From Chloroflexota bacterium (GTDB lineage Bacteria > Chloroflexota > UBA11872 > VXOZ01): a stretch of DNA of 64,000 nt. The notes under the pieces are model-generated. The model was not told the origin of the DNA. It made no database searches and saw nothing but the letters and a program-made list of their open reading frames with translations. The position numbers and the translations under genes are program-made. The stretch covers positions 386,915 through 450,914 of the forward strand of contig CATQHC010000002.1 in assembly GCA_958295775.1 (NCBI GenBank), in the 5' to 3' direction. Positions 1 to 64,000 of the stretch are shown piece after piece; the first letter of the stretch is position 1, and each line of letters starts with the position of its first letter.

Positions 1-638
1 ATGCGATAGTTACTGACGGTCAACGCGCGTTGGAGATTGGCGCCGGGGAACGAGCTACTACGATGGACGGTCGCTTGCCCGCTGAACCGCTGCTCGCCGC
101 GCAGGACTTGATCTTGATGGGCGACTTTACCGCGCTCTCCCCGGACTGGAAGGACATCTGGCGGGAAGAGGACCGCTCAGAGGGGCCGCCAAGGGGCAGA
201 ATAACGCCACAGCCTGAAGGACTATACATAAAGCGCACGGGCAGAGGCAATGGCCATACTGTGCTTGTGCAACAGATCAACCGCCCCGTCTGGGACTTTG
301 AAGAACTCAAACTCGTAGTTCGGGTGAAAGCAGTCTACCAGAGCTTGCCCGGGGGTGGCACTGCGGGATCTGAGTATCCGATCATGGTGCGGGTGTTGTT
401 TCGAGATATCTCCGGCGGCGAGACCCCTTGGTACCACGGCTTCTATTACGACGAGCCCACGGACGAACGCTATTCCACTAGGAGTGCGACGCTCGTGCCC
501 TGGGACGAGTGGTACTTGTACGAGATCGACCTGATCAAGTTGACGCCGCGGCCTACTTTCATTCGTACCATTGAAGTCGTGGCGACCGGATGGTCGTACG
601 AGGGCGCCATCCAGCACATGAGTCTGGTTGGGGAATGA
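1..638 (+). CDS. C-terminal part of exported/membrane protein, FecR-like tail plus beta-sandwich (5' truncated)
   Basis: The frame is open to the left window edge (first full codon at position 3), so the true start lies outside. The first visible residues (VTDGQRALEIGAGE) resemble the end of a FecR-type beta domain. They are followed by a roughly 160-residue region with alternating beta strands and many Trp/Tyr residues (WYHGFYYDE, WDEWYLYEID), which looks like a carbohydrate-binding-type jelly roll. The stop overlaps the start of the next gene (ATGA), so the two are probably co-transcribed. The function is unknown; the domain reading is by eye and moderate at best. Confidence 0.6.
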   Translation, partial: AIVTDGQRALEIGAGERATTMDGRLPAEPLLAAQDLILMGDFTALSPDWKDIWREEDRSEGPPRGRITPQPEGLYIKRTGRGNGHTVLVQQINRPVWDFEELKLVVRVKAVYQSLPGGGTAGSEYPIMVRVLFRDISGGETPWYHGFYYDEPTDERYSTRSATLVPWDEWYLYEIDLIKLTPRPTFIRTIEVVATGWSYEGAIQHMSLVGE

Positions 639-1480
639 TAATCGTACTGGCTGGAAGTGCTGCCGTGGGCGAGAGTGTGGCCCGGGCACTTGCCCGTTAT
701 CTACCGCAAACGACCGTGCTGCAACCCGATTACTTCGCCCCAATCAGAGAGCAAGTCGATTGCTCAGGTGGAGCGCCTGACGACATGCGAGAGGCGGCGT
801 GGCTAGCCGAGACGCTTGCCGCGAGCGCGCGCAAGATCTCCGCTCACGGTGGCACCGGGGTTATCGTGCTGCCGCGATTGGAGAGTGTTCCTGCACTGAC
901 GGTAGCCTTCGATCAAGACTCAGCGCCGCTCTACCTCTATCTCTTGCGCAAGCCTGCGCGTCACCAGGGGATATTCCGGAGGGGGGAGGTCATCGATGCC
1001 AAGGGCGGCGACACTGAGACTATGGCACAACAGATCTTTGAACTCACGACTGCAGGCAAGGGTCTGGTCCGACCCGCGCCGTCCGGTACCGGAGATTCTA
1101 GTCTGCTGCCGTCTGAGGGCGGCCCAAGTACGGGTGTGGACATAGTCGAGATTTCACGGATTGCGCGCATTGTGGAACGCTATGGCGAGCGGTTTCTCAA
1201 ACGAGTGTATACCGAGGCGGAGCAGGCGCTCTATCGCGGGCGGGTTCCGGAATTGGCGGCACGCTTCGCGGCCAAAGAAGCGATTTCCAAAGCCTTGGGT
1301 ACCGGAATTTGGGGTATTCGCTGGCGTGAAATGGAAGTCCTGCCGGACATGCGCGGCAAACCGTTGGTCTACCTGCACGGAGCTGCGGCAGCGCGGGCGC
1401 GCACACTCAATCTACGTCACTTTGCCGTAAGTTTGAGCCATAGCCGTGAGTTCGCGCTGGCGGTTGTGGTGGCTACATAG
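635..1480 (+). CDS. acpS: Holo-ACP synthase fused to a degenerate P-loop-like N-terminal domain
   Basis: The C-terminal ~125 residues are a holo-[acyl-carrier-protein] synthase, which transfers 4'-phosphopantetheine from CoA to ACP. Signatures are GVDIVEISRI with the Mg-binding Asp, FLKRVYTEAE, and ARFAAKEAISKALGTG with the catalytic Glu/Lys. AcpS is normally ~120-130 residues, but this protein is 281. The extra ~150 N-terminal residues begin MIIVLAGSAAVGES, like a kinase Walker A (GxxxxGKS) with Lys replaced by Glu, and include a strand ending in a nucleotide-kinase-like LYLYLLRKPARH. The start at 635 overlaps the previous stop by 3 bases; a longer frame from 590 is possible but adds a non-conserved leader. 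nnr follows, a common pairing with acpS. The AcpS call is firm; the N-domain role is unknown. Confidence 0.88.
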   Translation: MIIVLAGSAAVGESVARALARYLPQTTVLQPDYFAPIREQVDCSGGAPDDMREAAWLAETLAASARKISAHGGTGVIVLPRLESVPALTVAFDQDSAPLYLYLLRKPARHQGIFRRGEVIDAKGGDTETMAQQIFELTTAGKGLVRPAPSGTGDSSLLPSEGGPSTGVDIVEISRIARIVERYGERFLKRVYTEAEQALYRGRVPELAARFAAKEAISKALGTGIWGIRWREMEVLPDMRGKPLVYLHGAAAARARTLNLRHFAVSLSHSREFALAVVVAT

Positions 1481-1771
1481 CGGGGCAGTACAGGACTCGA
1501 AATAACTTGGGATGGGCCAAGATATAGAGCACGCGCGCACTGTAGGCGCCAGCGAGAACGGCAACATAGCAGTGCGCAGGAGTCTAGGGTGCCACGGGAA
1601 AGTGCCGTCAAGTCTTCCGGCGCCAGTGAATTCCAATTCCAATAGGCAAGTAATTTCGGCGCTTGGAAACTGCGTCCGCAAGCATAGAGTGGAATGGTGA
1701 CGCGCAGTTTGCAATCCTACGTTACCGGCAACTGAATCGACCTAAGGGCATTCGCCCAGAGGAGCATGAGG

Positions 1772-3316
1772 GTGAAGCTAGTCCAAACCGAAGCAATGCG
1801 CCGGCTTGAAGCTGATGCGGTCGCAATCGGCATGACGGAACCTACCCTCATGGAGCTGGCCGGCTACAATATTGCCGCTCTCTTGCGAGAGAAAGGGCAG
1901 CTTGGTTCCGGGGAGAGGGTGCTCATTCTCGCCGGCTCCGGCAACAACGGCGGTGACGGCCTGGTAGCTGCGTACCATTTGCAGCGTGCCGGCACGCGGC
2001 CCTGCGTGTACTTGACGCGCGGTCGAACTGACGACCCTAATCTCACGCGCGTTAACACGCTGAATATCCCTGTGGCCGTTCACGGAGAGGACGATTGCGC
2101 GCTATTGCTCCAGGAGTGGATCGAGACTTGCGACTGTGTGCTCGACGCTCTGCTTGGAATTGGCGCGAAACCACCTTTGCGCGGCAGCGTCCTTGAAGTT
2201 CTCACGACGCTGCATGAGACGCTGCCTGCCGAGACTCTGCGAGTTGCGGTTGACATTCCCAGCGGGATCGATGCCGATACCGGCAGAGCCGACGCTCATG
2301 CGTTTCAGGCCCACTTCACGCTTGCCACAGGACTCGCGAAACCAGGCTGCTACGTGGGCAAGGGCGCTGACTGCGCCGGTGACGTGTTCGTCGCGGACAT
2401 CGGGCTGCCGGCGCAGTGGGCAGCGCACATTCCCTTGCAACGAACGTCGCCTTCACACGTGCGCGCATCTTTGCCCAAACGCCCGGGAGGGGCACACAAA
2501 GGCACTTTTGGCAGAGCGCTCATAGTGGCCGGCTCGCCGCGTTACATTGGGGCGGCGTACCTGAGCGCCACGGCTGCGGCACGCGCCGGCGCCGGTCTCG
2601 TAACTCTCGCCGTTCCCGCTTCTATCCACCCCATGTTGGCGGCGAAAGCCACGGAGTGCACATTCCTGCCGCTTCCCGATCGGGCCGGCTGTCTCACGCC
2701 GCACGCCTTAGAGTCGATAAGCCACGTGTTGCCACAGTACCGCGCGGTGCTCGTGGGCTGTGGACTGGGAAACGATCCCAAAACGTTTTCCTTTGTGCGC
2801 GCTCTCGTGAATCACTTGCGTGATCGCGCCGATGCTTTGCCGCTGGTGCTGGACGCCGACGGCATCAATGCGGTTGTTGGATTAGAAATGCAAGCTGCTC
2901 TGCCCGCACACACAATTCTTACGCCCCATGCCGGCGAACTGGGCCGCTTACTCGATTTGCCGGCAACTGCCGCTGATGAAGATCGGCTGCAATTGGCCCC
3001 GCAATGCGCTGCAGACTGGAATGTCGTGATGTTGGCAAAGGGCGCCCCGACAATCATCAGTGCGCCGGACGGAACAACCAACATCAACCCTCACCGCAAT
3101 CCGGCCCTCGCGACCGCTGGAACCGGAGACGTGCTGGCAGGAATCGTCGTTGGTCTATTGACGCAGGGAGTGCAACCCCGCGCAGCGGCAGTGGCAGGCG
3201 CGTTCATCCATGGCGAAGCCGGAGGGCAGGTTCGCGCTCGTTTTGGAGAGAGCGGACTGTTGGCTTCGGACTTGCTTAGCGAGATTCCTTTGGTGATGAA
3301 GGCACTCCGAGACTAA
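1772..3316 (+). CDS. nnr: Bifunctional NAD(P)H-hydrate epimerase / ADP-dependent NAD(P)H-hydrate dehydratase
   Basis: This enzyme repairs hydrated NADH/NADPH. The N-terminal YjeF domain (about residues 1-220) epimerises R- and S-NAD(P)HX and carries GSGNNGGDGLVAA and DIPSGIDADTG. The C-terminal ribokinase-like domain (about 235-510) dehydrates S-NAD(P)HX and carries TPHAGELGRLL, KGAPTII and AGTGDVLAGIVVGLL. The length of ~514 residues fits the fused form. I prefer the GTG at 1772 because GGAG lies 7 bases upstream; the ATG at 1766 is only 1 base from that site. It follows acpS in the same direction after ~290 bases with no visible gene. Confidence 0.95.
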   Translation: MKLVQTEAMRRLEADAVAIGMTEPTLMELAGYNIAALLREKGQLGSGERVLILAGSGNNGGDGLVAAYHLQRAGTRPCVYLTRGRTDDPNLTRVNTLNIPVAVHGEDDCALLLQEWIETCDCVLDALLGIGAKPPLRGSVLEVLTTLHETLPAETLRVAVDIPSGIDADTGRADAHAFQAHFTLATGLAKPGCYVGKGADCAGDVFVADIGLPAQWAAHIPLQRTSPSHVRASLPKRPGGAHKGTFGRALIVAGSPRYIGAAYLSATAAARAGAGLVTLAVPASIHPMLAAKATECTFLPLPDRAGCLTPHALESISHVLPQYRAVLVGCGLGNDPKTFSFVRALVNHLRDRADALPLVLDADGINAVVGLEMQAALPAHTILTPHAGELGRLLDLPATAADEDRLQLAPQCAADWNVVMLAKGAPTIISAPDGTTNINPHRNPALATAGTGDVLAGIVVGLLTQGVQPRAAAVAGAFIHGEAGGQVRARFGESGLLASDLLSEIPLVMKALRD

Positions 3317-3640
3317 CCCGCGAGCAATGTCCTGAAACCTTGTGGACTTGCCTGCCACGTCAGTTAGCCCGGTTGAATTAGATAATGGGTTTGGGAAACG
3401 GAGAAGCGCGGCCGCACGGCGCCCGCTTGAATGTGATCGGTCTCTCTAATCGCTGGCTTAGAGCCAATCTCTCGCCATCGTTAGGAAAGCGCTTGACCGT
3501 ACTCAGACGCTGGGCGCAGCCACATTGGGGTACGGTGCGGCAGCTTACTTCGTGTCACTCCGGCACGCTGCCGTTCGCCGATGCTGCCGCCGGACTAACC
3601 CTCTTTCGAGACCTCGCTGGCCGTGCCTGCTGGCGGTCTC
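3317..3640. other. Intergenic region between convergent genes
   Basis: This is the 324-base gap between nnr (+) and the ThDP enzyme (-). I see no gene with a convincing product, no RNA gene and no clear terminator hairpin with a T tract. Short open frames here have no recognisable protein content. Confidence 0.5.
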
Positions 3641-5329
3641 TCAAGACTGTATCAGCCCATCCTGAGGCACAACCCAGGGCACGGATGGGAGATGCGCCTG
3701 CAACTTGGCGCGGGGCAGCGGCATGTTCCCGACAGGTACGTCTATGACTACCGGCGCTTGGCGTTCCAGCGCAAGCGGCAGCAGTGTCTTAAGCTCCATG
3801 GGGTCCTCCGCCCGCAGGCCGACTGCGCCGAATGACTCGGCGAACTTGACGAGGTCCGGATTGTGCAAATCAGTCTCGTACGTTCCATCAAAGAATTCGT
3901 CTAGGTCGAATGCAACGTTGCCGTAAGAGTCATCTCTGAAGACCACTGTCGTAGTATTAATCCCGTATCTGACTGCCGTAGAGAGTTCAGGGGAATTAAA
4001 CATGAACCCGCCGTCCCCAATAATACTCAACACGGGGCGGTCGGGTCTTGCTATCTTCACGCCCATTGCCGCAGGGAAGGAAAAGCCGAGGTTGAAGGAG
4101 TAACCGGAATCGATGAATGTCCTGGGATGATTGACCTGATAGTGGGTGCGAGCGTAGTAGCCGAACTTCGTACTGTCCCAGACGATGAAGGTGTTTTCCG
4201 GAATGCTGCTCTTGATAGCATCCATTACTGGAAACTGCGGCTCTTTGAGCCTGATGTCGTGATAGGCGATCAGGCGTCGGGCCGCACTGACCGCTTCAGC
4301 GGGAGATGATCGGTTCCCTGCCCCGGCCTCGATGAGGATAGGGAGCAAGGCTTCTATGGTCGCTTTGGCATCACCATGCAGAGGGATGGTGTTCGATTGT
4401 ACTTTCGTGAGCTCAGAGTCGTCTATATTGATGTTTATCAAAGTGGAAGTCTCACCGGCCGGATTGCCCAACGCAAACCGTGTGCCGATCCCTATTACAA
4501 CGTCGGCAGACTGCATGACATCGAAGAGTTGATTCATCTCGGGTCTCTCGGCCGCGGGGCTGAGACACGAGCCGTAACAGAGTGGATGGCGGTCCGGTAT
4601 GGCCCCCTTACCGCCACTAGACGTGATGACGGGAATGTTCGTTGCCTCTACCAATGCGGTGAGGGCTTCTTCTGCGCCGGATAGCGCCACTCCTCCGCCC
4701 GCGAATATGAGGGGCAGATCAGATTGAGCGATGACGTGCGCAGCTTCACGTAGGTTTTCCTGGCTTGGCACAATGCGGGAAAACTTGGCGGGGGACCGCA
4801 GTTCAACCTCATCTCGCTCTACACCGGCTTCAGGAGGAATCTCGAGGAGTACGGGGCGGGAACGGCCGGTACGCATCTGTCTGAATGCTTCACACACTGC
4901 GTCCGGAATTTCTCGAGGCGTGAGCGCCTGTTGCTGCCACTTGGTTACGGGTCGCACCACGGAGGGCTGGTCCGATACTTCATGGTAGACCTCGAGATTC
5001 TTGCCGATTTGACCGCGCGGGATATGGCCGGCAATGGCAAGAACCGGCGACGAGCGGGCATATGCGGTCGCAAGTCCGGAGGCGGCATTGTAGAGACCGG
5101 CGCCTGGAACCACGAGCGCCACACCCGGTTTTCCAGATGCGCGCGCATAGCCGTCGGCCATGTGCGCCGCGCCGGCTTCATGGCGGGTGGTGATCATGCG
5201 AATGCTCGGCTCGTCCCGCAGCGCGGCGATGATCCCGGACATGTGAATGCCGGGAATGCCAAATACGAACTCAACGCCCTCACGTACCAGGGACGAGACA
5301 AGGGCTTCACCGCCGCTCATTTTGTCCAC
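3641..5329 (-). CDS. Thiamine diphosphate-dependent enzyme, acetolactate synthase-like
   Basis: A 562-residue member of the ThDP enzyme superfamily (acetolactate synthase / oxalyl-CoA decarboxylase / benzoylformate decarboxylase group). It has the three expected domains: an N-terminal pyrimidine-binding domain with the catalytic Glu in TTRHEAGAAHMADGYAR, a central domain (about 190-320, GGGVALSGAEEAL), and a C-terminal domain with the ThDP-Mg motif GDGGF...NS. The GTG at 5329 has GACGGAG about 11 bases upstream; the ATG three codons later (5320) is an alternative. The central domain does not clearly show an FAD-dependent ALS signature, so the substrate is open; a decarboxylase or carboligase on a 2-keto acid is the family expectation. 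Confidence 0.88.
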   Translation of the reverse strand: MDKMSGGEALVSSLVREGVEFVFGIPGIHMSGIIAALRDEPSIRMITTRHEAGAAHMADGYARASGKPGVALVVPGAGLYNAASGLATAYARSSPVLAIAGHIPRGQIGKNLEVYHEVSDQPSVVRPVTKWQQQALTPREIPDAVCEAFRQMRTGRSRPVLLEIPPEAGVERDEVELRSPAKFSRIVPSQENLREAAHVIAQSDLPLIFAGGGVALSGAEEALTALVEATNIPVITSSGGKGAIPDRHPLCYGSCLSPAAERPEMNQLFDVMQSADVVIGIGTRFALGNPAGETSTLININIDDSELTKVQSNTIPLHGDAKATIEALLPILIEAGAGNRSSPAEAVSAARRLIAYHDIRLKEPQFPVMDAIKSSIPENTFIVWDSTKFGYYARTHYQVNHPRTFIDSGYSFNLGFSFPAAMGVKIARPDRPVLSIIGDGGFMFNSPELSTAVRYGINTTTVVFRDDSYGNVAFDLDEFFDGTYETDLHNPDLVKFAESFGAVGLRAEDPMELKTLLPLALERQAPVVIDVPVGNMPLPRAKLQAHLPSVPWVVPQDGLIQS

Positions 5330-5565
5330 TGTGAATCTACTCCGTCAGGTCCTATCGGTCTCAACGAATGGCAGCCCGCGATCAAATGGGGCGAGAATTC
5401 AGTGGTCCGGTTCCCAGTCCCCTTGGTACTTTGGGGCGCATGTTCGTCTTTCCTCCGACTAACGAATTGCGATCGGCCCAAGGCTGTCCCCGCTGCATCA
5501 CACCCAGGAGTTGATAGGGAAACAGGACTAATTGTGATGACTCTGCAGCCCGATTCTGCCCTGTT

Positions 5566-5988
5566 TCAACGCCAAACGCCAACGATGGCGCCCTGGATCA
5601 GAAGCGCGACCAACACGTACCCATAGTCAATGGCAAAGAGCTGTTTTGAAAGGCCTGAGTACATATTGTTTTGCAAGGTCGCCGGCCCCACGAAGCCGAC
5701 CCAGGCCATGAGTGCCACGAGCAGGCCGATAAGCAGAGACATCGACTGAATGCTGGTGTCAACATGGTGAATAAAGATTGAGAGCACCAGGGCCATAAGC
5801 AACGATAGCAAGAAGGACACGAGATAGATGATTGGATTTGGGTTTAGGTCATCGGCGGTCTTGCCAATCAACCCCATCCACTTCTTGCCGAAAACCGGAC
5901 CATACCAAAGAAATCCAACCACCATGTTGGAAACGCCCGCCACAAGGATGGCAAGGTAGTTCAGATCGGTAACGATTAGGTCTGACAT
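5566..5988 (-). CDS. DUF1761 family integral membrane protein
   Basis: A 140-residue protein with four predicted membrane segments: about 10-30 (LAILVAGVSNMVVGFLWY), 52-75, 78-98 and 118-138. The N-terminal YLAILVAGVSNMVVGFLWYGP and the following FGKKWM are typical of the DUF1761 family, whose function is unknown. The start is supported by GGAGAGGAG about 9 bases upstream. It lies between two minus-strand metabolic genes with gaps of over 200 bases, so it is probably transcribed alone. Confidence 0.82.
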   Translation of the reverse strand: MSDLIVTDLNYLAILVAGVSNMVVGFLWYGPVFGKKWMGLIGKTADDLNPNPIIYLVSFLLSLLMALVLSIFIHHVDTSIQSMSLLIGLLVALMAWVGFVGPATLQNNMYSGLSKQLFAIDYGYVLVALLIQGAIVGVWR

Positions 5989-6190
5989 TCTCTTGGCTCC
6001 TCTCCTGCTAACACATCATGGATGCCAGTATCACCCATAGCGGGCGAATCGAGCAATCGCTTGCCTGAATTCTGTGCGGCCATTTCGCGGAACTAAATGC
6101 GCGCCGTGCGAAGATGTCCTGTCAGTACCGGCACTAGGATTCCTGGAAGAGTGGGACACTCGCGGAATAGCTGCCACACCCGCCACAAAG

Positions 6191-7540
6191 CTACCCGATT
6201 ACGGCGGCGATCGCCTCTTCAAGAATGTCCGCGCCGAGCAACGCCTCTTCTTCCGTAATGACCAGAGGCGGCGCAACCCGGATGGCGTTGCCGTAGAAGC
6301 CAATTGGCGCGATCATCACCAGCCCCCGGTTGAAGGCTTCGTTGATGATGGCCTGAGTCACATCGGGATCCGGCTCACGTGTGTCGGGGTCTTTCACGAA
6401 TTCGATGCCAAATACCAAGCCAAGACCGCGCACATCACCGATGGCGGGATACTTGCTCTGCATGGAGCGGAAGCGGGCAGCGAGGATTGCGCCGATGCGA
6501 GCGGCGTTGTCGGAAAGGTTTTCTTCCAGAATTACGTTGATGTTTTCCAGGGCTACGCGACTCGAGAAGGCATTGCCGCCGTGGGTGCTGGATACCGAGC
6601 CCGGTGTCAAGACACTCATGATGTCTTCTTCGCCTACAACTGCCGAAACCGGCACCGTGGATGAGATGCCCTTGCCCAGACACAGGAGATTCGGCTCGAT
6701 GTCGTAGTGCTCAAAGCCAAAGAGCCTGCCGGTGCGCCCAAATGAGGCCTGCACTTCGTCGATGATAAGCACGGCCCCGTTCTCTTTGCACCACTGCGCG
6801 ATCATCTGCAGCCAGTCTTTGGGAGCGATAATCGAACCGGCTGCTCCCTGATAGGTTTCCACCAGCACCGCGGCGATGTCTTTCTCAGATTCCGTCTCGA
6901 TGATCCACTTGAAGTACTCGAAGCAGCGTTCGCTGCACTCGTCCTCATGGCCGCGGCAGAGGATGCTGCGGTAAGGATAGGGGAACGGCGCAAAGACGAC
7001 ACCGGGCAGGAAGGGTCCGAATCCCTTGATACCCGGGCTGGAACGCTTGCCGTTGACCGACATGGCGCCAAAGGTGCGGCCGTGGAAGGCCCCGTGAAAG
7101 GCCACGATCTCGTGCTTGCCGGTGTAGAGGCGCGCGATCTTCATGGCCGTCTCGATCGTCTCGGCGCCCGTGGAGAGTACAATTGCCCGGGAAAGATTCG
7201 GCGGCGTGATTTCTACGAGCTTCTTGGCGAGCTGGGGGCGCCATTCGTTGAGAAAGTCGTAGGTGTTAACCGCCCGCTCTGCCTGCTCCTGCATTGCCCG
7301 CACCAGACGAGGGTGGCTGTGACCGGCGTTCGCGACAAGCACACCGCTGGTGAAGTCCAGGAACGTATTGTCGTCCATATCGGTTGCCCACACGCCTTCA
7401 GCATGTTTCCACACAATTGGCACCTGCTCGCTGGACGCACTGGGTTCGTACTTTTCAGACATTGCCTTTATTTCTCGCGAGCGCGGGCCGGGCAGATCGG
7501 TATTGATTACCGGACCGCGGAGACGTGTGCTTGTTTTCAT
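6191..7540 (-). CDS. Class III PLP-dependent aminotransferase (ornithine/4-aminobutyrate type)
   Basis: A 449-residue fold-type I PLP enzyme of the acetylornithine/GABA aminotransferase group. Visible motifs are DFTSGVLVANAGHSHPRLVRA near the N-terminus, STGAETIETAMKIAR for phosphate binding, FHGAFHGRTFGAMS, the IIDEVQASFGRTGRLFG segment with the PLP-contacting Asp, and LGKGISSTVPVSAVVG containing the Schiff-base Lys. The ATG at 7540 is chosen over the longer frame to 7615 because AGGAGG sits 7 bases upstream and the extra N-terminus is not conserved-looking. Tandem 18-base repeats lie upstream at 7889-7924. The exact amino donor cannot be read from sequence. Confidence 0.93.
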   Translation of the reverse strand: MKTSTRLRGPVINTDLPGPRSREIKAMSEKYEPSASSEQVPIVWKHAEGVWATDMDDNTFLDFTSGVLVANAGHSHPRLVRAMQEQAERAVNTYDFLNEWRPQLAKKLVEITPPNLSRAIVLSTGAETIETAMKIARLYTGKHEIVAFHGAFHGRTFGAMSVNGKRSSPGIKGFGPFLPGVVFAPFPYPYRSILCRGHEDECSERCFEYFKWIIETESEKDIAAVLVETYQGAAGSIIAPKDWLQMIAQWCKENGAVLIIDEVQASFGRTGRLFGFEHYDIEPNLLCLGKGISSTVPVSAVVGEEDIMSVLTPGSVSSTHGGNAFSSRVALENINVILEENLSDNAARIGAILAARFRSMQSKYPAIGDVRGLGLVFGIEFVKDPDTREPDPDVTQAIINEAFNRGLVMIAPIGFYGNAIRVAPPLVITEEEALLGADILEEAIAAVIG

Positions 7541-7964
7541 TGGTCTTCCTCCTGTGAAACTCGTTTCGTGGCGTCTTACGTATACTGTTTGCTCTGAGGA
7601 TGTATGCCGTTTCATGCACCCTTACGCAAGTCTAATCGTAATCACTTCCAAGTGAGGCCTATGCTGAACTCTCGGCAAAGAAAACTTTGATGGTTCTCGC
7701 TATCATCTCTATCCGCGGGAATCGCACCGCAACATGAACTCATCGGACATCGGCACAGTTTAATCTTTGTCCATGTGCTCCGATTTCCACAGTTTGCCCT
7801 CCCTCAACAGATGCAAACGTGTCGGGCTCAAAGTAAAAGCAGGCAATCTAATTCCCGGGCAATGGCGCCAGACAGTCATTTATAGCGAAATTAGCGATGT
7901 TATCTGAATTAGCAAAGTTATCCGATGTTACTATTCCTTAGCCTAATAGAGCGCTCTGTGGACC
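7541..7964. other. Intergenic/upstream region of the aminotransferase gene
   Basis: A 424-base gap between two minus-strand genes. It holds the likely promoter of the aminotransferase and, at 7889-7924, two adjacent imperfect 18-base direct repeats. It is more AT-rich than its surroundings near 7880-7960. No protein or RNA gene is evident. Confidence 0.5.
7889..7924. repeat. Two adjacent imperfect 18-bp direct repeats
   Basis: Positions 7889-7906 read AATTAGCGATGTTATCTG and 7907-7924 read AATTAGCAAAGTTATCCG, which match at 15 of 18 positions with no spacer. A partial third copy (GATGTTAC) follows at 7924-7931. The repeats sit about 350 bases upstream of the aminotransferase start and just after the MBL-fold gene. 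A protein-binding site is possible; that is inference. Confidence 0.6.
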
Positions 7965-8534
7965 TTACAAATCTAAGAATGCCTGTAGGCCTGCTTTCGC
8001 ACCGGAGAGCACCGGCTCGCCATGTGACGTGACAATTGCGTCGAACTTTTTGTCCCGTAACGAATGCAGGGCATCGCGCTCATGCGGTTGAAACACGCGC
8101 CAATCCGCGGCTGGATGCGCGATCAGGCCGTCGCCGATCACGAGCACGCCAGGGCCGCAGGGAACGAGGAGCGCCGTTTCACCTTCCGAGTGCGAACCTT
8201 CCAAATGAAACGCCTTGATGCCGCACGGCAGCTCCTCATCGCTGCTGTAAACGCGGTCGGGAGTTAGGTCCAGATTGCCAAGCGCTTTTTCCGGCGCCCA
8301 GATTTCCGCCCGTAACGCCGACTTGCACGAATAGGCGTCGCGCTCATGGTTGCTGGTGGTCAAAAGCACGATGATTGACTTGCTGGGGTGGCTAAACGGG
8401 CTCAGGCCTTCATTCGGCGTGAATGGGTCGATCAGCACATTCTCGTGCTCGCCTTCAACCCAGGCGCTGTACGCCTCGCGCCCGGGACGATACGGCGCGC
8501 GCCAACTGTAAAAGCCGGGGAAGAGTTGGTCCAT
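7965..8534 (-). CDS. Metallo-beta-lactamase-fold protein with altered metal motif
   Basis: A 189-residue protein with the layout of a small MBL-fold hydrolase: an N-terminal strand pair ending NVLIDPF, LLTTSNHERDA where a standard enzyme has THxHxDH, EGSHSEGETALLV at the second metal region, VLVIGDGLIA containing the bridging Asp equivalent, and VTSHGEPVLSGA at the last His. The first motif reads S-x-H-x-R-D rather than H-x-H-x-D-H, so a normal dinuclear zinc site is doubtful, although MBL relatives with an HxRD pattern exist. It starts 13 bases after the stop of the Gfo/Idh/MocA gene, so the two form an operon. The substrate is unknown. Confidence 0.72.
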   Translation of the reverse strand: MDQLFPGFYSWRAPYRPGREAYSAWVEGEHENVLIDPFTPNEGLSPFSHPSKSIIVLLTTSNHERDAYSCKSALRAEIWAPEKALGNLDLTPDRVYSSDEELPCGIKAFHLEGSHSEGETALLVPCGPGVLVIGDGLIAHPAADWRVFQPHERDALHSLRDKKFDAIVTSHGEPVLSGAKAGLQAFLDL

Positions 8535-8547
8535 AGTGCTGTCGCGC

Positions 8548-9630
8548 TCACCTCAGCGTCACGATTGAGCCGCTGTCTATGCTCTGGTGGACGGCCTCGG
8601 CGATCCGCGTAACTTCAAGCGCATCCTCTCCACCGGGATAGCGGCCTTGCAACTGGTCGATCGTGCCGCCTTCCTGCAAGAATTCAAGATTATCAACGAA
8701 GTCCAAGATGCTCTCATAGCCGTAGCCGCGATAGACGACGTTGCCGTGTTTGTCCTCTTCCTCGCGCATGAACGCCTCGTTGTAGGTGCGCATGCCATCC
8801 TTGTAGCTAGCTGCTTCCATGCCGCGGTTTTGGCTGTCCACTTCGGCAAAGCCTTCGGTGCCGACGAGGCGTATTGACTGATTTACGATGGCCTCAAAGG
8901 TATCAGGGAGCACCCAGCCGGTATCGAAGAAGACACTTGTGCCACCCTCGAACTCCACTTTCGCCTGAATAGCATCGTAGGTATCGATATTTGCCGCGGC
9001 GAGCTTGTTCTTCTGTCCCGTGGCATAGACCCGAGTGGCTTCTTTCTTGATGCACCACCGCACGAGGTCGTAGAAGTGCACGCCAAGGAACCATGCCGGA
9101 CTGGTCGAACCGGCCCAGTGAGGAAACCAATCCCGCGGCACGACAATTTTGTCTTCCATATGCACATAGCCGTAGAGCACCTCGCCGAGCGTGCCGTCGT
9201 TGCACTGGCGTTCGAGGGCCAGGTGATAGGGGTCATACCGCTTGTGGAAGTCAACCTGGAGAAAGGCACCATTGGCTTTGCATGCGTCTACGATGGCCTG
9301 GCATCCGGCGCTGGTCACGTCCAGCGGTTTCTCAACAAGCACGTGCAAACCGCGGTTCGCCGCCTCGATCGTCATTTCCTGGTGCAGGTGGTCTGGCGTA
9401 ACGATTGTGACCGCGTCCAGCGACTCCTTGTCAAGCATCTCCCGCCAATCCGTGTAGATTGGGATACCGAACTCATCCCTGCGTTCCTGGTCCCGCGCCG
9501 GATCTCTGCCCGAGGAACAAGCGGCCACGAGCACGGTGCGGCCCTCATTCTGCGCCTGCTTGAAGACCCGCAGGTGACTGATGCCAAAGACACCGGTGCC
9601 AATGACACCAATACGAATAGCGTCTGCCAT
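8548..9630 (-). CDS. Gfo/Idh/MocA family NAD(P)-dependent oxidoreductase
   Basis: A 360-residue dehydrogenase. The N-terminal Rossmann fold shows IGVIGTGVFGISHLRV, the loop TIVTPDHLHQEM and the family motif LVEKPLDVT whose Lys is catalytic. The C-terminal GFO_IDH_MocA domain contains LVRWCIKKEA and HFYD, with the likely catalytic His in GVHFYDLV. The start ATG has AGGAGG 8 bases upstream. It is followed after 13 bases by the MBL-fold gene. The family oxidises or reduces sugars, inositols and related polyols; the substrate cannot be named. Confidence 0.93.
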   Translation of the reverse strand: MADAIRIGVIGTGVFGISHLRVFKQAQNEGRTVLVAACSSGRDPARDQERRDEFGIPIYTDWREMLDKESLDAVTIVTPDHLHQEMTIEAANRGLHVLVEKPLDVTSAGCQAIVDACKANGAFLQVDFHKRYDPYHLALERQCNDGTLGEVLYGYVHMEDKIVVPRDWFPHWAGSTSPAWFLGVHFYDLVRWCIKKEATRVYATGQKNKLAAANIDTYDAIQAKVEFEGGTSVFFDTGWVLPDTFEAIVNQSIRLVGTEGFAEVDSQNRGMEAASYKDGMRTYNEAFMREEEDKHGNVVYRGYGYESILDFVDNLEFLQEGGTIDQLQGRYPGGEDALEVTRIAEAVHQSIDSGSIVTLR

Positions 9631-9732
9631 GAGAGTTCATCCTCCTAGGTCTCTTTGATTGCTGCGATTATCAATTACCTAGTGTGCCCCACACAAGCCT
9701 GTGAGATCATGTGCGTACACACACAACTGGTC

Positions 9733-10404
9733 CTATTTCTTGGGTTTGCGGCCTGGCTGCTCGCGTGCCGCGCGCGGCCGACGCGGGGACGCGTGGGATC
9801 CGATCAAGTCAAGGGCGACTTTGGTGGCCTGGGCCCCGTAGGGATTAAGCGCTTCTTCGATGAGCTCTCGATAATATCCGTTGGCGTAGAGCGCTCCAGC
9901 CATCTTGGCGGCCAAGTGCTGCCAGGAACTCTGTGATGGGCTGCGAACCATCCGCCCCACCGCAGTTGCGAATTGCACTTCGAGCGGCACCACCGGCACG
10001 AGCCAATTTTGAAAACGGACTCTGCCGACAACGTCCCATACCGCGCCGCCCACGCCCTCTAGCAGTATACCTTTTTCGCTATCGCGGGGCTCACGCACGA
10101 GGATGGTTACAGGCGCATGTTCCACAGTGAGGTTGAGCTTGACGTGGCTGGGATCCTGATAGTCCGGTTCTTCGTCTAACCAGTCCCACAGGTGGCTGGA
10201 CCAGGTGTCGAGCGAATCAGGAGCACTAAGAATGCGCAGTTCGTTTGGAGTGACCGCGATGTCTTGTAGTGCTGATGCCGCGCCGCCAATGATTGCCCAG
10301 TCCGCTGCTTCATCTTCGAGCGGTTCATACACGCGATGGAGAATGAATGCCAGCGCTTCCCAGATTCTGCGGCTGTCACCGCTGTCTTGCTCGTTGCGCG
10401 ACAT
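9733..10404 (-). CDS. Nucleotidyltransferase-fold-like protein, function unknown
   Basis: A 223-residue protein. The segment ADWAIIGGAASALQDI followed by ELRILSAPDSLD resembles the start of minimal nucleotidyltransferase-fold proteins (GG-x-A near the N-terminus, then an acidic strand), but the usual D-x-D/E metal pair is not clear, so catalytic activity is doubtful. The tail is very basic (SPRRPRAAREQPGRKPKK). The ATG at 10404 has GAGG close upstream; a GTG at 10413 is an alternative. It starts about 48 bases after the M20 peptidase stop, so it is probably the second gene of that operon. Confidence 0.62.
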   Translation of the reverse strand: MSRNEQDSGDSRRIWEALAFILHRVYEPLEDEAADWAIIGGAASALQDIAVTPNELRILSAPDSLDTWSSHLWDWLDEEPDYQDPSHVKLNLTVEHAPVTILVREPRDSEKGILLEGVGGAVWDVVGRVRFQNWLVPVVPLEVQFATAVGRMVRSPSQSSWQHLAAKMAGALYANGYYRELIEEALNPYGAQATKVALDLIGSHASPRRPRAAREQPGRKPKK

Positions 10405-10452
10405 AAACCTCACATTGGGAACGGTTTTGCCCGAATTACGGTATCGCTTTCG

Positions 10453-11715
10453 CTACCCTACCTCGCACCAATCTTGCACAAATTGCGTGAGCGCGCAGGC
10501 AGCGTCAACCATATCGCCTACGGCAAAGTGCTCGTGCGGGCCATGTGCGGTCGCAAGATCGCCGGGGCCGAACACGACAACGGGCAGATTGCCGACCCGG
10601 GCGTAAAGGCGCGCATCGCAGGAGACGTTCCAACCAAAGACCTCACTTGCCACGCCGGCTTGCCGCGCGGCGGCGTGCAGCAAAGTGGGTAGAGGATGAT
10701 CGTAGGGTATCTCAAAGGAGTCATTTCGCAGTTTGTTGAAGGCAATAGTGGTGTGATTCCGAATCCAGTCGTCGGGATGGGTTGCAACGATGCGTTCCAG
10801 GTCGGCCCTAACGTCTTCCATGGCTTTGTTCGGCAAGAAGCCGACGCCGCCTTCGATTACGGCCTCGCCCGCGACGGCGCTCGGCCAATGTCCGCCCTGA
10901 AAGATGCCGACATTCAGTTGCACCGGGTGATCGTAGCGCTCGAAACCGTGATACCCCTTGCTCATTGCGACCAGCTCTTTTTCGTATTCCTTAAAGCTGG
11001 CGATAAGGGCGATGCCCTTATCGATGGCGCTGACACCTTCATGCATGCGTCCCATGTGCATGCTCACGCCTTCAATGCCAATTTGGAACCAGAGCGCGCC
11101 GCGATTGGCAGGATGAATCTGGGCAAGCGACGGCTCCATGACGACTACGCCGTCGGCGCGATAGCCCGCATGAATAAATGCAAGGGCGCCATTGCCGCCC
11201 ACTTCTTCTTCGGTCACAAGCTGCAAGGCTAGGTCACCCTTGAGTGAGATCCCAAAGTGCGTCAGCGCACGCATGACGAGCAGCAGCGTTGCTACTTGTC
11301 CCTTGGCATCATTGCTGCCCCGCGCGTACAATATCTCGCCCCGCTCAGGGTCCTGGACGCGCTCGTAGCGCTGCCCTTCGCTCACAGGCACAACGTCGAG
11401 GTGGGTCTGCAGGATGAGACTGCGGCCGCCCCCGCTGCCCGTTCGGGTAGCCAAACCATTAGCGCGAACGTGGTCCGGGTATTGATCGAGTTCGGGCACC
11501 GGCACATGGTGGGGATTCGCGGCGATATCCTGCGGAAAAGGCACTTCAGCTACGGTTAAATCGAGGCCCTGGAAGGCGTCGATAGCGGCAGCCAGCGTCT
11601 TTGCCTCGTTGCCCAGTTTGCTTTCGAGGACGCAGATTGCAAAGAGCCAGTCTGCGATTGCAGCGGCTTCACGTTCGAAAAAGGCGCGCACATCCGTGGG
11701 ATCAGGTCTCGTCAT
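10453..11715 (-). CDS. M20 family metallopeptidase/deacylase (ArgE/DapE/acetylornithine deacetylase type)
   Basis: A 420-residue zinc hydrolase of the M20 family. Visible metal and catalytic motifs are ILQTHLDVVP (His ligand plus Asp), GSNDAKGQ (bridging Asp), TEEEVGGNG (catalytic Glu-Glu), VVMEPS (acidic ligand) and ATAHGPHEHF (final His). The central lid domain is present (RGALWFQIGIEGVSMHMG). It acts on an N-acyl amino acid or small peptide; which one cannot be told. A nucleotidyltransferase-like gene follows in the same direction. The α/β hydrolase gene diverges on the other side. Confidence 0.93.
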   Translation of the reverse strand: MTRPDPTDVRAFFEREAAAIADWLFAICVLESKLGNEAKTLAAAIDAFQGLDLTVAEVPFPQDIAANPHHVPVPELDQYPDHVRANGLATRTGSGGGRSLILQTHLDVVPVSEGQRYERVQDPERGEILYARGSNDAKGQVATLLLVMRALTHFGISLKGDLALQLVTEEEVGGNGALAFIHAGYRADGVVVMEPSLAQIHPANRGALWFQIGIEGVSMHMGRMHEGVSAIDKGIALIASFKEYEKELVAMSKGYHGFERYDHPVQLNVGIFQGGHWPSAVAGEAVIEGGVGFLPNKAMEDVRADLERIVATHPDDWIRNHTTIAFNKLRNDSFEIPYDHPLPTLLHAAARQAGVASEVFGWNVSCDARLYARVGNLPVVVFGPGDLATAHGPHEHFAVGDMVDAACALTQFVQDWCEVG

Positions 11716-12057
11716 GACGCAGGAATGGTATCATATTTTGCTCACTGCAACCAAGCTAGTGTATTCTCAGTGCACAGTTTCAATCGGTAAACGCAGGCGG
11801 GCGTTTCAACCACCCGCTGTGGCCTGGAGAGTGAGCTCTCGAGACCAAATTGAGGAGTTGGTACACGTGCATAGGTTGGAGCGCTGAAAGAGCCCTTCGC
11901 TAGTAGCAACCGCGCACCAAGAACGTGAAGTGCTCTATGCGCGCTCAAAGGCAGAGCAGTCGAGAGGGGGCAGCATTCACATGCAGTCTTGTAGCGAATT
12001 TGCCGCGGCGAAGTGTCGCTGATTTCTTGAACGCGCAAGTAAAGAAGGAGCATCCCA
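11716..12057. other. Divergent promoter region
   Basis: A 342-base gap between the minus-strand M20 gene and the plus-strand double hydrolase. It must hold promoters for both. A TATGAT hexamer on the minus strand lies just upstream of the M20 start, but no well-spaced -35 stands out. No gene is seen. Confidence 0.45.
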
Positions 12058-14178
12058 ATGGCAGTATTGACCGGACGCGTTAGCGGGGCGGACGAAGCCT
12101 ACTTTGGCTATCTCTTGCGACAGGCCCGCGAGCACAACTGGCGACGCAAGCGCAAGCTACGCTCCTTCAGTTCGGCGCAAGACTGGCAAGCACATACGCA
12201 GGCTGTGCGGGAAAACTTTCGCCTCGCGCTGGGACAATTCCCGGAGCGGACACCGCTCAACCCACAATTGGTGGGCATCCTCGAGCGTGACGGCTACGTT
12301 GTGGAGAAGTTGCTCATTGAGAGCCAGCCGGGATTTCCGGTTACGGTCAACCTCTATCGCCCGCCAGAAATAACGGAGCCGTTACCGGCCGTACTCAATC
12401 CTCTGGGCCATTGGGCTGACGGCAAAGGGGAAGTCGTCGTGCAGGCCCGCGGCATCGGCCTCGCCCGGCACGGGTACGTGGCGCTTGTCTATGACCCCAT
12501 TGGCCAGGGCGAGCGCAGCCAGCATTGGGACCGCGCTACAAATTCCAACCCAATGACCAGCAGCACTGAACAGCACGCGGGCGCCTGCCTTCCCTGCTGG
12601 CTGGTCGGCCAGACGGTGATTAATCACATGGTCTGGGACGGCGTGCGGATGCTGGACTACTTGGAGATGCGCACGGACGTGGACTCCAGTCGCATTGGGT
12701 GTACGGGCGCGTCTGGCGGCGGGACGTTCACCATGTTCCTTACGGCATTCGATGACCGCATCAAGGCGGCGGTGCCGGTCTGTTCGACCGCCACCTACGA
12801 ACGGATGCACTCGAAAGGACAGATCGGTGATCCCTGCCAGGACCCTGTGGGCAGTTACCCAAATGACATGGATATGGCAGACCTGCTAATGAGCCGGGCG
12901 CCGCTGCCAATGCAGATCATGTCAACAACCTATGACTTTTTCCCATTGATTGGCGCGCGCGACGTCTATGCCGACGTGCTTGACTGCTATACGGCGCTGG
13001 GGGTACCCGAACGAGCGAACATGGTAGAACCGCCAGCGCATCACGACTACAACCAGCCAATGCGTGAGTCGATGTACGCGTGGTTCAACCGGTGGCTGAA
13101 GGATGAGCCGGAACCGGTGACGGAAGCACCCTTTTCGCCTGAGACACCGGAGACTCTCTGGTGCACTGCTTCCGGTCAGGCCATCCTGAGCGATCGAAAT
13201 GAGACGGTTGTTTCGTTGAACGAACGGCGCGCAGCGGAACTCGCGCCTGCCATACCTGAAATGGCAAAGCGAAAGGCCGCTGATTCACACCGGCAGGACA
13301 CTCGCGAGGCAGCGCGGGCGGTGCTTGCTTACGATGAGGTACCCGCTGCCGGGGCCATGCAGACCCTGGGGACGCAGACCATTGGAGGTCTGCAGGTCGA
13401 GGAAGTGTATTTCGAGAGTGAAGTTGACCTGCCCGTACCTGGCTTGGTCTTTCATCCCCCAAGTGATGGCCCACATCCTGCAGTCGTGTATGTCCATGAA
13501 CTGGGCAAGGATGCTGAAGCCCATGAGAACGGCATCCCCGCCGCATTGGCCCGTGCGGGCAGCAAAGTCTTTGCCATGGACTTACGGGGTTGGGGCGAGA
13601 CTCGCTGGAACGCACAGGTTGTCTATCGCCCCGACGATGCTGCGCTGCTGGGGACAGACTCCCGCCTGGCGTACTTTGGCTACTTCCTAGGGGAGTGGCC
13701 GCTGACGCAACGTGTGACCGACACCATTCGGTGCGTGGACCAAATTGCGGAGCGGGAGGATGTTGAGACGGACCGTATCGCCGTGCTCGGCCAATGCGGC
13801 GGCGGGCTGGTCGCGCTGCATGCTGCCGCCCTTGACGAGCGCATCCGAGCCGTTGCTATGTTGGAGACGCTTGCATCGTATCGTCACATCACGCGTGCGG
13901 GCGAATATACCGTGCCGGCAAGCAGCTTCCTACCCGGTGTGCTGTTGCATTACGACTTGCCAAGCCTGGTTGGGGCACTGGCTCCGCGAACCACCGAGAT
14001 TCTCAACCCGGTCGATGCGGTTTGCGAACCGATAACAGAGGAAGAGGCTGAGGAGGTTTTCTCACCGTCCGCACTGATGTTCAAGCGACTTGAAGCGAAG
14101 AAGGGCCTTAGAGTTCGTGCACGAGCGTCGCGCACGGAGGCGCTTGCCGCGCTGGTTGCGTGGTCGCAGCGAGGATAG
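12058..14178 (+). CDS. Two-domain alpha/beta hydrolase (Ser nucleophile N-domain, Cys-type C-domain)
   Basis: A 706-residue protein made of two alpha/beta-hydrolase folds. The first (about 60-350) resembles acetyl xylan esterase-like enzymes and has the nucleophile elbow G-A-Ser219-G-G and a later PAHHDYN that could give the His. The second (about 440-690) has PGLVFHPP, PAVVYVHE, MDLRGWGET and the elbow G-Q-Cys580-G-G, with Cys where Ser is usual, as in dienelactone hydrolases. No signal peptide is seen, so it is cytoplasmic. AAGGAG lies 8-9 bases before the ATG. The substrate is probably an ester or lactone; that is inference. It could be a fusion product of two esterases. Confidence 0.85.
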   Translation: MAVLTGRVSGADEAYFGYLLRQAREHNWRRKRKLRSFSSAQDWQAHTQAVRENFRLALGQFPERTPLNPQLVGILERDGYVVEKLLIESQPGFPVTVNLYRPPEITEPLPAVLNPLGHWADGKGEVVVQARGIGLARHGYVALVYDPIGQGERSQHWDRATNSNPMTSSTEQHAGACLPCWLVGQTVINHMVWDGVRMLDYLEMRTDVDSSRIGCTGASGGGTFTMFLTAFDDRIKAAVPVCSTATYERMHSKGQIGDPCQDPVGSYPNDMDMADLLMSRAPLPMQIMSTTYDFFPLIGARDVYADVLDCYTALGVPERANMVEPPAHHDYNQPMRESMYAWFNRWLKDEPEPVTEAPFSPETPETLWCTASGQAILSDRNETVVSLNERRAAELAPAIPEMAKRKAADSHRQDTREAARAVLAYDEVPAAGAMQTLGTQTIGGLQVEEVYFESEVDLPVPGLVFHPPSDGPHPAVVYVHELGKDAEAHENGIPAALARAGSKVFAMDLRGWGETRWNAQVVYRPDDAALLGTDSRLAYFGYFLGEWPLTQRVTDTIRCVDQIAEREDVETDRIAVLGQCGGGLVALHAAALDERIRAVAMLETLASYRHITRAGEYTVPASSFLPGVLLHYDLPSLVGALAPRTTEILNPVDAVCEPITEEEAEEVFSPSALMFKRLEAKKGLRVRARASRTEALAALVAWSQRG

Positions 14179-14442
14179 CGCAAGCCATTTACGTCAGCAA
14201 TCTACTCCTCACTCTCGGTTGCAGAAACCGCTAGGCCAGCAACTAAAACATCGAGCAAATGCGTCACCAAGTGAACGCTAGTCTTGATGTGTTCACGTCA
14301 CTTGCGCGGGGTCTTGAGTAAGCGTCTCACGGCACCGGCTGGCGCAGATGCGCCCGTCGTGGTACGTTAACATATAGAGTCTTGGGATCCCCTCCCTGGT
14401 TTCTGTTCTCTTAGCTTTCCAAATGACCCCCAGTTGGCCACT

Positions 14443-15867
14443 ATGCCTCGCATTACCCGCCGCCACTTTCTTGCTGCTTCCCTTGGACTACCGGCGCTCC
14501 TTGTGACCTGTGGTCAGCCGGACGAGGCTGCACTGCGCACGGGCACTTCTGCCGTGCCCCGAGTCTTCACAAATTCGCAGACATCGGGTCAGGGCGCGCG
14601 CAGCACCCCGTCAACGGTTGCGACACCTGTAGCTCCGGAGCCGGTAGAGCTTTGGCACTTCGCTTGGGATGACCCGATAGAGCGGCGTCTCTGGTTTGCC
14701 GTACGCCAGCAACTCGCGGAAGATTTCCCCCATATCCAACTGCGTCAGGAGTTCTACGGTCGCCCTGTCGAAGAAACCGTGGCGATTTCGGCTGCAGCCG
14801 GCTTGCCGCCGGAAGTCGCCTCGATTCAGGATATGTTCTTTCCGCGCTGGATAGAGCAAAACCTGTACGTGAACATTCAAACGCTTGTAAGCGACTGGCT
14901 CGGCAACAATGGGGCGAGCGACATAACGCCGGCGGCGCTCAATGCGTTCCGATACTATCCGGAAGCAAAACAACCTGGCAGAGGTGACTACTACGGTCTG
15001 CCCTGGCGCAGCAACCCGAGGCTGCTCTTTCTCAATGAGGACATATTCCGGCGAAGCGGCCTCGCCGGTCGTGTCTCCGACCTGCGGTGGACGATTGAGA
15101 CGGTAGAAGAAGCCGCACAACAGCTTACTGAGGTGAGACCGGGCGACCGCTTGCAAACAGCAGGCATTGGCTTCCCGGATTCTTGGTTCCAATCACTCCC
15201 CTGGCTCTGGAGCGGTGGAGGTGACGTCTTTGACGACACTGGCAAGGTCAGCACGGTCGCATCCCCGGAAGCGGAAAGCACGCTGCGCAGAATTCAAGCC
15301 TGGCGGCACACTATGCACATTGCGCCGCGAGTGGGAGAGCTCGGCGCGGACACGTATGTGCAGAACTTTGCCACTCAGAGATTGGCGATGTTCTTGGGCA
15401 GCGCGAATGATATGTACCGCTTGCGCGCGACTGACGTTGCGTGGCAAGCAAGAGCACTCCATCCGAACGAGGACGGCGAGAGCCGGACCTTAGCCGCCTT
15501 TGACGGCCTTGCCATCGTGACAGGATCGCAGCAGTTTGACACTGCATGGGAGTTCCTACGCTGGGCCTTGCGCCCAGAGGTGCAGGCGCTTGTAATCGAC
15601 AGTGAATATGCGCTGCCGATTCTTCCGCAAGTAATTGCTGCCAGCCACGTGGAGCCACACTACAGGGCGGCGTTACTGGAAGAGACCAATGCGCAGCGGT
15701 CGCTGCCAATTGGGGTAACATATCCCCTCTACAGCCCGGTTATTGCCCATCACTATCACATGATGATGAATGGGGGTTACGCACCCGTTCCCGATACGCT
15801 GCGCACACTTCAGTCACTCCTTACATTCATTTTGGATCGCCAAGACCTCCCAAGTCAGTGGCAATAA
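14443..15867 (+). CDS. ABC-transporter type 1 extracellular solute-binding lipoprotein (orphan)
   Basis: A 474-residue protein with a Tat-like leader (ITRRHFLAASLGLPALLVTC) whose Cys could be lipid-modified, then a Ser/Thr/Pro-rich linker and a family 1 solute-binding fold. Typical features are VELWHFAWDDP at the first strand, a long region with DYYGLPWRSNPRLLFLNEDIFRRSGL as in sugar-binding proteins, and GLAIVTGSQQFDTAWEFLRWAL near the C-terminus. The ATG at 14443 is used; a TTG three codons earlier is possible. No permease or ATPase gene is adjacent; the next gene is a mechanosensitive channel. The ligand is probably an oligosaccharide or similar, by family. Confidence 0.88.
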   Translation: MPRITRRHFLAASLGLPALLVTCGQPDEAALRTGTSAVPRVFTNSQTSGQGARSTPSTVATPVAPEPVELWHFAWDDPIERRLWFAVRQQLAEDFPHIQLRQEFYGRPVEETVAISAAAGLPPEVASIQDMFFPRWIEQNLYVNIQTLVSDWLGNNGASDITPAALNAFRYYPEAKQPGRGDYYGLPWRSNPRLLFLNEDIFRRSGLAGRVSDLRWTIETVEEAAQQLTEVRPGDRLQTAGIGFPDSWFQSLPWLWSGGGDVFDDTGKVSTVASPEAESTLRRIQAWRHTMHIAPRVGELGADTYVQNFATQRLAMFLGSANDMYRLRATDVAWQARALHPNEDGESRTLAAFDGLAIVTGSQQFDTAWEFLRWALRPEVQALVIDSEYALPILPQVIAASHVEPHYRAALLEETNAQRSLPIGVTYPLYSPVIAHHYHMMMNGGYAPVPDTLRTLQSLLTFILDRQDLPSQWQ

Positions 15868-15993
15868 CCCTATTCTCCTGAAACTCTCTAGTCGTGGGTC
15901 AGGCCGAATTGCGGGCCATTGCACAGCGGTCAGTAAATCAGTGCTGCGATAATTGCACGGCACCATCAATGCGAAAATTGGAGGAATTCCTGC

Positions 15994-16872
15994 GTGGAGA
16001 CATTTCGCAATCTGTGGCGTCTGCTTGACTTTACCCTCTTCACTATCGCCGGAACAACCGTAGACGCAATGAATGTCATTGTGCTGTGCGTCATCTTGGG
16101 CCTTACTTGGGCGGTTGCCCGGCGCATACGACGCATAATTCAAGATCTTGCCACGGAGGACGAACACCCGATTGCGCCAGCGCAATACGCACTGGGCGCG
16201 ATGGCCCACCACCTCATCGTAATTATCGGGGCATACATTGGGTTTCGCACGCTGGGCTTCGATTTGGGCGCCGTGCTGGTCGTGCTGGGAGCGCTGGGCA
16301 TCGGCATTGGCTTCGGTTTGCAGAGCATTGTCAACAACTTCGTTTCCGGTCTCATCCTTCTTGCAGAGCGTCCCATCAAGATTGGGATAGGTGACGTCAT
16401 CGAGGTCAACGGTCACCTTGGCACCGTTGAGCATCTAGGTTCGCGGGCGACAACACTGCGCAAATTCGATCACACGCAGGCGGTTATTCCCAATGCCGAT
16501 TTATTGTCTTCCGTCGTCATTAACTGGTCCCTCGACGATCGACGCATCCGGCTCGACTTCGACGTGCATGTTGCCTACGGTGCCAATACCACGTTGGTCG
16601 AACAGACGATTCTCGATACTGTGAACGGTCACACAGCCGTCCTCGAGGATCCGGAACCACGGGTATTCTTCCGCGATTTCGGCGACTCCGCATTCGAGTT
16701 CTGGGTCATGGCATGGGTTGCTGACTTGACCGATCGCTTCCAAACCATTAGCGAGTTGCACCATGCCATCTGCGCGTCATTTCGAGAACAGGGCATCGAA
16801 ATTCCATTCCCTCAGCAAGACGTGCACCTCCGATCCACGCGCGCTAGCGACGAACTCCCCCAAGCCACATAG
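15994..16872 (+). CDS. MscS-type mechanosensitive ion channel
   Basis: A 292-residue small-conductance channel. It has an N-terminal membrane segment (about 25-45), a second (about 65-85) and the pore helix region GAVLVVLGALGIGIGFGLQ, rich in Gly/Ala, followed by NFVSGLILLAERPIKIGD-like residues at the start of the beta domain (about 110-180). The cytoplasmic C-domain contains VVINWS and FWVMAWV. It protects cells against osmotic downshift by family role. The GTG start has GGAGGA 7-8 bases upstream. It stands alone, 126 bases after the binding-protein gene. Confidence 0.95.
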   Translation: METFRNLWRLLDFTLFTIAGTTVDAMNVIVLCVILGLTWAVARRIRRIIQDLATEDEHPIAPAQYALGAMAHHLIVIIGAYIGFRTLGFDLGAVLVVLGALGIGIGFGLQSIVNNFVSGLILLAERPIKIGIGDVIEVNGHLGTVEHLGSRATTLRKFDHTQAVIPNADLLSSVVINWSLDDRRIRLDFDVHVAYGANTTLVEQTILDTVNGHTAVLEDPEPRVFFRDFGDSAFEFWVMAWVADLTDRFQTISELHHAICASFREQGIEIPFPQQDVHLRSTRASDELPQAT

Positions 16873-16908
16873 GCGTCAACTGGCGTTACGGTGGCTTTCA
16901 ATCGGTTT

Positions 16909-17328
16909 TTACTCGCGTGCGACGCGGCGACGCTTGAGCGGGCGCAGGCCTTCAGTGCGGTATGCCTGCGCGACCAAGTCCAGGAGAATCTCATCCACGT
17001 CTGCGAGAGAGCGCAGTTTCACGTAGGAGGCCCGTCCCTTGCCCATCAGGCGCGCGTGCGCATCTTCAATGCCGCCGTTGTTGAAGATCCAGAAGGTAAT
17101 GTGGCGCTTAACGGGCCAGAGAGCGCAAAAATACCGTTCTACGCGGAACTCAATTGTCGTCTTGTTCAATTTCCAAACAATTTTGGGGTCAAGCGCAAGT
17201 AGGGAAGCCATGATTGCCTTACCGGCCGCCGCGGCGGCCGGCGTCGTGCGGTCAAAGTAGGCTGCGAGCAGAGAGGTATCGTCATCCATGGCATCGACGT
17301 TTATCGAGGAAGAGGCAGCGAAATCCAT
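16909..17328 (-). CDS. DUF1801-like small protein
   Basis: A 139-residue protein. The core (about 30-130) shows IEFRVERYFCALWPVKRH, FWIFNNGGIED and the ending ARLMGKGRASYVKLRSL, close to DUF1801 proteins (GxGKxxRxIKxxS). Function is unknown. The ATG at 17328 has AGAGG 5 bases upstream and overlaps the stop region of the upstream oxidoreductase gene by 28 bases; an internal ATG at 17289 would remove the overlap but has no good ribosome site. The tail is Arg-rich. Confidence 0.72.
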   Translation of the reverse strand: MDFAASSSINVDAMDDDTSLLAAYFDRTTPAAAAAGKAIMASLLALDPKIVWKLNKTTIEFRVERYFCALWPVKRHITFWIFNNGGIEDAHARLMGKGRASYVKLRSLADVDEILLDLVAQAYRTEGLRPLKRRRVARE

Positions 17329-18371
17329 CGATCCTCTTCGTGAGACCGCTCGGCGGCCTCAAGCACTTCTTGAGTGCGTAGCCCGTCCGCAAACGTCGGA
17401 AACGCGCAAGGCGCGTCGTCGAGAATGGTATTCACAAAGGCGGGAACGTGCGACCGGCGGCTGGCAGTCAGACGAGATGGAATAGTTGCGAGCATTTCGC
17501 CCCCGCCCTTATTAAAAGGCCCACCTGAAACCTCGATGCGGGGCTCTGCACCGTTCTGAAAGACCAGAGAGCCCTTGTCTCCGTAAATCGAAATTCGTTG
17601 GTGGTTTTGGCGACCGGTCGCAAAGCGCGTGGCGGCAACGACACCGTTCGCGCCATTCTCGTAAGTAGCAAGGAAGGTGGCGGAGTCATCCACGTCCACG
17701 GGGCCCATGCCTGAACCGTCTTGCAGCGGCCGTTCATGGATGAAGGTCGCCAGGTGGCCGCGTACGCCGGAGATGCCCCCGGCAAGCCAGAGCGCGAGGT
17801 CGGTGGCATGAGAGCCCAGATCCGCAAGCGCGCCGGTGCCCGTGAGCTTCTTTTGAAAGCGCCACTCTAAGGACCGGTTTGGGTCCACCGAGTAGCTCTG
17901 GTAATACTCGATGCTAAAGTGCTTGATGTCGCCAAAGCTGGCTTCATCTGTGAGTTCCTTGATGTAGCGCGCGGCGGGAAACGTACGGTACGTGAAGTTT
18001 ATGCCGGTAACGACACCCTGGGATTGGGCAACGTCGAACATCTCCCGGGCCTGCGCAAAGTTCAGCGCGAGCGGTTTCTCGCAGAATACGTGCAAGCCGC
18101 GTTTCAAGGCGGCCAAGGCTGCCGGATGGTGCGCATCATTCGAGGTGCAAATGCTGACAACGTCCAGATCTTCCTGCGCCAACATCGCTTCTACACTGCC
18201 ATAGTGGTGCGGGACGTCTTGGGCCTGGGCGAAAGTGCGTGCGGCTTCCGCATTCACATCGCAGACTGCTCTGACTTCCGCGCGGCCCGAATCGCGGTAG
18301 CCGGGAACGTGGGCGCCGCGCGCAATGCCGCCCGCGCCAATGATGCCGACACGTAGAACTCGATCGCTCAT
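17301..18371 (-). CDS. Gfo/Idh/MocA family NAD(P)-dependent oxidoreductase
   Basis: A 356-residue dehydrogenase with a Rossmann fold (LRVGIIGAGGIARGAHVPGY), ICTSNDAHHPAALAAL, the catalytic-Lys motif FCEKPLALN, and the C-terminal domain with LGSHATDLALWL. The ATG at 18371 has GGAGTGGGG upstream and is preferred over a longer frame to 18425. It overlaps the DUF1801-like gene, which suggests co-transcription. The substrate is unknown; the family covers sugars, inositols and glycosides. Confidence 0.93.
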   Translation of the reverse strand: MSDRVLRVGIIGAGGIARGAHVPGYRDSGRAEVRAVCDVNAEAARTFAQAQDVPHHYGSVEAMLAQEDLDVVSICTSNDAHHPAALAALKRGLHVFCEKPLALNFAQAREMFDVAQSQGVVTGINFTYRTFPAARYIKELTDEASFGDIKHFSIEYYQSYSVDPNRSLEWRFQKKLTGTGALADLGSHATDLALWLAGGISGVRGHLATFIHERPLQDGSGMGPVDVDDSATFLATYENGANGVVAATRFATGRQNHQRISIYGDKGSLVFQNGAEPRIEVSGGPFNKGGGEMLATIPSRLTASRRSHVPAFVNTILDDAPCAFPTFADGLRTQEVLEAAERSHEEDRWISLPLPR

Positions 18372-18582
18372 TTGCCCCACTCCATATGATGTTAAGAGAC
18401 GTGATTTTCCCACATTATGGAGCATGCGTACCGTGTGCCGCTAGCTCCCAAGAATCCGGAATTGGCCCGCGCTTGGAAGAAACTGGAATCGGTCACAGGG
18501 ACTGCGCACAGTTTTGAGTGCGGCAGGATACATAGATGATCAAGCGGAGCCACGCCGCGACGCAGCTCAATCCCTGGGCGGA

Positions 18583-19128
18583 TCAGAGAATTCTAGCCAG
18601 GCGTTCGTCAAGAACAGCCTTGGTCATGCCACCGACCACAACAGTTCTTAGTCTGCCCTCACGGTCGACGAAAAACGTCAACGGCAGGCTGGTTACGAGG
18701 TAGCGGTTCACGACGGCGGCTTCTGAATCTAGCAGCACGGGAAACTCTACTCCAACCTCGTCAAGAAAGCGCTTTACCTCTTCCGGCGTCTCGCGGACGT
18801 TGACGCCGATAACGACAAGACCGTCGTCTCGATGCGCATCATAGGTCTCCTGTAGCAGTGGCATTTCCTCGCGGCACGGCGCGCACCACGTCGCCCAGAA
18901 GTTGATTACTACCGGCTGGCCGCGGTAATCGCTAAGCGTGACGGTCTCGCCCTCCACCGTCTCCAACGTGAAGTCCGGGACTTCAACGTTTTGGGTCGGT
19001 CCCTGCTCCGGCAGACCCGGCAGTCGATCGAGCAGTGAGTCCCGCAGTTGCAGCAAGAACGATACGGCAATTGTGGCTACAAGTATCCCCAGGATAATGA
19101 CGAGTGTCCGGAGCGGGCCGCGCTTCAT
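18583..19128 (-). CDS. TlpA/ResA-type membrane-anchored thioredoxin
   Basis: A 181-residue protein. Residues about 8-27 form an N-terminal membrane anchor (LVIILGILVATIAVSFLL) without a lipobox, and the rest is an outside AhpC/TSA-Redoxin domain: VPDFTLETVEGETVTLSDYRG, then the active site NFWATWCAPCREEMP, and the cis-Pro region TSLPLTFFVDREGR. It reduces disulfides outside the membrane, for example in cytochrome c maturation; no ccm or ccd gene is adjacent. It is divergent from the SDR gene at 19516. Confidence 0.93.
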   Translation of the reverse strand: MKRGPLRTLVIILGILVATIAVSFLLQLRDSLLDRLPGLPEQGPTQNVEVPDFTLETVEGETVTLSDYRGQPVVINFWATWCAPCREEMPLLQETYDAHRDDGLVVIGVNVRETPEEVKRFLDEVGVEFPVLLDSEAAVVNRYLVTSLPLTFFVDREGRLRTVVVGGMTKAVLDERLARIL

Positions 19129-19515
19129 GCCTGTCTTCCTCGGCTGCAGGGTTCCTCTTGTTGTCTAGCGTATGCTTCAGTGTTCAAAGTACCACACCCC
19201 GCCTGCTTCTTGCGTAATCGGTCTTACAGACTCGCCAGCGCGTCCGGCAGGCGGGACAACCGTCACACTTTTGTGAAAAGTACCTATGAGCACTGAATTC
19301 CAACTCAGTTTCCGAACGGAAGTCACGTAAATCAGCAGAGCTTGCTGAACCATCGCTTGGTTGCGAGTTTGATTCGCAATTGCGGTATAGTCACATGTGC
19401 GGGTCTAAGCGGGTGGAAGTGATATGTAATCCACTTTGAGGAAGCGGCCCCGCCTGGCTGACAGAGTCAGAAGCCGATATCAATTTGCAATTTAAGAAGA
19501 TGAAGGAGCTGCACA
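19129..19515. other. Divergent intergenic region with inverted repeat
   Basis: A 387-base gap between the thioredoxin (-) and SDR (+) genes. At 19361-19379 the inverted repeat TTGCGA-7-TCGCAA lies just before a TATAGT hexamer (19386-19391), which could be a regulated promoter for the SDR gene, although the 19-base spacing to TTGCGA is long. No gene is seen in the rest. Confidence 0.4.
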
Positions 19516-20241
19516 ATGCGGTTGCTTGAGGGAAACGTGGCAATCATTGCGGGTGCAAGCAGTGGAATGGGGGCTGCAACTGCGCGTCTCTTTGCTGAAC
19601 AGGGCGCCACAGTAGTATTGGGAGCGCGCAACGCTTCCGCGCTCGCGGCGGTGGCGGGTGAGATCAATGAGTCGGGCGGTGTTGCGCTCGCAGTGCAAAC
19701 GGATGCCACTGACCGTGCAGCTACCCAGAAGCTGGTTGAAGCGGCGGTAGAAGAGTATGGCAAGGTTGACACTCTCATCAACAGTGTTGGCACCAATCTC
19801 AAGCAGCGCGCGCTGACGGTGCTCGATCCCGCCGACTGGGAAATGATGCTCGCAGTAAATCTCTCTGCTGCCTTCAATCTGACCTGTGCGGTACTCCCGC
19901 AAATGCGCGCGCAGGGCGCTGGACTCATCGTGCATTTCTCATCGGGCGCGGTGCAGCGGCCTGACGTGTCCGGCGTCGCCTATCAAGCATCGAAGCACGG
20001 TGTGGCCGGGCTGGCTTACGGCACCCGGGAAGAAGAGATGGCAAACGGCATTCGCGTGACCGTGATCTTTCCCGGCCTCTGCAATACGCCGCTGGTAGAG
20101 AAACGGCCGACTCCCACGCCGCCGGAGGTCATGGCTAAGGCCCTGGAACCGGAGGACGTGGCCAAGGCCGCGCTGTTGGTGGCATCGCTCCCGCCGCGCG
20201 CCTATGTGCCGGATATGCGCTTATTGCCCAGCCAGCTTTGA
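19516..20241 (+). CDS. Short-chain dehydrogenase/reductase
   Basis: A 241-residue classical SDR. Visible are the cofactor motif GASSGMGAATAR, the structural NSVGT in place of NNAG, the catalytic Ser region HFSSGAV, and the YxxxK pair in AYQASKHG. AAGGAG lies 8-9 bases before the ATG. The stop is 2 bases from the end of the oppositely oriented metallophosphoesterase gene. The substrate is unknown. Confidence 0.94.
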   Translation: MRLLEGNVAIIAGASSGMGAATARLFAEQGATVVLGARNASALAAVAGEINESGGVALAVQTDATDRAATQKLVEAAVEEYGKVDTLINSVGTNLKQRALTVLDPADWEMMLAVNLSAAFNLTCAVLPQMRAQGAGLIVHFSSGAVQRPDVSGVAYQASKHGVAGLAYGTREEEMANGIRVTVIFPGLCNTPLVEKRPTPTPPEVMAKALEPEDVAKAALLVASLPPRAYVPDMRLLPSQL

Positions 20242-20243
20242 GC

Positions 20244-22409
20244 CTAACGCGCCGAGCGAAAGGCATACAGAGTCCCGCCGTAGGTGCCGACACAGAAGCC
20301 ATCCGGAATGGCGCACGGCGCCGCCGTGATTGGCGCACCCAAGAACGCCCGGTCAGTACACGTACCCGTTTGGCTGTCCAGCGCATACAGCCAGCCGTCG
20401 CAGCCGCCCACGAGAATGTGGTCCCACAGAGGCATTGGCGCGGCTGTGAGCGACGTGATACCGCGTCGATAGGGAGTAAAATCAAGCAGGTCCTCGCCTG
20501 ACTGGAATTGCCATAGCTGCTTACCCGTATTCACGTCGAGGCAGTGGGCAGTCCCTGCGGCGGTGGCAGCGTAAATGCGGTTAGCTGCAACCGCAACACC
20601 CGCGGCGTATCCCGGTAGCACTTGTGCGTAGTGGGCAACAATGTCCCCGGAGCGCGCATCAAGCACGGCAATATCGCCCTGCTGCCCTCCGGTAAGGCTG
20701 GCACCCGTATGCGGCGACGCGGAACTGACGACAAGCAGGTCGCCGGCCAACACAGGCGAGGCACAGAAATACTCGACTGGCAACTCTTGTTCCCAAACCA
20801 CTTCACCAGCGTCCATGCTCAATGCAAGAAATCCCCAGCGCTGTACGAGCACAATACAGAGGTCATTGTTGTAGATTTGGGGACAAATGTAGGCTGGCCA
20901 TTCATCGCCGTCCGACGGAGAAAAATACCAATTCTGAGCACCGGTTGCCACATCGTACGCGCCGTAACCTGCCTTCGATCCGGCAACAATTGCTTGGCCG
21001 TTGTGGGCGGGTGACGAGTAGACCCAGCGTTGCGGGTGTGATGGGAGGACGGTGTTCCACGCGCGCTTGCCCGTCGCCATGGCGATGAGGTGGAGTTCGC
21101 CGGTGATTGACAGTGCTGCGCACCAAGCGTCACCGCCGGTGTCGTCGGAGGAGATGCCATCGACGACGACACAGCTATTCTTCACGGCTGTCTGGGTCTG
21201 GTAATACCACCGTTCTCTACCGTCGCGACTGTCAAGACAGGTCACGCCATTGCGGCTGGGAAAACTTTCATCGTGGAGGCTCACGAGCACACTGTCATCG
21301 TAAACGACCGGCGCGGCACGATGCAGCGGGCTGCCGGTCTCATGCTGCCAGGCCAGAGCAAAGTTCTCTTCCCCCAATGCGATACCTCGTTGGGGTTGCT
21401 CCGCTGACTGTGCGCCTACCAAGCCTGTGGCCCCCGTGGAGGGGGCGCCCGGTCTGGAGCTTGCCTGCAATGCCGTCTCTATGCCCTGCGGAGAAAATGA
21501 GACGAGGCGGCAGCCTCTGGGTCGGGTATCGATCCCGCCAAAGCAGGCGGCGGGAGCGGATGCCTGAATAGTCTCGCCAAGTGCGAACACTCTGCTTGAG
21601 TGCCAATGGCCGTGAAGAATGAGCGCGCCATTGTGCCGGCTGAACTGCTCGAGCAAGGCTTGGTCCGGAGCCGTATGCAGCATGAGCACAGACCTGCGTG
21701 CGCCGGGTTGCAGCGCAAGGTCTGCCCATAGCCAGCGCACCTTGCGTTCCCGATCTCCAACAGTGAAGTAGGTCTCCTCCGTGGCAAAGACAACAAAGTG
21801 ATAATTGCCCCAATCGAAGCTGTAATACGTCGGGCCCAGGATTGCTTCAAAATTGCGGGTGCACGGGACATCGCCAACAGTTGACCGGCGCTCGGTATTG
21901 CCATCGTGCCCGCCGAAAACCGAGATCACCGGGACCGGCACAGATTCAATGGCGGAGCGATATTGTTCCAGTTCGGGGATCGTGCCCATGTTCGTCAGGT
22001 CACCGGTAATGACGGCCAGGTCGGGGGCAGCGGTGCTGACGATCTCTCCCAGGTCCTGCGCAAGTAAATCCCCGGAGACGGCTCCGCTGTCGTCAATGAC
22101 CACGTGCGTGTCTGAGAGGTGGGCGACACGAAAACTGGATTGCGCGCGCTCCGGCGCGGCGACCATAGGGAAGTCATATGTGTCTTGGGATTCTATGTCG
22201 TCCAGGAGTATGTAGAAGCGGTCCTGCGAGCGGTATCCTGCCGGCACCGAAACAAAGACGTAGCGATCACGCTGCGGATCGATCTCCAGGGCATACCGGC
22301 CATCTGACTCAGTTTGAACGATAGCCGCGCCATTGGAGACGGACACGCCCCCGATTCCATCACCTGAATCTACCTCGAAAACGCGGCCGTTCACTTGTGT
22401 ACGTGCCAT
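20244..22409 (-). CDS. Metallophosphoesterase fused to PQQ-type beta-propeller
   Basis: A protein of about 721 residues with three parts. Residues about 5-60 look like a carboxypeptidase-regulatory beta sandwich (VSNGAAIVQTESDGRYAL). Residues about 85-300 are a calcineurin-like phosphoesterase: LSDTH, ITGDLTNMG, GGHD (Asn of the usual GNHD is Gly) and LHGHWHS. The remainder is an eight-bladed-type propeller with tryptophan-docking repeats (ALDSQTG, CLDVNTGKQLWQF, VYSSPAHNGQ). No signal peptide is seen with either start (22409, or 22475 with a longer leader), which is odd for a PQQ-like propeller. The order MPE then propeller suggests an adaptor or substrate-binding role for the propeller. Confidence 0.85.
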   Translation of the reverse strand: MARTQVNGRVFEVDSGDGIGGVSVSNGAAIVQTESDGRYALEIDPQRDRYVFVSVPAGYRSQDRFYILLDDIESQDTYDFPMVAAPERAQSSFRVAHLSDTHVVIDDSGAVSGDLLAQDLGEIVSTAAPDLAVITGDLTNMGTIPELEQYRSAIESVPVPVISVFGGHDGNTERRSTVGDVPCTRNFEAILGPTYYSFDWGNYHFVVFATEETYFTVGDRERKVRWLWADLALQPGARRSVLMLHTAPDQALLEQFSRHNGALILHGHWHSSRVFALGETIQASAPAACFGGIDTRPRGCRLVSFSPQGIETALQASSRPGAPSTGATGLVGAQSAEQPQRGIALGEENFALAWQHETGSPLHRAAPVVYDDSVLVSLHDESFPSRNGVTCLDSRDGRERWYYQTQTAVKNSCVVVDGISSDDTGGDAWCAALSITGELHLIAMATGKRAWNTVLPSHPQRWVYSSPAHNGQAIVAGSKAGYGAYDVATGAQNWYFSPSDGDEWPAYICPQIYNNDLCIVLVQRWGFLALSMDAGEVVWEQELPVEYFCASPVLAGDLLVVSSASPHTGASLTGGQQGDIAVLDARSGDIVAHYAQVLPGYAAGVAVAANRIYAATAAGTAHCLDVNTGKQLWQFQSGEDLLDFTPYRRGITSLTAAPMPLWDHILVGGCDGWLYALDSQTGTCTDRAFLGAPITAAPCAIPDGFCVGTYGGTLYAFRSAR

Positions 22410-22600
22410 TTGGACTTTGTCTCCATGGAGAGTAGCCGGCGAAACCGACGCTCGGCGATAGTGCGGTAGCAGCATAGCACATTGCGCTAGCCTGCAACTG
22501 GTTCATGGACTAGTGTATAGATAGACGATGGAAACTGTGTACTCACGGTATAGTTAGCGTTGATAAGCGGTATAGCAGCGGATTGGCGAGGAGATGCCGA

Positions 22601-23437
22601 GTGGCACAGACAGACGTAGAGAAGCAAGCGCCCACGTCAACGTGGCAAGTGACGAAAGTTTCTGCCGAGGGCACGGCTCTCGGACCGGATGTCTTGGCGC
22701 GCGAGGAGCCGCTGGAGATTCGCGTAAACGGGCAGAGCATTGCGGTGACCATGCGCACGCCCGGCCACGATGAGGAACTGGCCGCCGGGTTCCTTTGGAC
22801 CGAACGGCTGATTGCGCAGCCATCCGACCTGCTATCCGTTGGTCACTGCCCCGGCAAGTCAGAGGAAGAGCGCGACAACATCGTTTTGGCGTACGTCAAT
22901 GGTGTAGAAGACATTCTGGGCGAAGGCTGGCAGCGTAATTTCCAGGCGACGTCAAGCTGCGGCATATGCGGCAAGACAAGCATAGAAGCAGTGCGTCAGG
23001 CGGCCGACCCGATTGAGAGCGACCTCAACGTCGCACCGGAAGTGCTTCAGCGTTTGCCAAATTCACTCCGCGCGGCACAGGCTACCTTTGAACGTACGGG
23101 TGGGCTGCATGCTGCCGGGCTGTACGATGCCGCGGGCGAGTTACTCTTCTTGCGGGAGGACGTGGGACGCCACAATGCCGTAGACAAGCTGATTGGCGCC
23201 GCACTATTCCGCAAAATGCTCCCCCTTGAGGACCGCATCGTGTTGGTAAGCGGTCGGGCCGGCTTTGAAATCGTGCAAAAGTGTCTGTTGGCGAGCGTGC
23301 CCGTGATTGCTGCCGTGGGAGCGCCTTCAAGCCTAGCCGTGGAACTGGCGGCTGCGTCGGGAATGACGCTTATCGGCTTTCTGCGCGACTCCTCGATGAA
23401 CATTTACACGGGAGCCGAGCGGGTTACATCCCAGTGA
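22601..23437 (+). CDS. fdhD: Formate dehydrogenase sulfurtransferase FdhD
   Basis: FdhD passes sulfur from IscS-type desulfurase to the molybdenum cofactor of formate dehydrogenase. Visible are RTPGHDEELAAGFLWTE near the N-terminus, the essential CxxC in SSCGICGK, and LFLREDVGRHNAVDKLIGA and VSGRAGFEIVQK typical of the family. The GTG at 22601 has GAGGAG 7 bases upstream; a TTG at 22583 is less likely. It lies convergent with the formate dehydrogenase genes on the minus strand, a standard genetic association. Confidence 0.96.
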   Translation: MAQTDVEKQAPTSTWQVTKVSAEGTALGPDVLAREEPLEIRVNGQSIAVTMRTPGHDEELAAGFLWTERLIAQPSDLLSVGHCPGKSEEERDNIVLAYVNGVEDILGEGWQRNFQATSSCGICGKTSIEAVRQAADPIESDLNVAPEVLQRLPNSLRAAQATFERTGGLHAAGLYDAAGELLFLREDVGRHNAVDKLIGAALFRKMLPLEDRIVLVSGRAGFEIVQKCLLASVPVIAAVGAPSSLAVELAAASGMTLIGFLRDSSMNIYTGAERVTSQ

Positions 23438-23441
23438 TTGG

Positions 23442-23477
23442 GCGCACAGCGTGCCAGCATTGAGTCAGCATGTGCGC
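23442..23477. terminator. Possible bidirectional hairpin between convergent genes
   Basis: GCGCACA (23442-23448) pairs with TGTGCGC (23471-23477) across a 22-base loop, in the 58-base gap between fdhD and the minus-strand iron-sulfur subunit gene. There is no T tract, so the terminator reading is weak. Confidence 0.3.
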
Positions 23478-23495
23478 AACGCCAGCAGGCATGAC

Positions 23496-24506
23496 CTATT
23501 TCTTCTTGGGCTGTTGCATGAATTGCCAGCCGAACCGTCCCTTGATGCAAAGGTGGCCCTGGGTAACGCCGCTCTCAATTGGGGACATGACCTTGACGAT
23601 CTCATTGTCTTGAATGTGTAGCTGCAGGTTGCAGCCCACGCCACAGTACGAGCAGATCGTGTCGGTCTCGCTCTGGGCCGATTCATCCCAAGTTCCCGCT
23701 TCACGCATCTCGTACTCGCTGCGGAACATGAGCGCGCCGGTGGGGCAGACGCCGATACAGTTGCCGCAGTAGACACAGGCGGAATCCGGCAGGGGCACCG
23801 TGTACTCCGTTGCGATACGCGCATCGAAGCCGCGGCCGGCCACGGCAATTGCAAAGGTATTCTGGGCGTCCTCGCCACAAGCTTCAACGCACTTGTAGCA
23901 CAGAATACACTTGCTGTAGTCGCGTATGTAGAGTTCGTTGTCGATCTTCACGGGCTGCTCCACCGTGCCGGCAGTCGCGCCATCGGGTGCAACGTGATGG
24001 CCGGGGACGGCGGCATCCCGCTCATTTCCAAGGGCGGGCGGCCCTGAGGGCCCGTATCGCTCCGGCTCCGCCGCATATTGACCCATGTACTGCTGGAGTT
24101 CCGGCGCAGTCGACACATCCACCGATGACGCCAGAAACTCAAGCACCATGCGGCGGCTCAAGCGCACCCGGGGCGAGTCGGTCTGCACCTGCATACCTGC
24201 TTCCACTTTGCGCGAGCACGCGGGCACGAGCGTGCGCGACCCCTCAAGCTCAACTACACACACGCGGCAGGCATTGACCGGAGTTAGGTTCTCCAAGTAA
24301 CAGAGCGTTGGCGTCTCGATACCGAGACTCTTGGTCGCCTGCAACAAAGTTGAACCGGTGGGCACGGAGGTCTCCCGACCGTCAATAATGAGCTCAACTT
24401 CGGGTGCCGCCGCTGGTTCGGGGATCGTGGGAAGCGGGCCCTGCGGTATCGGGTTTAGGAACTGCCAGGTTGGTTGCAACTCTGACAATTCAGATTCAGA
24501 ACCCAT
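23496..24506 (-). CDS. Formate dehydrogenase alpha subunit, iron-sulfur N-terminal part (split)
   Basis: A 336-residue protein equal to the N-terminal part of an NAD-linked FdhA. In order: a [2Fe-2S] ferredoxin domain (Cys69, 80, 83, 97), two [4Fe-4S] motifs (Cys200-203-206-210 and Cys244-247-250-254), and the molybdopterin-enzyme N-terminal cluster (Cys285-288-292, Cys320) with Lys322 (CIKGRFG), which bridges cluster and MGD in FdhA proteins. It stops at GWQFMQQPKKK, just where a full FdhA would continue; that continuation is encoded at 26416-28329. The His-Cys3 cluster usual after the ferredoxin domain is missing. The ATG overlaps the NuoEF stop (TAATG). A longer frame to 24731 is unlikely. 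Confidence 0.88.
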   Translation of the reverse strand: MGSESELSELQPTWQFLNPIPQGPLPTIPEPAAAPEVELIIDGRETSVPTGSTLLQATKSLGIETPTLCYLENLTPVNACRVCVVELEGSRTLVPACSRKVEAGMQVQTDSPRVRLSRRMVLEFLASSVDVSTAPELQQYMGQYAAEPERYGPSGPPALGNERDAAVPGHHVAPDGATAGTVEQPVKIDNELYIRDYSKCILCYKCVEACGEDAQNTFAIAVAGRGFDARIATEYTVPLPDSACVYCGNCIGVCPTGALMFRSEYEMREAGTWDESAQSETDTICSYCGVGCNLQLHIQDNEIVKVMSPIESGVTQGHLCIKGRFGWQFMQQPKKK

Positions 24507-26380
24507 TAGTGCTTCCTTCCGTTGAAGAGTCCCACGCGGGCTGCAGATTCTATCGCGCTCGAAGCAGTTTGCCCAAGTCCGCAGATCGACGCGTCGCGCA
24601 TGGCTTGTCCGATGTCGTTTAGGAGGTGCAATTCGTCCTCGGTGGAGCCGATAGTCTTTTCGGCGAATAGCCGGTTGAGGAGTTCCTCTTGTCGTACCGT
24701 CCCTACACGGCAGGGCACGCACTGCCCGCACGATTCGTCGCGGAAAAACGCGGCAACTCGCAACAGCACGCGCTGCATGTTGACAGTGTCATCGAAGACC
24801 ATCACAACCCCGGAGCCGAGCGTGGCGCCGATTGCTCGTGTCGACTCGAAAGTCAACGGCGTATCCAACTCCTGCGGTGTGAGGAACGTACCTGCCGCTC
24901 CTCCCAAGAGTACCGCTTGCATATTGCCGCTGCCGGCCACGCCGCCGGCAAGTTCAATTAGTGCAAGAAGAGAGGTGCCAAACGGCACCTCATACACTCC
25001 TGGACGCGCTACGTGGCCGGATAGACAGAAGAGCTTCGTGCCGGTTGACTGCTCAGTGCCGATAGCGGCGTAAGCCTCGCTGCCCTCTAGTACGATATCG
25101 AGCACGTTGATGAGCGTCTCGACGTTGTTGACCAGCGTGGGCTTGCCAAAGAGGCCGACCTCCGTGGGAAACGGCGGCTTATTGCGCGGCTCGCCGCGAA
25201 AACCCTCGATGGAATTGAAGAGTGCGGTTTCCTCGCCGCAAATGTACGCGCCGGCGCCGCGGCGGATCTCTATGTCGAAAGACATGGTGTTGCCCAAAAT
25301 TGATCCACCAAGGAGGCCTGCGGCACGGGCCTGCGCAAGCGCGTTCGTCATGCGTGCCAAAGCCAAAGGGTACTCGCCGCGCAGGTAAATGAATCCCTTT
25401 TCGCATCCGGTGGCGATGCCCGCGATAGTCATGGCTTCAACTACTGCGAAAGGGTCTTCTTCCAAGACCACGCGGTCCTTGAACGTGCCCGGCTCGGATT
25501 CATCGGCATTGCACACCATGTAGTGCGGCCGGGCCGCGGCAGAGGCAACTGATCGCCACTTTATGCCGGCGGGAAAGGCGGCGCCGCCCCTTCCCATGAG
25601 CTTGGATGCGGCGACTTCCCGGACTATCTGTTCCGGCCCTAACTCCAAGGCCCGTGTCAGGGCCTGATATCCACCTGCCGCGCGGTAACTTGCGATGCTG
25701 TCCGGGTCAATCCTGCTCATGCGGCGCAAGAGCCTGAGTTCCGCACTCCCTGCCTGCGGTACCGAGCCCATGGTCTGGGATTCAACTAATGGTGGTTCCT
25801 CATGTTTTTCGTCTTCCAATATTCGCTCAATCGCCGCGCCATTCGCGGGGGCGACCACGGTGGTGGAAGGGCGCTTTCCGGCCGCCGTAATCATTGCCGC
25901 AGGCGCGCGCTCGCACATGCCAAGGCAGGGGCTGCGGTGCCAGGTCACGCTTCCAGCGCCGCTCTTGGTTCCCGCTTTCCCCAAGCGTTGTGTCATTTCC
26001 GAGCAGAGCTGTTCCGCGCCGTTCGCCATGCAAGCGATGTCGTCGCAAACGTGCGCCACAATTGGCGGCTTGGGCTGGACCGAAAAGAGCGCATAGAACG
26101 TGGCAACACCGTACGCTTCCGTGGGAGGAATTGTCAGGCGCTGACAAGCGTAATTGAGGGCGCCGTGACTTATCCATCCCATCCGCTCCTGGATAGCGTG
26201 CAGTACCGGCAATAGGAGGTGCCGGTTTGCTCTCGCGGCGTGTCCTGCAGCGGCTTCGTGTCCCACAAGTGCCGCCGACGTTACGCCGTCACTTCTTCCC
26301 AAGCCGGATTCGCCGAGGACGCTGTCAACCGCGAGGCGCTCTGCCGCACTGGGAGTATCTTTGGTGAGATGAAGATCCAT
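24506..26380 (-). CDS. NuoE-NuoF fusion, diaphorase subunit of formate dehydrogenase
   Basis: A 624-residue fusion. Residues about 45-170 are NuoE/HoxE-like with a [2Fe-2S] thioredoxin fold (Cys112, Cys117, Cys152, Cys156). Residues about 215-620 are NuoF-like: GRGGAAFPAG (263-272) for FMN/NADH, SEPGTFKDR, GAGAYICGEETAL, and a [4Fe-4S] site (Cys551, 554, 557 and Cys600). It transfers electrons between NAD(P)H and the iron-sulfur chain. It is the middle gene: it starts 35 bases after the Sec-FdhA stop and its stop overlaps the iron-sulfur subunit start. The presence of one NuoE, one NuoF and no membrane subunits indicates a soluble FDH rather than complex I. Confidence 0.93.
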   Translation of the reverse strand: MDLHLTKDTPSAAERLAVDSVLGESGLGRSDGVTSAALVGHEAAAGHAARANRHLLLPVLHAIQERMGWISHGALNYACQRLTIPPTEAYGVATFYALFSVQPKPPIVAHVCDDIACMANGAEQLCSEMTQRLGKAGTKSGAGSVTWHRSPCLGMCERAPAAMITAAGKRPSTTVVAPANGAAIERILEDEKHEEPPLVESQTMGSVPQAGSAELRLLRRMSRIDPDSIASYRAAGGYQALTRALELGPEQIVREVAASKLMGRGGAAFPAGIKWRSVASAAARPHYMVCNADESEPGTFKDRVVLEEDPFAVVEAMTIAGIATGCEKGFIYLRGEYPLALARMTNALAQARAAGLLGGSILGNTMSFDIEIRRGAGAYICGEETALFNSIEGFRGEPRNKPPFPTEVGLFGKPTLVNNVETLINVLDIVLEGSEAYAAIGTEQSTGTKLFCLSGHVARPGVYEVPFGTSLLALIELAGGVAGSGNMQAVLLGGAAGTFLTPQELDTPLTFESTRAIGATLGSGVVMVFDDTVNMQRVLLRVAAFFRDESCGQCVPCRVGTVRQEELLNRLFAEKTIGSTEDELHLLNDIGQAMRDASICGLGQTASSAIESAARVGLFNGRKH

Positions 26381-26415
26381 CAGGGTAACCTAAAAGGCTT
26401 GGCGGGGGGCCCGTT

Positions 26416-28329
26416 CTAGTCCTGCGCGACTCCTACTTCGACTTTATCGATACGGATGGCGGCTGCCTTGAATTCGGCCGTGCCGGACTTCGGGTCGGTC
26501 GCGTCGATGGTGAGCTCGTTGGTTGCCACCTCGTTCGGGAAATGCGGGGTCATGAAGGCCAGTCCGGGGCGCAAGGTAGAATCAATACGTACCGGCGCCT
26601 CAACAGAACCGCGCCGCGAGCTCACCCGTACCGTCTCGCCCTCAGCAACGCCAAGTTTTCGCCCGTCCTCGGGCGAAAGGTCAATAGTTTCACGTCGGCG
26701 CAGGGGTGACGTGTAGCCGGCGGTTTGTACGCCGGTATTGAAAGAGTCCAAGCGGCGGCCCGTAGTCAAGCGGATGGGGAACCGGTCGTCGAGCCATTCC
26801 GCGGGTGGCTTGTATGCCACCGCGTGGAACGGCGCCCGCGGCCCTATCACGGGCCGCGCCCACAGCCTGCCGTGCAGATAGAGTTCTCCAGGATGAGACT
26901 CGTCATAGCACGGCCACTGAATGCCTCCCAATTGCTCAATGCGTTCGTAGCTCATGCCGGTATGAAAAGGGCTGAGGCTGCGCAGTTCGTCCCAAATGCT
27001 CTCTGCCACTGGCGGTCCCAAGTCTCCGCCCATCCGTGTAGCCAGGTCGCAGAGGATTGTAATGTCATCTTTCACACCTGGCGGGGCATCCAGCGCTCGG
27101 CGCACCCGTTGTACGCGCCGTTCGCTGTTGGTGACGGTACCGTCAGACTCACACCAACTCGCAGCCGCCGGCAGGACCACGTCGGCCATGGCTGCGGTCG
27201 CGTTCATGAGGACGTCCTGCACCACCAGTATCTCGAGGCCTTGCAGCAAGTTAATCGCCCGGTGTTGGTCTGCTTCCGATTGCGCGGGATTCTCACCAAT
27301 GACGTAAAGGGCGGTGAGTACCCCAAGTTCCATGGCGTCGAACATTTCACTCAGGTTCCAGCCCTTCTTGGCAGGAATTCGTTTGTGCCAGGCACGCTCG
27401 AACTTTTCGCGCAACGGCGCGTTCTCTACGTGTTGAAAGCCGGGCAGCCGGTCAGGCAACGCGCCCATATCGCCGCTGCCCTGGACGTTATTCTGTCCCC
27501 GCAGCGGATTGAGGCCCGATCCATACCGGCCCACATGCCCTGTAAGCAGGGCGAGGTTGATGATCGCCAGTACGTTATCAACCGCGTTGTGATGTTCGGT
27601 GATACCAAGCGTCCAACAGATCTGGGCGCGATCCGCACGTGCGTAGGTGTGCGCGGTCTCGCGAATTACCGCCGCCGGAACGCCAGTGATCTCCTCCGCA
27701 TACGTGAGCGTATACGGCTCCACAGCCGACCGGTACGCCGCGAAGTCACTCGTCGCGTTATCGATGAACTCCTCATTGGCGAGGCCGGCAGCGATAATTT
27801 CACGACCCATGGCATTGGCAAGAGCGATGTCGGCGCCCACGTCTACGCCCAGCCACACATCGGCCCACTGCGCCGAACTCGTGCGGCGCGGATCAATGAC
27901 ATAGAGTTTTGCGCCGTTGTGGACCCCTTTGAGGAGGTGATGGAAGAAGATCGGGTGTGTATCCCGCGCGTTCGATCCCCAAAGGAGGATTACATCGGTT
28001 TCCTCAATCTCGCGATAGGAACTCGTGCCGCCGCCTAGTCCGAAAACTGTCGCCAGACCGACGACGCTGGGCGCGTGTCAGGTGCGGTTACAGCTATCGA
28101 TGTTGTTGCACCCAATTACCGTACGCGTGAATTTCTGCGCGAGATAGTTGACTTCGTTGGTGGCTTTTGAGCAACTGAAGAGTCCGAAGGTGCGCGGCCC
28201 TCGTTTGTCTATCGCTGCCTGAAGGCCGGTGGTGGCTCGCTCAAGCGCCTCATCCCAACTTGCGGGACGAAGCGTTCCTCTATCCCGAACCAAGGGCTCT
28301 GTTAACCGCACTGCGTTGCGTTTGCCCAT
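26416..28329 (-). CDS. fdhA: Selenocysteine-containing formate dehydrogenase catalytic subunit (molybdopterin part, split alpha)
   Basis: A single 637-residue frame with an in-frame TGA at 28080-28078 read as selenocysteine (Sec84). Before it: GCNNIDSCNRT; after it: HAPSVVGLATVFG, the exact FdhA context in which Sec/Cys binds Mo and is followed by His. Beyond it the frame is open to 26416 with FdhA features: EETDVILLWGSNARDTHP, KLYVIDPRRTSSA, VIGENPAQSEADQH, VLPAAASWCESDGT and the C-terminal MopB domain (TGRRLDSFNTG). The protein lacks the N-terminal [4Fe-4S] domain, which is encoded separately at 23496-24506. The ATG at 28329 has AGAGG 8 bases upstream; a TTG at 28362 is an alternative. First gene of the FDH operon. 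Confidence 0.9.
28049..28080 (-). promoter_or_regulatory. Selenocysteine UGA codon with bacterial SECIS-like hairpin
   Basis: The UGA codon occupies 28080-28078 on the minus strand. Twelve bases later, GTCGTCGGTCTGGCGAC (28065-28049) folds into a six-pair stem (GUCGUC with GGCGAC, including one U-G pair) capped by GGUCU. E. coli fdhF has a hairpin with the same GGUCU core at a similar distance, where SelB binds. The pairing is seen in the sequence; the role follows from known bacterial SECIS elements. Confidence 0.82.
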
Positions 28330-28452
28330 ATATTCAACCTCTGGTGTCGGCTCTTTCTTCAACTGAGCGTTCCCAGTATATCAGGAATGTCCATGCTTGA
28401 AGTAGCTGCCCTGCCGTACCTGTGGCGCGCGCAATGATACGATACAGGCTGA

Positions 28453-29112
28453 ATGCCAGCTCGACTGAACGTGCATCTAGGCTGTTGGGAGGCCGGAGAG
28501 TTGGGTACAATCGGCGTCACAGGCCTGATACTGGCGGGTGGCAAAAGCAAGCGACTCGGTCAAGACAAGGCCTTGTTGCCCTGGCCGCGCGAAGATAGCC
28601 CGACGACACTGCTGCAGCATGTCAGCGCAGTCTTAGCCTCTGTGTGCGCCGACGTCATCGTCGTTGGCAATCGCACTGACCTCATCGGCTTCAATGTTGT
28701 GCCGGACGTGTCACCTGTTGGCTCGAGTCTTACAGGTCTCGTCAGCGGACTGGAGGCGGCGGAGACTCCGTTGGTGTTGGCTGTTGCCTGCGACATGCCC
28801 TTTCTCAATTTACCGTTGCTGCGGGCGCTCGTAGACTACGCCACGGAAGACTGGGACGTTGTTGCGCCGGTAGTCCGACACGAGCCGGAAGTCCTGCACA
28901 CGGTCTATCGTCGGCGTTGCCTCGCTGTGGCCGCGCAAATGCTGCAGACCGGAGACCTAAGGCTTGGGAGGTTGATCGATCAGCTCCAAGTGCGGAGAGT
29001 TTCTGTGCATGAATTACGTCGGTTTGACCCCGACCTCATCTCGATGTGCAACATCAACACGCCACAGGAGTTGGCTGAGGCCCGAAAGAAGGCGCGCTTG
29101 GACATGCGTTAG
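28453..29112 (+). CDS. mobA: Molybdenum cofactor guanylyltransferase
   Basis: MobA joins GMP to molybdopterin to make MGD, the cofactor of formate dehydrogenase. The protein shows the nucleotidyltransferase signature LILAGGKSKRLGQDKALLPW, the central VGNRTDL and PVGSSLTGLVSGL, and the metal-binding ACDMPFLNLPLL. The C-terminal NINTPQELAEA is typical. The start is uncertain: ATG 28453, GTG 28471 or TTG 28501 would all keep the conserved core, since the first ~20 residues look unconserved. It is divergent from fdhA. Confidence 0.92.
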   Translation: MPARLNVHLGCWEAGELGTIGVTGLILAGGKSKRLGQDKALLPWPREDSPTTLLQHVSAVLASVCADVIVVGNRTDLIGFNVVPDVSPVGSSLTGLVSGLEAAETPLVLAVACDMPFLNLPLLRALVDYATEDWDVVAPVVRHEPEVLHTVYRRRCLAVAAQMLQTGDLRLGRLIDQLQVRRVSVHELRRFDPDLISMCNINTPQELAEARKKARLDMR

Positions 29113-29201
29113 CATTCAGGTGTTACTTCAGGTCCTGCAAAAGGCCGAAAGTGCGCATGACATGTACTAAGCCGGCGGAGCCCTGCGCCTGACTGCAATC
29201 G

Positions 29202-30470
29202 CTAGTCGTCCGGGTCTGCAGGTGTCAGTGGCTTGACTCGCAGTGCGAGCCAAAGGGCCGCTAGCAGAAGCGCTCCGGCAGCGGCCGCAAAGACCGCGCG
29301 GATACCAAGAACAGCGCCAATGTAACCCCCGACGATAGGCCCAAACGCGTTGCCCAAGGCGGAGGCGCTCGCCGAAATGCCAAACGCAAGGCCGCGGCGT
29401 TCAGACGGTACGCTAAGTCCTACGGTCGCGCTGTAGGTCGGCGCCCAGATGCCGTTGCAGGCGCCGAGCAGGATGCGAACAATCCAAAGTTGCAGGAGAG
29501 TTGCGATAAGCGCATGACCGACGTTTGCGAGAGCGCTGCCGACTACCGCTACGATCAGCAACAGTCGAGCGCGGTGCGAGTCTATGAAGCGTCCTGTCAC
29601 CATTGAACAGAACGTTGCCACGACACCGGTTGTGGCGATAAGAAGCCCGGCGATTGTCGCCACGAATTCTTCCACATTGATCCCGGCGAAACTTGCAATT
29701 GCTGAAGTCGTGGCGACTTCAGCAACGAAGAGCGGAAAGATAGGCCGTGCCGCCATTATGGAAAACTGCACGACAAAAATCACCGGCGCTAACATGAGGA
29801 CCGTGCTGAGCATGCTGTTGCCCACCGGATTGCGGAGTTTCGGTAGCCGGAAGGCCGGGAGCGGCTGCTTCGCTTGCGGGGGTTCGTGTACCAGCGTGAA
29901 TACGGCGATTCCCGCGCCGAGGCAGACAAGACTCGTCGAAATGAACGCGATTCGGTAGCCTAATGTGTCAGCCAGCACGCCACCGGCAAAAGGACCGACC
30001 GTTGATCCTGCGAAGATTGACATTTGCAGAGAACCAAGCACTCGCCCGAGTTGCTCCCGGGGCGTGATGGAAGCGACGAGCGTGCTGATTGCGGTGGTGG
30101 TGCCGGAAAGCGACCCTTGGATCATGCGCAACACCAGAAGTTGCGGTGCGGACTGGGCGAGTCCCATGAGGAGAAGTGTAACGGTTGCTCCCAAGAAGGC
30201 GCGTTCTAACATGATCTTCTTGCCGTAGCGGTCGGCGAGCACGCCCCAGATCGGGGAGAATATAGCCATACTGATGCCGGCGCCGCCTGCAACAAATCCC
30301 GCCCACAGCGCGGCTTGGCGGGCATCCGGTATGCCAAGCTCAAGAATGTACAGTGGAATGAACGTAAGGCTGGAGCCAAACGCCGCCATAGCGGCGAATT
30401 GAGTAACCCAGAGAATTCGGACCGTTGTCTGCCAGCGGTAAGGTTGTTGCGTGGATTGCATACTCGTCAT
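29202..30470 (-). CDS. MFS transporter, multidrug-efflux-like
   Basis: An approximately 422-residue protein with about 12 hydrophobic segments in two halves. Typical MFS features are the loop 2-3 motif GVLADRYGKKIMLERA, a similar SMVTGRFIDSHRARLLL in the second half and repeated glycine-rich helices. It belongs to the drug/solute efflux type by appearance. The start is uncertain: the ATG at 30470 is used; ATG 30488 or a longer frame to 30584 is possible. The neighbouring GT9 gene is divergent. The substrate is unknown. Confidence 0.88.
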   Translation of the reverse strand: MTSMQSTQQPYRWQTTVRILWVTQFAAMAAFGSSLTFIPLYILELGIPDARQAALWAGFVAGGAGISMAIFSPIWGVLADRYGKKIMLERAFLGATVTLLLMGLAQSAPQLLVLRMIQGSLSGTTTAISTLVASITPREQLGRVLGSLQMSIFAGSTVGPFAGGVLADTLGYRIAFISTSLVCLGAGIAVFTLVHEPPQAKQPLPAFRLPKLRNPVGNSMLSTVLMLAPVIFVVQFSIMAARPIFPLFVAEVATTSAIASFAGINVEEFVATIAGLLIATTGVVATFCSMVTGRFIDSHRARLLLIVAVVGSALANVGHALIATLLQLWIVRILLGACNGIWAPTYSATVGLSVPSERRGLAFGISASASALGNAFGPIVGGYIGAVLGIRAVFAAAAGALLLAALWLALRVKPLTPADPDD

Positions 30471-30577
30471 GCTAAGGTCTTTTCGCATCGAGACGCAACT
30501 GGAGCAGTCTAGCGGGGCGGATAGACGCTGCGAACCGTATCCGTTTAGAATAAACGCGATACCTCTGCGAACAACGC

Positions 30578-31711
30578 ATGCCATGGCTTGGGACCCGGTT
30601 GCAGTATCCTGTGAATCCGTACGTCATTGAGCATTTCTCCCGTCTCATGCACGCGCTGCTGCGTACCGCGCCCACGGCGTCGCCCCACGCGTCCGAGTGC
30701 GCGAATGTGCTGGTGATCAAGCCCGCAAGCCTAGGCGATGTGCTGATGAGCACCGCCTTTCTTGCTTCTCTACGCGCGAATCTCCCCCATGCAAATATCA
30801 CGGTGCTGGCGACCGCGTGGGCCAAAGAAGCGTTGGCAGGAAACCCCCACTGCGACCGTATCCTAGATTCCGGTAGTGTGGGTTTTCCCGGGCGCTACGG
30901 GATTGGGGCGTATCGCGCGTGCCTTGCTCGACTGCGTAGTGAGCGCTATACACACTGTTTCGTGCTGGACCGTTCGCCGTTGATGGCATTGCTGCCGCGG
31001 CTGGCGGGTATTCCCTGGCGCGCCGGTCTTGACAGCGCCGGGCGCGGGATTGCGCTGCACGTTGGCGTGCCCTGTCCGGCAGACCGCCATGAAGTTGAGG
31101 TCTACTTAGAGGTGTTGCGGGCCATTGGCTACAGTGTGAGGGAGCCGCGTTTGCACTTCTTTCCCCAAGCTGACGATCGTGAGATGGTTAGCAAGCTGCT
31201 GATAGAGATCGAAATGGAGAATGCCAGTCCGCTCATTGCGTTGCACCCTGGCGGCGGCCAAAACCCCGGCCAAGAGCAGGTAAGCAAACGCTGGTCGAGC
31301 GGCAACTTCCAGTCTCTTGCGGTTCGCCTTTCACACACGCTTGGCGCATGCATTGTGCTCGTCGGGGGGCCGGACGACAAGCCAGTGGCGGCAGCTATTC
31401 GCAGCAGATCGAGTCCGCGCTTTGCGGACGTGGCCGGGCGGCTGACGTTTCCGCAACTCGGGGCGCTTCTCAAGCTTTGCCATCTCTTCATTGGCAATGA
31501 TTCCGCGCCGATGCATCTCGCCGCGGCGGTAGGCACGCCGGTGGTTGCGCTGTTCGGGCCCACCTCCCCGCAGCGCTATGGGCCGTACGGGTTAAAAAGC
31601 GCTGTCGTACAATTCGATCCACGTCAGGGAGAAGCGTCTAACAAGGGCGAGGTGGAGGCTGTGGTGACCGCAGCACACCAAGTCTTGAACCAGAATTCGC
31701 GCTCCGAATGA
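30578..31711 (+). CDS. Glycosyltransferase family 9 (heptosyltransferase-like)
   Basis: A 377-residue GT-B glycosyltransferase. LVIKPASLGDVLMSTAFLASLR is the family N-terminal motif, and IALHPGGGQNPG..KRWSSGNFQSLA plus LFIGNDSAPMHLAAAVGTPVVALFGPTSP are the donor-binding C-terminal motifs of ADP-heptose:LPS heptosyltransferases. Chloroflexota generally lack LPS, so the acceptor may be another surface glycan. The first ~30 residues are weakly conserved, so a start inside the frame (for example before MHALLRTAP) is possible. Confidence 0.92.
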   Translation: MPWLGTRLQYPVNPYVIEHFSRLMHALLRTAPTASPHASECANVLVIKPASLGDVLMSTAFLASLRANLPHANITVLATAWAKEALAGNPHCDRILDSGSVGFPGRYGIGAYRACLARLRSERYTHCFVLDRSPLMALLPRLAGIPWRAGLDSAGRGIALHVGVPCPADRHEVEVYLEVLRAIGYSVREPRLHFFPQADDREMVSKLLIEIEMENASPLIALHPGGGQNPGQEQVSKRWSSGNFQSLAVRLSHTLGACIVLVGGPDDKPVAAAIRSRSSPRFADVAGRLTFPQLGALLKLCHLFIGNDSAPMHLAAAVGTPVVALFGPTSPQRYGPYGLKSAVVQFDPRQGEASNKGEVEAVVTAAHQVLNQNSRSE

Positions 31712-31791
31712 GTAGGCGCCCGGGCTATCGTCATTAGGCTCTGTCTTTAAAGGCGAATGAGCGCGGCATAGACACGTGCAGTAAGTTCCCT

Positions 31792-31815
31792 GCCGCCTGA
31801 CTCATTGCAGGCGGC
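31792..31815. terminator. Hairpin between convergent genes
   Basis: GCCGCCTG (31792-31799) and CAGGCGGC (31808-31815) form a perfect 8-pair stem with an 8-base loop. It sits in the gap between the GT9 gene (+) and the Nif3-like gene (-). Neither side has a long T tract, so it may be a weak bidirectional terminator. Confidence 0.45.
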
Positions 31816-31867
31816 CCGGTGAAGACAGTTTTCGGAGCAGGCAACTCCCTTTGCTGGCGAAAAGAGT

Positions 31868-32629
31868 TCACAGCGGATTAGGCACATCCACGAATACCGT
31901 GCTGACTCCAAAGCGTTCCTCAAGCAAGCGCGCTACTGCTTGAACACCAAGCTTTTCGGTGTTGTAGTGGCCGGCGCCAATGAGATTGAGGGAGAGTTCG
32001 GCGGCCACGGCGGGGGCAGATTCACTCAATTCCCCGGTGAGAAAAGTGTCACAGCCCCGGTCCGCTGCCTCAATTAGGTAGGAGGGACGTCCAGCGCCGC
32101 CCGTCACCAATCCCAGGCGCGACGTGAGCGCCGCCCCTTCTGAGAAGAAGAAGGGCTTGCCCCCAAAGGCGCTGTGTACGCGGTTCGTTAGCTCTTCCCA
32201 TGAAAGCGGCTGGGGGAAGTCTCCGACGTAACCCACCATACCCAGCGGCGAATCCAGCTCAACCGGCGTCGCGCCAAGGGCTTTGAGACCAAGTACGTTG
32301 TTGCCGATTTCCGGGTGCTTATCCAGGCAGAGATGATATGCCAAGAGGCTCATGTCATGATGAAACAGCGACTCTAAACGGCCCCGCATGACGTTGCCGA
32401 CGACGCGGCTCTCGTTTTCCCAGAAGAGGCCGTGGTGCACGATAAGCATGTCGGCTTGTTGCGCCGCCGCTTGGGCAAAGCAGGCGAGAGAAGCGCTTAC
32501 CGCCACGGCTACGCGGCTCACCTCCGCCTTGCCGGTGACCTGCATGCCCATGGGGCCGTAGTCGCGCATGCCCTGAACGTCAAGGTAGTCGTCCAAGAAG
32601 GAGATGATTTCGTCGCGAGATGCTGCCAT
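31868..32629 (-). CDS. Nif3-like dinuclear metal centre protein
   Basis: A 253-residue protein of the Nif3/YbgI family. Metal ligands are in MLIVHHGLFWE, LAYHLCLDKH and, near the end, GAGHYNTEKLGV with conserved His and Glu. GDFPQPLSWEEL and LVTGGAGRPSYLIEAADRGCDTFLTGEL match the family core. It is sometimes annotated as GTP cyclohydrolase 1 type 2, but the true role is not established. The next gene, an MFS exporter, is on the same strand 52 bases upstream. Confidence 0.94.
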   Translation of the reverse strand: MAASRDEIISFLDDYLDVQGMRDYGPMGMQVTGKAEVSRVAVAVSASLACFAQAAAQQADMLIVHHGLFWENESRVVGNVMRGRLESLFHHDMSLLAYHLCLDKHPEIGNNVLGLKALGATPVELDSPLGMVGYVGDFPQPLSWEELTNRVHSAFGGKPFFFSEGAALTSRLGLVTGGAGRPSYLIEAADRGCDTFLTGELSESAPAVAAELSLNLIGAGHYNTEKLGVQAVARLLEERFGVSTVFVDVPNPL

Positions 32630-32681
32630 GCGTTTCGTTCTTCGAGCCGATTGCGCGTGCCCACGGGGGCGGGGCTGTTGC

Positions 32682-34001
32682 CTAAACGCTCTTCTCCGCG
32701 GCTGCAGTGCCGGTTTCCACGCTCAGGTCTTCTCTATGGTGCTGACCTTCGCGGATGTCACGGAAGAAAATGAACGCCGCACCCATGAAGATGACAATAC
32801 CCAAAGCGGCGAGGCTTGTCACTAGTGGTGCGCCCCAACTGTCCACGAGCATACCCAGAGGCAGCGTGAAGAGGGTCATCAGCGACCAATTCATCATGTA
32901 GATGCTCATGACACGCCCATAGTACGCTTCTTCCGTGCGCAGCATCAGCAAGGCGCTATTGAAGCCGGTGGATGCGTTTCCGGCAAAGCCGACCAGACCA
33001 ACGCAGACTAGGCTCAGGGTGAATGAGGCGCTGTTGGCAAACGCGATCAGCGTCAGACCAAAAACCCCACCCATTGCAAGCTGCAATATGTGGCTGTGCT
33101 TACTCTCCGCGAGCGGGGCAATTATGAGCGAGCCAAGGGTGCCGCCAATGCCCACTGCCGAATAGAGTAGTCCGAGCTCCACCGCGCCGACGTGAAGCAC
33201 ATCCGCTTGGAAGACCGGCAGGAAGGATTGCAGGGGCATGCCAAGTACTATAGGAACAAGCCCGAGCACGAGCAGGATGCGCAGCGGCCGCTGCAAGAAT
33301 ATGTAGCTGAAGCCGTCAATCATCTGCTGGCCGAATGCAACTTGGGTGCGGTCGCGGCTTTTCGCCAAGCTCTCAGGCAGGCGCAGCATCAGCAGCGTCG
33401 CGGCCACGTAGAAGATCGCTGAGATGTCGAAAGCCCCAGCCGTACCCAGCCACGGGATCGCGATAACCGTACCGGCGATTGCAGGAGCAATTACTGACAT
33501 CAGGTTGCGCCCTGAGTTTGTCAGGCCGATCGCGCTGGCAAGCAACGGTCTCCCAACCAAATGTGGGAGCGCGGAAGAGCGCGCCGGCATGTTGATGGTG
33601 AAGAGTATCCCTTGCAGAAAGCCAAAGAAGACGAGGTGCCAAATCTCGATCAGGTCGAGGTGAATGAGGACGGCGATGAGCAAGGATGACACCACCATGA
33701 AGACCTGGCTGTGGATGAGGATGAGGCGCCGGTTCATGATGTCGGCGAGCACGCCTCCCACAGGAGAAAGCAGCAGCATAGGGATTCCCGATGCCACCGT
33801 CACAATGCCGAGCACCGTGGCAGAGCCGGTTATCTCATAAGCAAGGTAGCCGCGAGAGACCATGCCCATGTACATGCCGATGTACGAAGCGAGCATGCCA
33901 ATCCAAAGGTCGCGAAACGTGACGACCCGCAACGACTCGAACATCCGGCCTGCGACGCGGATGCTGTTCTGCGACACGAGAGTTTTCCGTCTATTTGCCA
34001 C
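32682..34001 (-). CDS. MFS transporter, EntS-type (MFS_3)
   Basis: A 439-residue transporter with about 12 membrane helices. FESLRVVTFRDLWIGMLASYIGMYM at the N-terminus, GGVLADIMNRRLILIHSQ for the loop 2-3 motif, and the mid-protein LASAIGLTNSGRNLMSVIAPAIAG match the enterobactin-exporter-like MFS_3 group. The end is polar with many His/Glu residues. A GTG at 34001 is used; an internal ATG 19 codons later (MFESLR) is also plausible. The transported compound is unknown. Confidence 0.9.
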   Translation of the reverse strand: MANRRKTLVSQNSIRVAGRMFESLRVVTFRDLWIGMLASYIGMYMGMVSRGYLAYEITGSATVLGIVTVASGIPMLLLSPVGGVLADIMNRRLILIHSQVFMVVSSLLIAVLIHLDLIEIWHLVFFGFLQGILFTINMPARSSALPHLVGRPLLASAIGLTNSGRNLMSVIAPAIAGTVIAIPWLGTAGAFDISAIFYVAATLLMLRLPESLAKSRDRTQVAFGQQMIDGFSYIFLQRPLRILLVLGLVPIVLGMPLQSFLPVFQADVLHVGAVELGLLYSAVGIGGTLGSLIIAPLAESKHSHILQLAMGGVFGLTLIAFANSASFTLSLVCVGLVGFAGNASTGFNSALLMLRTEEAYYGRVMSIYMMNWSLMTLFTLPLGMLVDSWGAPLVTSLAALGIVIFMGAAFIFFRDIREGQHHREDLSVETGTAAAEKSV

Positions 34002-34393
34002 GCTCAGCCCTTGGACGCGCGTGTGTGCTGATGACCTTGCAAGCCACTGGTTTCAAATGGCAGATTCCCAATTGCGGCACGGTGCTACCACTTCTTAGAT
34101 TTACATAATAGTCTTGCTGCGGAGAATCCATATTCCACACAAATCACAAAACGCACTGCTGCCGGCGGCCTCAATCTTGACCGAGAGGGGGAGCCCTTTG
34201 GGCATCAGCGATTGCATCACTGATTATATGTACGGTACATCTTTCTACGAGTTCCTGCAATTGCTCTGAGCAGAACACAAGGCCCGGAATTCCGCCGGTT
34301 GTGCTCTGAACTCTGAGCGGCCCAAGGTCGGGCGTGCTATGTGCTACCATGCAGGCAGAATGTCGGTCGAATTAGGCAGATTGTTGGGTGTGA
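34002..34393. other. Divergent intergenic region with hairpin
   Basis: A 392-base gap between the MFS exporter (-) and the ECF-sigma fusion (+). It carries the hairpin at 34272-34307 and a direct repeat CTCTGAGC (34264-34271 and 34311-34318) around it. No gene is seen. Confidence 0.5.
34272..34307 (+). promoter_or_regulatory. Hairpin flanked by direct repeats upstream of the sigma-factor gene
   Basis: AGAACACAA (34272-34280) pairs with TTGTGCTCT (34299-34307) at 8 of 9 positions, and the loop contains the palindrome CGGAATTCCG (34285-34294). CTCTGAGC occurs on both sides. It lies about 90 bases before the start of the sigma-propeller gene, so it may be an operator or an RNA structure in the leader; the function is inferred only from position. 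Confidence 0.35.
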
Positions 34394-36136
34394 ATGCTTG
34401 CTAATCGGGGGCGAATTCTCGCGGCTGCTGAAGGCGGCGATCGGGAGGCATTTCTTGGGCTTTACGATCAGTTCTGCCCAATGCTCTATCGCTTCTTCTT
34501 CTGGCTCACTGGAAACGAGAGTGAGGCGCGCGAGCTTGTAGTTGCCACTTTTCGCCGGGCCTATGGCGCGTTCCGCAAACGGCCGCGCACCATGGTACTA
34601 GACACCTGGTTTTACCGGATGGCGGTAAAGACTTTCCTGGCATCCGCGCGCTGGCAGAGGCTGGTCCGCCGCGCGCCGGGTCCGGTGGAGTTCGAGGACC
34701 GCACCATGGACTGGCGCAGGGCTGTGATTGCGCTGCCGCCGCGCTTGCGCGTCGTTTTGCTGCTCATCCTGGCTGAAGGCATGCCGCAGAGCCAAACGGC
34801 AGAGGCCCTTGGCGTTTCGCTCGAAAGAGCTGAATCCTTGTTTGAACGGGCCCGCGCGGCGTACCGCCCGCCGGATCCGGACGCCGACCGTCCAGCAGTC
34901 GAGCGCGTCATGCGCCAATTGCGTGCGCCTCGTCCCGGCGCGACGTTGCGAGCTGAGGTCGCTGCCGCGCTTGGCGCCGGCGACACTTCGTTGAGAATTC
35001 GGCTGCTGCAGGGCGGGATTGGGCTGATGGTGATCTTGCTCGCGGTGTCCGTTGGTTTTTCTCTCTTTCGCGGCGATGAGGAATCAGTGGCGTTACCGGA
35101 AGGGGCCGATGCCGAGCCAAAAACAATTGTTGTGCTTGGTACGGCTGACATTGGTGCGCTCCTCGCCTTCAATGCCAACGACTTGAGACCGTCGTCCCTC
35201 ACGGGAGTGGGTAATGTGCCGCGGGCACTCGCCCTCACTGCGGATAACAAGACTCTCTATGTCTTACAGGAAGACGGGCTACTCACCGTAGATGCACAGT
35301 CGCAACAAGTGGGCCCCATAGTTCAGTTGCCGGACCAGGACTGGAGCAGTTTGGCGGTTACGGGACTGTATGTGGTGCTTGGCTCGCACACTGCGACATC
35401 GCTCGTGACAATTGATGAAAGCAATGAGCTCTTGACAGACATTCCTCTCCCGTGGTCGGTTGACAGGCTGATGCCGCTCAGTGAGAGCGCCGTCCTTGCC
35501 GTGGCGACCGACCGAACGCAAATGGCGCGCGTTACATTGGATAACCAAACCGTGGGTGACGCCATAACCATTGGAGCTGGCTTGGTGATAGGCGCGGTTG
35601 TGCTTGCTGCTGATGGGCTTGCCGCCTACGTGACCACACCGGAGACTGACGAGATTTGGCGTGTTGATCTTGATTCGAGTCAGGTCATTCTCTTTGCTAC
35701 CACTCCGGCTGCTCGTGCCACGTATGGGCTACTCAGCGAAGACGGCGCAATCCTCTATCTGGGCAGCGAAGTGGGACCGATTGCCGATGAGCCAAGCGAA
35801 GACAGTGCTTCAGAGAGTTCGGATGTAAAGAGCAGTGTCCCGCCAAGCAAGGATTCATCAGAAGAGAATTCCGAGAATGAGGAGGCGGCAGAAGAGCCAG
35901 CGGCACCTGCGCTCTCGATGATAAATACGGTTGACGGCAGCGTGGAGCGTCAATTGTGGCAAGGCGGCGGCATCACCCAGATGGCTCTGGATCCTGAAAG
36001 AAACATCCTCTACGCCCTAGCACCGCATGCACGTGCGATTCTTATTTTGGATTCGCGCACGTTTCATGTGCGCAACGTAGTGCCGCTGCCAATGCGTGCC
36101 GTGATGTTCACTCTCGTAGCAAGTGAGACTAACTAA
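34394..36136 (+). CDS. ECF-type sigma factor fused to transmembrane segment and extracytoplasmic beta-propeller
   Basis: A 580-residue protein. Residues about 15-85 match sigma-70 region 2 (REAFLGLYDQFCPMLYRFFFWLTG, then FRRAYGAFRKRP) and 104-157 match region 4 (IALPPRLRVVLLLILAEGM...TAEALGVSLERAESLFERARA). A single membrane helix spans about 206-225. The remaining ~350 residues form repeated YVL/LYVLQ blades of a propeller outside the cell, interrupted at about 464-505 by an acidic Ser/Glu-rich linker. A typical ECF sigma is ~180 residues with no membrane part. No separate anti-sigma gene is adjacent, so the propeller may act as a built-in sensor. That last step is inference. Confidence 0.87.
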   Translation: MLANRGRILAAAEGGDREAFLGLYDQFCPMLYRFFFWLTGNESEARELVVATFRRAYGAFRKRPRTMVLDTWFYRMAVKTFLASARWQRLVRRAPGPVEFEDRTMDWRRAVIALPPRLRVVLLLILAEGMPQSQTAEALGVSLERAESLFERARAAYRPPDPDADRPAVERVMRQLRAPRPGATLRAEVAAALGAGDTSLRIRLLQGGIGLMVILLAVSVGFSLFRGDEESVALPEGADAEPKTIVVLGTADIGALLAFNANDLRPSSLTGVGNVPRALALTADNKTLYVLQEDGLLTVDAQSQQVGPIVQLPDQDWSSLAVTGLYVVLGSHTATSLVTIDESNELLTDIPLPWSVDRLMPLSESAVLAVATDRTQMARVTLDNQTVGDAITIGAGLVIGAVVLAADGLAAYVTTPETDEIWRVDLDSSQVILFATTPAARATYGLLSEDGAILYLGSEVGPIADEPSEDSASESSDVKSSVPPSKDSSEENSENEEAAEEPAAPALSMINTVDGSVERQLWQGGGITQMALDPERNILYALAPHARAILILDSRTFHVRNVVPLPMRAVMFTLVASETN

Positions 36137-36188
36137 ACAGACTCATCGATCGGAGGGGTTATTGTCTCTTTTCGTCCGACCTTGCCGC

Positions 36189-36980
36189 TCAGGCAGAATT
36201 CCAAGTCTCGCGAATGTAGGCGGCGCACTCCTTATAGCCGAATTCCGGTGTTCCTTGACGGGGACACTCAAGCGCGAAGGCGCCGCCGAAGCCTGCCTGT
36301 TTGAGCACGCGAAATGCCGGCGCAAAGTCGGTGTGGCCACAGCCTGGCAGATCGCGGTTGCTATCGGCTAAATGCACATGATTGACATACGCCAAATGCT
36401 CGGCAAGGCTGGCGGCGACATTCGCCTCCTCGATGTGCATGTGAAAGAAATCTGCCATGATCCGAACGCTCGGATGATTCACCCGCTGGCAAATCGCCGC
36501 GCCATGTGCGAGTGTGTTGAGGAAATGCGTTTCATAGCGGTTGAGCGGTTCCATGACCAAGGTTACCCCGTGATTTGCCGCAATTGCTCCAATTTCGGGC
36601 AGTATCGAATCCAACAGGGTCTCTTCCAGTTCTATTGCGGAGCGCCAGGGGGTCAAATTGGGCAGACGCGGGGGGCCAAAGACAGGCACTATGATTACTG
36701 CGCACACGCCGCATTCCTCGGCCAACGCACAGACGTCTCTCACTTTCTCAACTTGCGCCTGGCGTGCCGCCGGGTCCGCCGAGAGCAAGTCGCGCGTGCG
36801 GCCGCGCATGCTCGGCGCGACGATCCCGGTCTCTGCCATGGCCTGTTTGAGCGCAGCAAGCTCCTGCGCCGCCACATCAGGGAAGAGTTCTATGCCGTCG
36901 TAACCGTTAGCGCGCAGGAATTGGAGTTTTTCGCCATAGCCAGCGCCAGGTATCATATTCTCCGAAACAGCAAGAAGCAC
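36189..36980 (-). CDS. Sugar phosphate isomerase/epimerase-like TIM-barrel protein
   Basis: A 263-residue xylose-isomerase-like TIM barrel (AP endonuclease 2 family). Visible are ANGYDGIELFPD, a strand ending VTLVMEPLNRYETHFLNT with the metal-binding Glu, IMADFFHMHIEE with Asp and His ligands, and VNHVHLADSNRDLPGCGHTD with two further ligands. These fit a divalent-metal isomerase or epimerase of sugars or sugar acids. The GTG at 36980 has AGGAGG 6-7 bases upstream and is far better than the ATG at 37025. It is divergent from an SDR gene 100 bases away. Confidence 0.91.
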   Translation of the reverse strand: MLLAVSENMIPGAGYGEKLQFLRANGYDGIELFPDVAAQELAALKQAMAETGIVAPSMRGRTRDLLSADPAARQAQVEKVRDVCALAEECGVCAVIIVPVFGPPRLPNLTPWRSAIELEETLLDSILPEIGAIAANHGVTLVMEPLNRYETHFLNTLAHGAAICQRVNHPSVRIMADFFHMHIEEANVAASLAEHLAYVNHVHLADSNRDLPGCGHTDFAPAFRVLKQAGFGGAFALECPRQGTPEFGYKECAAYIRETWNSA

Positions 36981-37080
36981 GGAGTTCCTCCTCAATCGAG
37001 ATAAAGCATGTCCATGGCCGTACAACAGATGATCCGCGCACGTAGTGTAGCAGGCAGCCTACAGGGGAGCAATTAGGAGC

Positions 37081-37836
37081 GTGACCAAACTCCTGGCAGG
37101 CAAGGTGGCGATTGTCACCGGTGCGGCGCGCGGCATCGGCAAGGCTATTGCCCTGGCGCTGGCCCGCGATGGGGCGCACATTGTGCTCCATTACAACCGG
37201 TCGGAGCAACTGTCAGAAGCAGCAAGCCACGCGATTGCAGCGCAAGGTGTTCGTGTCGCGCCAATTAGAGCCGACCTGCAGGACTTGTCTGCCGCGCGCG
37301 AGATCGTCGCAGCGGCAATCGATGAATTTGGCAAAGTCGACATACTCGTCAACAACGCGGGGGTATTCAGCAGCAAGTCCGCGTTGGAAATTTCCCAACG
37401 AGACTGGCAGCGCATGCATGCGATCAATCTCCAAAGTCCGTTTCTGCTTTGCCAGGCAGCCGCGCGCGTGATGCAACCGCCAGCAGGCGGCGTGATTCTC
37501 AATATCGCATCAGGGGGCGGAATCAGCCCGCACCCGGCCTATGAGGTCGGCGCGCACTACGCGACCGCGAAAGCAGGATTGGTGATACTTACAAAACGTC
37601 TGGCGCACGAATGGGCGCCGGCAATTCGCGTCAATTGCATCACGCCGGGGATGATTGACTCCAAGGCGACGCCATTCCCGGATGCTCGGAAGCGTAAAGT
37701 CATGCCGCACATTCCCTTGTCCCGCCTCGGAACTGTGGAGGATGTTGCGGATGCGGCCGTATTTCTTTGCTCAGACCAAAGCGCGTACATGACGGGCCAA
37801 GTAATAAACGTAGACGGCGGCATCCTCATGCCATAA
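37081..37836 (+). CDS. Short-chain dehydrogenase/reductase
   Basis: A 251-residue classical SDR with VTGAARGIGKAIA, the NNAGVFSSK motif, NIASGGGISPHP with the catalytic Ser nearby, YATAKAGLVILTKRLA for the YxxxK pair, and the C-terminal SDQSAYMTGQVINVDGG. Such enzymes are often 3-oxoacyl reductases or sugar/polyol dehydrogenases. The GTG start has GGGGAG and AGGAG upstream, one quite close. It shares a promoter region with the divergent isomerase gene and probably joins it in the same sugar pathway. Confidence 0.94.
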   Translation: MTKLLAGKVAIVTGAARGIGKAIALALARDGAHIVLHYNRSEQLSEAASHAIAAQGVRVAPIRADLQDLSAAREIVAAAIDEFGKVDILVNNAGVFSSKSALEISQRDWQRMHAINLQSPFLLCQAAARVMQPPAGGVILNIASGGGISPHPAYEVGAHYATAKAGLVILTKRLAHEWAPAIRVNCITPGMIDSKATPFPDARKRKVMPHIPLSRLGTVEDVADAAVFLCSDQSAYMTGQVINVDGGILMP

Positions 37837-37917
37837 CGCCGCTAGATATATAGTGGCAATAAACAATACGCACATCACAGTAATGTGCAACCGTGCCCGT
37901 CCGAGTGGAAAAGTGCT

Positions 37918-37949
37918 TTGAGTGACTGTTAGAGTCACTTTGCTATAGT
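37918..37949 (+). promoter_or_regulatory. Perfect inverted repeat within a putative promoter
   Basis: AGTGACT-GTTAG-AGTCACT (37921-37939) is a perfect 7-base inverted repeat. A TATAGT hexamer follows at 37944-37949 and TTGAGT begins at 37918, though the 20-base spacing is long. It lies about 60 bases upstream of the Ldh2-type dehydrogenase gene and could be its operator. Confidence 0.45.
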
Positions 37950-38007
37950 CGAGTAAGTTACGTGAAATGCCCCACAACCTAGGGAGAATACTAGTGAGTA
38001 CTGTGCT

Positions 38008-39042
38008 ATGAGCGACGAACGCACAATTGCGATCGAGGACCTTGAGAGATTTTGCGCCGATGCGTTTGCGGCCATGGGTGTGGCGCGCAGAAGTGCGGAA
38101 TTACTCGGGGGAATACTCGTAGAAGCGGAGTTACGCGGCCACGCCAGTCATGGCGTGCGGCTGGCCCCCTACTACTGGCCGGTGGTACAGAGAGGAGCGA
38201 TCAACGCGAAACCGAAGGTACGCATGCTCCGGGAGTCGCCGATCAGCGTGTTGGTGGATGCCGATCACGGCTTTGGCGGCCTCACGTTCACGCGGGCGCT
38301 GGAACGCTGTCTCATCAAAGCAGGCGCCAGCGGCATTGGCGTGGCCGGTGTGTACAACTCTAGCCATCTATTCATACCGGCCCACTACGTGCTCCGCGCC
38401 GCCCGCCAGGGCTATATTGCCATCTGCACGTCAGTTGCCGAAGCGGTCATGTCACCCACCGGCGGCCTGGGCCGCGTGCTTGGCAACAACCCCTGGGCGT
38501 TCGGCATTCCCGTGGGAGACAGCGATCCGTTCGTGCTGGACATTGCCCCCTCCGCGTCGTTTGCGAAAGTCCGCATGCATGCGGCGGAAGACGCCCCGCT
38601 ACCGGATGGCTGGGCGCTGGACAAAGACGGCAATCCAACGACTGACCCCCACGCTGCTTTGGTTGGGACGCTTGTACCGCTGGGCGATCACAAAGGCTAC
38701 GGTCTCGCTATGGTCTCGGAGATTCTGGGTAGTGTCCTCACCGGCGGGGACTTCGGACCTGACAGCGGGCAAAGTGGGAAAGTCGGGCACTTTCTCTTGG
38801 TTCTGGATCCGAGCTTGTTCATGGCGCACCCTGACTTTGCGCAGCGAATGACCGAGTATGTGCACAGAATCAAGGCGTCGCCCTTACGTCCCGGTGTGGA
38901 CGAGATTTTCTATCCAGGCGAGCGAGCCGGGCGTTTGGAAAGGGAAGCGCGTGCGCGCGGTACCCATACGCTGTCTCGTACAGTCTGGGAACCTATGCGG
39001 CAACTGTCAGAGGAACTTGGCCTCGCCCTGCCGCTCCAATGA
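38008..39042 (+). CDS. Malate/L-lactate/ureidoglycolate dehydrogenase family (Ldh2) NAD(P)-dependent oxidoreductase
   Basis: A 344-residue member of the type-2 malate/L-lactate dehydrogenase family, which includes sulfolactate, 2,3-diketo-L-gulonate and delta-1-piperideine-2-carboxylate reductases. It shows ELRGHASHGVRLAPYY with the catalytic His, GVAGVYNSSHL, GGLGRVLGNNPWAFGIP and GDHKGYGLAMVSEIL with the cofactor-binding residues. Its length is normal. It follows an SDR and precedes a minus-strand isomerase/oxidoreductase operon. The substrate is a 2-hydroxy/2-keto acid. Confidence 0.94.
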   Translation: MSDERTIAIEDLERFCADAFAAMGVARRSAELLGGILVEAELRGHASHGVRLAPYYWPVVQRGAINAKPKVRMLRESPISVLVDADHGFGGLTFTRALERCLIKAGASGIGVAGVYNSSHLFIPAHYVLRAARQGYIAICTSVAEAVMSPTGGLGRVLGNNPWAFGIPVGDSDPFVLDIAPSASFAKVRMHAAEDAPLPDGWALDKDGNPTTDPHAALVGTLVPLGDHKGYGLAMVSEILGSVLTGGDFGPDSGQSGKVGHFLLVLDPSLFMAHPDFAQRMTEYVHRIKASPLRPGVDEIFYPGERAGRLEREARARGTHTLSRTVWEPMRQLSEELGLALPLQ

Positions 39043-39166
39043 TTCTGGTGAAAGCGGCGCTGAAACTTGGACGCGGCCCCTCAGCTTGCCGGCATGCTTC
39101 GCAATACGGCGCGGCAGTGTCCCAATTGCTGCAAGCGGGTCTGCTCTAGGTGGACGGAGCGTTCGC

Positions 39167-39964
39167 CTATTCCAAGCCCAACTCTTGTTCAACCCGCTGA
39201 CAGTACGAGCGCCCCGCCTGGAGCGCCACGATGGCGTCTTCTGTGCGTTCGTACTCCAAGCCTTGGGCGAAGACGCAGAGCGGGTCACGATAGCCAATTT
39301 CGTGCAGCGCGCGAAACATGGCATGGAAGTCGATCACGCCGGTACCGGGCATCTGTTCCTGTGGGTCTTTCCAAAATTCGTCCGCGGTTGGGCCCCAATC
39401 CCACGCATAGAAAAGCGAGATGCGATCGCGGACTACGTGAATCGCTTCCGCAATGTCTTCTTGGGCCATGTGGACGTGAATCGGCGCGAAGGCGATGCCC
39501 AGAGCCGGACTCTCTATACGCTCCAATAGTTCCCGCATGGAAGCTATGCTATTGATGACCGATCCACGATGATTCTCAATGCCGATCTGAACGCCGAGTT
39601 CCTCCGCCCGGCGCACGAAGGGCAAGAAGCCTTGCACAAACTCCGCCACAGACTGGTCTTCCGGTCCGCTGCCGCGCACAAGCACCTTGCCGCCTAGCGT
39701 CGCCAGGTGCTCGAGCCGCGGGAGAATCATCTCATCGGAGCCCTTGCCGTACGCGGATATCGACCGGCATGAGAGTTTGTATTCAGCAAGCGTGCGCTTC
39801 ACGCTGTCGAGGTCGGGCTGTGTGTCAGCCGGAGGCAGGTGCGTGCACCGATTGGCTACCGACCAGATGTCAACTTGGCTGAAACCGGCTGCGTGCAGTG
39901 CCGCGCAGGCCTCCGCAAAAGAGCGCTCGGCAAAGGCGACGCTGGCTGCAAAGTAATCAAACAT
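39167..39964 (-). CDS. Sugar phosphate isomerase/epimerase-like TIM-barrel protein
   Basis: A 265-residue xylose-isomerase-like TIM barrel. AALHAAGFSQVDIWS is the usual early strand-helix, GVQIGIENHRGSVINS carries the metal-binding Glu, and IAFAPIHVHMAQED has His ligands where D-x-x-H is more usual. Its start overlaps the stop of the upstream Gfo/Idh/MocA gene by 8 bases (ATGTTTGA), so the two are translationally coupled and likely act on the same sugar or inositol. Confidence 0.9.
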   Translation of the reverse strand: MFDYFAASVAFAERSFAEACAALHAAGFSQVDIWSVANRCTHLPPADTQPDLDSVKRTLAEYKLSCRSISAYGKGSDEMILPRLEHLATLGGKVLVRGSGPEDQSVAEFVQGFLPFVRRAEELGVQIGIENHRGSVINSIASMRELLERIESPALGIAFAPIHVHMAQEDIAEAIHVVRDRISLFYAWDWGPTADEFWKDPQEQMPGTGVIDFHAMFRALHEIGYRDPLCVFAQGLEYERTEDAIVALQAGRSYCQRVEQELGLE

Positions 39965-41006
39965 GAATGCCCTCCGGCTTAAGCGATTGCATGGGCGAAT
40001 CCTCCCAGGCGGGCAACGGCCACGTCACCACCTCTCTGGCTAATGTGGACGCGCAGAGCGCTTCGATCATCTCAAAGCTGTAGAGCGGCCGGATGCCCCC
40101 CGCGGGCGGGTCGTAGGTGGGATCTTCGTGAGCGCGGAGCACTGACTGTGAGAGCCTCATCTGGGAACCGGCGAGGTTTGCCGGGTCGGTCCAGCGCTCC
40201 GGCCAACTGGTGGGTTCGGTCTCGCCCTTGCGCCAGACCCGCGTGCCGTTGGGGAGGTCTACCTGACCGCGACCTTCAGTGCCCCACACCCGCAGTTGCA
40301 GGCGCATCCACGAATCTTCGCGTCCCAACAACTGGGGCGCCTCGTCACCCATCTGCACATAGGCCGCGATGTCATTTGGGAACCGGAACTGTCCCAACGT
40401 ATAGCGGGGACCGGCGTGCGCGCCGGCATAGTCACGCCAACCGACGCTCTGGCCGATGGCCCAAAGCGGCTGCACGTCCCCGCCAAATTGCAGGACCATG
40501 TCCAGGACGTGGGTCCCTTGGCTGGCAAGGTTGCCGTAAGATGACGCGTCGATGCGTTCGATAGTGCCAAGTTCGCCCTGCGCGCACATGGCCGCCAGGC
40601 GTTGCCACTCGGTGAGGTGACGCTTCTGGTGATTAATGACCAAGGGAATCTTGTTTTCGGCGCAGGCGCGGTGGATACGGTGCGCTTCGCCCAGGCTGAG
40701 CGCCATCGGCTTCTCGCACAAAATGCCCTTGATGCCCGCCTCCACGGCCGCGACTACGACCGGTTCGCGCAACTCCGGCTTGGTCGAGATGGAGATGAAG
40801 TCAAGCTCGGCATGCTCCAGCATACTTTTGAAATCAGAATACCGTTGCTGCGGGGATACGCCGTGCGTGTCTCCCAGCGCATCACGCCGTTCTTGAATTG
40901 GATCGGCAACCGCCGCGATTGCCGCGCCTTCATTTCCCACCCAACCCTTGGCATGCGCGGTCGATCGCGCACCGCAGCCAACGATTCCAACGCGGTAGGT
41001 CGGCAT
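39957..41006 (-). CDS. Gfo/Idh/MocA family NAD(P)-dependent oxidoreductase
   Basis: A 349-residue dehydrogenase. VGIVGCGARSTAHAKG is the Rossmann motif, ILCEKPMALSLGEAHR includes the catalytic Lys, and SYGNLASQGTHVLDMVLQFGG is in the C-terminal domain with the usual His. AGGAG lies 6 bases before the ATG at 41006, so the longer frame to 41252 is rejected. It is the first gene of an operon with the TIM-barrel protein. The substrate is unknown. Confidence 0.93.
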   Translation of the reverse strand: MPTYRVGIVGCGARSTAHAKGWVGNEGAAIAAVADPIQERRDALGDTHGVSPQQRYSDFKSMLEHAELDFISISTKPELREPVVVAAVEAGIKGILCEKPMALSLGEAHRIHRACAENKIPLVINHQKRHLTEWQRLAAMCAQGELGTIERIDASSYGNLASQGTHVLDMVLQFGGDVQPLWAIGQSVGWRDYAGAHAGPRYTLGQFRFPNDIAAYVQMGDEAPQLLGREDSWMRLQLRVWGTEGRGQVDLPNGTRVWRKGETEPTSWPERWTDPANLAGSQMRLSQSVLRAHEDPTYDPPAGGIRPLYSFEMIEALCASTLAREVVTWPLPAWEDSPMQSLKPEGIHV

Positions 41007-41226
41007 TCTCTGCTCCTGTTTGATGAGGCCATGATGGTCAAGCGTATCGGACTTGGGCCGTATTGTACGTTGCAGCGTATGGATGAGCAAGCTATGCAAG
41101 AGAAATTCTTGCACAAACAATCGCCGTATTGTACACGCTGCAGGGCTGGATGGGACCGGTGCCAGAGAGGCCCACTCACTGAGAAACGGGCCGCCGTTGT
41201 GGGGGCCTACGAGCCAATTGATACGA

Positions 41227-41823
41227 TTAGCGGCGGGGCGGCCGTGAGGCATGGCGGCTGTCTCTCACAGTGAAGCGCCATGGCCGGCTCGCAGCAGAGG
41301 AAGCCGGATTGAGGCCGATGCGTGGGCTGGAGACAATTTCATGGTGCGACAGCGGCGGACTTCCCCACTCCAGCCAAAGTGCATCCCCGTCGAGCGGAAC
41401 GCCGTTGAGTTGCCGATCAATGCAGAGCGCAGCGCAAAGCCTGGCCGGGCCGTCGGTGCGGCTTGCAATGTTTTCCACCGGCTCGAGGGCACGAATGAGT
41501 ATTGCCCCTGCCTCGTTCTCAATTCCCGTGACGATGTTAACACAGTGGTGCATGCCGTAGACGAAGTAGACATAAGCAAGCCCCCCGGCGTCGAACATCA
41601 CGGAGTTGCGCGGTGTCTTGCCGCGGTACGCGTGGCTTGCGGGATCGTCGCTGCCGCCGTAGGCTTCGACCTCAACGATTCTCCCGCGCATTGTGGTCCC
41701 CGCGTTATGCCGCACCAACACCATTCCCAAAGCGACTCGTGCCATTGTGAGCACGGGGCCACGCCAGAAGTCACTGGGCACCTTGGTCTGATCAGCAGAG
41801 ATTGATTCCCGTTCCTCTTGCAT
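41227..41823 (-). CDS. 3-methyladenine DNA glycosylase (AAG/MPG family)
   Basis: A 198-residue DNA repair enzyme that removes alkylated purines. RGRIVEVEAYGGSDDPASHAYRGKTPRNSVMF carries the catalytic Glu and DNA-contacting residues, YVYFVYGMHHCVNIVTG is the core, and AILIRALEP and TDGPARLCAALCIDR are typical C-terminal motifs. The size is normal for bacterial MPG. It is divergent from the PfkB kinase gene. Confidence 0.95.
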   Translation of the reverse strand: MQEERESISADQTKVPSDFWRGPVLTMARVALGMVLVRHNAGTTMRGRIVEVEAYGGSDDPASHAYRGKTPRNSVMFDAGGLAYVYFVYGMHHCVNIVTGIENEAGAILIRALEPVENIASRTDGPARLCAALCIDRQLNGVPLDGDALWLEWGSPPLSHHEIVSSPRIGLNPASSAASRPWRFTVRDSRHASRPPRR

Positions 41824-41895
41824 TGGTTATCGCTCCCGCTCGTTGCAAGTATACTGTGCAGTAAGAAGTCGACAAACAGTCAGCGAAAATTTCCT

Positions 41896-42891
41896 ATGGC
41901 ACGAAACACTATTTTGAGCATGGGAGAGGCCCTCGCCGAGTTCACTCAGGTCGGGCCCCACGCCCAACTGGCAGAGGAAGGTGCCTATCGCGGTCCCTTT
42001 GCGAGCGGGGCGCCGCTGATCTTCGCCACGGCTGTTGCTCGCCTGGGCGGCAGCAGCGCCTTTCTCGGTACGGTTGGCAATGACGCTTTTGGTGAGACCG
42101 TCAGCAGCTTTCTGGTGAAGGAAGGTGTGGATGAGAGCGGTGTCGCGCGCAGCGCTGACCTGCCGACCTCGGCCTCATTTGTCGTAAATCATCCTGACGG
42201 CACCCGTTCCTTTTTCTTCCACATGCGGAATGGCGCGGCAGGTCAACCGCCGCCGTTGCCTGCGCCTGCGAGCCTACGAGAAGTCGCTTGGGTGCACATC
42301 AACGGATCTTGCCTGGCGATGAATGACGCATGGTGGAAGTATTGCATTCTGGTTGCGCGGCTTGTCCGCGAGGCCGGCGGACGCGTAAGCCTGGACCCGA
42401 ATATCCGCGCGGAACTCGCCAGTCCGGCGCAAATTCGCGCGCTGGTCGGGCCAGTCCTTGACGTGGCGAGCATTGTCTTTCCCAGTGGGGAGGAGGCGCA
42501 GTTAATCACTGGAGCGAATAGCGCCGCGGAGGCGTGTGCCACTCTGCGAGAAGGCACTCACAATGTCGCCGTCGTGCTCAAGCAGGGGCCGGCCGGTTGC
42601 ACCGTTTTCAGCGGCGAAGGTACGGTCTCGGTGCCTTCGTTTCCGGTCGAGGAAGTAGATGCTACCGGGGCCGGTGATACTTTTGATGCGGCATTCCTCT
42701 GGGCTTTGCAGCAGGGCGCATCTTTGGAGACGGCCGCGCTCTGGGCAAATGCAGCGGGTGCTCTTTCCGTAACAGTGACAGGGCCAATCGATGGTGCGCC
42801 AAACCGTGAGCACGTAGTGGCGTTCTTGCGCGCGCAGGGGCGGCAGGCGGCGGCGATAGAGCGGCTCCTGGCTGCTACGCAAACCACCTGA
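41896..42891 (+). CDS. PfkB family carbohydrate kinase
   Basis: A 331-residue ribokinase-fold kinase. The N-terminal ILSMGEALAEF, the PfkB signature 1 region (SGAPLIFATAVARLGGSSAFLGTVGNDAFG) and signature 2 (VDATGAGDTFDAAFLWAL), with the catalytic Asp, are all present. Such enzymes phosphorylate fructose, 2-keto-3-deoxygluconate or related sugars; the FLGTVGNDAFG context fits a fructokinase or KDG kinase. The ATG at 41896 is chosen over a frame extending to 41818 because the family start aligns there. The ribosome site is weak. Confidence 0.94.
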   Translation: MARNTILSMGEALAEFTQVGPHAQLAEEGAYRGPFASGAPLIFATAVARLGGSSAFLGTVGNDAFGETVSSFLVKEGVDESGVARSADLPTSASFVVNHPDGTRSFFFHMRNGAAGQPPPLPAPASLREVAWVHINGSCLAMNDAWWKYCILVARLVREAGGRVSLDPNIRAELASPAQIRALVGPVLDVASIVFPSGEEAQLITGANSAAEACATLREGTHNVAVVLKQGPAGCTVFSGEGTVSVPSFPVEEVDATGAGDTFDAAFLWALQQGASLETAALWANAAGALSVTVTGPIDGAPNREHVVAFLRAQGRQAAAIERLLAATQTT

Positions 42892-42918
42892 ACCCTATGG
42901 CCATATTAATCACAAGAA

Positions 42919-42955
42919 CGTGGCAGCCTTTTTTCGCTCACTTGCGGCTACCACG
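42919..42955. terminator. Hairpin between convergent genes
   Basis: CGTGGCAGCC (42919-42928) pairs with GGCTACCACG (42946-42955) with one mismatch; a run of six T follows the left arm inside the loop. It is in the gap between the PfkB kinase (+) and the response regulator (-), as expected for a bidirectional terminator, although the T tract is in the loop. Confidence 0.4.
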
Positions 42956-42997
42956 CTCTGCGATTCTCAGGGGGGCAAGAACTAAGCCTCTTGCCGC

Positions 42998-43384
42998 TTA
43001 CTTGTCGTCCATGGCGGCCACGAGGTGCACGCAATCCAAAAGAGTCTCGACGTCGAAGGGCTTTTGTAAGATCACGTCTACTTCGTCGCGGACCTTGTAA
43101 TTGACCCGCGTCGAGTAGTTCGACATCACAATGACGTGGGTCTTCTTGGCTTCCCAGTCGCCCTTGATCTCCTGGAGCAGCGTAATACCGTCGGCATCTG
43201 GGAGGGCAACATCCATAATCATTGTCTTAGGCTTCTCGGCCTTTAGAAACTTTATGATGTCGCGAGTCTGCCGCAAGTGGATCGAAAAATAGCCGTGATC
43301 GCGAAGCCGCCGCTCGATCTGGTCGATGAGCTCTGCATCATCTTCAAGAATCACAACTTTCCTGCTATCAAGGTCATTTGCCAT
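42998..43384 (-). CDS. Stand-alone response regulator receiver protein
   Basis: A 128-residue CheY-like receiver. It has the acidic pair in VVILEDDAELI, the phosphoacceptor Asp in MIMDVALPDADG, Ser of VIVMSNYS and the conserved Lys in VILQKPFDVETLL. There is no output domain. AGGAAGGA lies 7-8 bases before the ATG. No histidine kinase is adjacent; obg is upstream in the same direction. Confidence 0.93.
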   Translation of the reverse strand: MANDLDSRKVVILEDDAELIDQIERRLRDHGYFSIHLRQTRDIIKFLKAEKPKTMIMDVALPDADGITLLQEIKGDWEAKKTHVIVMSNYSTRVNYKVRDEVDVILQKPFDVETLLDCVHLVAAMDDK

Positions 43385-43661
43385 TGTTGGTCCTTCCTTA
43401 CTGCGAATAGCGATCTAAGCAGTCCTAATGACGAAAGATAATGTTAGCAAGTTTCTATTGTAAGAGGAGCGCGAAACTTCTTCAAGACTGGCGAAGCATT
43501 TGCGCGCCTGCGCAAAGGCGGTAAATTGCGGGAGTCTGAAAATTCCAAGGAGGCAGAAATGGCGATGACAACCGTGTTGCGCTACATTTGTGTTCGCCGG
43601 ACTAGGCCATTCCGAAAGGCGCCTGCTCTTGGCGCTTGGCACCTTGGTGCGCAAAGAGACC

Positions 43662-44939
43662 CTACGGTTCAGCTTGCCACTCCAATTCCAGATTGCCGAT
43701 GACTACGGTGCTGCCGGCCCGCGCGCCCGCTTTTTCCAATTCCGCTGTGATACCCATGCGGTCCAGACGTTGTTGGAAAAAGAAGACGCCGTCGAGACTT
43801 GACAGGTCGGCCATGGCGGCGAGCCGTTCCACCGTTCTCCCACTTACCACGAAGTCTTCACCGCGACGGGTTACGGCAAAGTCATCGGCGACTGGAACTA
43901 CAATCTCGGCAACGTCAATGGCGGTGGCTGCGTCTGCCGCTATCGGAGTCTCGCGATACGTATGGAATGCCCTGCCGAGAAGGTCATCGATGCCCTGTCC
44001 CGACACTGCAGAGATACCAACCACGGGAAAGCCTTCAGACTCGATAGCCGGCCTGGCGTCTTCAAAACGGCTGCGGGCTTCGGTGACGTCGAGTTTGTTG
44101 AGAGCCACAATCTGAGGTCGATCCAACAGCGTAGGGTCAAACTGCCGCAGCTCTTCATTCACTTGGTGAAAGGCGGCGACCGGATCCGCTTCTACCAGCG
44201 ATGCGCAGTCTACTAAGTGAAGCAAGAGGCGCGTGCGCCGAATGTGGCGCAGAAACGTGTGCCCGAGGCCGGCGCCGGTATGCGCCCCGGCTATAAGACC
44301 GGGGATGTCGGCAAACACCAATGTCGCATTGCCCCGTTGTACCACGCCAAGTTCCGGCTGCAGGGTCGTGAAGGGATACTCAGCTACTCTGGGTCGGGCT
44401 GCGCTAATCCGCGCCAATAGCGAAGATTTGCCGGCATTTGGCAGGCCGACGATGCCTACGTCGGCAATGAGTTGCAACTCCAGGTCGAGCCAGAATTCTT
44501 CAGGCGGCTCGCCTTTCTGCGCGAATTGCGGCGCCTGGCGTGTTGACGTGGTGAAGTGCACATTGCCGAGGCCGCCGCGACCGCCCCGCGCTGCGAGGGC
44601 TTTGTCACCGGGATTGCGCAAGTCCGCAATGACCCTGCCGGAGTCAACCTCAGTCACGACGGTGCCGGGCGGCACCCACGCCTTAAGGTCTTTTCCGGCT
44701 CCGCCCTGCTTCTTGTTGGTGCCGCCAGACTTGCCGGGATCCGCGACGAAACGACGGGTGCGGTGCAGGAAAAGCAGACTATTGAGGCTGGGATCGACTT
44801 CTAGGTAAACGCTGCCGCCGCGCCCCCCATCACCACCGTCAGGTCCGCCCCGCGGCTGAAACTTCTCGCGGTGGAAATGGGCAATACCATCGCCTCCCTT
44901 GCCGCCTTTAACAAATATGCGTGCTTCGTCATAGAACAT
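43662..44939 (-). CDS. obg: Obg family GTPase
   Basis: A 425-residue ribosome-associated GTPase. The N-terminal glycine-rich Obg fold (1-155) has KGGKGGDGIAHFHREKF and GGPDGGDGGRGGSV; the G domain has GLPNAGKSSLL (G1), YPFTTLQPELG (G2), FADIPGLIAGAHTGAGLGHTFLRH (G3), NKLD (G4) and ISAVSGQG (G5). The last ~75 residues (FAVTRRGEDFVVSGRTVERLAAM...) form the OCT domain. Elsewhere obg often follows rplU-rpmA; here those are absent. The start has no good Shine-Dalgarno site. Confidence 0.98.
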   Translation of the reverse strand: MFYDEARIFVKGGKGGDGIAHFHREKFQPRGGPDGGDGGRGGSVYLEVDPSLNSLLFLHRTRRFVADPGKSGGTNKKQGGAGKDLKAWVPPGTVVTEVDSGRVIADLRNPGDKALAARGGRGGLGNVHFTTSTRQAPQFAQKGEPPEEFWLDLELQLIADVGIVGLPNAGKSSLLARISAARPRVAEYPFTTLQPELGVVQRGNATLVFADIPGLIAGAHTGAGLGHTFLRHIRRTRLLLHLVDCASLVEADPVAAFHQVNEELRQFDPTLLDRPQIVALNKLDVTEARSRFEDARPAIESEGFPVVGISAVSGQGIDDLLGRAFHTYRETPIAADAATAIDVAEIVVPVADDFAVTRRGEDFVVSGRTVERLAAMADLSSLDGVFFFQQRLDRMGITAELEKAGARAGSTVVIGNLELEWQAEP

Positions 44940-45155
44940 AATGTGACAATTCTGCTACCGCTCAAATGATGGATTCTGAATAGAGCCTTGATGCCACCCA
45001 AGTCTGCCGGCCGGACGTCTTGAGGCCGGGCCGCAAGCAATTATCACAAGTCCGGCGCCACAAATGCAGGCGTTTCGCAGCGCCAATGGGTGAGACTGGA
45101 GGCTGTAGAACGAGAATTGGTGAAGAGATCGACAAATGCCAATGGTCTGCGAGAG

Positions 45156-47186
45156 CTAGGCTGGCGACCGGGGCGCGTCATCGGGCAGAGACGGCAAAGG
45201 AATTCTCGTCACGCCGGTGGGGCTTACTACCCAGAGGTGCGTCTCGCCACGATTAACAAACAAATTGGTGGCAGTGGCAAAGAGGCGGTTGGGGGCCAGC
45301 AGTTGCCGTTGGTACAACCCTTCCGTGGTAACCTGCACAACGCGATCATTTTCTCCATCGAGAATATATAGTGAACCCATGTCTTGACTTATGAATATCG
45401 CTCTTGCTATCCCCAAAGGTGATGGGACGGTAGCATCTATTGAGAGCTCGGTGCGGGCGCCGGAATCATAGCGAGTGATTGTGCCGTCTTGGAACAAGAT
45501 GAATACAGAGCCATCGATCGCAAGGTCAGTGGCCTGCGCCAAGTCCACACCGCTGTTGATACCGAAATATCCTTCGGGCTCGCCGTAGACTCCGCTACCA
45601 ACCGGTCGAAAACGCAACACTTCGCTGCTCCCAGCGTCGAGCAAGTAGAAGTTCTGATCATAGGTAGCGCTTGCGCGCGGTTGCTGAATGGAACCCGCCG
45701 GCAGTTGGGCCGACTGAGGCGCTTCACCGTTTGCTGCAAAGTAGAGACGATTGTCTCGGTCGAGAATCTGAATTACGTCCGCTCTGCCCGTAACGAACAC
45801 TGCGGCGCTTCCGGCCAAACCTTCAGTGCCTGGCTGATAGATAACTTCGTTCTGTCCAGTCGTTTCAATACGGTACACGGCGCCGGAGGACTGATCTAGA
45901 ACGTACACGGAGTTGCTCAATCCATAGATATCACCGGGTTGCTGCCCAGCATCGAAATTGACAAGGACTTGGGGCTCATCTATGTACAGACTTCCTGGAG
46001 CAGCTTCAGCAGGTGGTACGGGTGTCGGCGAGGCCGTCTCCGCTTGTGCGGTAGAGGGAGTTGACACTGTCGTGCCGCTCTGCGAGGGAGTAGCAGCTTC
46101 CTGAGGCTGGATAGTGGCGACTGGTTCTTCAGTTACACTTGCCGATCGATCATCGCCTCCAAAGAGCGCATTTGCGCCAATCACGAGGAGGGCCAACACA
46201 ATCAACACTATAATTCCGGCAGCAACTCTATTCAGTCGTTGTCTGCGTGCTTGGTCGGTCGCAGTGCGGGTAACGATGGTAGATTGTGTCGCCACGCTGG
46301 GGGGAGTTCCGGATGGCGCGCCGGCAGGTTGGCTGCGCGGCCGAAACAGCGATGCCAAGAGCGACCAGCCCAAGACTCCAACGGCCAAGATGACACCAAG
46401 AATTGAAGATGCCACGTTCTCCTTCGGCTGGAACCGGGGCTCGCTCGGAGGATCTGGAGTATCCTCTGAGGATTCTCCTAGCGAAGTCCTCAGTGAAGTA
46501 GCAGTCTCTTTGGCAATGGCAAAGCGCAACATCAGAGCTGAGGCATTGCTCTCGCCGTGCTTCCTTACGGAATCTACCAGACTCTCGGCAGCGGATTGAA
46601 CTTTGTTGCCGACGAGAGAAATCTGGATTTCCTCATCGCTGAGCACAGACCCGACACTATCTGAACAGAGCACGGCGACGTCCTGGGCGTCGAGCGTAGC
46701 TCTGAACATCTCAATGGGGGGCTCCCATTGCGGATAACGCCCCTCTTGTTGGGACCGGGATTCTTGCCCGGCTGCTCGCTCTTGAGCGTCAGGCAGGGCC
46801 GTGATCTGCTCTTCCTGGACAAGATAGAACTGCGTAGGCAAGACCTGCGCGATGGAAGCTCGCCCGTCGCGCACGACTACGGCGGTCATTCCGATATCAA
46901 AGAGAGAGTCCTCAATGCGGGCGTCATAGAGATAGCGGTAGGCTTGGCGCACGCTGCGCAGCAGCGCGGCTTCCGCGGTCTGGGATGCGCTCTCAAAATA
47001 GTGGCGGGCAACTTCTCTGGCGATCGTTCCCGCTGACTCGCTGCTGACCCCCTCGATACTTAAAAAGAGGGAGCCCATGTCCACATCGGAGGAGGCATCC
47101 TGAAAAGTATGTGCCCAAGGGCTGCTTGCCTGGCGTCGATTGCCTACAAGCGCCGCCTGGCCGATCTGTACGGTCAGCACCGGCAC
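45156..47186 (-). CDS. Membrane receptor with degenerate PP2C domain and extracytoplasmic beta-propeller
   Basis: A 676-residue protein. Residues 1-225 follow the layout of a PPM/PP2C phosphatase: SLFLSIEGVSSESAG (usual D-G-M-G-G is Glu45-Gly-Val-Ser-Ser), FDIGMTAVVVRDGRASIAQVLPTQ (usual GDSR is LPTQ), LCSDSVGSVLSDEEI and ESNASALMLRFAI (the final DN pair lost). Two membrane helices lie at about 260-281 and 321-342, followed by a Ser/Thr/Pro linker and a propeller (about 415-670). Metal-binding Asp residues are mostly lost, so the domain is probably inactive. AAGGGGT precedes the GTG start. Topology by charge is ambiguous. Confidence 0.8.
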   Translation of the reverse strand: MPVLTVQIGQAALVGNRRQASSPWAHTFQDASSDVDMGSLFLSIEGVSSESAGTIAREVARHYFESASQTAEAALLRSVRQAYRYLYDARIEDSLFDIGMTAVVVRDGRASIAQVLPTQFYLVQEEQITALPDAQERAAGQESRSQQEGRYPQWEPPIEMFRATLDAQDVAVLCSDSVGSVLSDEEIQISLVGNKVQSAAESLVDSVRKHGESNASALMLRFAIAKETATSLRTSLGESSEDTPDPPSEPRFQPKENVASSILGVILAVGVLGWSLLASLFRPRSQPAGAPSGTPPSVATQSTIVTRTATDQARRQRLNRVAAGIIVLIVLALLVIGANALFGGDDRSASVTEEPVATIQPQEAATPSQSGTTVSTPSTAQAETASPTPVPPAEAAPGSLYIDEPQVLVNFDAGQQPGDIYGLSNSVYVLDQSSGAVYRIETTGQNEVIYQPGTEGLAGSAAVFVTGRADVIQILDRDNRLYFAANGEAPQSAQLPAGSIQQPRASATYDQNFYLLDAGSSEVLRFRPVGSGVYGEPEGYFGINSGVDLAQATDLAIDGSVFILFQDGTITRYDSGARTELSIDATVPSPLGIARAIFISQDMGSLYILDGENDRVVQVTTEGLYQRQLLAPNRLFATATNLFVNRGETHLWVVSPTGVTRIPLPSLPDDAPRSPA

Positions 47187-47435
47187 GTGATACCCCTTCT
47201 GATGAGCTTCGCACCCGTACCTTCTCTTGGCGCATCATAATAGCAGATGTTGCACTCTCTATCAAACCTGGGCGAGGAGATTCCCCGCTGTGGCATCGGC
47301 GTCCTGCAAAACATGAGCATGCGGGGCCGGGAACACATGACCCTTTCCCTCTTGCCGAGGCGGACATTGCTAGGTAACATGGAACATGCAACAATGGCTC
47401 ATCAGTCGAGGTATTGCAACCTAGAGGCAGGTGTT

Positions 47436-48317
47436 ATGGAAAAGGGTACGTGGCTTGTCAAGAGCGGCATGGCACAGATGCTCAAGGGCGGTGTCATAAT
47501 GGACGTTGTCACGCCAGAGCAAGCCAGAATAGCCGAAGATGCCGGCGCAGTGGCCGTAATGGCGCTGGAGCGGGTGCCGGCGGACATTCGCGCCCATGGT
47601 GGCGTGGCGCGCATGTCAGACCCCGAACTCGTCACGCAGATCAAGAATTCAGTTTCCATTCCCGTTATGGCAAAGTGCCGGATCGGGCACTTTGTCGAGG
47701 CGCAGGTGCTTGAGGCGCTGGGTATCGACTACGTTGACGAATCGGAAGTGCTTACGCCTGCCGACGAAGCACATCATATTGACAAGAATGCGTTCACTAT
47801 CCCCTTCGTGTGCGGTGCGAGAGACTTAGGCGAGGCATTGCGCCGTATCGGAGAGGGCGCGGCCATGATCCGGACGAAAGGTGAGGCCGGCACCGGGAAT
47901 GTGGTAGAAGCGGTGCGGCACATTCGTACGGTCAACGGGACAATTCGACGGCTGCAGAATATGCGCCATGAAGAACTCATGGCACAAGCGAAAGAGTTGG
48001 GCGCGCCGTTTGCGCTCGTTGAGGAAGTGGCCGAACGCGGCGCGCTGCCTGTTGTGAACTTCTCAGCGGGAGGCATTGCCACACCGGCGGATGCAGCGCT
48101 CATGATGCAACTTGGTTGTGATGGCAACTTCGTCGGCTCCGGCATCTTCAAGTCCGAGGACCCGGCAATTCGGGCTGCCGCCATAGTGAAAGCGACAACG
48201 CACTTCCAAGACCCGCATATCGTTGCGGAAGTGTCTCGCGGCCTTGGCGAGCCAATGTCCGGCCTCGACGTACGCTCGATGCCGCGCGAAGAACTGCTTG
48301 CCCCACGAGGATGGTAG
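47436..48317 (+). CDS. pdxS: Pyridoxal 5'-phosphate synthase, PdxS subunit
   Basis: PdxS makes PLP from ribose 5-phosphate, glyceraldehyde 3-phosphate and ammonia. A 293-residue TIM barrel with [39 protein letters not shown], the active Lys in [20 protein letters not shown] and [19 protein letters not shown], and [12 protein letters not shown]. The ATG at 47436 matches the family start; the frame runs back to 47247 but that part is not conserved. The stop overlaps the pdxT start (ATGGTAG). Confidence 0.98.
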
Positions 48318-48913
48318 AGACCGGGATGAACGTCGGGGTGCTGGCCCTTCAGGGCGATGTACGCGAGCACGTCGCTGCGCTCCGCGAGTTAGGGGTAGAC
48401 GCCAAACTGGTAAAATTGCCCAAGGATCTCAAGGACGTGCAGGGGCTGATTATACCGGGAGGCGAGAGCACTACCATCGGCAAGCTCATGGTAATCTTTG
48501 ACCTCTTGGAGCCAATTCGTCACCGAATACAAGCCGGAACGATGGCGGCATGGGGCACCTGTGCGGGGATGATTCTGCTCTCTAAGAATGTCAACGACCA
48601 CGACCAGCCTCTCCTCAACGTGATGGATTCGCGCATTCAGCGCAACTCTTTTGGTAGCCAGATAGACAGCTTTGAGGCCGATATCCCAATTCAGTGCATC
48701 GACGGCGAACCGTTTCCCGCTGTGTTCATCCGTGCGCCAACTGTGGAGTCGGTTGGTCCGCACGTAGAGGTGCTGGCTCGGTTGCCTGCCGATGGAAGAA
48801 TCGTCGCCATTCAGCAAGACACAATGTTTGCAACTGCATTTCACCCGGAGATTGTTAGCGATAGGCGCTTGCACCAACATTTTCTTACGCTCTGCAATGA
48901 AGTGAGCGCGTGA
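48311..48913 (+). CDS. pdxT: Pyridoxal 5'-phosphate synthase, PdxT glutaminase subunit
   Basis: PdxT hydrolyses glutamine and feeds ammonia to PdxS. A 200-residue class I glutamine amidotransferase with [26 protein letters not shown], the nucleophile Cys in [24 protein letters not shown], and the His-Glu pair in ATAFHPEI. It overlaps pdxS by 7 bases, so translation is coupled. A GTG three codons into the frame is possible but the ATG at 48311 is fine. Confidence 0.98.
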
Positions 48914-48940
48914 GAGTGCGGGAGAGGTGTAGCTGCTGGC

Positions 48941-48968
48941 GCACACTATTGAATAACCGGTAGTGTGC
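48941..48968. terminator. Hairpin after pdxT
   Basis: GCACACTA (48941-48948) and TAGTGTGC (48961-48968) form a perfect 8-pair stem with a 12-base loop; outer GGC/GCC can extend it. There is no T tract. It lies between pdxT and the GNAT-like gene, so it may end the pdx operon or be an operator. Confidence 0.4.
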
Positions 48969-48996
48969 TGTGCCAAACGTGATCTCAAGGGGTGAA

Positions 48997-50049
48997 ATGG
49001 CAAAGTCAGCCGAAGTCAAGCGGCAAGACGCTCTCCGCTTTGTGCAGGCGCTGCGCCTGCAACGCAGCGCAGGCGAGTCTCTTATAACTGCCGACGCGCC
49101 GTGGTCTCCAACCATGGCGCTGCTATTGGTTTCTTCTCTCCCCGGTTCCTGTGTGGCGGCGGTCTGGGAAGGGCGCCGGGCGGTTGCTATGGCGCAGTTG
49201 GCACGGCAGTCCGGCCGCGATCAATGGGAAATGATGCATCTCGTGGTCGCTGGGTTGGATTCAAATTCGGCCTTGGTCACGCGGACTGCGAGCGAGCGGC
49301 TGCAAATGCTGCTCGATGAAATCTGCCGTCTCGCCGTAGCGAGGCGCATCACGGCGATCATAGTCCGCGTTCCTGAACAGAGCGGGTTGGTGGCGCCTCT
49401 TCTCAGGGCGGGTCTTTCTGTAACGATGCAAGAGCAGACGTACACGCAATCGCCCCCGTTATCGATGTCAAGCGCTGAAGTTCCGGGTCTTCGCTTGCAG
49501 GAAAAGCATGATGCTTGGCCCCTGCACCAACTCTATCTGCAATCCGCGCCTCAATTGGTACGTCTAACGGAAGGGCGCACCGCCCGCGACTGGCAATTGA
49601 AGCGAAGCGCCTCTCGCTCTTCATTTCACGTTACCCGGTGGGTGGTTGAAGATGAAGTTGGCTTGAGGGGTTGGCTTGCGGAAATGCCGGGACGAAAGAG
49701 CGATCTGCGAATTCAAATTGGGGTAGCGCCCGGTGAGCGCCGGCTAGCGTCAGATTTGCTTGCGACGGCATTGGAACGCGCCATAGAACGACCGTCCGTG
49801 AATGTTTGGTCAAGAGTGCCGGCATATGCTGCGGATGTGCATAGCGCGTTTCTTGACTGCGGCTTCGCGAAAACAGGCTGTGACCTCGTGATGAAGCGCT
49901 CACTCGCAATTCGGGTGAGAGACTTCGCTCCGGCGCAGGCGCGCGAGGATGCAGCCCGAAGTCGGCTTGCTACTATGCAGAGCAGGATGCGCGTTGAAAG
50001 CGTGGACGCAGACGCCGTCGCAGTTCAGGGATTGAGGACGAGTAGGTAG
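48997..50049 (+). CDS. GNAT-like acetyltransferase-fold protein, function unknown
   Basis: A 350-residue protein that looks like two tandem GNAT-type folds. The first half has AVAMAQLA then LVVAGLDSNSALVTR and LLDEICRLAVARRITAIIVRVPEQSGLVAPLLRAGL; the second has RIQIGVAPGERRLASDLLATAL, WSRVPAYAADVHSAFLDCGFAKTG. The acetyl-CoA loop (Q/RxxGxG/A) is not clear in either, so activity is uncertain. The ATG at 48997 has AAGGGGTGA directly upstream and is preferred to a GTG at 48970. It lies between pdxT and infC. Confidence 0.65.
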   Translation: MAKSAEVKRQDALRFVQALRLQRSAGESLITADAPWSPTMALLLVSSLPGSCVAAVWEGRRAVAMAQLARQSGRDQWEMMHLVVAGLDSNSALVTRTASERLQMLLDEICRLAVARRITAIIVRVPEQSGLVAPLLRAGLSVTMQEQTYTQSPPLSMSSAEVPGLRLQEKHDAWPLHQLYLQSAPQLVRLTEGRTARDWQLKRSASRSSFHVTRWVVEDEVGLRGWLAEMPGRKSDLRIQIGVAPGERRLASDLLATALERAIERPSVNVWSRVPAYAADVHSAFLDCGFAKTGCDLVMKRSLAIRVRDFAPAQAREDAARSRLATMQSRMRVESVDADAVAVQGLRTSR

Positions 50050-50075
50050 CGGATCAGATTAATGCTGGACGGGTC

Positions 50076-50105
50076 TTGATGCCCGGCATATTTATATGGT
50101 ATAGT
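50076..50105 (+). promoter_or_regulatory. Sigma-70-type promoter of infC
   Basis: TTGATG (50076-50081) and TATAGT (50100-50105) are separated by 18 bases and lie 46 bases upstream of the proposed infC start. This gives a leader of about 40 bases. Confidence 0.6.
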
Positions 50106-50151
50106 CCAGCGTGGTTGATGTAGAAAAACTGCACTTAAGGAGAGATGAACT

Positions 50152-50697
50152 ATAGTCAAAGAGGCGCGCAATAACCGCGAGATTCGGGCAAGAGAAGTTC
50201 GCGTTATTGATGAACATGGGGAACAGATCGGCATTCTGGACCTCGAACAGGCACTTGCAATGGCCCAAGAACGAGAGGTAGACCTCGTAGAGGTTTCGCC
50301 AAATGCTTCCCCGCCGGTATGTCGGCTTATGGACTACGGCAAGTACAAGTACCGCCAGACCAAGGAGGAACGCAACTCTCGCAAGAATCGTGCCGCTTCC
50401 ACGTTGAAGGAAGTGCGTTTCAGCCCGGTGATGGATCGGCATGACATTGAATACCGTGTGGCTCGTATTATCAAGTTCTTGGAAGAAGGCCACAAGGTCA
50501 AGGCATTTGTGCGCTTCTTGCGGCGGCAGATGGCCCACCCGGAACACGGCCACAACGTACTCCGCCTTGTCCTCGAGCAACTCGAGGAGGTTGCGGTGGT
50601 TGAGCGAAGGCCCATCATGGAAGGAAATCAACTTTCTACCTACCTCAGCCCAAAACCTCAAGTACGACGGAGCAGAGACAACGGTTCGTCGACGTAG
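50152..50697 (+). CDS. infC: Translation initiation factor IF-3 (starts at AUA)
   Basis: A 181-residue IF-3. The N-domain has REIRAREVRVIDEHGEQIGIL and VDLVEVSPNASPPVCRLMDYGKYKY; the C-domain has KEVRFSPVMDRHDIEYRV, KFLEEGHKVKAFVRFL and LEQLEEVAVVERRPIMEG. The conserved N-terminus lies upstream of the first ATG of the frame (50260), and between the in-frame stop at 50146-50148 and there is no ATG, GTG or TTG. The ATA at 50152 is the only sensible start: AAGGAG at 50137-50142 lies exactly 9 bases before it. Rare start codons are normal for infC (AUU in E. coli), where IF-3 represses its own synthesis. Confidence 0.92.
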   Translation: MVKEARNNREIRAREVRVIDEHGEQIGILDLEQALAMAQEREVDLVEVSPNASPPVCRLMDYGKYKYRQTKEERNSRKNRAASTLKEVRFSPVMDRHDIEYRVARIIKFLEEGHKVKAFVRFLRRQMAHPEHGHNVLRLVLEQLEEVAVVERRPIMEGNQLSTYLSPKPQVRRSRDNGSST

Positions 50698-50735
50698 GCT
50701 GAAGAAGTGTAATAGCAGCAGGAAACAGTGGCCCT

Positions 50736-51395
50736 GTGCCTGAAAATGCGCGCGATAATATTTACATAAAATGGATACCGGAGACGGTAGCGGAACGTAA
50801 AGAGCGGACGCATTGGGTGGCGTGGCTGGTGCGTGATATCGTGGACGATCTCGGTTCGCGTACGCAGTTCTTGGCTTATCTTGGCGGGCGTCCCCATGTT
50901 ACTACCGACCTTCAGTTTGAAATCTCTGAATTGTATCCGGACCTGGAAGTCAATTGGGACAGTATCCGCCATAGTCTCGAATCCAGACAGCCACAGACGG
51001 ACGTGCAGCGTCTCACCGACGATGAGATCGTGTTGCGCTTTCGTGAGCTCGCTCAAGAACAGGGACTCTCTGTGCAGGATGTTGCAAGTCGTGTGCGCAT
51101 TGAGCCGCGCAATATCCTCCAAGAGACTGAGACTCTGGTGCTCACAGAAGGAAATAAAGAGCGGTTTGTGGAGGCCTGCGGCTCAGTATTTGCCTATCTC
51201 GCTGAGAATCATCCGGAGTATGCCTACGGCATCATGAAGGTGCGGCTCTATCTCCAGGGAGACCACAGCCTGCTTGAAAGCCTCGTGGCGAATGAACCCT
51301 CCGGATTCAGTGTAGATGCCGGCCGTCGCCGCAAAGAGCACTGGTCAACCTCTTTACTCATGCACATGGAGTCAGCGAGTGACAGCATTGACTGA
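50736..51395 (+). CDS. Unknown protein encoded downstream of infC
   Basis: A 219-residue hydrophilic protein I do not recognise. It has no signal peptide or membrane segment. The segment LTDDEIVLRFRELAQEQGLSVQDVASRVRIEP resembles a helix-turn-helix, but no full DNA-binding domain is evident. In most bacteria rpmI and rplT follow infC; here this gene takes their place, 38 bases after infC, and a strong terminator follows. It is thus likely co-transcribed with infC. Confidence 0.68.
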   Translation: MPENARDNIYIKWIPETVAERKERTHWVAWLVRDIVDDLGSRTQFLAYLGGRPHVTTDLQFEISELYPDLEVNWDSIRHSLESRQPQTDVQRLTDDEIVLRFRELAQEQGLSVQDVASRVRIEPRNILQETETLVLTEGNKERFVEACGSVFAYLAENHPEYAYGIMKVRLYLQGDHSLLESLVANEPSGFSVDAGRRRKEHWSTSLLMHMESASDSID

Positions 51396-51427
51396 CTCTC
51401 TTCCATATGTGACGAGACTTTGTGGCT

Positions 51428-51452
51428 AACTGGGGCAATCCCCCGGTTTTTT
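51428..51452 (+). terminator. Rho-independent terminator of the infC operon
   Basis: AACTGGGG pairs with CCCCGGTT through a CAATC loop, and the stem runs directly into six T (51447-51452). It lies 33 bases after the unknown gene's stop. Confidence 0.8.
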
Positions 51453-51556
51453 GTTGCCCACTAGAGGAATTGACTGTGTCATCACGTGGCGTGCGGCGGT
51501 ACTTGGTGGAGCAGTGAGCCGTTGGTGTGTATACCCAGAAACATCCGCAAAGGTGA

Positions 51557-52936
51557 ATGATGGCATTGCCAAATATCGTGCTATTGCTTGCAGACCAGCA
51601 GAAAGCAACAAGCCTAGGGCTCTATGGGAATCCCGATGTCAAAACCCCCGCCCTTGAAGCGTTGGCACAACGTGGCGTGGTCTTTGAGAATTACTTCACG
51701 CCGCACCCATTCTGTTTACCGGCGCGCTGTGTCTTGATGACTGGGCGCTATGCGCACGCAATTGGGGTGCATGGGAATGGCTACACGCTGCCGCACTACG
51801 AGGTAACGCTGGCAGAACGGCTGCGTGAGGTAGGGTATCAGACCGGCGCCGTGGGCCATTTCCATGGTGGACGCAGTGGCGGCGGTCGGGGTTTTGAATT
51901 CCAACACGACATTGGCAAGGGCGTGTTGGCGGAGCGCAATCACGTGCGGAGAGAGCTTGTCGAGCTGGCGCCGGCACGCACCCAGCATATGGTCGCGGAG
52001 GTCCCCGGCAGTCCTGAAGATGATCTTAACGGGGCAATGACGAAGATTGGCATGAACTTCGTCGAGTCATGCAGCGCGGAACGTCCGTTTTTCTTGCACA
52101 TTGCCTATATGGATCCGCATCCGCCGTTCTTGGTACCGGAACCGTATTTTTCGCTCTACGATCCCGCGCAAATTACCATGCCGCCGGTGGAACAGCCCGA
52201 TGCCGACAAGCCTTGTGCGCAGGAACAGACGGCTCGCGACGGCGGCACTTGGGACGCCGACGAAGACGAGCTTCGCAAAGCCCTGGCAGTGTATTACGGC
52301 ATGGTGCAGCACCTGGACGACCAGGTTGCCCGCCTTGTCGACTACTTGGACTCCCGGGGCGTACTCGACAATACTGTCATCATCTATTCTTCCGATCATG
52401 GCGACTATGCTGGTGAGCACCGGATGTTCGGCAAGAGTTGTACTCTCTATGACTGCTTGGTGCGTGTACCCGCGATCATCGCGGGCCCGGACCACCTCGT
52501 GCCGCAGGGCGAGCGCATCGAGGAAATCACTGATTCGACGAACGTGGCGCCCACCTTGCTTGACTGGGTTGGCATTGAAGCTCCTGAAAATATGCACGGA
52601 CGCTCATTCGTACCGGTTTGGCAAGGAAAGGAACGCCTGCGCAACGCGGCTTTCGCCGAGGTTGGCGCATTTCCTGCCGCAATGGTGAGCGATCCCGTGA
52701 GAGGCAACAATGTGCCGTACGGCCCGCCTGCGAGCGGGCGGCAGACGGAGATATCGACGATGGTGCGGACGCCGGAGTGGAAATTGGTCTACACTCCCGG
52801 ACGCGAGCACAACGAACTCTACAACTTGCGCGAAGACCCGTGGGAATTACGGAATCGCTACCATGAGGCTCATTTGTCAGAGGTGGTGACGGAGTTGAAG
52901 CAACAGCTCATGGATTGGTATCTTGGCCACCACTGA
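51557..52936 (+). CDS. Sulfatase (formylglycine-dependent)
   Basis: A 459-residue type I sulfatase. NIVLLLADQQKATSLGLYG gives the metal-binding Asp pair, CLPARCVLMTGRY is the C-x-P-x-R motif in which Cys becomes formylglycine, FFLHIAYMDPHPPF carries a His, and IIYSSDHGDYAGEHRMFGKS the second metal site. There is no signal peptide, so it is cytoplasmic or of unusual export. The substrate is an organic sulfate, possibly from algal or sponge polysaccharide, by context only. ATG at 51557 or 51560. No anSME or FGE gene lies nearby. Confidence 0.94.
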   Translation: MMALPNIVLLLADQQKATSLGLYGNPDVKTPALEALAQRGVVFENYFTPHPFCLPARCVLMTGRYAHAIGVHGNGYTLPHYEVTLAERLREVGYQTGAVGHFHGGRSGGGRGFEFQHDIGKGVLAERNHVRRELVELAPARTQHMVAEVPGSPEDDLNGAMTKIGMNFVESCSAERPFFLHIAYMDPHPPFLVPEPYFSLYDPAQITMPPVEQPDADKPCAQEQTARDGGTWDADEDELRKALAVYYGMVQHLDDQVARLVDYLDSRGVLDNTVIIYSSDHGDYAGEHRMFGKSCTLYDCLVRVPAIIAGPDHLVPQGERIEEITDSTNVAPTLLDWVGIEAPENMHGRSFVPVWQGKERLRNAAFAEVGAFPAAMVSDPVRGNNVPYGPPASGRQTEISTMVRTPEWKLVYTPGREHNELYNLREDPWELRNRYHEAHLSEVVTELKQQLMDWYLGHH

Positions 52937-53015
52937 TCGGTCGGTCACTTGGAATTCTCTTTCGTACGCTATACTACCCCTATGAATTCGCCATTCAAGC
53001 AGAGATGAGGTACGC

Positions 53016-53504
53016 ATGTCTTTAGACTCTGAAATGTTCCTTAAGGCGATGCGTCAGGTGGCGCAGCCCGTCACAATAGTAACGGTGCAGGATGCCAATG
53101 GCCTGTACGGAATGACTGCGAGTTCGTTTACTTCCATCTCTCTCGATCCTCCACTCGTTCTAATAAGCGTTGGTGAGACCAACACAACGTGTCGACGAAT
53201 TGAATCCGTTGGTAAATTCGCCGTAAACGTGCTTGGCGCTGAGCAAACTGCAATTGGCGAGACTTTTGCGCGTACCGGCATGGAAAAGAACGAGTCATTC
53301 TCCCGCATTCCTCATCGAACCGAAGTAACCGGCGCTCCCATCTTTCAAGACTGTGTAAGTTGGTTCGATTGTTCTGTCTTCGCCAAACAGCAAGCAGGGT
53401 CCGGTGTGCTCTTTGTCGGCCTGGTGGAGGCAGCCGGATTGGGCACTGACGATGTGCCGCTCCTCTATCGCAATCGCGCGTACGAGCCGCATCACAGTCC
53501 CTAG
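53016..53504 (+). CDS. Flavin reductase-like (FMN-binding split barrel) protein
   Basis: A 162-residue flavin reductase domain protein. FLKAMRQVAQPVTIVTVQDANGLYGMTASSFTSISLDPPLVLISVG is the standard N-terminal half with flavin-binding residues, and KFAVNVLGAEQ with WFDCSVFAKQQAGSGVLFVGLV completes the fold. It supplies reduced FMN to a monooxygenase or reduces a bound substrate; no partner monooxygenase is adjacent. A TATACT hexamer lies about 45 bases upstream. Confidence 0.92.
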   Translation: MSLDSEMFLKAMRQVAQPVTIVTVQDANGLYGMTASSFTSISLDPPLVLISVGETNTTCRRIESVGKFAVNVLGAEQTAIGETFARTGMEKNESFSRIPHRTEVTGAPIFQDCVSWFDCSVFAKQQAGSGVLFVGLVEAAGLGTDDVPLLYRNRAYEPHHSP

Positions 53505-53638
53505 CGGTGGGACGTTTTTGAGGTTTGCTCGAAAGCCTGCACAGAACGACTGCCGGCCGAAAAACCATGGCGCGAGACGACGGTCCAGGCATCCTTTTCA
53601 AAGTGCATGTGGCTTGTTTTAGTTGATGGAGATTTGAT

Positions 53639-54736
53639 GTGGGCAATATATCTTTGCAGCCGGAGCAGTACCGACCTGACCCTCCGCCAGACCTTGATCT
53701 GTCCCAGTACGGCGTTGGGATAGTTGGTTGCGGGGGCATCGCCAATGGCGCGCACCTGCCAGCATATGAGAAGGCCGGATATCACGTCGTTGCCTGTTGT
53801 GACGTTGATGAAGAGGCGGCGCGCAACACGGCGGAGCGTTGGCACATTCCATTTTGGACGACTGACATACACGCGCTCCTCGCACGCGACGACGTGCGTG
53901 TCATTGATATGGCGCTGCACCCTGCAGCCCGCAAGGAGACCTTGGAAGCCATTGCGCAAGCGCCCCGTCCGGTGCTCACCCAGAAGCCGCTCCATATGGA
54001 GTATGCCCTGGCTGAGGAACTCATCACTATCGCGGAAGAGGCGGGAATTCTTCTCGCCTTGAACCAGCAGGCCCGCTGGTCACCCGATCACAGAGCGCTG
54101 CGCGTCCTTATGGACCAAGGCGTCGTGGGACAGGTCTATGGCATTCAACACCTGAAGCGCTCGTTTCAGGATCAACCGGGCATGTGGTGGACGAGCCTCG
54201 CCAACTTCAACATTGGCGATCACGGCGTGCACTACCTCGATCTCTGTCGCTTCTTTGCCGCATCGCCAATGGCGGGCAGCCGGGAGTGGACACGGCTGCA
54301 TTGTACAACCGCCATGCTCCCGGACCAAAACGGGCCTGATCCGCTCACCTACTCGGCTAACGTCGAGTTTGGCGAAGTTGGCGGTCGGGTCGAGCTCATG
54401 GCAAGCCTTCAGTTCAACAATATCGTGCGTGCCTCCGGCGCGCACAGCTACAACTGGTGGATCGACGGCACGGAAGGCAGTGTGTGGGGTTCGAGCAAAG
54501 AGATTTCGGTGGCTCGTGTTGACGATCCGGGCAACGTGCACACGTTTCAGATTGAAGGCTCCTGGTTCAATGATGCGTTTCAAGGTCCGCTAGGCGACCT
54601 GATAGCTGCAACTGCACATGGCCGTCCTCCTGCGGTGACGCCACGCGACAATCTCAATACGATAGCCATGACTGCCGCCGCTATTCGGTCGAGCAAGAGT
54701 GGCCGTGTGGTTGAGCGAGAAGAGGTAATGGTCTAG
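53639..54736 (+). CDS. Gfo/Idh/MocA family NAD(P)-dependent oxidoreductase
   Basis: A 365-residue dehydrogenase with GVGIVGCGGIANGAHLPAY, the catalytic region VLTQKPLHMEY (Gln-Lys-Pro rather than Glu-Lys-Pro), ALNQQARWSPDHRAL and NFNIGDHGVHYLDL in the C-terminal domain. The first 27 residues before the Rossmann fold are Pro/Gln-rich and extra. The GTG at 53639 has GGAG 7-8 bases upstream. It lies between a flavin reductase and an AlkP-superfamily hydrolase, all on the plus strand but with gaps over 100 bases. Confidence 0.92.
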   Translation: MGNISLQPEQYRPDPPPDLDLSQYGVGIVGCGGIANGAHLPAYEKAGYHVVACCDVDEEAARNTAERWHIPFWTTDIHALLARDDVRVIDMALHPAARKETLEAIAQAPRPVLTQKPLHMEYALAEELITIAEEAGILLALNQQARWSPDHRALRVLMDQGVVGQVYGIQHLKRSFQDQPGMWWTSLANFNIGDHGVHYLDLCRFFAASPMAGSREWTRLHCTTAMLPDQNGPDPLTYSANVEFGEVGGRVELMASLQFNNIVRASGAHSYNWWIDGTEGSVWGSSKEISVARVDDPGNVHTFQIEGSWFNDAFQGPLGDLIAATAHGRPPAVTPRDNLNTIAMTAAAIRSSKSGRVVEREEVMV

Positions 54737-55025
54737 CACGGCGCATTGCTGCATCATTGGGCTGAACAATCTGGAGCCATCAAATAGAGATTGCCCACTC
54801 TTTTAGCGCTGCTTGAGATACTTCTGCAGGAGCCTACGAAGGTGCGCCTGTCCACCTCATCCAATTGTGAAATGAGGCTGGTGGCGGCACTGTTTGGCTT
54901 TGGGATCTAGACTTTGGCGGATGGCCGGCGCAGAGCTTGCGCCGGTTCCAGATGTTTGGGGCAGGGGTTTGTACGAGAGCAATAGCGATTTTGGAGATTG
55001 AGTTTCCTGAGGAGGAACGAAAACT

Positions 55026-56915
55026 ATGGCGGCTTTGGCCAAACGGGCAATTGTAATCGGAATTGACGGCGCCAGCATGGAAATTGTGCGGTACATGGCA
55101 GACAAGGGCGCCACGCCAAACCTCAAGCGCCTCATGGATACCGGCGCGTGGCGGCCCATGCTGGGGGTCTTTCCCACGCTGACTCCGCCCGGCTGGACCT
55201 CAATTTCAACAGGCGCGTGGCCGGGAACTCACGAAGTAATGGACTTCAACATCCGAATTCGTGGGAAGCCCCTGACGGAGACGGCATGGGGGGTCAACAC
55301 GGAGCTATGTAAGTCTGAGTACTTCTGGAACACGCTGGAACGTGCAGGCAAGACACCAATTCTCGTTAAGTGGGAGATGTCGTGGCCGCCGACTGTTACC
55401 ACAGGGATACAGGTAGAAGGCACCGGCCCGGGTGTGGCGAATCATCATCAGATTGCCGGTTACCATCTTTGGGTAGCCGGCAACTGGCGACCGCGCCCCA
55501 TTGGCGGCGGGGTCGATGCAGCGGCGGTGGACCCCAGCACGCTGCAGGCTGGTGAAGACGTTGATCGTGTCGAGTTGAGCCCGGTGGACCCCAGCCGCTG
55601 GTCGAACTTGCCTGATTCTGCAAAGCCACCTCTCGAAGTGGCGTTGGTGATTCAGCCTCTTGCGCGGGGCCGCGACGATCTCACCGCTTGGGGCACTGAA
55701 GGGGCCGAACCCCGCGCGTTCTATGGGCTGGTCTATGCGCAGTTCGCCGCGGGTTACGACCGGGTGCGAGTGTGCGCTGGCCGTGATGCCAGCCAATCAA
55801 TCGCGGATATTGCCGTTGCCGACTGGAGCGACTGGTCGCGCCAGCAGTTTACGATAGGCGAGAACACGCCCACGGGCTATGTGCGCTTCAAGCTCATCAC
55901 GCTCACTCCGGAGGCCGACACTTTCGAACTCTTTATGCCCCAGGTATGGGCGACGGAAGGCTACACGCATCCGGCAGAGGTCGCCGCGGAGATTGATGAA
56001 CATGTGGGGCCCTTCATACAAAATCCCGCGCGCGATGCGCAAGGTCTCGTTGATGATGAGACGTTCTTTGAGTTGCTCGATATCCATCATGAGTGTCTGG
56101 CCGACGTTGCCCATCATCTCTGCGCGACGCGCGCTTGGGACGTGCTCTTTACCGAGGTCCATTCTTTCGACTACGGCAACCACTTTTTCATGGGACAGAC
56201 GGATCCCCGCTGCGGCGCGCCGGCAAGCGTCGTCGAGCGCTCCGTAGAAGGCATGACGCGCATCCTTGCCTCTGTGGATCGCTGGGTCGGGAGGCTGCTG
56301 GAGTTGCAGGACGACGAAACGGTTGTCGTCATCACTGCCGACCACGGCGGCACGCCGGACCTCGCACCGCCTATCGCCGCTGAGGATGTGCTCAAGGAGG
56401 TCGGCTTGCTCGTCACTGACCCTGCTACAGGGGAATTTGACTTGAGCAAGAGCGTCGCGATTCCGGTCGGCACAATTCACGTCTTCATCAATTTGAAGGG
56501 GCGCGATCCCGGCGGAATCGTGGAGCCGGAAGACTTTGAGAAAGTACAGCAGCAGGTCATTCATGCGCTGACGACGTATGTTGACCCCAATACTGGCAGG
56601 CAGCCATTCGCCCTCGCGGTCACGCGCGAAAACGCAGAGATGCTAAACCTCTGGGGCGACCTGGTAGGCGACGTGGTGTGGGCCGTGCATCCGGAATTCG
56701 ACGCGTGCCACGGCCGGCATCTGCCCGCGGTCAGTTTGGGGATAGGGGGTCAGCACACGACCTTTATTATCAACGGTCCTCACATCCGCAGCGGCGCGGC
56801 CTTAGCAGGACAGGCGCGCAGCGTGGACATTGCGCCCACGCTTGCCTATCTTCTCGATGTGCCCCAGCCGCGCGACAGTGAAGGCCGCGTGATCATGGAG
56901 GCTCTTGAAACTTAG
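55026..56915 (+). CDS. Alkaline phosphatase superfamily phosphodiesterase/pyrophosphatase
   Basis: A 629-residue protein of the type I phosphodiesterase / predicted AP-superfamily group. VIGIDGASMEIV gives the first metal Asp, TLTPPGWTSISTGAWPGTH the catalytic Thr, LFTEVHSFDYGNHFF the Asp-His pair, VVITADHGG the second pair, and LGIGGQHTTFIINGPHI the last His. A long insert at about 120-310 is beta-rich and may set specificity. There is no signal peptide. GAGGAGG lies 10 bases before the ATG. It ends 4 bases inside the convergent DapA-family gene. The substrate is unknown. Confidence 0.9.
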   Translation: MAALAKRAIVIGIDGASMEIVRYMADKGATPNLKRLMDTGAWRPMLGVFPTLTPPGWTSISTGAWPGTHEVMDFNIRIRGKPLTETAWGVNTELCKSEYFWNTLERAGKTPILVKWEMSWPPTVTTGIQVEGTGPGVANHHQIAGYHLWVAGNWRPRPIGGGVDAAAVDPSTLQAGEDVDRVELSPVDPSRWSNLPDSAKPPLEVALVIQPLARGRDDLTAWGTEGAEPRAFYGLVYAQFAAGYDRVRVCAGRDASQSIADIAVADWSDWSRQQFTIGENTPTGYVRFKLITLTPEADTFELFMPQVWATEGYTHPAEVAAEIDEHVGPFIQNPARDAQGLVDDETFFELLDIHHECLADVAHHLCATRAWDVLFTEVHSFDYGNHFFMGQTDPRCGAPASVVERSVEGMTRILASVDRWVGRLLELQDDETVVVITADHGGTPDLAPPIAAEDVLKEVGLLVTDPATGEFDLSKSVAIPVGTIHVFINLKGRDPGGIVEPEDFEKVQQQVIHALTTYVDPNTGRQPFALAVTRENAEMLNLWGDLVGDVVWAVHPEFDACHGRHLPAVSLGIGGQHTTFIINGPHIRSGAALAGQARSVDIAPTLAYLLDVPQPRDSEGRVIMEALET

Positions 56916-57811
56916 CCCAGTAGACCGAGCGCCTCTAGCCCTCCGCGAACGCCGGCCTCTTCGTCAGGTGTGACTTCCGGCAAGGGTCCGCGAACAGGAC
57001 CGGCGGGCAGGCCCAGCATGCGTAGGGCTGCCTTGCAGGGCCCAACGTAACCGGGATCGTATTCCAAGTAGCGATTGAGCGCTTGCAGCTTCAATTGAAG
57101 CACGCGCGCCTCCTCAAACGATCCCGCCTTTACCAAATCATAGATCGCTACCATCTCGCGCGGAATCACACAGGCTGCAGTCGAAAAGATGCCGGTTGCG
57201 CCTGCGGCAAGCGCCGCGTAGAATTGGCTGTCGATCCCCGTAAGTACGGCAATCTTGTCGCCGTTCATGCGGATGTTCTCCATCAAGATGCCGAAGTCCG
57301 CATTGCTCTGCTTGAGCCCGATCACGTTGGGGACCGCCGCCAGGCGGTCAATGAGCGCGGGTGTAATCTCGTTGCCCGTGTAGAGCGGGTTGTTATAGAG
57401 CACGAGCGGCAAGTCGACTTGCGTAGCAATGGTCTCATAGTGTGCGAACAGGGCGTCTTCAGAGACCTGAAAGTAATAGGGCGCCGTGACGATAGTGCCG
57501 TCCGCGCCAACCGCCATCGCATCTTGACCTAAAAGTACCGCTTCTCGTGTCCCGGAGGCTGCGGTGCCCGCAATGATGGGGATCGCGCCGGCCGCTTCCT
57601 CCACAATGGCAGCGGTCACGGCCTGTTTTTCTTCACGCAACATGTGGGGAAACTCGCCATTGCCGCCGGTTGTCATAATGCCGTGGACTCCGGCGTCAAT
57701 CAGAAACCGCGTAAGCTGCTTCGTGCCTTCCAAGTCAATGTCATGGTTGGCTTGGAACGGGGAAACCATGGCTACATTGACGCCGTGAAGATTCTCAGGA
57801 GTGAGAGTCAC
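56912..57811 (-). CDS. Dihydrodipicolinate synthase / N-acetylneuraminate lyase family protein
   Basis: A 299-residue class I aldolase-type TIM barrel. MTTGGNGEFPHMLREEK replaces the canonical GTTGE-S loop, LPLVLYNNPLYTG holds the catalytic Tyr, and NVIGLKQSNAD the Schiff-base Lys. In a catabolic setting such proteins often act on 2-keto-3-deoxy sugar acids or related compounds rather than in lysine synthesis. GGAGG lies 9-10 bases before the GTG. Its stop overlaps the convergent hydrolase stop. Confidence 0.93.
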   Translation of the reverse strand: MTLTPENLHGVNVAMVSPFQANHDIDLEGTKQLTRFLIDAGVHGIMTTGGNGEFPHMLREEKQAVTAAIVEEAAGAIPIIAGTAASGTREAVLLGQDAMAVGADGTIVTAPYYFQVSEDALFAHYETIATQVDLPLVLYNNPLYTGNEITPALIDRLAAVPNVIGLKQSNADFGILMENIRMNGDKIAVLTGIDSQFYAALAAGATGIFSTAACVIPREMVAIYDLVKAGSFEEARVLQLKLQALNRYLEYDPGYVGPCKAALRMLGLPAGPVRGPLPEVTPDEEAGVRGGLEALGLLG

Positions 57812-57898
57812 AGGATCATACCTCCAAAATAGAATTCTATCAATTCGTATTTAGTTCTCAATAGGACCGAGTTTCCAATTCTCGGAATGGGCGAGGCC

Positions 57899-57930
57899 GC
57901 GAGGTGAAACTTCTCCGGTTTCACTCTCGC
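57899..57930. promoter_or_regulatory. Long hairpin upstream of the DapA-family gene
   Basis: GCGAGGTGAAAC (57899-57910) pairs with GTTTCAC-T-CTCGC (57918-57930), 12 pairs with one bulged T and a 7-base loop; an outer GGGCGAG/CTCGCCC pairing is an alternative. It lies after the minus-strand lipoprotein gene (stop 58061) and about 90 bases before the DapA-family start. Without a T tract it could be a terminator of the former or an operator/leader structure of the latter. Confidence 0.5.
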
Positions 57931-58060
57931 CCAACTGGTCATATTCTCGAGAGTGAATGAAACAGGTGCAGATTCCATTGGTGCGGGTATACTCTATAAT
58001 CTAACAGTTTAGCGCACTCTCGATCTGCGAAGAGGTTAATTTAGCCGCGACGGCATATGG

Positions 58061-60304
58061 TCACTGAGAGTTCTGCTCGTGAAGACGCAAGAGATCGTCT
58101 AGCCGCGCGCGGTAAATGGCGGTGATCGTGCTGTAATAGACCCAGCCATCACTGCTGGCAGTGGTATCCAAAATACAGTGCTTGGATAGCGTGAGTTCTC
58201 GTTCTACCGTGTCGTAGTTGGAATCTCCTAACTCCAATGCGTGGAGCGCGGGAACATGAAACGCGCAGAATAGCAATAGCTCTGGACGCCCGGACGGAAA
58301 GGTCGCCCCGGTGGGGCCGTACGCTGGCTGCGGCCACGTACCGAAGACGGCGATAGGATCGGTGATGCCCTCAGCGTTTGTTGCGCCCATATGCTGGGGC
58401 CAGCCATAGTTGCCGCCGGCCTCGATTCTGTTGACTTCGTCAAAGCCGCCCGGGCCATTCTCAGTCGCATAGAGGACGCCGGTAGTCGGTTGGAAAGCCA
58501 GGCCGAAGACATTGCGCAAACCGATCGCGTAGACCGGGGAACCAGGAAAAGGGTTGTCGTCAGGGATGCTGCCATCGGGATTGAAGCGAAGGATTGAACC
58601 GGCGTAGTTTGTTCGGTCTTGGGCGAGATCAGGCACGTCGGTGTCACCGATCGAGAGATATAGCTTGCCATCAGGTCCGAAGGCGATACGACCGCCGTTA
58701 TGGAGTCCGGTTGTCGTTGCCGGGAGATTGTCGAGAATTACAGAATAGTCTTGACCGGAATTATTGACGTCACGAAAGCGCACGACACGCTGCATGAGCG
58801 CAAAACCGGTTTCCGGATTGTCCACGACGTACATGGCGTAAACCTCGGGCGTCTGCGGATAGTCCGGGTGGAGGGCGATGCTAAGGAGCCCGGATTCTGC
58901 GTAATTCGAGACATCCTCCAAAGTGGCGAATGGCTCTGAGAGGACTTGACCGTCTTGCAGGATTCGTATATTCCCTGTGAGGAGTTCAGCAAAGAACAGT
59001 CTTCCGTCCGGCGCGCTCGCCAACGACACCGGCCAGGCGGCATCCACAACTTTTCCTTCCGCAAGAGTAACTTGGCGCATGAGAGGAGATTGCCGGAATC
59101 GCGGGGACACGTAGTCACCGGACTGACGATCCCGGACGTAGATGTGGATATCTACGGGACCGGCGGGAAGATCGGAGAGTTGCGCGAAGAATCCGCTGGA
59201 CGCGAAACGGGGTTCGTCGAGTGCCTGAGCAACATCAGGGCGAAAGATGCCATAGGTAGCCTTCGTGAGAAGACGGCCGCTTTCACGCGGACCGCTCCAA
59301 ATCTCGACCGTACCCACCCCCGTGCCGAGTGTGCTGCCTGGAAGGACGACCCAGCCTTGGATGGTCACGGGAAGATCGAGTAAGGCTCTTTCGGCTGGAA
59401 TGTCGATGCTACCTTGATAGCCTGTTGAGGTGGCGTCGGTTGAGGGATCGGGAAGAATCGCCAGGGGCATAATTGCCGTGGCAGCGAGTGTATCGTTCTG
59501 ATGAAAAGCGCGGAGGAAGAGAGAGTGCGCTCCTTGCGGCAAGTCAGGGATTGTAAGGAAGAACTCGCTGTGCGAGCCTCGGTCTATGAAATTCTCTCGT
59601 GTCGACTGACCGACCTGGCGCCCATTGCTCCAGGCTTCAAGGCGCGTCACGCGTAAATCACGGCCATCGGCTTCCTTGAATGTACCTTGAATGACAAGGG
59701 GCGTGGTCAAGGTTGATCCCGGATGTGGTGAGTGAATAGAGAACTCACCACACAACGGATGCCATGAAGAGGCGACCATGCCTTCAGGAATCACCGTGAT
59801 TGTTCTTTGCAGTTCGCTCTCTGACAGGTTTCGGTTGTTTTCAATTGGGAATACGCCCACCTCGCGGGGTTGAAGAAGCACCTCGGCTTGACCGTATGGT
59901 GGCAGATGAATGTCCTGACTCAAGACGCGAGAGGCAAAATGCTGCCACTCGTCGTTTGCTTGAATGACAAGTCTGTAAGGGCGATTGAGCCTGAGCACGA
60001 TGTCGTTGGGGACAACACGGTAAGGTCGCTCGAACATTTGGATGCGCACAGTCTCAGTTGATTGGGCTGTGGTCGGGCTTGAATCGAGCGCAACTCTGTA
60101 GTCGGTGAAGCATGGCAATGATGTGAGCAGGGGCGCAAGAGGGTCTTGCTGGGTTACCGATGGGGAAACTGCAACGGGAGTTGCTTGAATGTCCTCTTCT
60201 TCGTCGCCACAATTTGCGAGGACGGCCAGGAGGAGGAGAAAGGCAATACACTTGAAGTAGGATTTCAACGTTCGCAGCAAGCCCCTAAGTGATTTCATCG
60301 ACAC
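58061..60304 (-). CDS. Lipoprotein with cupredoxin-like, Ig-like and sugar-dehydrogenase-type propeller domains (paralog 1)
   Basis: A 747-residue protein. The leader ends FLLLLAVLANC, where Cys32 could be the lipobox Cys but Asn at -1 is unusual. Residues about 80-160 look like a cupredoxin barrel without Cu ligands; about 185-420 contain two Ig-like segments (GVGTVEIWSGPRESGR and similar); about 425-740 match PQQ glucose/sorbosone dehydrogenases: WPVSLASAPDGRLFFAE, TTTGLHNGGRIAFGPDGKLYLSIGD with the catalytic His region, FNPDGSIPDDNPF, LRNVFGLAFQP, GGNYGWP. The start is a GTG at 60304 or the ATG two codons later. Highly similar to the next gene. The substrate is unknown. Confidence 0.86.
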   Translation of the reverse strand: MSMKSLRGLLRTLKSYFKCIAFLLLLAVLANCGDEEEDIQATPVAVSPSVTQQDPLAPLLTSLPCFTDYRVALDSSPTTAQSTETVRIQMFERPYRVVPNDIVLRLNRPYRLVIQANDEWQHFASRVLSQDIHLPPYGQAEVLLQPREVGVFPIENNRNLSESELQRTITVIPEGMVASSWHPLCGEFSIHSPHPGSTLTTPLVIQGTFKEADGRDLRVTRLEAWSNGRQVGQSTRENFIDRGSHSEFFLTIPDLPQGAHSLFLRAFHQNDTLAATAIMPLAILPDPSTDATSTGYQGSIDIPAERALLDLPVTIQGWVVLPGSTLGTGVGTVEIWSGPRESGRLLTKATYGIFRPDVAQALDEPRFASSGFFAQLSDLPAGPVDIHIYVRDRQSGDYVSPRFRQSPLMRQVTLAEGKVVDAAWPVSLASAPDGRLFFAELLTGNIRILQDGQVLSEPFATLEDVSNYAESGLLSIALHPDYPQTPEVYAMYVVDNPETGFALMQRVVRFRDVNNSGQDYSVILDNLPATTTGLHNGGRIAFGPDGKLYLSIGDTDVPDLAQDRTNYAGSILRFNPDGSIPDDNPFPGSPVYAIGLRNVFGLAFQPTTGVLYATENGPGGFDEVNRIEAGGNYGWPQHMGATNAEGITDPIAVFGTWPQPAYGPTGATFPSGRPELLLFCAFHVPALHALELGDSNYDTVERELTLSKHCILDTTASSDGWVYYSTITAIYRARLDDLLRLHEQNSQ

Positions 60305-61081
60305 CCAATGTGGCTCATGTGTTGATAGCCAAGTGGCTCAATCTCCGTACTGTCAGAATCCATGTCGCTCGTGAAAATGGCCTTGGCTGAAATGCGACAC
60401 TATCAATCTTTATTGGGTACCATTCGGACCACGAGTTCCTGTAAAGCAGCGGTGGTAGGATGGGGTTCTCAGCCAATGCGTGGCGACCACTTGCCTATAC
60501 TCCAATTGCGTGCCTCAATAGGATAGTACATTACATAATGTGGCAACGCAACGAACACCTCTAGCTCTTCGCTTCGGTATTAGTACACGTCTACTGGAGT
60601 TGAGAGTAAGTTGCCCAAGATGCACCTCTTTGCCGGAAAATGTCCGTCGGCACGCAATCTTCAATATAGAATTGCAGGACAGCAACATCGCCAGCAACGT
60701 TCAGGATCTCATGCCGCAGAGCACTAGCGCCCTAGTTTGAGTCCGCTGCACGCTGCGACTGGTCAAACACTCTTCCTTAACGGTCCTGCCCACCAACTGC
60801 CACGCAAAGCTAGAGACAGACTCTCGCATTCTGCAATTTTGTTCTTGCGCAGTTATAGCCGCAATAACGCTCTTTCAGACGGGAAGTCGTCAACAAGACA
60901 AGAGTCTTAGCGCGTCGGTAGTACGAAGAGATTCATCCTGGTTACGGATCACAAAGAAGTTCTTGGAGCTACGCTCCGCCGATGGCTTTATATGGCCTGT
61001 AACTCCGTATAGCACGTCTTCAAGGGACATGCTCTTCCATTTATCGATGGCGTGCCAGGGGCTGCGGCCTGCTGTTGCTGT
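60305..61081. other. Long intergenic region between paralogs 1 and 2
   Basis: A 777-base gap, the longest in the window. It must hold the promoter of paralog 1 near 60305-60400. I see no credible gene: short frames have no family features and no RBS support. No tRNA, repeat array or obvious terminator was found by eye. Confidence 0.45.
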
Positions 61082-63346
61082 TTATTGAGTTTCATTGCCC
61101 TGAAGGCGCAGGAGGTCTTCGAGCCGCGCGCGGTAGATGGCAGAGATCGTGCTGTAGTAGAGCCAACCGTCGCTGCTGTAAGTTACGTCGAGCATGCAAT
61201 TCTTGGACAAGACCATTTCGCTCTCTACCGTAACATATGCGGGACCGCCCAGTTGCAGTGCATGAAGTCCGACTTCTCGATAGGCACAGAACAAGAGGAG
61301 GTCCTTGCGCGCCGGAGCAAAGCCCACGCCTGTAGGAGCGTAGGCCGGCTGCGGCCATGTGCCAAAGACTGCGATTGGATCGATGATGCCTTCATCTCTC
61401 GTGACGCCCATGTAATCCGGCCACCCGTAGTTCTTGCCGGCATCAACTTTGTTTATCTCGTCAAAGCCTCCCGGCCCGTTCTCAGAAGCATACAGGGACC
61501 CGGTTTCAGGTTGGAATGCGACACCAAAGACATTGCGAAAACCGATGGCATAGACGGCTGAGCCGGGAATTGGATTGTCAGCAGGAATGCTGCCATCGGG
61601 ATTGAATCGGAGAATAGAGCCTGCGTAGTGTGTAGGGTCTTGGGCGAGATCAGGCACATCGATGTCTCCAATTGAGATGTATAGTTTGCCATCTGGGCCA
61701 AACTCAATGCGGCCGCCATTGTGCCGATTTGTCGTTGTCGCAGGCAGGTTATCAATTACTACGGAGTATTCTTGCCCAATGTTGTTTTCATCACGGTACC
61801 GCACTACACGCTGCATCAGCGGAAGCCCAGTGTCCGGATTGTCAACCACGTACATGGCAAAGACGTATGGCTGTTGCGCAAAGTCCGGGTGAAGAGCGAG
61901 GCCCGTAAGTCCCGATTCCCAGTAGTTCGAGACGTCCTCGAGAGTGGCAAATGGATTAGGCAGCAGTAGCCCGTTCTCCAAGATGCGGATATTGCCGGTA
62001 AGCAACTCAGCAAAGAAGATCCTGCCGTCCGGCGCTGCCGCCAAAGCCACCGGCCATGCTGCATCTATTACTTTGCCTTCTGCCATAGCGATGCGGCGTG
62101 TAAGTGCCGGCTGCCGAAAGCGCGGTGATACGTAGTCGCCGGACTGACCGTCGCGGACATAGACGTGGAGGTCAACTTGGCCGCCAGGGAGATCGGAGAC
62201 GTGAGCAAAGAACCCACTACTCGTGAATGGCGGGTGATCGAGTGCCTGCGCGATATCAGGCCGATAGGCGCCGTAGGTTGCTTCCGTAAGAAACTTCCCG
62301 GTCTCTCGCGGGCCGTTCCAGATTTCAACGGAACCGACGCCGGTCCCTTTATCACTACCGGGAATGACGACCCAGCCTTGCACGGTTACAGGTAGGCTAA
62401 GCAGGTCGCTCTCGGCAGGCAAGTCGATGGTTCCGAGGTACCCCGGGAGTAGCGATCGGTGTGGTGTATTGGGCAGGAAATCCAGAGGTATGGTGGCCGT
62501 AGCGGCAAGCGAGTTATTCTGGAAATATGCTAGGAGAAGCAGAGTATGGGCTCCGGCAGGCGCATCCTGGATGCTGAGGACAAACTCGCTCTGTAGGTCC
62601 CGTGGTGAGGAATGTACCCGTGTTGTTGAACCGATTTGCGCGCCGTCAATCCATGCATCTATACGAGCGATTTTGAGGTCAGTGTCGCTGGGCTTTTCAA
62701 CCGATCCTTCAAGTGCGAACGTGGTGCTCACACTGGCGCCGGCTGGGGGCGAGGAGATTGAAAGCCTGCCACAGGATGGTTGCCACGAAGAGGCTGTCAT
62801 GCCTTCCGGAACTATAGTAATTGTGCTATAGAAAGGAGTCTCCACTATGTAACGCGCATCGCTGATGACTATCACACCGGGGCGCTTGGGCAAAACTAGC
62901 ACCTCAGCTCGTCCATTAGGAGGTATGTTGAGGTCTAGGTCCTCATCGAAGAGTTCATAGACTCTGAGAGAATGCCATTCGTCCCCAGTTTCAACTACTA
63001 GCCGGTAAGGCCGGTTCTGTTCTAACACAATGTCGTTTGGCACGATGCGGTAGGGACGCTCGAGCATCTGGATGTTGATGACCTCGGGAGTAGGTACTGT
63101 GGGGTTAGCGGTTTCTCGCTCTACGCTAATGTGCGTATGACACGGTAGCCATGGCAGACTTGGTGCGAGCGCTTCGTTGGAAGATGCAATTGGCGTTCGC
63201 GATAATGTTTCGCTCGAGACCTCATCGGACTGTTCTTCCCCATTCCCACACGACACCAAGAGTGCGATGCCTATGGCCAGGACCAGAAAGAGGAAGGCCC
63301 TCTGTGGAACCCTGTGAGTAACTCTCTCGTCTTGTTTGCGCTCCAA
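61082..63346 (-). CDS. Lipoprotein with cupredoxin-like, Ig-like and sugar-dehydrogenase-type propeller domains (paralog 2)
   Basis: A 754-residue paralog of the gene at 58061, with the same domain order. The signal peptide ends LVLAIGIALLVSC, a good lipobox (L-V-S-Cys33). The cupredoxin-like part has VPNDIVLEQNRPYRLVVETG, the Ig-like part SSPPAGASVSTTFALEG, and the propeller WPVALAAAPDGRIFFAELLTG, TNRHNGGRIEFGPDGKLYISIGD, FRNVFGVAFQPETG and GKNYGWP. The only start codon after the upstream stop is a TTG at 63346. The protein is probably anchored outside the membrane. Confidence 0.86.
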   Translation of the reverse strand: MERKQDERVTHRVPQRAFLFLVLAIGIALLVSCGNGEEQSDEVSSETLSRTPIASSNEALAPSLPWLPCHTHISVERETANPTVPTPEVINIQMLERPYRIVPNDIVLEQNRPYRLVVETGDEWHSLRVYELFDEDLDLNIPPNGRAEVLVLPKRPGVIVISDARYIVETPFYSTITIVPEGMTASSWQPSCGRLSISSPPAGASVSTTFALEGSVEKPSDTDLKIARIDAWIDGAQIGSTTRVHSSPRDLQSEFVLSIQDAPAGAHTLLLLAYFQNNSLAATATIPLDFLPNTPHRSLLPGYLGTIDLPAESDLLSLPVTVQGWVVIPGSDKGTGVGSVEIWNGPRETGKFLTEATYGAYRPDIAQALDHPPFTSSGFFAHVSDLPGGQVDLHVYVRDGQSGDYVSPRFRQPALTRRIAMAEGKVIDAAWPVALAAAPDGRIFFAELLTGNIRILENGLLLPNPFATLEDVSNYWESGLTGLALHPDFAQQPYVFAMYVVDNPDTGLPLMQRVVRYRDENNIGQEYSVVIDNLPATTTNRHNGGRIEFGPDGKLYISIGDIDVPDLAQDPTHYAGSILRFNPDGSIPADNPIPGSAVYAIGFRNVFGVAFQPETGSLYASENGPGGFDEINKVDAGKNYGWPDYMGVTRDEGIIDPIAVFGTWPQPAYAPTGVGFAPARKDLLLFCAYREVGLHALQLGGPAYVTVESEMVLSKNCMLDVTYSSDGWLYYSTISAIYRARLEDLLRLQGNETQ

Positions 63347-63632
63347 GTTACGTTAATTCCTCATCTTTTCTTGCTGCACTAGGCACGTCGTTCTGAGCCT
63401 TTTCATCGTTAGGAATGCAGAGCTCGCGTGGCATGGCTTCATAGTCTAGAGTCCGGAAATCTTGCTCACCTCGTACGAAATTTTCTGCTATAGATGTCTG
63501 CTTGCTTTCTGCAGCGTACTTCATTCTTTGGACACACGTGCTGGCGGAAATCTTAAATGCCCAATCAGATCGGGTGCCAGACCAAAACTCAAACCAATCT
63601 CACATGGATGGTGTTCTCGCACCAGCCTCGAT

Positions 63633-64000
63633 TCACTCTGCACTTTTGTCGTGCAAGTACAGGAGGTCGTCCAACTGCGCGCGGTAGATTGCGGATGGCG
63701 TGCTGTAGTAAAGCCACCCATCGCTGCCGTATGTGACGTCGAGCGCGCAGTTGGTCGACAGAACCAGCTTGCTGTCAACAGATTCATAGTCAGGCGCACT
63801 CAAACGCACGCCGCGCAAGAAGAAGTCGGTGAAGCCGCACAACAGCAAGAGATCTGGTTGCTCCGTAGTAAACGTCGCACCCGTCGGCGCGGTGGGCAAT
63901 TCGGGCCAGTTGCCGAAAACAGCAATCGGATCGATGAATCCCTCCGCTTGAGTCACGCCCATGTGGAGCGGCCAGCCATAGTTTTGCCCGGCTTCAACCT
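63633..64000 (-). CDS. C-terminal end of a third paralogous sugar-dehydrogenase-like lipoprotein (cut by window end)
   Basis: The frame continues past the right window edge; only the C-terminal ~122 residues are visible. They read AGQNYGWPLHMGVTQAEGF, IDPIAVFGNWPELPTAPTGATF and end YGSDGWLYYSTPSAIYRAQ, matching the ends of paralogs 1 and 2. The gene is the third of a tandem set on the minus strand. Its N-terminal domains cannot be seen. Confidence 0.88.
   Translation of the reverse strand, partial: VEAGQNYGWPLHMGVTQAEGFIDPIAVFGNWPELPTAPTGATFTTEQPDLLLLCGFTDFFLRGVRLSAPDYESVDSKLVLSTNCALDVTYGSDGWLYYSTPSAIYRAQLDDLLYLHDKSAE

Follow-up and report, generated by a model that had tools for sequence, protein, structure and literature searches.

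The fusion gene and its orthologues

The 64,000-nucleotide stretch of DNA analysed here (the window) carries on its plus strand a gene for a single protein chain in which sigma regions 2 and 4 are followed by a predicted transmembrane helix and a beta-propeller (Table 1). The reading frame runs from an ATG at 34394 to a stop codon ending at 36136, and a TGA stands in frame directly 5′ of the gene. Upstream lies a divergent gene for an MFS transporter; downstream, a gene for a TIM-barrel protein is convergent and is followed by one for an SDR dehydrogenase. The three long relatives that were compared share this gene order, and the fusion is therefore probably a single-gene unit. No anti-sigma gene adjoins it, in keeping with a preliminary description of the locus that had proposed sensor and transcription factor in one protein, with no separate anti-sigma.

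Table 1. Positions in the window of the fusion gene, its parts and an upstream element
Feature	Residues	Position	Strand	Evidence
Extended -10-like element TGCTACCAT (TGnTAnnnT)		34342..34350	+	conserved in 6/6 upstream regions
Whole gene, sigma2-sigma4-TM-propeller fusion	580 aa	34394..36136	+	ORF and orthologues
Sigma region 2	23-86	34460..34651	+	Pfam, alignment, AF2
Sigma region 4	107-155	34712..34858	+	Pfam, alignment, AF2
Post-sigma4 cytoplasmic segment	159-200	34868..34993	+	alignment, AF2
Single transmembrane helix (predicted)	~201-226	34994..35071	+	hydropathy, AF2 helix 198-226
Acidic stalk	227-242	35072..35119	+	alignment
Beta-propeller, YVTN/YncE type	243-576	35120..36121	+	NCBIfam, AF2, PDB match
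Acidic Ser-rich low-complexity insert within the propeller	460-504	35771..35905	+	alignment, fast evolving

One full-length copy occurs in each of the six genomes of the genus, and the orthologues are 60-67% identical to the query protein; four of them were found in Chloroflexota MAGs by a contig scan. Outside the genus, a 400-genome Chloroflexota sample gave no full-length alignment. Since full-length orthologues are present in all six congeneric genomes, dN/dS is far below 1 and synteny is kept, the fusion is a real gene and not an artefact of gene prediction. An antisense frame within it (34612-35250, minus strand, 212 aa) is open at the same place in three orthologues (~214 aa); it was set aside as a gene and is most likely a codon-usage shadow.

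Mean pairwise identity among the six orthologues is 81% in sigma2 and 81% in sigma4, 79% in the post-sigma4 segment, 71% in the membrane helix, 49% in the stalk, 64% and 80% in the two propeller parts and 41% in the low-complexity insert. Over five pairs, dN/dS of the sigma part is 0-0.19, with dS near saturation in the more distant pairs. Strong purifying selection of this kind argues that the sigma part is functional, whether or not as a sigma factor. These values also bear on the idea that the protein works through its propeller alone, and that the sigma-derived part, left over from its ancestor, does no more than anchor it and takes no part in transcription. The degenerate contact residues described below would fit such an anchor, but sigma2 and sigma4 match the best-conserved propeller part in identity, exceed the rest of it and are held at low dN/dS, and we consider this explanation highly improbable.

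Profile matches and predicted fold of the sigma part

The sigma-70 regions 2 and 4 named in the preliminary description were recovered by profile search. Sigma70_r4_2 matches with 34.8 bits against a Pfam cut-off of 25.7, and Sigma70_r2 with 20.7 bits, slightly under its cut-off of 24; both are matched in all six orthologues, with best E values of 1.6e-10 and 1.8e-6, respectively. PhyR_sigma-like matches occur in five of the six (best E=0.0021) and are far weaker than those of Sigma70_r4_2. Pfam searches of the six orthologues also returned HTH_23, HTH_28 and HTH_29, and found no receiver domain in the fusion protein.

An AF2 model of residues 1-230 only, built from 37 input sequences, has the fold of an ECF sigma factor (mean pLDDT 86), with four sigma2 helices, four sigma4 helices, short helices at 166-174 and 185-192 and a long helix at 198-226. 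Pfam in all six orthologues and AF2/Foldseek thus agree on the ECF (group 4) layout of sigma2 and sigma4 without sigma3. The best Foldseek match of the model is SigW in its closed, RsiW-bound form. The model also resembles other inhibitor-bound ECFs, holoenzyme ECFs score less well, and structures of RpoE, CnrH and PhyR are among the matches. The closed form of the model is at most weak evidence of built-in inhibition, and it may stem from the training data, in which inhibitor-bound ECF structures are numerous.

Core and promoter contact residues

For the residue comparison, the six sigma parts were aligned with 34 Chloroflexota ECFs, which were nearest matches or came from an ECF list, so that this reference sample is biased to similarity. 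Region 2.2 touches core RNA polymerase through a DxxDxxQE motif (PMC13147305), and the DAED part of region 2.2 has been termed essential to holoenzyme formation (PMC8103513). In the fusion protein this stretch reads E44-A45-R46-E47-L-V-V50-A51; DxxDxxQE is absent from all six orthologues, which share E/DxxE/AxxV/IA with R46 invariant. Position 50 is V or I throughout, as in none of the 34 references; 24 of these have Q, so that the Q is not strictly invariant even among true ECFs. Position 51 is A in every orthologue, as in one reference, while D or E stands there in 25.

Promoter contacts are changed as well. The equivalent of N80 of E. coli sigmaE, a -10 contact, is K79 here and K or R in all six orthologues, against N in 28 of the 34 references. 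In the -35 helix of sigmaE, R171, S172, R173 and R176 touch DNA (PMC6713349). The corresponding recognition helix (143-156) carries E144, R145, E147, E151, R152 and R154. At position 147, the R171 equivalent, all six orthologues have E or D, and none of the references is acidic; at position 151, the F175 equivalent, all six have E, again as in none of the references. The R173 equivalent is L, W or M, with L also in 13 references. The equivalents of S/T172, R176 and R178 are kept, and those of F53 and W72 are retained.

Core and promoter residues taken together do not bear out the view in the preliminary description that regions 4 and 2 appear to have kept their motifs well enough to bind core RNA polymerase, since all six proteins have V/I and A at the Q and E positions of DxxDxxQE and several promoter contacts are replaced. 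The same description had held that substitutions at core-binding residues in all relatives would speak against its proposal; this pattern is present at the Q and E and does not extend to the acidic pair, which keeps E/D44 in all six orthologues and E47 in five (A in one). Because key contact residues are changed, the sigma part may differ in function from an ordinary sigma factor. E/D144-R145 aligns without a gap with the E-R of region 4.2 in the sigmaA of the same genome, and promoter contact may for this reason be altered rather than lost; as far as the alignment goes, the -35 helix may still recognise DNA, at a different sequence. An argument that acidic residues at 144, 147 and 151 exclude DNA binding was dropped, as the match of 144-145 to sigmaA leaves only 147 and 151 odd.

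The net charge of the -35 helix is 0, compared with a mean of +2.8 in the reference ECFs. ToxR-type regulators combine a cytoplasmic HTH, one transmembrane segment and an outside sensor, and the fusion has the same topology. A tethered ToxR/CadC-like regulator, in which the anchored sigma4 helix-turn-helix would bind DNA and not serve as an RNA polymerase subunit, would also suit the HTH matches and the higher score of region 4 relative to region 2. However, region 2 is as conserved as region 4, which is unexpected if the HTH alone were important, and the recognition helix lacks the net positive charge of its references. We regard such a regulator as unlikely.

In a sigma-domain tree with the 34 reference ECFs, the longest stem (1.90 substitutions per site, support 1.0) is that of the fusion family, whose inner branches are short. 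Change along the stem followed by constraint is the outcome expected of a shift in role or promoter specificity, and is not decay.

Membrane helix, stalk and propeller

A hydrophobic helix at ~200-225 is present in all six orthologues, is their only strong shared hydrophobic segment by hydropathy and coincides with the AF2 helix at 198-226, in agreement with the transmembrane helix near 206-225 of the preliminary description. Basic residues precede the helix and acidic ones come after it, and we infer that the N-terminus lies inside and the propeller outside the cell. With this placement, Pfam, hydropathy/AF2 and the PDB match reproduce the architecture originally described.

Two short helices are predicted in the post-sigma4 segment, which is possibly a built-in inhibitor or a linker. 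Pfam and NCBIfam searches, with the six orthologues included, gave no match to an anti-sigma domain in the extension. The segment was also considered as a relic of the zinc-finger anti-sigmas beside related ECFs of the class; it looks alike by eye (RQ.SAPkP...), but its profile matched no anti-sigma in 1636 ORFs. The acidic, variable stalk outside the membrane is a candidate site-1 cleavage region.

A separate AF2 model of the full-length protein, from six input sequences, has an overall pLDDT of 50 and was used for the propeller part only; it is confident over residues 310-440 (pLDDT ~80-90). The best PDB match of the propeller is 1l0q, a YVTN propeller from an archaeal S-layer protein (E=5.6e-11), and NCBIfam gives a weak YncE propeller match in the C-terminal part. 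By sequence the propeller is YVTN/YncE-like rather than WD40, with about seven blades when the repeats are counted by reading. In a search of the class for a paralogous or stand-alone relative, general YVTN/YncE propellers alone scored, and weakly. The genus also encodes propeller proteins of 545 aa (L033:12-1646, L034) with an N-terminal hydrophobic helix and a carboxypeptidase-regulatory-like domain, a family distinct from the fusion.

Sigma factors, anti-sigmas and proteases of the genome

By PF04542 and TIGR02937, the genome encodes three proteins with region 2 and region 4: sigmaA, a 245-aa sigma-like protein and the fusion. Two congeneric genomes carry one additional ordinary ECF of ~210 aa. 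Relatives in the class and phylum have 2 to 37 sigma matches, most of them exceeding the numbers in the genus, which is unusually poor in sigma factors for a Chloroflexota genome of 3.4 Mb. The 245-aa protein (L046:1261-1995; G000:C3:39000) matches phage-type sigma PHROGs and has no Pfam region 2 above cut-off; its gene adjoins a LexA-like gene and occurs in five of the six genomes of the genus.

In none of the genus's six genomes did zf-HC2 give a match above cut-off, and RskA_C and NepR had no matches in the fusion's own genome. This genome contains candidates for an M50 site-2 protease and three trypsin-like proteases of the HtrA/DegS superfamily. Such M50 and trypsin-like proteases occur in most bacteria. 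The M50 candidates lend little weight to a release of the sigma part, because M50 proteases were found in all control genomes.

Proposed mechanism and comparison with known systems

The explanation that we favour, tentatively and with less than even confidence, is a transmembrane regulator in one chain that descends from an ECF sigma factor and whose active but altered sigma part is released from the membrane. The sequences show the order of the domains, the membrane helix, the conserved fusion, purifying selection, the altered contacts and the lack of the anti-sigma types sought; the mode of action given next is inferred. The outside propeller would bind a ligand or partner, and upon this signal the flexible stalk and after it the membrane helix would most likely be cut by regulated intramembrane proteolysis. 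A site-2 protease would thereby free the sigma2-sigma4 module, which would engage RNA polymerase through altered contacts to core and promoter. Release of an active sigma is consistent with the region 2 and 4 matches and the fusion itself in all six genomes, the ECF-like AF2 fold, the membrane helix, the propeller and the low dN/dS. It also fits the few other sigmas and the lack of zf-HC2, RskA_C or NepR matches in a genome with M50 and trypsin-like proteases, the kept contacts (R176, R178, S/T172, F53, W72, E44/E47) and the E/D144-R145 match to sigmaA. Against it stand the loss of the core motif Q and E and the replaced N80, R171 and F175 equivalents; moreover, M50 proteases are widespread and the closed AF2 form may be a training-data effect.

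The release model also has precedents. According to PMC8999054, IutY of Pseudomonas putida (ECF243) is a TM-fused ECF for which activation by proteolysis has been shown, and for the TM-fused ECF48, ECF52 and ECF53 (e.g. SCO4117) it has been proposed. Like these, the fusion joins an ECF sigma, a transmembrane segment and an outside part in one chain. However, their extensions are anti-sigma-like or contain a zinc-finger anti-sigma domain, and in the fusion neither a zinc-finger nor a CSS type is recognisable; unlike them, it has a propeller as its outside part and altered sigma contacts. PMC8999054 also lists ECF57 as an ECF with a WD40-like C-terminal extension, and the fusion likewise carries a C-terminal propeller-type repeat domain. 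In ECF57, two conserved cysteines are described as a link between sigma2 and sigma4, whereas the six orthologues of the fusion have no conserved cysteine, and the fusion propeller is of YVTN/YncE type and is separated from the sigma part by a TM helix. In fold and family, the C-terminal part matches YncE and YVTN S-layer propellers best, but the fusion propeller differs from them in its acidic low-complexity insert. To our knowledge, such propellers are not found in any other sigma-like fusion. TM-fused and WD40-extended ECFs have thus already been described, and the overall plan of the fusion is a variant of those. As judged by sequence comparison, it differs from them in the lack of a recognisable anti-sigma part and of the ECF57 cysteines, in the propeller type and in the altered contacts.

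A PhyR-like role outside sigma function falls only slightly short of the released altered sigma in likelihood. The sigma-like domain of PhyR has degenerate promoter and core regions (PMC8103513), and the fusion resembles it in combining an ECF fold with degenerate contacts and in its Foldseek match. In such a role, which we hold to be a serious though somewhat less than probable possibility, the module would no longer be a sigma factor, and its ECF fold would bind an unrecognised anti-sigma, or RNA polymerase/sigmaA, under propeller control at the membrane. The loss of Q and E and the changes N80 to K/R, R171 to E/D and F175 to E in all six orthologues would suit this, as would the PhyR_sigma-like matches and the long stem followed by tight conservation, a pattern of role change. 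However, PhyR, of the alphaproteobacterial general stress response, is a soluble protein that has NepR as its partner and contains a receiver domain, while the fusion has no receiver. The genome has no match to NepR, zf-HC2 or RskA_C and no canonical stand-alone ECF to be freed, the PhyR_sigma-like match is far below that of Sigma70_r4_2, and R176, R178 and E44/E47 are retained. A further reading, a membrane-anchored sigma mimic, is conceivable but rather doubtful: an ECF would have been captured into a transmembrane receptor, would have shed its standard core and promoter contacts on one stem branch, and would thereafter have been fixed as a signalling domain of a new type that the outside propeller reads out.

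One fused chain may replace a whole ECF/anti-sigma pair in a genome with only sigmaA and one small sigma-like protein besides. If the sigma part is active, the gene would be a one-gene sensor-to-promoter device with propeller input; if it is inactive, a sigma fold would have been turned into a non-sigma membrane signalling domain, as so far described for the soluble PhyR.

Upstream elements

The extended -10-like element stands ~44 nt ahead of the start codon, and its sequence suggests sigmaA-type transcription of the fusion gene over ECF autoregulation. Farther upstream, at 34228-34263, lies the palindrome ATGTACGGTACAT with TTCCTGCAATTG after it, an arrangement kept upstream of most orthologues. 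On the minus strand this region reads TTGCAG-N17-TACCGT, and it may serve the divergent MFS gene as promoter and operator.

Follow-up and report, generated by a model that had tools for sequence, protein, structure and literature searches.

A widely distributed transmembrane protein of Chloroflexota and Patescibacteria joins a putative pseudophosphatase domain to a predicted NHL propeller

The window, the 64,000-nucleotide stretch of Chloroflexota DNA analysed here, carries on its minus strand a complete gene for a 676-aa protein that combines a PP2C-like domain, hydrophobic helices and a propeller. The gene lies between obg on its 3′ side (43662-44939, minus) and a divergent pdxS-type gene on its 5′ side (ORF 47247-48317, plus), and its GTG start is found, together with a near-identical N-terminal peptide, in four orthologues of the protein. 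Its features are as follows, listed from the N-terminus:

45156-47186, minus: complete gene (676 aa, GTG start) for a putative pseudo-PP2C / membrane helix / NHL propeller protein, from the ORF, its relatives and the start common to four orthologues
46521-47162, minus: PPM/PP2C-fold domain with an incomplete metal site, residues 9-222, from the HMM envelope, PDB profile search, AF2 and fold searches
47052-47054, minus: E45, at the site of tPphA D34 (DGMGG motif), by HMM alignment, with the site number as we take it to be
46836-46838, minus: P117, at the site of tPphA D119 (GDSR replaced by LPTQ), by HMM alignment
46659-46661, minus: D176, at the site of tPphA D193 (SDG motif), the sole metal Asp kept, by HMM alignment
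46545-46550, minus: S213-N214, at the site of tPphA D231-N232 (final DN), by HMM alignment with a register uncertain by one residue
46347-46403, minus: hydrophobic helix 1, residues 262-280, which may fall short of a full span, from Kyte-Doolittle hydropathy and charge
46161-46217, minus: membrane helix 2, residues 324-342, the predicted main span, Arg-rich before and acidic after, from Kyte-Doolittle hydropathy and charge
45933-46157, minus: Ser/Thr/Pro-rich linker, residues 344-418, by composition
45195-45932, minus: six-bladed NHL-type beta-propeller, residues 419-664, from the HMM envelope, AF2, and fold and profile searches

Profile searches and structure prediction identify the N-terminal domain as a PPM fold. 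Pfam returns no family for the whole 676-aa protein at E ≤ 1, and hence no PP2C, kinase, vWA or NHL match; its PP2C model reaches 1/71 N-domains of the family (described below) at E ≤ 0.01, and the NCBIfam Stp1 match of the window protein is weak (E 1.2e-6, 28 bits against a cut-off of 230). Single-sequence phmmer with the window protein matched tPphA at E 3e-4, and a profile of the 71 N-domains (alignment A2) found tPphA in the PDB at E 1.3e-21, PstP at 7.4e-14 and 9.5e-14, and PppA at 1.2e-11. With the AF2 model of the domain built on A2 (pLDDT 92.1, pTM 0.89), PPM phosphatases came top in both Foldseek (tPphA 2j86, E 6.7e-13) and VIA-align (tPphA 2j82, Z 21.8 over 198 residues at 2.9 Å), and PstP was matched at Z 21.2. 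The first-pass annotation, made from the letters of the window, had assigned a PP2C fold to this region, and the profile and the model bear it out. A chance resemblance to PP2C is rejected on the profile E-value and fold Z score against tPphA.

The gene belongs to a large, unnamed family of transmembrane pseudophosphatase-propeller proteins that reaches far beyond the window. Matches occur in 36/41 genomes (the window's own and 40 relatives), and an alignment of 20 such proteins (A1) was the base for scanning a genome collection with one peptide pattern, a scan in which 114 places were confirmed and 80 loci kept (61 Chloroflexota and 19 Patescibacteria by record title, L110 being placed by the tree). 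Iterated HMMs recovered the N-domain in 70 of these loci, the propeller in 79 and both in 70; ten loci have no row for it: at seven the gene runs off its contig at the N-terminal end (L044, L055, L058, L086, L092, L097, L116), at L061 and L066 the frame is broken or short, and for L070 the wrong frame was picked. Wherever the whole gene is readable among the 80 loci, the order of N-domain, helix and propeller is constant. A full-length profile (A4; 45 sequences, match threshold E ≤ 1e-10) was applied to Chloroflexota and Patescibacteria, the two phyla that the counts cover, and matches 246/301 Chloroflexota genomes (168/216 where completeness is 90% or more and contamination 5% or less) and 228/286 Patescibacteria genomes, mostly of 0.5–1.5 Mb; by hand count, 118 of 150 listed Patescibacteria matches cover the two domains with a single alignment (start ≤ 70, end ≥ 640). 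Four single-contig Chloroflexota genomes of 1.4–1.9 Mb from family f12 (G065, G077, G086, G094) have no A4 match, and this family seems to be a lineage without the protein. Genome G034, from another family, holds a 61%-identical copy on a contig with the window's gene order (L024 / L042) as well as a copy of its own family's type; that contig is probably mis-binned. Searches of PMC full texts (subscription papers, preprints and supplements aside) turned up no description of the pseudo-PP2C propeller family, and neither "phosphatase" nor "propeller" occurs in the available text of PMC6744442, PMC10633639, PMC11665869 or PMC12102498.

Judged from alignment, the metal site is incomplete across the whole family and not peculiar to the window gene. 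Metal sites were read off an HMM alignment of the 71 N-domains to tPphA, whose metal residues we take to be D34, D119, D193 and D231. The window protein keeps one of the four Asp (D176) and carries a Glu, a conservative change, where tPphA has D34. Across the family, the D34 site is D in 12/71 and E in 35/71 N-domains (E or D in 47/71), the D119 site is D in 2/71 and P in 55/71, and the D193 site is D in only 3/71, while a D stands near D231, at the neighbouring column, in 22/71. None of the four Asp is retained in 28/71, one in 35/71, two in 8/71 and three or four in 0/71, a generous tally in which a register shift was permitted at the last two sites. The first-pass annotation had described the D-G-M-G-G, GDSR and final DN metal residues as lost, which stands, and had left unmentioned the kept SDG Asp and the Glu at the D34 site; allowing for a register shift did not restore intact metal residues, as even this generous reading leaves no N-domain above two Asp. 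Pro at the D119 site is found in 55/55 Chloroflexota N-domains and 0/16 from Patescibacteria, where the residue varies, so that the broken site appears to have taken different ways in the two groups. With no complete metal site, the N-domain should not hydrolyse phosphate, and we infer that it is without phosphatase activity; an ordinary active PP2C is rejected on the metal residues, no member keeping three of them.

The N-domain and the propeller are both under purifying selection, and the region between them is looser. Against four orthologues, pN/pS is 0.23–0.36 in the N-domain, 0.21–0.24 in the propeller and 0.42–0.53 in the stretch between, values that are rough because synonymous sites are near saturation. 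These low ratios in both domains, together with unbroken frames in the four orthologues, lead us to reject a decaying pseudogene. An incomplete metal site kept by selection supports the reading of the N-domain as a pseudophosphatase of PPM fold.

Hydropathy and charge favour an arrangement with the N-domain inside and the propeller outside. Kyte-Doolittle scans of 71 members place one hydrophobic helix in the interdomain stretch of 37, two in that of 29 and three in that of 5, and predict none near the N-terminus. Positive charge is greater before than after the strongest helix in 60/71 members, equal in 5/71 and less in 6/71. The window protein, among the 34/71 members with more than one helix, has an Arg-rich loop between its two helices, so helix 1 may be half-span. 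The two membrane helices of the first-pass annotation are present as hydrophobic segments, and a two-span topology is doubtful, a single helix being the state of 37/71 members. The same annotation's order of cytoplasmic regulator, membrane and propeller conflicts with two true spans, which would place both domains on one side of the membrane; it fits if helix 1 is not a full span, as the charge bias of the family would suggest.

Beyond the membrane region, the predicted Ser/Thr/Pro linker is evident from composition (37% S/T/P in residues 344-418), and in many relatives its place is taken by a longer stalk that looks helical by eye. Model and profile searches identify the C-terminal domain as a six-bladed NHL propeller. 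The AF2 model built on alignment A3 (79 sequences) has a pLDDT of 94.0 and a pTM of 0.92, and NHL domains are the solved structures closest to it (Brat, Z 26.4 over 258 residues at 3.1 Å), with PknD 1rwi at Z 23.2 (237 residues, 2.9 Å); the sequence profile finds Thin at E 3e-21 and PknD at E 1.1e-11. Pfam NHL is matched at E ≤ 0.01 by 16/79 family members, the window protein not among them. The propeller expected at the C-terminus is thereby given a type, six-bladed NHL, and fold, metal-site loss, helices and propeller model together support the initial description of a membrane-anchored, propeller-bearing pseudo-phosphatase.

A second gene in the window (34394-36136) joins an ECF sigma factor via a membrane helix to a propeller-like region, and a common signalling design had been proposed for the two proteins. 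Beyond a shared layout, that proposal found no support. Each of the six genomes in the window's genus has the sigma fusion at full length; outside this genus, the listed matches are confined to its sigma part, residues 1-160. Pairwise BLASTP between the two proteins, propellers included, shows no similarity beyond a short hydrophobic stretch (best E 0.084). On this pairwise comparison and on the distribution of the two proteins, a shared origin has no support.

From the folds, the broken metal site, the helices, the occurrence and the pattern of selection, we incline, if with some reserve, to regard the protein as a non-enzymatic transmembrane receptor or adaptor. The N-domain, probably cytosolic given its predicted orientation, would offer a docking surface, probably to a protein of the cytosol. 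A single membrane helix, in the window protein the second, would take the chain across, and a flexible linker would hold the six-bladed NHL propeller outside, where it would probably bind an envelope ligand. Binding outside would then alter the state or clustering of the inner domain and so transfer a signal. Against the presumed inactivity, D176 and E45 remain in the window protein, and one bound metal is retained by the pseudo-PPMs TAB1 and PHLPP2, according to the available text of PMC12002173.

The main rival to the receptor or adaptor reading is a purely structural role, which fits the same data and which we consider rather unlikely. The protein would then be an envelope-assembly or tethering factor, its propeller scaffolding an outside complex (cell wall, pilus or secretion) and its PP2C fold anchoring it to a cytosolic machine, with no signal passed. 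Its occurrence in most reduced genomes would suit a constitutive part of this kind, as would the genes beside it in some Patescibacteria: directly upstream in L093:3939-6573 lie genes for a SpoIID-domain protein, a protein without a Pfam match and a DUF5657 protein, L099 has a similar order, relatives of the first two upstream proteins recur in L102 and L107, and a type IV prepilin peptidase (Peptidase_A24) is found near the gene in L113, L114 and L120, which are Peregrinibacteria-type loci. However, neighbours vary by group. In many sponge-type Chloroflexota (e.g., L046:10778-17191), the next genes downstream encode a MoxR-type AAA_3 ATPase and a DUF58 protein, guaA- or ligA-like genes (named by eye) adjoin it in other groups, and Obg and PdxS do so in the window. 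Neighbourhoods of the family loci yielded no partner common to all groups, conservation being confined to sub-groups, and we reject the assignment of a functional partner by gene order since neighbours differ between groups and form no conserved operon.

Less probable still, and in our view unlikely, is that the dead PP2C domain acts as a decoy or reader in phospho-signalling, binding the phosphoproteins of Hanks kinases and shielding or sensing them. Substrate binding without catalysis has been suggested for the dead PPM PHLPP2 (in the available sections of PMC12002173), and one clear Hanks kinase is encoded in the genome from which the window comes. The same genome also holds a weak PP2C_2 match (261-aa frame) beside a weak Hanks-kinase match (G000:C3:268984-270292; L121, L123), both below the cut-off. 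The Patescibacteria speak against a decoy. Pkinase is found at E ≤ 1e-5 in 41/286 and PP2C_2 in 28/286 of their genomes, and in the 18 carriers behind named loci Pkinase exceeds the cut-off in 4 and PP2C_2 in 1. Among all carriers, Pkinase is missing from 193/228, PP2C_2 from 208/228 and both from 176/228, hand-joined counts that assume equal handle sets to be the same 286 genomes and that include some false absences, genome completeness being unstated. Most Patescibacteria carriers thus have neither a detectable Hanks kinase nor a canonical PP2C, which points to a partner other than the phosphoproteins of that pathway and leaves the link of the family to Hanks kinases weak. Finally, we regard as very improbable an enzyme that stays active by a rearranged metal site, with one metal and Glu in place of Asp: the frequent E or D at the D34 site and D176 in the window protein would suit it, and the uniform Pro at the Chloroflexota D119 site, its variability in Patescibacteria and the scarcity of D at the D193 site argue against it.

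The two phyla separate cleanly within the family. A maximum-likelihood tree of 45 sequences, hand-chosen from the 71 rows, splits Chloroflexota from Patescibacteria with support 100/100, and the phylum split takes one change each (0/500 shuffles as low). Since this tree is unrooted, its branches are long and its composition is uneven, it is compatible with common descent as well as with a single ancient transfer. Patescibacteria are sister to Chloroflexota according to the available text of PMC11293204, PMC12281837 and PMC12102498, and the shared fused architecture ties the two phyla together in keeping with the phylogenomic relation described in the first two of these. With carriers making up some four fifths of the genomes sampled in either phylum, very small ones included, the protein is a strong candidate for a basic role in the envelope or the cell cycle. 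It is conceivable, though we would not count on it, that the protein belongs to the core of the Chloroflexota-Patescibacteria lineage as a transmembrane receptor working without kinases, that its phosphatase domain lost catalysis in the common ancestor, and that the need for it preserved it while genomes shrank to about one megabase; if so, loss of catalysis before the phylum split would make it an extremely old pseudophosphatase. The family is a test case for a catalysis-free PPM fold in bacteria, and the genetic system for Saccharibacteria (as presented in the available part of PMC10633639) opens a direct test if Saccharibacteria carry the protein.

Among known systems, the protein resembles tPphA and PstP in the fold of its N-domain (Z 21.8 and 21.2) and differs from them in a metal site that is incomplete in all 71 family N-domains. 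TAB1 and PHLPP2 are alike in having a PPM fold with metal residues lost, but they are eukaryotic and have other partner domains (to our knowledge, neither has an NHL propeller), and the PHLPP loss dates to the metazoan ancestor, whereas here it concerns two bacterial phyla. A scaffold role has been proposed for PHLPP (PMC12002173, available sections). The MoxR-vWA-beta-propeller ternary systems (PMC7159879, as far as its text is available) also include a propeller, and many sponge-type Chloroflexota have a MoxR ATPase after the gene; unlike those systems, the window protein has no vWA domain by Pfam and an N-domain of PPM fold, and MoxR is not adjacent in the other groups examined. A similar layout is that of M. 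tuberculosis PknD (1rwi/1rwl), in which a cytosolic signalling-type domain, a membrane helix and an outside six-bladed NHL propeller follow in the same order, the outside location being predicted by the charge rule for the protein described here. In PknD the six NHL repeats form an extracellular sensor, as laid out in the available text of PMC3140968, and the domain inside is a kinase, whereas the window protein has in its place an apparently dead PP2C domain and no Pfam kinase.
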